From: Promethearchaeota archaeon
GTDB taxonomy: Archaea > Asgardarchaeota > Lokiarchaeia > Sigynarchaeales > SOKP01
NCBI GenBank assembly: GCA_004524515.1
Contig: SDNV01000113.1
Location: 1-8,644, forward strand
Direction of reading: 5' to 3'
DNA: 8,644 nucleotides
The notes beneath the pieces are model-generated. The model saw only the letters and a program-made list of their open reading frames with translations, had not been told where the DNA came from and made no database searches. The position numbers and the translations under genes are program-made. Below are positions 1 to 8,644 of this stretch, piece by piece; within the stretch, counting starts at the first letter, position 1; every line of letters begins with the position of its first letter.

Positions 1-176
1 CTGATGGAGAGCCAACTGATGGTGATGCCTTTTTCGAGGCCATTAAAGGATTTTCTGCTAATCCGAATGTCGTGATTTACATCGTTGGTCTCGGGAACCC
101 GAATGATGAGTTAATGAACCGAGCCGCCGCTTTGTGTGGCGGAGAGTACTTTAAGCCTGAGGATGCGGGAGAATGA
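1..176 (+). CDS. von Willebrand factor A (VWA) domain protein, C-terminal fragment
   Basis: Only the last 57 codons lie in the window; the gene begins before base 1. The fragment opens with DGEPTDGD, which fits the last conserved strand of a VWA domain, where the Asp of the (T/S)DG motif helps bind the MIDAS metal. It continues with a strand-like IYIVGLGNPNDELM and ends with ALCGGEYFKPEDAGE, the usual last helix and strand of stand-alone VWA domains, where a metal-ion-dependent partner-binding surface is formed. The earlier MIDAS residues (DxSxS) are outside the window, so an active metal site cannot be confirmed. The stop is TGA at 174-176. The fragment is about 49% GC with many GCC, CCG and GGC codons, unlike all the other genes here. 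It converges on the minus-strand flavoprotein gene. The domain call is fairly secure; the cellular role is unknown. Confidence 0.75.
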   Translation, partial: DGEPTDGDAFFEAIKGFSANPNVVIYIVGLGNPNDELMNRAAALCGGEYFKPEDAGE

Positions 177-270
177 TTAATTTGGTATTCAAAAAGAGCA
201 AGAGATCTCACAGTGAAATTAAAAGCTCATAAAGAATAGTAGTAGAATATTGTCTTCCTAATTTATTTCA

Positions 271-302
271 CTTTTTTTCAATTTTTTCTGATTTTTCAGA
301 AA
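271..302. terminator. T-tract cluster and hairpin between convergent genes
   Basis: Three T runs follow one another on the + strand (T7 at 272-278, T6 at 282-287, T5 at 292-296), the usual look of an archaeal U-tract terminator for the upstream VWA gene. The last overlaps a 7-bp perfect hairpin: TTTCTGA at 285-291 and TCAGAAA at 296-302 with a 4-base T loop. The hairpin also lies just past the stop of the minus-strand flavoprotein gene, so it could serve both genes. The rest of the 177-308 spacer shows nothing recognisable. Confidence 0.5.
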
Positions 303-308
303 TTAATT

Positions 309-869
309 CTAAAATTCTAATGCAGCTTTTCCAATTTCACGAGCTTTTTCCATTAAGTCAGACTTTCTGCCTATTGCCCCTCTACGATTTACACCTAGAG
401 CTATGATAGTTTCGAACAATTCAATTCCCAAATAATCTAACACATCTTTAAGGATACCAACCGTATGGCGAGCATATTTTTCATGGTCTCCTCCTAAAGG
501 AATTACAAGAATTACCCGTTTTCCTTTAAATTCTCGGTGTTTTGGGCTATACCATCTGTCTAAGAAAATCTTAAACTGCGCTGTGGGCCCCCACCAATAT
601 ATAGGGGTCCCTAGTACCCATATTTTGGAATGAATCATTTTATCTAATAGGTTTATCATATCATCTTCTTGCTTACATTGGCCCGTTTTATAGCAATCAT
701 TGCATGCTTGACATGGATGAATATTCATTTCATTTAAAATAACTTTATCAGTTAAAGCTCCCGCTTCTTTTGCTCCATCTAATACCTGATCTACTAAGAG
801 CTCAGTATTTCCCGCTCTGCGAGGACTGCCAACTATCCCTAAAACTTGCATTTTTGATGACTCTGTCAT
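309..869 (-). CDS. Iron-sulfur flavoprotein / NADPH-dependent FMN reductase family (flavodoxin fold)
   Basis: A 186-residue flavodoxin-like electron carrier or NAD(P)H oxidoreductase, expected in the cytosol. Residues 9-22 form the first strand and FMN phosphate loop (GSPRRAGNT). Cys53, Cys56, Cys59 and Cys65 form a compact CX2CX2CX5C cluster, as in the 4Fe-4S site of archaeal iron-sulfur flavoproteins (Isf). Residues 87-100 (GTPIYWWGPTAQFK) match the second FMN-contacting loop of the family, followed by a conserved LDRW. Length is typical. The ATG start has a GGAGG 12 bases upstream (complement at 882-886), rather far but the best ribosome site nearby; Met7 is an alternative start. It sits 64 bases downstream of the transporter gene on the same strand, so the two may be co-transcribed. 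The electron donor and acceptor cannot be read from the sequence. Confidence 0.87.
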   Translation of the reverse strand: MTESSKMQVLGIVGSPRRAGNTELLVDQVLDGAKEAGALTDKVILNEMNIHPCQACNDCYKTGQCKQEDDMINLLDKMIHSKIWVLGTPIYWWGPTAQFKIFLDRWYSPKHREFKGKRVILVIPLGGDHEKYARHTVGILKDVLDYLGIELFETIIALGVNRRGAIGRKSDLMEKAREIGKAALEF

Positions 870-910
870 AAATATTATATTCCTCCAATATTCTGTAAAA
901 TTAAGTATTT

Positions 911-929
911 CAGACTAAAAAAAAGTCTG
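911..929 (-). terminator. Hairpin directly after the transporter stop codon
   Basis: CAGACT at 911-916 and AGTCTG at 924-929 form a perfect 6-bp stem with a 7-base loop. Read on the minus strand, the loop is seven U residues, and the structure starts four bases after the TAA of the transporter gene. The U run lies in the loop rather than after the stem, which fits an archaeal U-tract signal better than a bacterial intrinsic terminator. It may end or attenuate transcription before the flavoprotein gene. Confidence 0.4.
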
Positions 930-933
930 TTTT

Positions 934-2328
934 TTAATTCTTAAATATTTTTTCTTTCTTTTTTTCATGTAATTTAATTGTTTCTAGAGTTATTTCTTCA
1001 TATCTTTCTTTTGTAATTGGATATTTTGTTATTGCTATTAATCCAATAACTAAAAATATGGTAGGAAATACAAACATCAAGATTCTTAAGCCAAGAATCG
1101 TTTCTTGGGTGGTACCGGTAGGATCAAATATTGCCCATCCTACACTATTAAAAACTATGGCGATACTAAGAAAAACAGCTACATTGGTAAGCTTTACACA
1201 AAAACCGTTAATTCCGTAAAAACCGCCTTCTCTTCTTACCCCGGTATTTAGCTCATCCTCGTCCATAATGGGACTTATGCTTACATCTCTTATTATCAGA
1301 GCTCCTGCTATCCCAATTCCCAAACAGAAATAGGCTATAAATGCAGAAATCATATCAGAGATGAACATAAAAGGTATTAATGTTATGATAAACGCAATTA
1401 TAACCAAAATAAATGCTTTTTTTGGTCCGAATTTCCGAATTACGGGTTTCCACACGAAAACAAAAATCGCAGCTGATATAAAGACTAAAGCTAAAAGTAA
1501 AGATAAAATCAGAGAATCTTTTATACCTAAAACAAAACTTCCGTAAAGTGGAGATATTGTAGGTAACATTCCAAAAGCATACCATAGTGAAAATGTTGCT
1601 ACAATATATGGTCTAAATGCTTTATTTTTAAAGGTATATTTAAGAGAATTAAAAAATGATGGTGCTTGCTCAGGATCCTTAGAAAATTCAATTCTTTCCT
1701 TTATACCATATTTTATGAAAATAGTAGCAGAAATTCCACAAATAATAGATATAGCAATCCCAGCATACATATAATTTGGATAATATTGAGGATTATCGTA
1801 TTGAGGAATAAAAAAGCTGGGTAAAATAAATGCAATCATTAAAGATAAAATTTGAAAGAATTGGATAATTGTATTAGCCTTAGTTCTCTCCTCATGATCC
1901 TTAAACATTTCTGGGAAAAGTGCTGTTTGATTTACAGACCACATGGTGTAGAAAAATTCCCATATTATAATGATTAGCAAGAAATAAATAAAAATAATGA
2001 ATTGAGAGCCGGCTATAGGTGGGGTCCATAATAATATATTGATAAGTAATAAGGGATAAATTCCAGCAATAATAAACGGTTTTCTCCTGCCCCATTTTGA
2101 GCTAGTTTTATCCGATAAGGTTCCTAAATAGGGATCATTGATGGCATTCCAAAAGGACCAGATTATAAACGCTATTGTAATGTAATTTATATTTAGTCCT
2201 ACTACTGTAAAATAGAACGTAAAAATTAAAAAAGTGAAAAGTTGAAACAGTGTAACGTCAGTAAAACCTGCAAGAGAATATAGAGTAGCTTTTTTAGCGG
2301 AATAATCATCTTTCCCTATTTTATTCAT
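934..2328 (-). CDS. MFS transporter, GPH family (MelB-like sugar:cation symporter)
   Basis: A 464-residue integral membrane protein with about 12 hydrophobic segments. It belongs to the glycoside-pentoside-hexuronide:cation symporter branch of the major facilitator superfamily, which imports sugars or glycosides with Na+ or H+. The diagnostic block is at residues 60-85: WNAINDPYLG, then SDKTSSKWGRRKPF. Aligned from memory with MelB, Asp24 matches the sugar-contacting Asp19 and Asp65 matches the cation-site Asp59. The partner Asp55 is Asn61 here, and the position of Asp124 (YTxxD) is Ser131, so substrate and coupling ion probably differ from melibiose/Na+. The C-terminus is a lysine/glutamate-rich cytoplasmic tail. 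The ATG is preceded five bases upstream by GTGAT, which fits part of the archaeal anti-Shine-Dalgarno. It is divergent from the AbrB-like regulator gene and may be co-transcribed with the flavoprotein gene. Confidence 0.88.
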   Translation of the reverse strand: MNKIGKDDYSAKKATLYSLAGFTDVTLFQLFTFLIFTFYFTVVGLNINYITIAFIIWSFWNAINDPYLGTLSDKTSSKWGRRKPFIIAGIYPLLLINILLWTPPIAGSQFIIFIYFLLIIIIWEFFYTMWSVNQTALFPEMFKDHEERTKANTIIQFFQILSLMIAFILPSFFIPQYDNPQYYPNYMYAGIAISIICGISATIFIKYGIKERIEFSKDPEQAPSFFNSLKYTFKNKAFRPYIVATFSLWYAFGMLPTISPLYGSFVLGIKDSLILSLLLALVFISAAIFVFVWKPVIRKFGPKKAFILVIIAFIITLIPFMFISDMISAFIAYFCLGIGIAGALIIRDVSISPIMDEDELNTGVRREGGFYGINGFCVKLTNVAVFLSIAIVFNSVGWAIFDPTGTTQETILGLRILMFVFPTIFLVIGLIAITKYPITKERYEEITLETIKLHEKKKEKIFKN

Positions 2329-2362
2329 TCAATATCACTATATGCATTCTTAAATTGAGAAG

Positions 2363-2408
2363 TCTAACTTAAAATTATAATTTAATATTAGTTAGAGTTT
2401 CATATAAA
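2363..2408 (-). promoter_or_regulatory. Possible promoter/operator region of the transporter gene
   Basis: On the minus strand a TATA-like TTTATATG (2401-2408) lies about 75 bases before the transporter ATG. Just inside it is a perfect 7-bp inverted repeat, TCTAACT at 2363-2369 and AGTTAGA at 2390-2396, with a 20-base A/T centre. A dyad between promoter and gene is a plausible operator, perhaps for the divergent AbrB-like regulator. In a region this A/T-rich, such elements can arise by chance, and the link is inference. Confidence 0.25.
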
Positions 2409-2540
2409 TAAAATATTCTATTTTTAAAAATTTCTTAAATAAAATTAAGATTAATTTAAAATTCATGTTAAAATGATTGAATGTGAAGGATGACATATCT
2501 TTTTCGTATTGATTTATATATTTAATCGTTTTAATAATTA

Positions 2541-2550
2541 TTATAAAAAA
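2541..2550 (+). promoter_or_regulatory. Candidate TATA box of the AbrB-like regulator gene
   Basis: TTATAAAAAA lies 35-44 bases before the ATG at 2585. At normal archaeal spacing this would put transcription start about 10-15 bases before the ATG, a short leader consistent with the lack of a Shine-Dalgarno sequence. A second TATA-like stretch, TTTATATA at 2513-2520, is an alternative further upstream. Confidence 0.45.
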
Positions 2551-2584
2551 TCTCTACAAGTATGTATTTGATATTGCGAAAAAA

Positions 2585-2986
2585 ATGAAGGAAGTAAGAA
2601 TTTTAACTTTAGACAGCCGAGGTAGACTGGTTATTCCAAAAATTATTCGTAAGAGTTTGGGAATTACAAATAAATCCCAGTTAATGATGGTCGCGGATAG
2701 TGAGACAAAAGAGATTAAAATTGTACCGGTTGGCTTTGGCGGGGAATCTTTTAAATTTAAGATATTAATGAAAGATCAAGCAGGTTCCCTAGCAAAAATC
2801 CTCTCTATTTTTGGACGGCAGGGGATTTCTTTAGTGTATGAAGAAACCATAGTGTTAGAAAAAAATAAATCGGCAATTTGCACTCTTATAGGACCTAAAC
2901 CTAATAATGTTAATATAGAGGAGTTTAAACAAATTTTAAAAGATGAAGGGGATGCTATTGATATTGAGATTACCCCCTTGGAATAA
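2585..2986 (+). CDS. AbrB/SpoVT-type DNA-binding protein with ACT domain
   Basis: A 133-residue two-domain regulator. Residues 3-50 form a swapped-hairpin AbrB/MazE/SpoVT domain: LDSRGRLVIPKIIRKSLGI is the classic signature, with Arg12, Arg14 and Pro18-Lys19 in the DNA-binding strand and turn. Residues 56-131 form an ACT fold (strand FKFKILM, loop KDQAGSLAKIL, helix, then strands), a module that usually binds an amino acid or other small ligand at a dimer interface. The protein is therefore probably a small-molecule-responsive dimeric transcription factor. It has no antitoxin-like neighbour, so a toxin-antitoxin role is unlikely. It is divergent from the sugar transporter gene (256-base shared upstream region) and sits 140 bases before the actin-related cluster, either of which it might control along with its own gene. 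Effector and operator are unknown. Confidence 0.85.
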   Translation: MKEVRILTLDSRGRLVIPKIIRKSLGITNKSQLMMVADSETKEIKIVPVGFGGESFKFKILMKDQAGSLAKILSIFGRQGISLVYEETIVLEKNKSAICTLIGPKPNNVNIEEFKQILKDEGDAIDIEITPLE

Positions 2987-2990
2987 TGGA

Positions 2991-3022
2991 ACTGATTTTT
3001 TTTGCATATTAAAAAATCTAGT
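2991..3022 (+). terminator. Hairpin with T8 run after the regulator gene
   Basis: Four bases after the regulator stop, GATTTTTT (2994-3001) can pair with AAAAAATC (3011-3018), and ACT/AGT extends the stem past a one-base bulge. The eight-T run at 2996-3003 itself resembles an archaeal U-tract terminator. Together with the TATA box at 3067 it suggests that the regulator and the following cluster are separate transcription units. Confidence 0.5.
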
Positions 3023-3066
3023 TAAAATATATTTAATCTAATATATTGTCCTCCAATTAAAATAGA

Positions 3067-3074
3067 TTTATAAA
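3067..3074 (+). promoter_or_regulatory. TATA box of the actin-related gene cluster
   Basis: TTTATAAA, preceded by a purine-rich AATAGA that could act as the TFB recognition element, is the best TATA match in the window. Normal spacing puts transcription start near 3097-3100, leaving a leader of roughly 30 bases before the ATG at 3127. It follows a terminator-like element and precedes four same-direction genes. Confidence 0.55.
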
Positions 3075-3126
3075 CCAATTGTACTATTAGAAATATAAAT
3101 TTAATAGAAAAAAAGGCTTGGTTTTA

Positions 3127-3888
3127 ATGGCTAAAAGGAAAAAAAAAAAGACTGCAGGAGAAACTTTAGCCTCCACTTTAAAAGAAAAAAAAAGTAAAAA
3201 AAGTTCTGGAGAACCAACAGAAACTCTTTTTGAATCTACAACAGAAACTCAAGACGCACTTCAATCCTTACTCCAAGGGGTTTCCGAAGGCGCTGGATTT
3301 TATAAACGCGAAAATAAAGAAGAGGATTTAATCGAACCTCAATTAATTTATGATGTAAAAAGCAAAATCGCTGAGGACTATGCTATGGAAGATATTCCCA
3401 TCTCAGACAGAAAATTGACGGAGAAAAAAAAAACACCACTAACGGATTCTGAACTATCAAAAATAGAAGAGATTAAAGTAGAAGAACTCCCTTCCCCTCC
3501 GAAAAGCAGTGTGGGGGAAAATATATATGAAAATTTAGAGCTCTTTTTTACGGATTATTTAAAGGGTTATAGTGAACGTTATAACACATGGGAAGAAAGC
3601 GTTAGTAATGTTTTATCCATTTTAAGAAAAATGCGAAAATTTACCAAAAAAAATACTGAAGATTTAATAGATTCAATAAATAATCTATTCAAAAAAATAG
3701 AAATCAATTTACAGCAGTTTAAAGTAAAAAGAGATGAAATAGAAAAAATTGCTGGTGTGGATATAGAAACAATGTCGGGCGAATTCAAGAAGGTGTTAGG
3801 TTTACTGGAATTGCAAGTCAAAGAATATCAGCTGAAAAAATTAACAGATGAGTTTATACATCAGCAACAAATGTATTCTGAGCTTTAA
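3127..3888 (+). CDS. Uncharacterised basic/helical protein, first gene of the actin-related cluster
   Basis: I do not recognise a family. The ATG at 3127 gives 253 residues beginning MAKRKKKK; a TTG at 3118 would add only three residues and has no better ribosome site, so the ATG is preferred. Residues 1-30 are very Lys/Arg-rich and probably disordered, possibly nucleic-acid- or polyanion-binding. Residues 30-130 are acidic, Ser/Thr/Pro-containing and low in hydrophobics, so a flexible linker. Residues 134-253 are predicted helical (ENLELFFTDYLKGYSERYNTW onset, then long amphipathic helices with regular Leu/Ile spacing), likely a helical bundle or coiled coil used for binding a partner. There is no signal peptide or membrane segment. 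The basic tail is encoded by A-runs of 11, 9 and 7, prone to indels. It lies 51 bases before the actin-related gene on the same strand, suggesting a partner of that protein; this is inference. Confidence 0.7.
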   Translation: MAKRKKKKTAGETLASTLKEKKSKKSSGEPTETLFESTTETQDALQSLLQGVSEGAGFYKRENKEEDLIEPQLIYDVKSKIAEDYAMEDIPISDRKLTEKKKTPLTDSELSKIEEIKVEELPSPPKSSVGENIYENLELFFTDYLKGYSERYNTWEESVSNVLSILRKMRKFTKKNTEDLIDSINNLFKKIEINLQQFKVKRDEIEKIAGVDIETMSGEFKKVLGLLELQVKEYQLKKLTDEFIHQQQMYSEL

Positions 3889-3939
3889 TATATTAATCGA
3901 ATTTTTTTATTAATTTTTAAATATAATTTAAAAATTATC

Positions 3940-5085
3940 ATGCTTAATACAGATAAACAATTAAGACCACTAATTATAGATATAGGGACAGATAAATTCA
4001 AATTAGGTTGGGCTGGTGATGATTCACCAAGTATTCTTGCTCCCTCTATATATGCCAATCGAGGCGATTTCATATTTGATTCAAATGAAATTGATGGACT
4101 TGAGGAATTGTTCTATGATGAGAGCGCTGAAAGTCATTTATTTGGGGAAATAGCCCTAAATTATCAAAACGTTTTGAATATCCATGAATTTAAGAAAGAA
4201 GCACAATTTTCAATACTCTCCAAGTTTTTTCAATATTATTATCAAAAATTAAACGTTGGTGCAGAGTATCAGAATAAGCAACCGATCATCGTAATAACTC
4301 CATTTTTTATACCGGATCTTGAAAAAACCAAATTACAGCAAATTTTTTTCAATGAATTAAATTTTCCTTATATCTTATTTTTATCCGAAAGTCAAGCCAT
4401 ATTACAAACCCTACAAAAAACCACTGGAGTTGTGGTAAATATGGGGGAATCCCATACCTATATTTCTTCGATTTTTCATGGATTTACAAATATTATGGCA
4501 AGAGATATCTTTCCAGTGGCAGGTAAGGATTTAACAAATTACTTAATTAATTTAATTATAACTAAGAAGGGTTCTGGGATAAATTTATATCTTGAAAAAT
4601 GGCTCGCGAAAGAAATTAAAGAGAAAACCGCATTGTGTGTATTAAACCCAGAGGTAGAAATTGAAAGTATAAAACAAGGTTTTACTAATTTTGATCAAGT
4701 TATTAATTTTCCTGATGGAACTAGTTTGGGAATAAATTCAGAAAGATTTATACTCACTGAACCCTATTTTAATCCAAAAATTATTCGTATCGATTATATT
4801 GGTTTACCCGAAGTAATAGCAAAAGTAATAAAATCATGGGATAGAGAAAATTGGGAAGAATTAATTCCGAATATAATCCTTTCTGGAGGAGGGAGTTTAA
4901 TTCCCGGGTTAAAAGAAAGAATGAAATTGGAAATCAAAAAACAATTTTCAGATAAAATTAATGAAAAAGTCAATATAATCGCAGCAGCAGGCCGAGAAAT
5001 CATGAGTTGGTTAGGTGCTTCGATATTATATTCTAAAAATGAATTACAAGATGGCTGGATCCCAAATCCAGAATATAAAGGTTAA
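3940..5085 (+). CDS. Divergent actin-related protein
   Basis: A 381-residue member of the actin superfamily (actin is about 375). Recognisable blocks in order: phosphate-1 loop, residues 11-30 (IIDIGTDKFKLGWAGDDSP, with Asp14 at the place of actin Asp11); VITPFFIP at 118-125, like actin LTEAPLNP; Gln152 at actin Gln137; phosphate-2 region 163-174; AGKDLTNYL at 194-202; an IKEK motif matching actin Lys213/Glu214; LGINSERF, like actin IGNERF; the adenosine loop LSGGGSLIPG at 314-323; and a C-terminal WLGASIL followed by a match to the actin tail. ATP binding is therefore likely. However, actin Asp154, Asp157 and His161 are replaced by Asn167, Glu170 and Tyr174, so hydrolysis may be slow or lost. 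It is clearly not a canonical, highly conserved lokiactin but an Arp-like paralogue. It lies 28 bases before the ribosome-site-linked start of the CHAT gene, a probable operon. Confidence 0.85.
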   Translation: MLNTDKQLRPLIIDIGTDKFKLGWAGDDSPSILAPSIYANRGDFIFDSNEIDGLEELFYDESAESHLFGEIALNYQNVLNIHEFKKEAQFSILSKFFQYYYQKLNVGAEYQNKQPIIVITPFFIPDLEKTKLQQIFFNELNFPYILFLSESQAILQTLQKTTGVVVNMGESHTYISSIFHGFTNIMARDIFPVAGKDLTNYLINLIITKKGSGINLYLEKWLAKEIKEKTALCVLNPEVEIESIKQGFTNFDQVINFPDGTSLGINSERFILTEPYFNPKIIRIDYIGLPEVIAKVIKSWDRENWEELIPNIILSGGGSLIPGLKERMKLEIKKQFSDKINEKVNIIAAAGREIMSWLGASILYSKNELQDGWIPNPEYKG

Positions 5086-5097
5086 ATGAAATTTATA

Positions 5098-5104
5098 GAG
5101 GTGG
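5098..5104 (+). promoter_or_regulatory. Shine-Dalgarno site pointing to a start upstream of TTG 5147
   Basis: GAGGTGG contains GAGGTG, a six-base match to the archaeal consensus GGAGGTGATC and one of the best in the window. It is 42 bases before the TTG at 5147, too far to serve it, but 6-9 bases before ATA 5111 and ATT 5114, which are in the same frame. This argues for initiation at one of these non-canonical codons or for an indel in the sequence. Confidence 0.5.
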
Positions 5105-5146
5105 AAAATTATAATTTCGACAGATTCCGAAGTAAGAGAACAATTC
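5099..5146 (+). other. In-frame N-terminal extension of the CHAT gene without canonical start
   Basis: The reading frame of the downstream gene is open from 5099 (previous codon TAG at 5096). It encodes RWKIIISTDSEVREQF before the TTG codon. From the Ser onward this reads like a normal protein N-terminus running into the following amphipathic helix, yet it has no ATG, GTG or TTG. Starting at ATT 5114 would give 829 residues and a terminus Met-Ser-Thr-Asp-Ser-Glu. An ATG at 5086, touching the actin-related stop, is in another frame and reaches a stop at 5220. Confidence 0.45.
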
Positions 5147-7603
5147 TTGAAAAATTTCCAAAACCGCGTTTTACAAGGAAGGAAATTATTGAATTCCGCA
5201 AATCATCGATGGGGGGATAAATTATTCACAGAGCTTTATTTTGAGATTGAGAAGATCGATTGGTTAACACCTCAAAAAAAGAGACAACTGATTATGATCA
5301 TCTCTAATTCATGGTGGATTTATTTAAATTCATTAAAAAGCTCTAAAGAAAATGAATTTGATCTGATTAGATATGTGGATGCTTATAATCGATTTTTTTC
5401 ATTTTTATCAAAATTAGATGAGTTTGATTTATTTACCAATTTTTGGACTAATCTTTTAAAGTCTATCATAAGATCGAAAGATTTCTCCGTCAATGGAGTT
5501 ACAAAATTAATTAATTCATTTTGTGAGAAAGTAAAAAAAAGAGAAGATAAAATATCACTAGTCGAGCTGCAATTATTATTAATGTATTTAAGAAAATCAG
5601 TAATACCTTCAGATCTTTTTCGAATAAGTTTAAAAATATTAGGTGAAATACTCTATAAAATTGAACCCGCTAAAAAAAGTCTGTTTTTGTATATTATTAT
5701 TGAGAATGTGAGACTGGATTTTCTGGAAGAATCGGAAGATTTTGTAAACGATATCAATAAAATTTTGACAAATCGATTACCGAGTTATTTAAAAGACGAA
5801 TTTAGCAATTTAAGAAAAATTAGTATCAATGAAAGAAATTTTACCGAGATATTGGCCGACTTGGAAGCTTTGATCTATTATTTAAATCATATTGGTGAGC
5901 ACTCGTGGATTATTATACTCATTAAAAATATTTTTAGTAGAATTAGAGAATACCGCTCATTAGAAGAAGCAGTTCAATTCATTAAAAAATATATAGATTT
6001 TTCCGTAAATAGAAATCAGTTTCAAATAGCGTATGCGATTTATGATTTTTTAGAAGATGTGTTTATGTATCAGACTGATTTGGGTTATGATACGAATTTA
6101 ATCGAATTATGGGTTGATGCGTGTAAAAAATTTGTGGATATGAAAGAAAAAAAATATTTATATCAATCCCTAGAAAAATTAAGTAATCATCTTAAAACTC
6201 CCCAAACTAATGAGGAGATTTTCCATTATTTCTATACTTATAATTATCTTTGGCAATTCAAAAGCAAATTTTTTGTATTAGATTCAGGGGATTTTTGGAA
6301 GATGATTTTCTTTCGAACGCTTTTCGAGGAAAAACAATTTGATTTAGCACAAAAAATAATATCATTTTTACCTGAAGAGATACAATCTAATTTAACGGAT
6401 TTAAATTCATTATTCCGCGTAGCAGAGTCAATAAAACCTCAAATATATTCTTTAGGGGGGACTCAAGAAGAACCTATGTCATTTAATGCTGATTTTTTAT
6501 TAAATAAAATGATATTACGAATTAATGCCGAGGGGGCCATCTCTTTTAAAATTTCCTTTAAAAATGAAAAAATAATGGAAGGTCGAATTACAGATGAATA
6601 TTGGAATGACTTGCAAATTATGGAGATATACAACGACCTTTTCTCAGGATCTCAACAAAAAACATATCCATTTAATTTAATTGAATTTGGGAAATTATTA
6701 TATAATTTCTTACCCAAGACGATAAGAACTTTCTTCGAACCTTTCAAATCAAAAAAATTGAATTATATCCCCCAAATCTATATTATTCTAGATAACATGA
6801 CAATTCCCTTTGACTTGTTTTATGACAATAATTTTTTTATGTTAAAATATTCTTGTGGATATAAAATTGGCGAGCCTCCTTTAGGAGGGATAATCTCTGA
6901 ACAAGTAGTAACAGAAGATCACCCTTTAAAACTCCAGAATAAATATAATATTTTACTGGTAGAAGTAACTAATTTAAAAGGGCCTTTAAAATGGAACGAA
7001 GAATCTAAACAGAAAATTCTTGTTTTTCCATTTGTCGATGCTGCAGAGGAATTCGATTATATCACACATTTCTTTAATAATCAATCAGAAATTAATGAAA
7101 TGACAATCTTAAGTGGACTAGAATCTTCTCGAGAAAAAATTTTAACATCCATTTCCCAAGAAGCATTTCATATCATTCACTTTGTAGGAAATATCTTTTA
7201 TTCTAATTTAAGTCCAAAAGACAGCTACTTTCTAACAAATGAGAATAATTTAATTACTTTTCATGAAATTAAAAGAGCTTTAGATAAAAATCAACATAAT
7301 ATTCAACCGATTTTATTTTTTAATGTCCAAATTTTCGATATGAATGGAATAAGATTAAGAAATGTATTGAGAACGTTTGGCGAAATTATCAGACAATTTA
7401 ACTTTGATAGAATTACAGGAATTATCTCTCGGATTTATCCTCTATTTAATGAGAGTACAAGAGAAATTATGTCGAATTTTTATATTAACTTATTTGAAAA
7501 TAATACTCTTGCTGAGGCGCTTCTGAATGCAAGAAAACAGTGTAAAAGTGGGTTAGCTATAAGTTCTTTTATATTGTTTGGAAAACCTTGGAAATTATTA
7601 TAA
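5147..7603 (+). CDS. Helical-repeat protein with C-terminal CHAT (caspase/separase-like) domain lacking the catalytic dyad
   Basis: 818 residues from TTG 5147, probably about 830 if translation starts at the ribosome site upstream. Residues 1-435 are almost wholly helical, with TPR/solenoid-like spacing and no membrane segment. A Gly-rich break at 436-439 leads to a beta-rich section. The CHAT domain covers about 515-818: GKLLYNFLPKTI helix, then IYIILDNMTIPFDLFYD (Pro554), EEFDYITHFF, IIHFVGN at 676-682, ILFFNVQIFD near 728, TGIISRIYPLFNESTREIM, the Tyr-containing helix FYINLFENNTLAEALLNARK, and a closing FILFGKPWKLL. Family members are cysteine peptidases with His in a GHG motif and Cys in an NAC motif. 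Here these positions read GNI (Asn682) and NVQ (Gln728), so proteolysis is unlikely. The solenoid is probably a sensor or binding arm. Tightly linked to the actin-related gene upstream. Confidence 0.8.
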   Translation: MKNFQNRVLQGRKLLNSANHRWGDKLFTELYFEIEKIDWLTPQKKRQLIMIISNSWWIYLNSLKSSKENEFDLIRYVDAYNRFFSFLSKLDEFDLFTNFWTNLLKSIIRSKDFSVNGVTKLINSFCEKVKKREDKISLVELQLLLMYLRKSVIPSDLFRISLKILGEILYKIEPAKKSLFLYIIIENVRLDFLEESEDFVNDINKILTNRLPSYLKDEFSNLRKISINERNFTEILADLEALIYYLNHIGEHSWIIILIKNIFSRIREYRSLEEAVQFIKKYIDFSVNRNQFQIAYAIYDFLEDVFMYQTDLGYDTNLIELWVDACKKFVDMKEKKYLYQSLEKLSNHLKTPQTNEEIFHYFYTYNYLWQFKSKFFVLDSGDFWKMIFFRTLFEEKQFDLAQKIISFLPEEIQSNLTDLNSLFRVAESIKPQIYSLGGTQEEPMSFNADFLLNKMILRINAEGAISFKISFKNEKIMEGRITDEYWNDLQIMEIYNDLFSGSQQKTYPFNLIEFGKLLYNFLPKTIRTFFEPFKSKKLNYIPQIYIILDNMTIPFDLFYDNNFFMLKYSCGYKIGEPPLGGIISEQVVTEDHPLKLQNKYNILLVEVTNLKGPLKWNEESKQKILVFPFVDAAEEFDYITHFFNNQSEINEMTILSGLESSREKILTSISQEAFHIIHFVGNIFYSNLSPKDSYFLTNENNLITFHEIKRALDKNQHNIQPILFFNVQIFDMNGIRLRNVLRTFGEIIRQFNFDRITGIISRIYPLFNESTREIMSNFYINLFENNTLAEALLNARKQCKSGLAISSFILFGKPWKLL

Positions 7604-7708
7604 TTTACACAGCATTTAAAATAATTAATAAAATAAGGAAAATTGAAAAAACTTAGAAAAATTTAAAAAAAACTTTCACATAAAAAAAAGAATTGAAAAA
7701 AGAGTTGA

Positions 7709-7801
7709 TGTATCATCTCCGATCGCTTAAATGAATTACGATTAGAAAATAGGCGTTTAAAAGGCCAGATTGAAGAATTTGAACAAAAATTAATAGCATT
7801 A
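7709..7801 (+). other. In-frame coiled-coil extension upstream of the GTG start of the PLD-like gene
   Basis: The frame is open from 7709 (stop TGA at 7706) and lacks ATG, GTG and TTG until 7802. It nevertheless encodes a clear coiled coil: SDRLNELRLENRRLKG followed by QIEEFEQKLIALV, with Leu/Ile/Phe at heptad spacing and an Asn at a core position, as in leucine zippers. A Shine-Dalgarno-like GAGTTGATG (7702-7710, two mismatches to GAGGTGATC) precedes ATC 7712 and ATC 7715. Initiation at 7715 would give 177 residues starting Met-Ser-Asp-Arg-Leu. An ATG at 7708 is out of frame and stops after eight codons; skipping T7711 would join it to this frame. Confidence 0.55.
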
Positions 7802-8248
7802 GTGGGTAATATTGAATTAGAATCTTCTGGAGAAGCGGAGAATAAAGAATATCTTAATAATTTATTAATTGAATTTATTAATGCCACTCAAGATCAAGTT
7901 AATATCGTTACTCCTAAAATAGATAAATTTTATACGAACGAGCTGAAGAAAATTGCTCAAAAAGGTATTCCTATTCTATTAATCACTACCGATAGACGTT
8001 TGTTATCTAAACCTTATCAAAAAATATATGATGATCTCACCAGCACCCCAGGTATAAGTGTAATTAATAACCCCAATGTAAAATATCTACTTGTATTTAA
8101 TACGGACAAGGCTATTTATTCCGGAGGTGCTTTAGATCGAGAAGAACTCTCTCAATCTATATTGATAGTTACAATAATTAAAGAAACCGCAAAATTAAGA
8201 AAAATAGCAGAGATTTTCAGCGCAATGCTACCCTCTTTTATGAGATAA
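7802..8248 (+). CDS. Coiled-coil protein with degenerate phospholipase D-like domain
   Basis: 148 residues from GTG 7802, but that codon has no ribosome site and the coding signal continues upstream, so the real protein is probably 177-178 residues with an N-terminal coiled coil. Residues 17-145 look like one half of a phospholipase D-type fold: a helix (EYLNNLLIEFINAT), strand QVNIVTP, helix with YTNELKKIAQKG, strand IPILLIT, then PGISVINNPNVKYLLVFNTDKAIYSGG and a strand ILIVTII. This order matches PLD-like sensor or effector domains in archaeal regulators. The HKD motif is degenerate: the His position is Asn92, Lys94 is kept, and the Asp position is Phe99. Catalysis is therefore doubtful and a binding or dimerisation role is more likely. 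There is no signal peptide. It is the last complete gene of the cluster, 105 bases (to the frame opening) after the CHAT gene. The family call is moderate. Confidence 0.6.
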   Translation: MGNIELESSGEAENKEYLNNLLIEFINATQDQVNIVTPKIDKFYTNELKKIAQKGIPILLITTDRRLLSKPYQKIYDDLTSTPGISVINNPNVKYLLVFNTDKAIYSGGALDREELSQSILIVTIIKETAKLRKIAEIFSAMLPSFMR

Positions 8249-8254
8249 ATTTAA

Positions 8255-8261
8255 TTTTTTT
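8255..8261 (+). terminator. T7 run after the PLD-like gene
   Basis: Seven T residues begin six bases after the TAA stop in a very A/T-rich spacer, consistent with an archaeal U-tract terminator. A second T7 run at 8331-8337 precedes the next gene. No clear stem accompanies either, so the call rests on the T runs alone. Confidence 0.35.
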
Positions 8262-8359
8262 CAAAATTATATTTTTAGCTATATTTTAAGTGATAAATAA
8301 AAAAATAATTATTAATGTAATAGTGCTCAATTTTTTTATGTTCAATTAAGTTTTTATTA

Positions 8360-8644
8360 ATGATGGCTAAAAGAAGGATTAATAGTAAAGATGTCGGCGA
8401 AATTTTTGGTTTAGACTCTAAGATTTTTAAGGAATCACTAACCTTTCTTAAAAAGAACGCAGAAAATGGGTTAATAACCGAATTCAAAAAGAATTTTGAA
8501 AATTGGAAGAAAAATTTTGACGAAATTTATGGAGAACCTTCTTTAGCCTCCAATTTATTCTTAAAACATACCTATTTTGTTTTAATATTAAAATCGTTAA
8601 TTTTAATTAAATTAGCCAATAAAAAAAATTTAAAATTAGATAAA
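8360..8644 (+). CDS. N-terminal fragment, possibly a type IIG restriction / N6-adenine DNA methylase-like protein
   Basis: The frame is open from ATG 8360 to the last base (95 codons) and runs out of the window. ATG 8363 is an equally possible start; no clear Shine-Dalgarno is seen. The protein starts MMAKRRINS and is helical. The block FENWKKNFDEIYGEPSLASN followed by LFLKHTYFVLILKSLILIKLA resembles a helical segment near the start of large single-chain DNA methylase / type IIG restriction-modification proteins, where a W..Y.....LF.KHTYL...K motif precedes the methylase domain. That resemblance is from memory, and the methylase motifs (FxGxG, NPPY) would lie beyond the window, so the function is tentative. 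It is separated from the PLD-like gene by 111 bases with T runs, so it may be a separate transcription unit. Confidence 0.5.
   Translation, partial: MMAKRRINSKDVGEIFGLDSKIFKESLTFLKKNAENGLITEFKKNFENWKKNFDEIYGEPSLASNLFLKHTYFVLILKSLILIKLANKKNLKLDK

Follow-up and report, generated by a model that had tools for sequence, protein, structure and literature searches.

A conserved Lokiarchaeal gene cluster pairing a divergent actin-related protein with a predicted CHAT pseudo-protease

The window analyzed here is the whole 8,644-nt stretch of contig SDNV01000113.1 (assembly GCA_004524515.1, positions 1 to 8,644, forward strand). As an earlier sequence-only reading had stated, four genes lie on its + strand in the same direction: HEL (3127..3888), ARP (3940..5085), CHAT (5114..7603), and PLD (7715..8248). 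HEL, which belongs to no known family, has a Lys-rich tail, a variable linker and a conserved C-terminal part. Pfam Actin and the tree identify ARP as an actin-related protein that is divergent and whose ATPase residues are degenerate. ATG was not found in CHAT or PLD at the position where the relatives start, and alignment combined with inspection by eye points to an ATT at 5114 as the probable start of CHAT, 9 nt behind the Shine-Dalgarno-like GAGGTGG (5098..5104, +), and to an ATC at 7715 as the probable start of PLD. ARP and CHAT are nearly adjacent as had been claimed, with 12 bases rather than 13 between the ARP stop and GAGGTGG. The TATA box reported earlier corresponds to a TATA-like TTTATAAA at 3067-3074, inside a block upstream of HEL (3050..3126, +) that is conserved in the window and its two closest relatives (L001 and L025); this block may act as the promoter.

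In genomes labelled Lokiarchaeota, HEL, ARP, CHAT, and PLD cluster on one strand in this order. The gene order is kept in 27 related loci as far as the contigs extend, and two of these are irregular: in L016 the CHAT frame is broken after ~330 aa, and in L018 parts of HEL and ARP are duplicated in tandem. Among the 227 genomes of the phylum, HEL was found in 61 and an ARP orthologue in 55. CHAT directly follows ARP in 54 of the 55 ARP-carrying genomes, the remaining one being cut by a contig end, so the two are adjacent and in order wherever both occur (54/54). HEL-ARP is adjacent and in order in 55/55 genomes (in G151 the neighbor is a duplicated ARP fragment), and CHAT-PLD in 48/50, the other two having the genes on separate contigs. 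These counts left out CHAT matches with E 2e-8 or weaker (G041, G083, G084, G086, G087, and a second G139 site), second CHAT fragments in G090 and G096, secondary HEL fragments in G112, G151, and G156, and ARP rows from 5.4e-52 down, which are Lokiactin-type; they include some matches with internal stop codons or cut by contig ends. The ARPs of G096 and G097 (6e-60 and 4e-55) barely outscore Lokiactins and were retained for position and tree placement. Since the order holds across related loci and ARP-CHAT adjacency is complete, the cluster is not a product of chance, and the genes proved to be neighbors in related genomes as predicted.

The conserved unit is larger than the four genes first described, as SPO upstream and an N6-DNA methylase downstream are recurrent neighbors. 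SPO (2585..2986, +) appears from its Pfam and NCBIfam matches to be a SpoVT/AbrB DNA-binding and ACT domain protein, although MazE_antitoxin (2.6e-5), ACT (7.8e-5), and PRK08577 (4e-22) were all below cut-off; it is a possible regulator of the cluster. It lies upstream on the same strand in 26 of the 27 loci, the 27th being cut by the contig start. SPO relatives also occur in G095 and G158, two genomes in which none of the four core proteins had a match. The N6-adenine DNA methylase (Eco57I type, 8360..8644, +) is represented by its 5' part, the window end cutting a protein of ~730 aa in full. This part was matched to an L001 gene by tblastn; Pfam Eco57I/N6_Mtase was found in the methylase relatives of L001 and L007, and the NPPW motif in 10/10 relatives examined. 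The link of the methylase to the cluster is loose, because it is displaced by 0.9-4.3 kb in 4/16 loci and reversed in L048, L053, L070, and L073.

ARP and CHAT come and go as a single unit. Genomes G093 and G094 lack exactly these two genes between HEL and PLD, while they share homologous flanks with G097 (a Hef-type helicase, a PHP protein, and a ~409-aa protein), and in the HEL+PLD tree they are sister to G096/G097 with support of 99.4/100. In G099, ARP is gone and CHAT is reduced to ~200 aa; its relatives G101 and G103 retain both. HEL and PLD persist in genomes without ARP and CHAT, and judging from the HEL+PLD tree the pair seems to have been lost jointly at least twice. A single deletion spanning both neighboring genes might account for each such loss, and the G099/G100 cases might stem from faulty assembly. 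Slow turnover of gene order within one group might hold neighbors together without any shared function, but the outer flanks change (MFS, FMN reductase, Hef-type helicase, VWA) around a constant core, and ARP and CHAT are absent together in separate lineages; we regard mere synteny as scarcely probable.

CHAT matched Pfam CHAT above the cut-off (E 7.7e-7), and its predicted structure comprises an all-helical solenoid (model residues ~5-443) and a C-terminal domain (~609-826) with the caspase-like fold of CHAT peptidases. The catalytic His-Cys pair was found in 0/50 CHAT sequences, neither residue being at its position. In the alignment column of the His, the 50 sequences carry N in 49 and I in one, and in that of the Cys they carry Q in 45, R in 4, and K in 1; the corresponding codons of the window are Asn (7190..7192, +) and Gln (7328..7330, +). 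One sequence, P0213, has a Cys one residue ahead of the Cys position. At the corresponding loops, the Ras-CHAT proteins of G086 and G087 still have GH and NAC motifs. CHAT would therefore be a pseudo-protease. A PDB profile search with CHAT gave 0 matches. In a Foldseek search with the model, separase accounted for 5 of the 10 matches at E <= 0.001, with a whole-chain TM of only ~0.2. Separase likewise has a helical solenoid N-terminal to a caspase-like domain, but CHAT is smaller and lacks the catalytic His and Cys. Csx29 of the type III-E CRISPR Craspase (Foldseek E 4e-8 and 5e-6) shares the TPR-CHAT architecture; in contrast, CHAT appears to be a pseudo-protease and its genomic partner is an actin-related protein.

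PLD matched Pfam PLDc_2 below the cut-off (E 5e-5), and this assignment is backed by the fold model, in which the protein appears to have the PLD-superfamily fold. The HxKx4D motif was absent from all 42 PLD sequences (28 aligned rows and 14 more distant relatives), and a PDB profile search gave 0 matches. We also considered PLD as a TrmB-type regulator. Pfam TrmB was above cut-off in the G089 relative, and it was not among the matches of the window PLD at E <= 1. Unlike TrmB/TrmBL2 and FAM83/MITD1, the 177-aa model opens with one long helix and shows no winged helix or MIT domain, and the TrmB assignment was rejected.

The association of CHAT and PLD-like domains with immune and death effectors had been raised for this locus. 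In a defense or programmed-death module, CHAT and PLD would be the effectors and ARP or HEL the sensor. SAVED-CHAT and Craspase systems do have CHAT domains and are fold matches, and the downstream methylase has restriction-type matches. However, the catalytic pair is missing in 50/50 CHAT sequences and HxKx4D in 42/42 PLD sequences, five of the six cluster proteins had no match to PADLOC models at E <= 0.1 (only the methylase matched), and the order is fixed, with normally one locus per genome, unlike a mobile defense module. The same PADLOC scan found no gRAMP/Cas7-11 among the six cluster proteins. The proposed link to defense is not supported, and we consider this explanation very improbable.

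HEL gave only sub-threshold matches in Pfam and NCBIfam, the best being PBC (E 6e-4, below cut-off), and 0 matches in a PDB profile search. Database searching yielded 572 related proteins, of which the best 120 were listed. HEL had been described as basic and helical; its computed pI is 5.4 and it is basic only at the lysine tail, while its conserved C-terminal part does look helical. A C-terminal stretch, LLELQVKEYQLKKL, has what we take to be a resemblance to a WH2 motif, but its core is also kept in the ARP-less G091-G094, so an ARP-linked WH2 motif was rejected and the stretch is kept as a lead only. The N-terminal HEL motifs were rejected as ARP-linked as well, being missing in the ARP-carrying G090 and G097.

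ARP matched Pfam Actin (PF00022) over the whole fold (E 8.1e-50, residues 8-380 of 381). The cluster ARPs form their own clade of 18 with a branch support of 100/99, with a long-branch warning for some rows; as 18/18 fall on one side of this branch, the assignment of ARP as Lokiactin was rejected. The window ARP carries E/N/Y at Q137/D154/H161. Across the clade, Q137 and H161 are kept in 0/18 and D154 in 2/18 (G096 and G097), while all three are retained in 14/14 Lokiactin-type rows. This degeneracy does not set the cluster ARP apart, because the tree contains five further Asgard ARP paralogues and at least one of the three residues is changed in each of them. Like the cluster ARP, Lokiactin and the Asgard ARPs belong to the actin family of Asgard archaea. 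According to the part of the Ca. L. ossiferum study considered here, this organism has Lokiactin and three further actin homologues, and that part describes no gene cluster of the HEL-ARP-CHAT-PLD kind (Rodrigues-Oliveira et al., 2022; PMC9834061). A search of 46 of the 227 genomes for the Lokiactin primer published for Ca. L. ossiferum gave 0 matches.

Residue conservation was then compared for contact sets (barbed, pointed, lateral, D-loop, and nucleotide cleft) that we presume to map from actin onto ARP. In 44 cluster ARPs, conservation of the D-loop was below 99.7% of shifted controls. The pointed-side set was low (2.2%) and the barbed-side set high (1.1%), these sets having been combined after the separate values were seen; singly, the values were 5.3% for the barbed groove, 20% for the pointed face, 5.6% for the lateral set, and 26% for the nucleotide cleft. 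The barbed-side figure became 5.8% once the divergent cluster rows were included. The 14 Lokiactin-type paralogues showed average conservation of the D-loop and pointed side and high conservation of the nucleotide cleft. As the barbed side was high in Lokiactins too (2.2%), this signal is not special to the cluster ARP. The poorly conserved D-loop suggests that ARP may not polymerize alone.

These data bear on the possibility that ARP builds its own filament with HEL, CHAT, and PLD as regulators, in the manner of the arcade cluster of Thermoproteales, where crenactin is accompanied by arcadins. Both are archaeal clusters with an actin-family gene beside partner-protein genes, here including a helical neighbor, and the nucleotide-cleft glycines are largely kept (G13, G156, and G301 in 18/18, G182 in 17/18, and G302 in 15/18). 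On the other hand, Q137 and H161 are changed in 18/18 and D154 in 16/18 cluster ARPs, and the D-loop, pointed, and lateral sets are under average conservation. A filament of ARP itself is distinctly unlikely. The cluster differs from arcade in that a TPR-CHAT gene follows ARP, and no arcadin model was among the matches of the Pfam and NCBIfam scans.

The enzymatic residues of the recognizable domains of ARP, CHAT, and PLD are lost, in agreement with the catalytic degeneracy first read from the window. A non-catalytic assembly or sensing role, also suggested at that stage, is favored because the loss extends across the relatives examined. Eukaryotic ARPs of the nucleus and of other complexes, such as Arp4, Arp8, and Arp10/11, combine an actin fold with a degenerate ATPase and work as complex subunits. 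The cluster ARP resembles them in fold and degeneracy, and its partners look unrelated. By analogy with Arp4/actin on the HSA helices of eukaryotic remodellers, ARP and HEL could belong to a nucleoid or chromatin complex in which PLD binds DNA like TrmBL2 and SPO and the methylase serve the same chromosomal function. Yet the cluster has no ATPase motor, PLD lacks the TrmB winged helix and its fold search ranks nucleases and lipid enzymes above TrmB, and the methylase is displaced or reversed at several loci, as described above; this explanation is rather unlikely, though not negligible.

We tentatively prefer, at somewhat less than even confidence, a non-catalytic protein complex of Lokiarchaeia that anchors, caps, or positions partner actin. 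In such a complex, HEL and the dead PLD-like protein would form a base docking on DNA or membrane, and the TPR-CHAT pseudo-protease would be a scaffold, like the solenoids of separase and Csx29. ARP would be an actin-fold subunit that does not self-polymerize and is gripped through its barbed-end face, and the AbrB-ACT protein SPO might control expression of the cluster. The complex would perhaps tether, cap, anchor, or position Lokiactin at the HEL/PLD base, or act at the nucleoid. A more specific version, in which ARP would use its barbed-end face to template or cap Lokiactin at its pointed end, with the separase-shaped pseudo-protease as scaffold and HEL and PLD as anchor, is unlikely as it stands; if true, this filament organizer would be an archaeal counterpart of Arp2/3 or of the ARP end of dynactin, built with unrelated partners.

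Neither a described system with this gene combination, as the sequence-only reading had supposed, nor a paper linking a CHAT domain to Asgard archaea or to an actin-like protein was found in the open-licence literature. Lokiarchaea are close to the ancestry of eukaryotes, and how Asgard archaea control their actin is a key question for theories of how eukaryotes arose. The fixed set of genetic partners of this ARP in Lokiarchaeota-labelled genomes provides named candidate partners, among them a separase-like TPR-CHAT protein without the catalytic pair that sits beside an actin relative. The tight ARP-CHAT pairing and the natural joint absences make the question directly testable. The conserved pairing of an unusual actin-like protein with an apparently dead, protease-shaped protein suggests an as yet undescribed protein machine that works without enzymatic activity.

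On its forward strand, the window carries a gene for an AbrB/SpoVT-ACT protein (SPO, 2585-2986), followed by those for the helical protein HEL (3127-3888), the actin-related protein ARP (3940-5085), the TPR solenoid-CHAT pseudo-protease (CHAT, ending at 7603) and the degenerate PLD-like protein (PLD, ending at 8248). The reverse strand bears FMN-reductase and MFS genes further upstream. ARP matched Pfam Actin over its full length (8e-50) and CHAT the Pfam CHAT domain (7.7e-7); PLD gave a weak, below-cut-off match to PLDc_2 (5e-5) and HEL sub-threshold matches only (best, PBC, 6e-4). A TATA-like TTTATAAA stands upstream of HEL, within a block kept in the two closest relatives.

The window has no ATG where the relatives start CHAT and PLD. 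From alignment and by eye, we infer that CHAT starts at ATT 5114, 9 nt after GAGGTGG, and PLD at ATC 7715. The CHAT genes of 26 relatives begin with ATG (23), TTG (2) or GTG (1). Among 18 PLD genes (the window and 17 of 18 loci, L008 being omitted) the tally was TTG 8, ATG 6, ATC 2 (window and L001) and ATT 1 (L019), and the coordinate used for L007 fell one codon too far downstream, just after an ATG. The apparent ATT/ATC starts comprise both window genes, L001 (11756) and L019 (8402), with ATG, TTG or GTG in the relatives.

The sequence-only reading had joined HEL, ARP, CHAT and PLD in one cluster, and this arrangement was conserved. When GTDB genome contigs were scanned with the window ARP, 27 loci emerged, each carrying a Lokiarchaeota or Lokiarchaeia label. 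HEL preceded ARP in every locus, SPO preceded HEL in 26 (the remaining contig begins within HEL), CHAT followed ARP in 26 (the remaining contig stops in ARP), and PLD followed CHAT in 18. Eight of the nine contigs lacking PLD stop before it; in the ninth, L016, the CHAT frame (9159-10148) stops after about 330 aa and a different, gap-free sequence without PLD follows. L018 holds a tandem partial duplication with full HEL, ARP fragment, HEL fragment and full ARP (5801-9122). No match to the window's upstream MFS and FMN genes was found in the 27 loci. Protein searches also returned Hermod-, Thor-, Hod- and Heimdallarchaeota labels, which could mean that the families reach beyond Lokiarchaeia or that certain labels are mistaken.

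Profile searches of 227 genomes of the phylum, of unestablished completeness, detected HEL in 61, the ARP orthologue in 55, CHAT in 56 and PLD in 57. ARP and CHAT occurred together in 54 genomes and were both missing from 170; ARP stood without CHAT once, at a contig end (G114), and CHAT without ARP twice, as a partial gene (G099 and G100). Adjacency in the same order held for HEL-ARP in 55/55 (in G151 the neighbour of HEL is a duplicated ARP fragment), for ARP-CHAT in 54/54 and for CHAT-PLD in 48/50, the other two being on separate contigs. Chance co-location is very unlikely.

Downstream of PLD, the 5' part of a further forward-strand gene (8360-8644) is related to N6-adenine methylases of about 730 aa (two scanned), with an NPPW motif in all ten relatives inspected. 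This Eco57I/type IIG kind (also L001:12369-14573) is a frequent neighbour, present in 16 of the 18 PLD-bearing loci and within 230 bp in 12; its linkage is looser than that of the core.

ARP and CHAT were also absent together. G091 and G092 carry SPO-HEL-PLD. G093 and G094 carry HEL-PLD, with SPO elsewhere in the genome, and G097 carries HEL-ARP-CHAT-PLD; all three share flanks of the same kind, a Hef-type helicase-nuclease, a PHP protein and an uncharacterised protein of about 409 aa, with pairwise identities of 43-63%. In a 24-row HEL+PLD tree, G093/G094 were sister to G096/G097 (99.4/100), the G096 contig spanning HEL through the downstream flank, and G099 was nested in the G101/G103 group. 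In G099, ARP is gone and a deletion (L065:7101-7784), either a true loss or an assembly error, places the end of HEL beside what is left of CHAT, its final ~200 aa. In G100, HEL is followed by an ORF that by eye resembles a transposase and has no Pfam match, and CHAT is truncated by the contig end. Of 21 genomes near the cluster's range that lack it wholly or partly, 12 gave no match in the SPO search, which is compatible with an absent locus or an incomplete genome; G095 and G158 had good SPO matches and none of the four core genes.

A 38-row tree of 18 cluster ARPs, 19 paralogues of the same phylum and yeast actin placed the cluster ARPs on one side of a branch (support 100/99), with a long-branch warning for G090 and some paralogues. 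Since the cluster ARPs form one clade, the ARP-CHAT pair is probably ancestral, with a minimum of two joint losses (G093/G094 and G099) and perhaps a third. This supports a link between ARP and CHAT and falls short of proving interaction, because one deletion can take out adjacent genes and the HEL+PLD tree has an unrooted base.

Cluster ARPs are 22-29% identical to yeast actin. The ATPase residues Q137 and H161 (actin numbering) are kept in none and D154 only in G096/G097; all three are kept in 14 Lokiactin-type paralogues. The five other paralogues are likewise altered at these sites, so this degeneracy is common to other Asgard ARPs and not special to the cluster. Conservation of what we take to be the actin contact sets was ranked against circular shifts in 44 cluster ARPs. 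The D-loop was the least conserved set (0.3% of shifts as low). The combined pointed side was low (2.2%) and the combined barbed side high (1.1%; 5.8% once divergent cluster rows were included), both combinations being chosen after a first set of separate values was known. Taken singly, the sets stood at 5.3% for the groove, 2.5% for SD3 longitudinal, 20% for the pointed face, 5.6% for lateral and 26% for the cleft. The 14 Lokiactin-type proteins had a high barbed side (2.2%) and cleft (1.1%), with average D-loop and pointed side; a drifting D-loop and an ordinary cleft therefore distinguish the cluster ARP. The pattern points to a subunit that, on its own, would not polymerise; it may bind through its barbed face.

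The N-terminus of HEL is Lys-rich in most relatives; after it come a linker that varies apart from short conserved motifs and then about 110 conserved C-terminal residues, ending in a stretch that we take to be WH2-like, also present in ARP-less genomes. At least 572 database proteins matched; among the best 120, the named ones were hypothetical proteins except P0096 (phosphoglycerate mutase), and organism labels were mostly Asgard, with one bacterium.

Further proteins with CHAT domains, and one PLD relative, were observed. Two genomes of the phylum encode a Ras-type small GTPase fused to a CHAT domain (L098:4684-6369 and L099:4041-5738, both +; Pfam Ras 1e-36/6e-32, CHAT 7e-29/1e-30) that retains the GH and NAC catalytic motifs, possibly a GTPase-controlled protease. 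A second, distant TPR-CHAT family (L096:4595-6766, L097:5621-7783) showed no obvious His-Cys pair by eye and no ARP-profile match in the 12 kb surrounding either locus. In G089 (L068:6893-8742, -), the PLD relative adjoins a coiled-coil protein of 414 aa whose end gives a weak, sub-threshold MarR match and which may be an alternative partner of the same HEL/PLD base.

Archaeal actin gene clusters are already known (arcade). The open-licence literature searched yielded no description of an ARP-CHAT cluster, nor did passages of PMC12993045, PMC9834061 and PMC7613921. Within the scope of these searches, a cluster that ties an ARP to a pseudo-protease TPR-CHAT and a dead PLD-like protein represents an undescribed kind.

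A catalytic or toxic effector role is unlikely, and the data fit a stable non-enzymatic assembly. The ARP and the TPR-CHAT protein would be an add-on to the HEL/PLD base, for which the chromosome, the membrane and Lokiactin are all possible seats. A nucleoid complex comes next among the readings and seems rather improbable; the one we favour, tentatively, is that the cluster may provide an actin-linked tether or cap.
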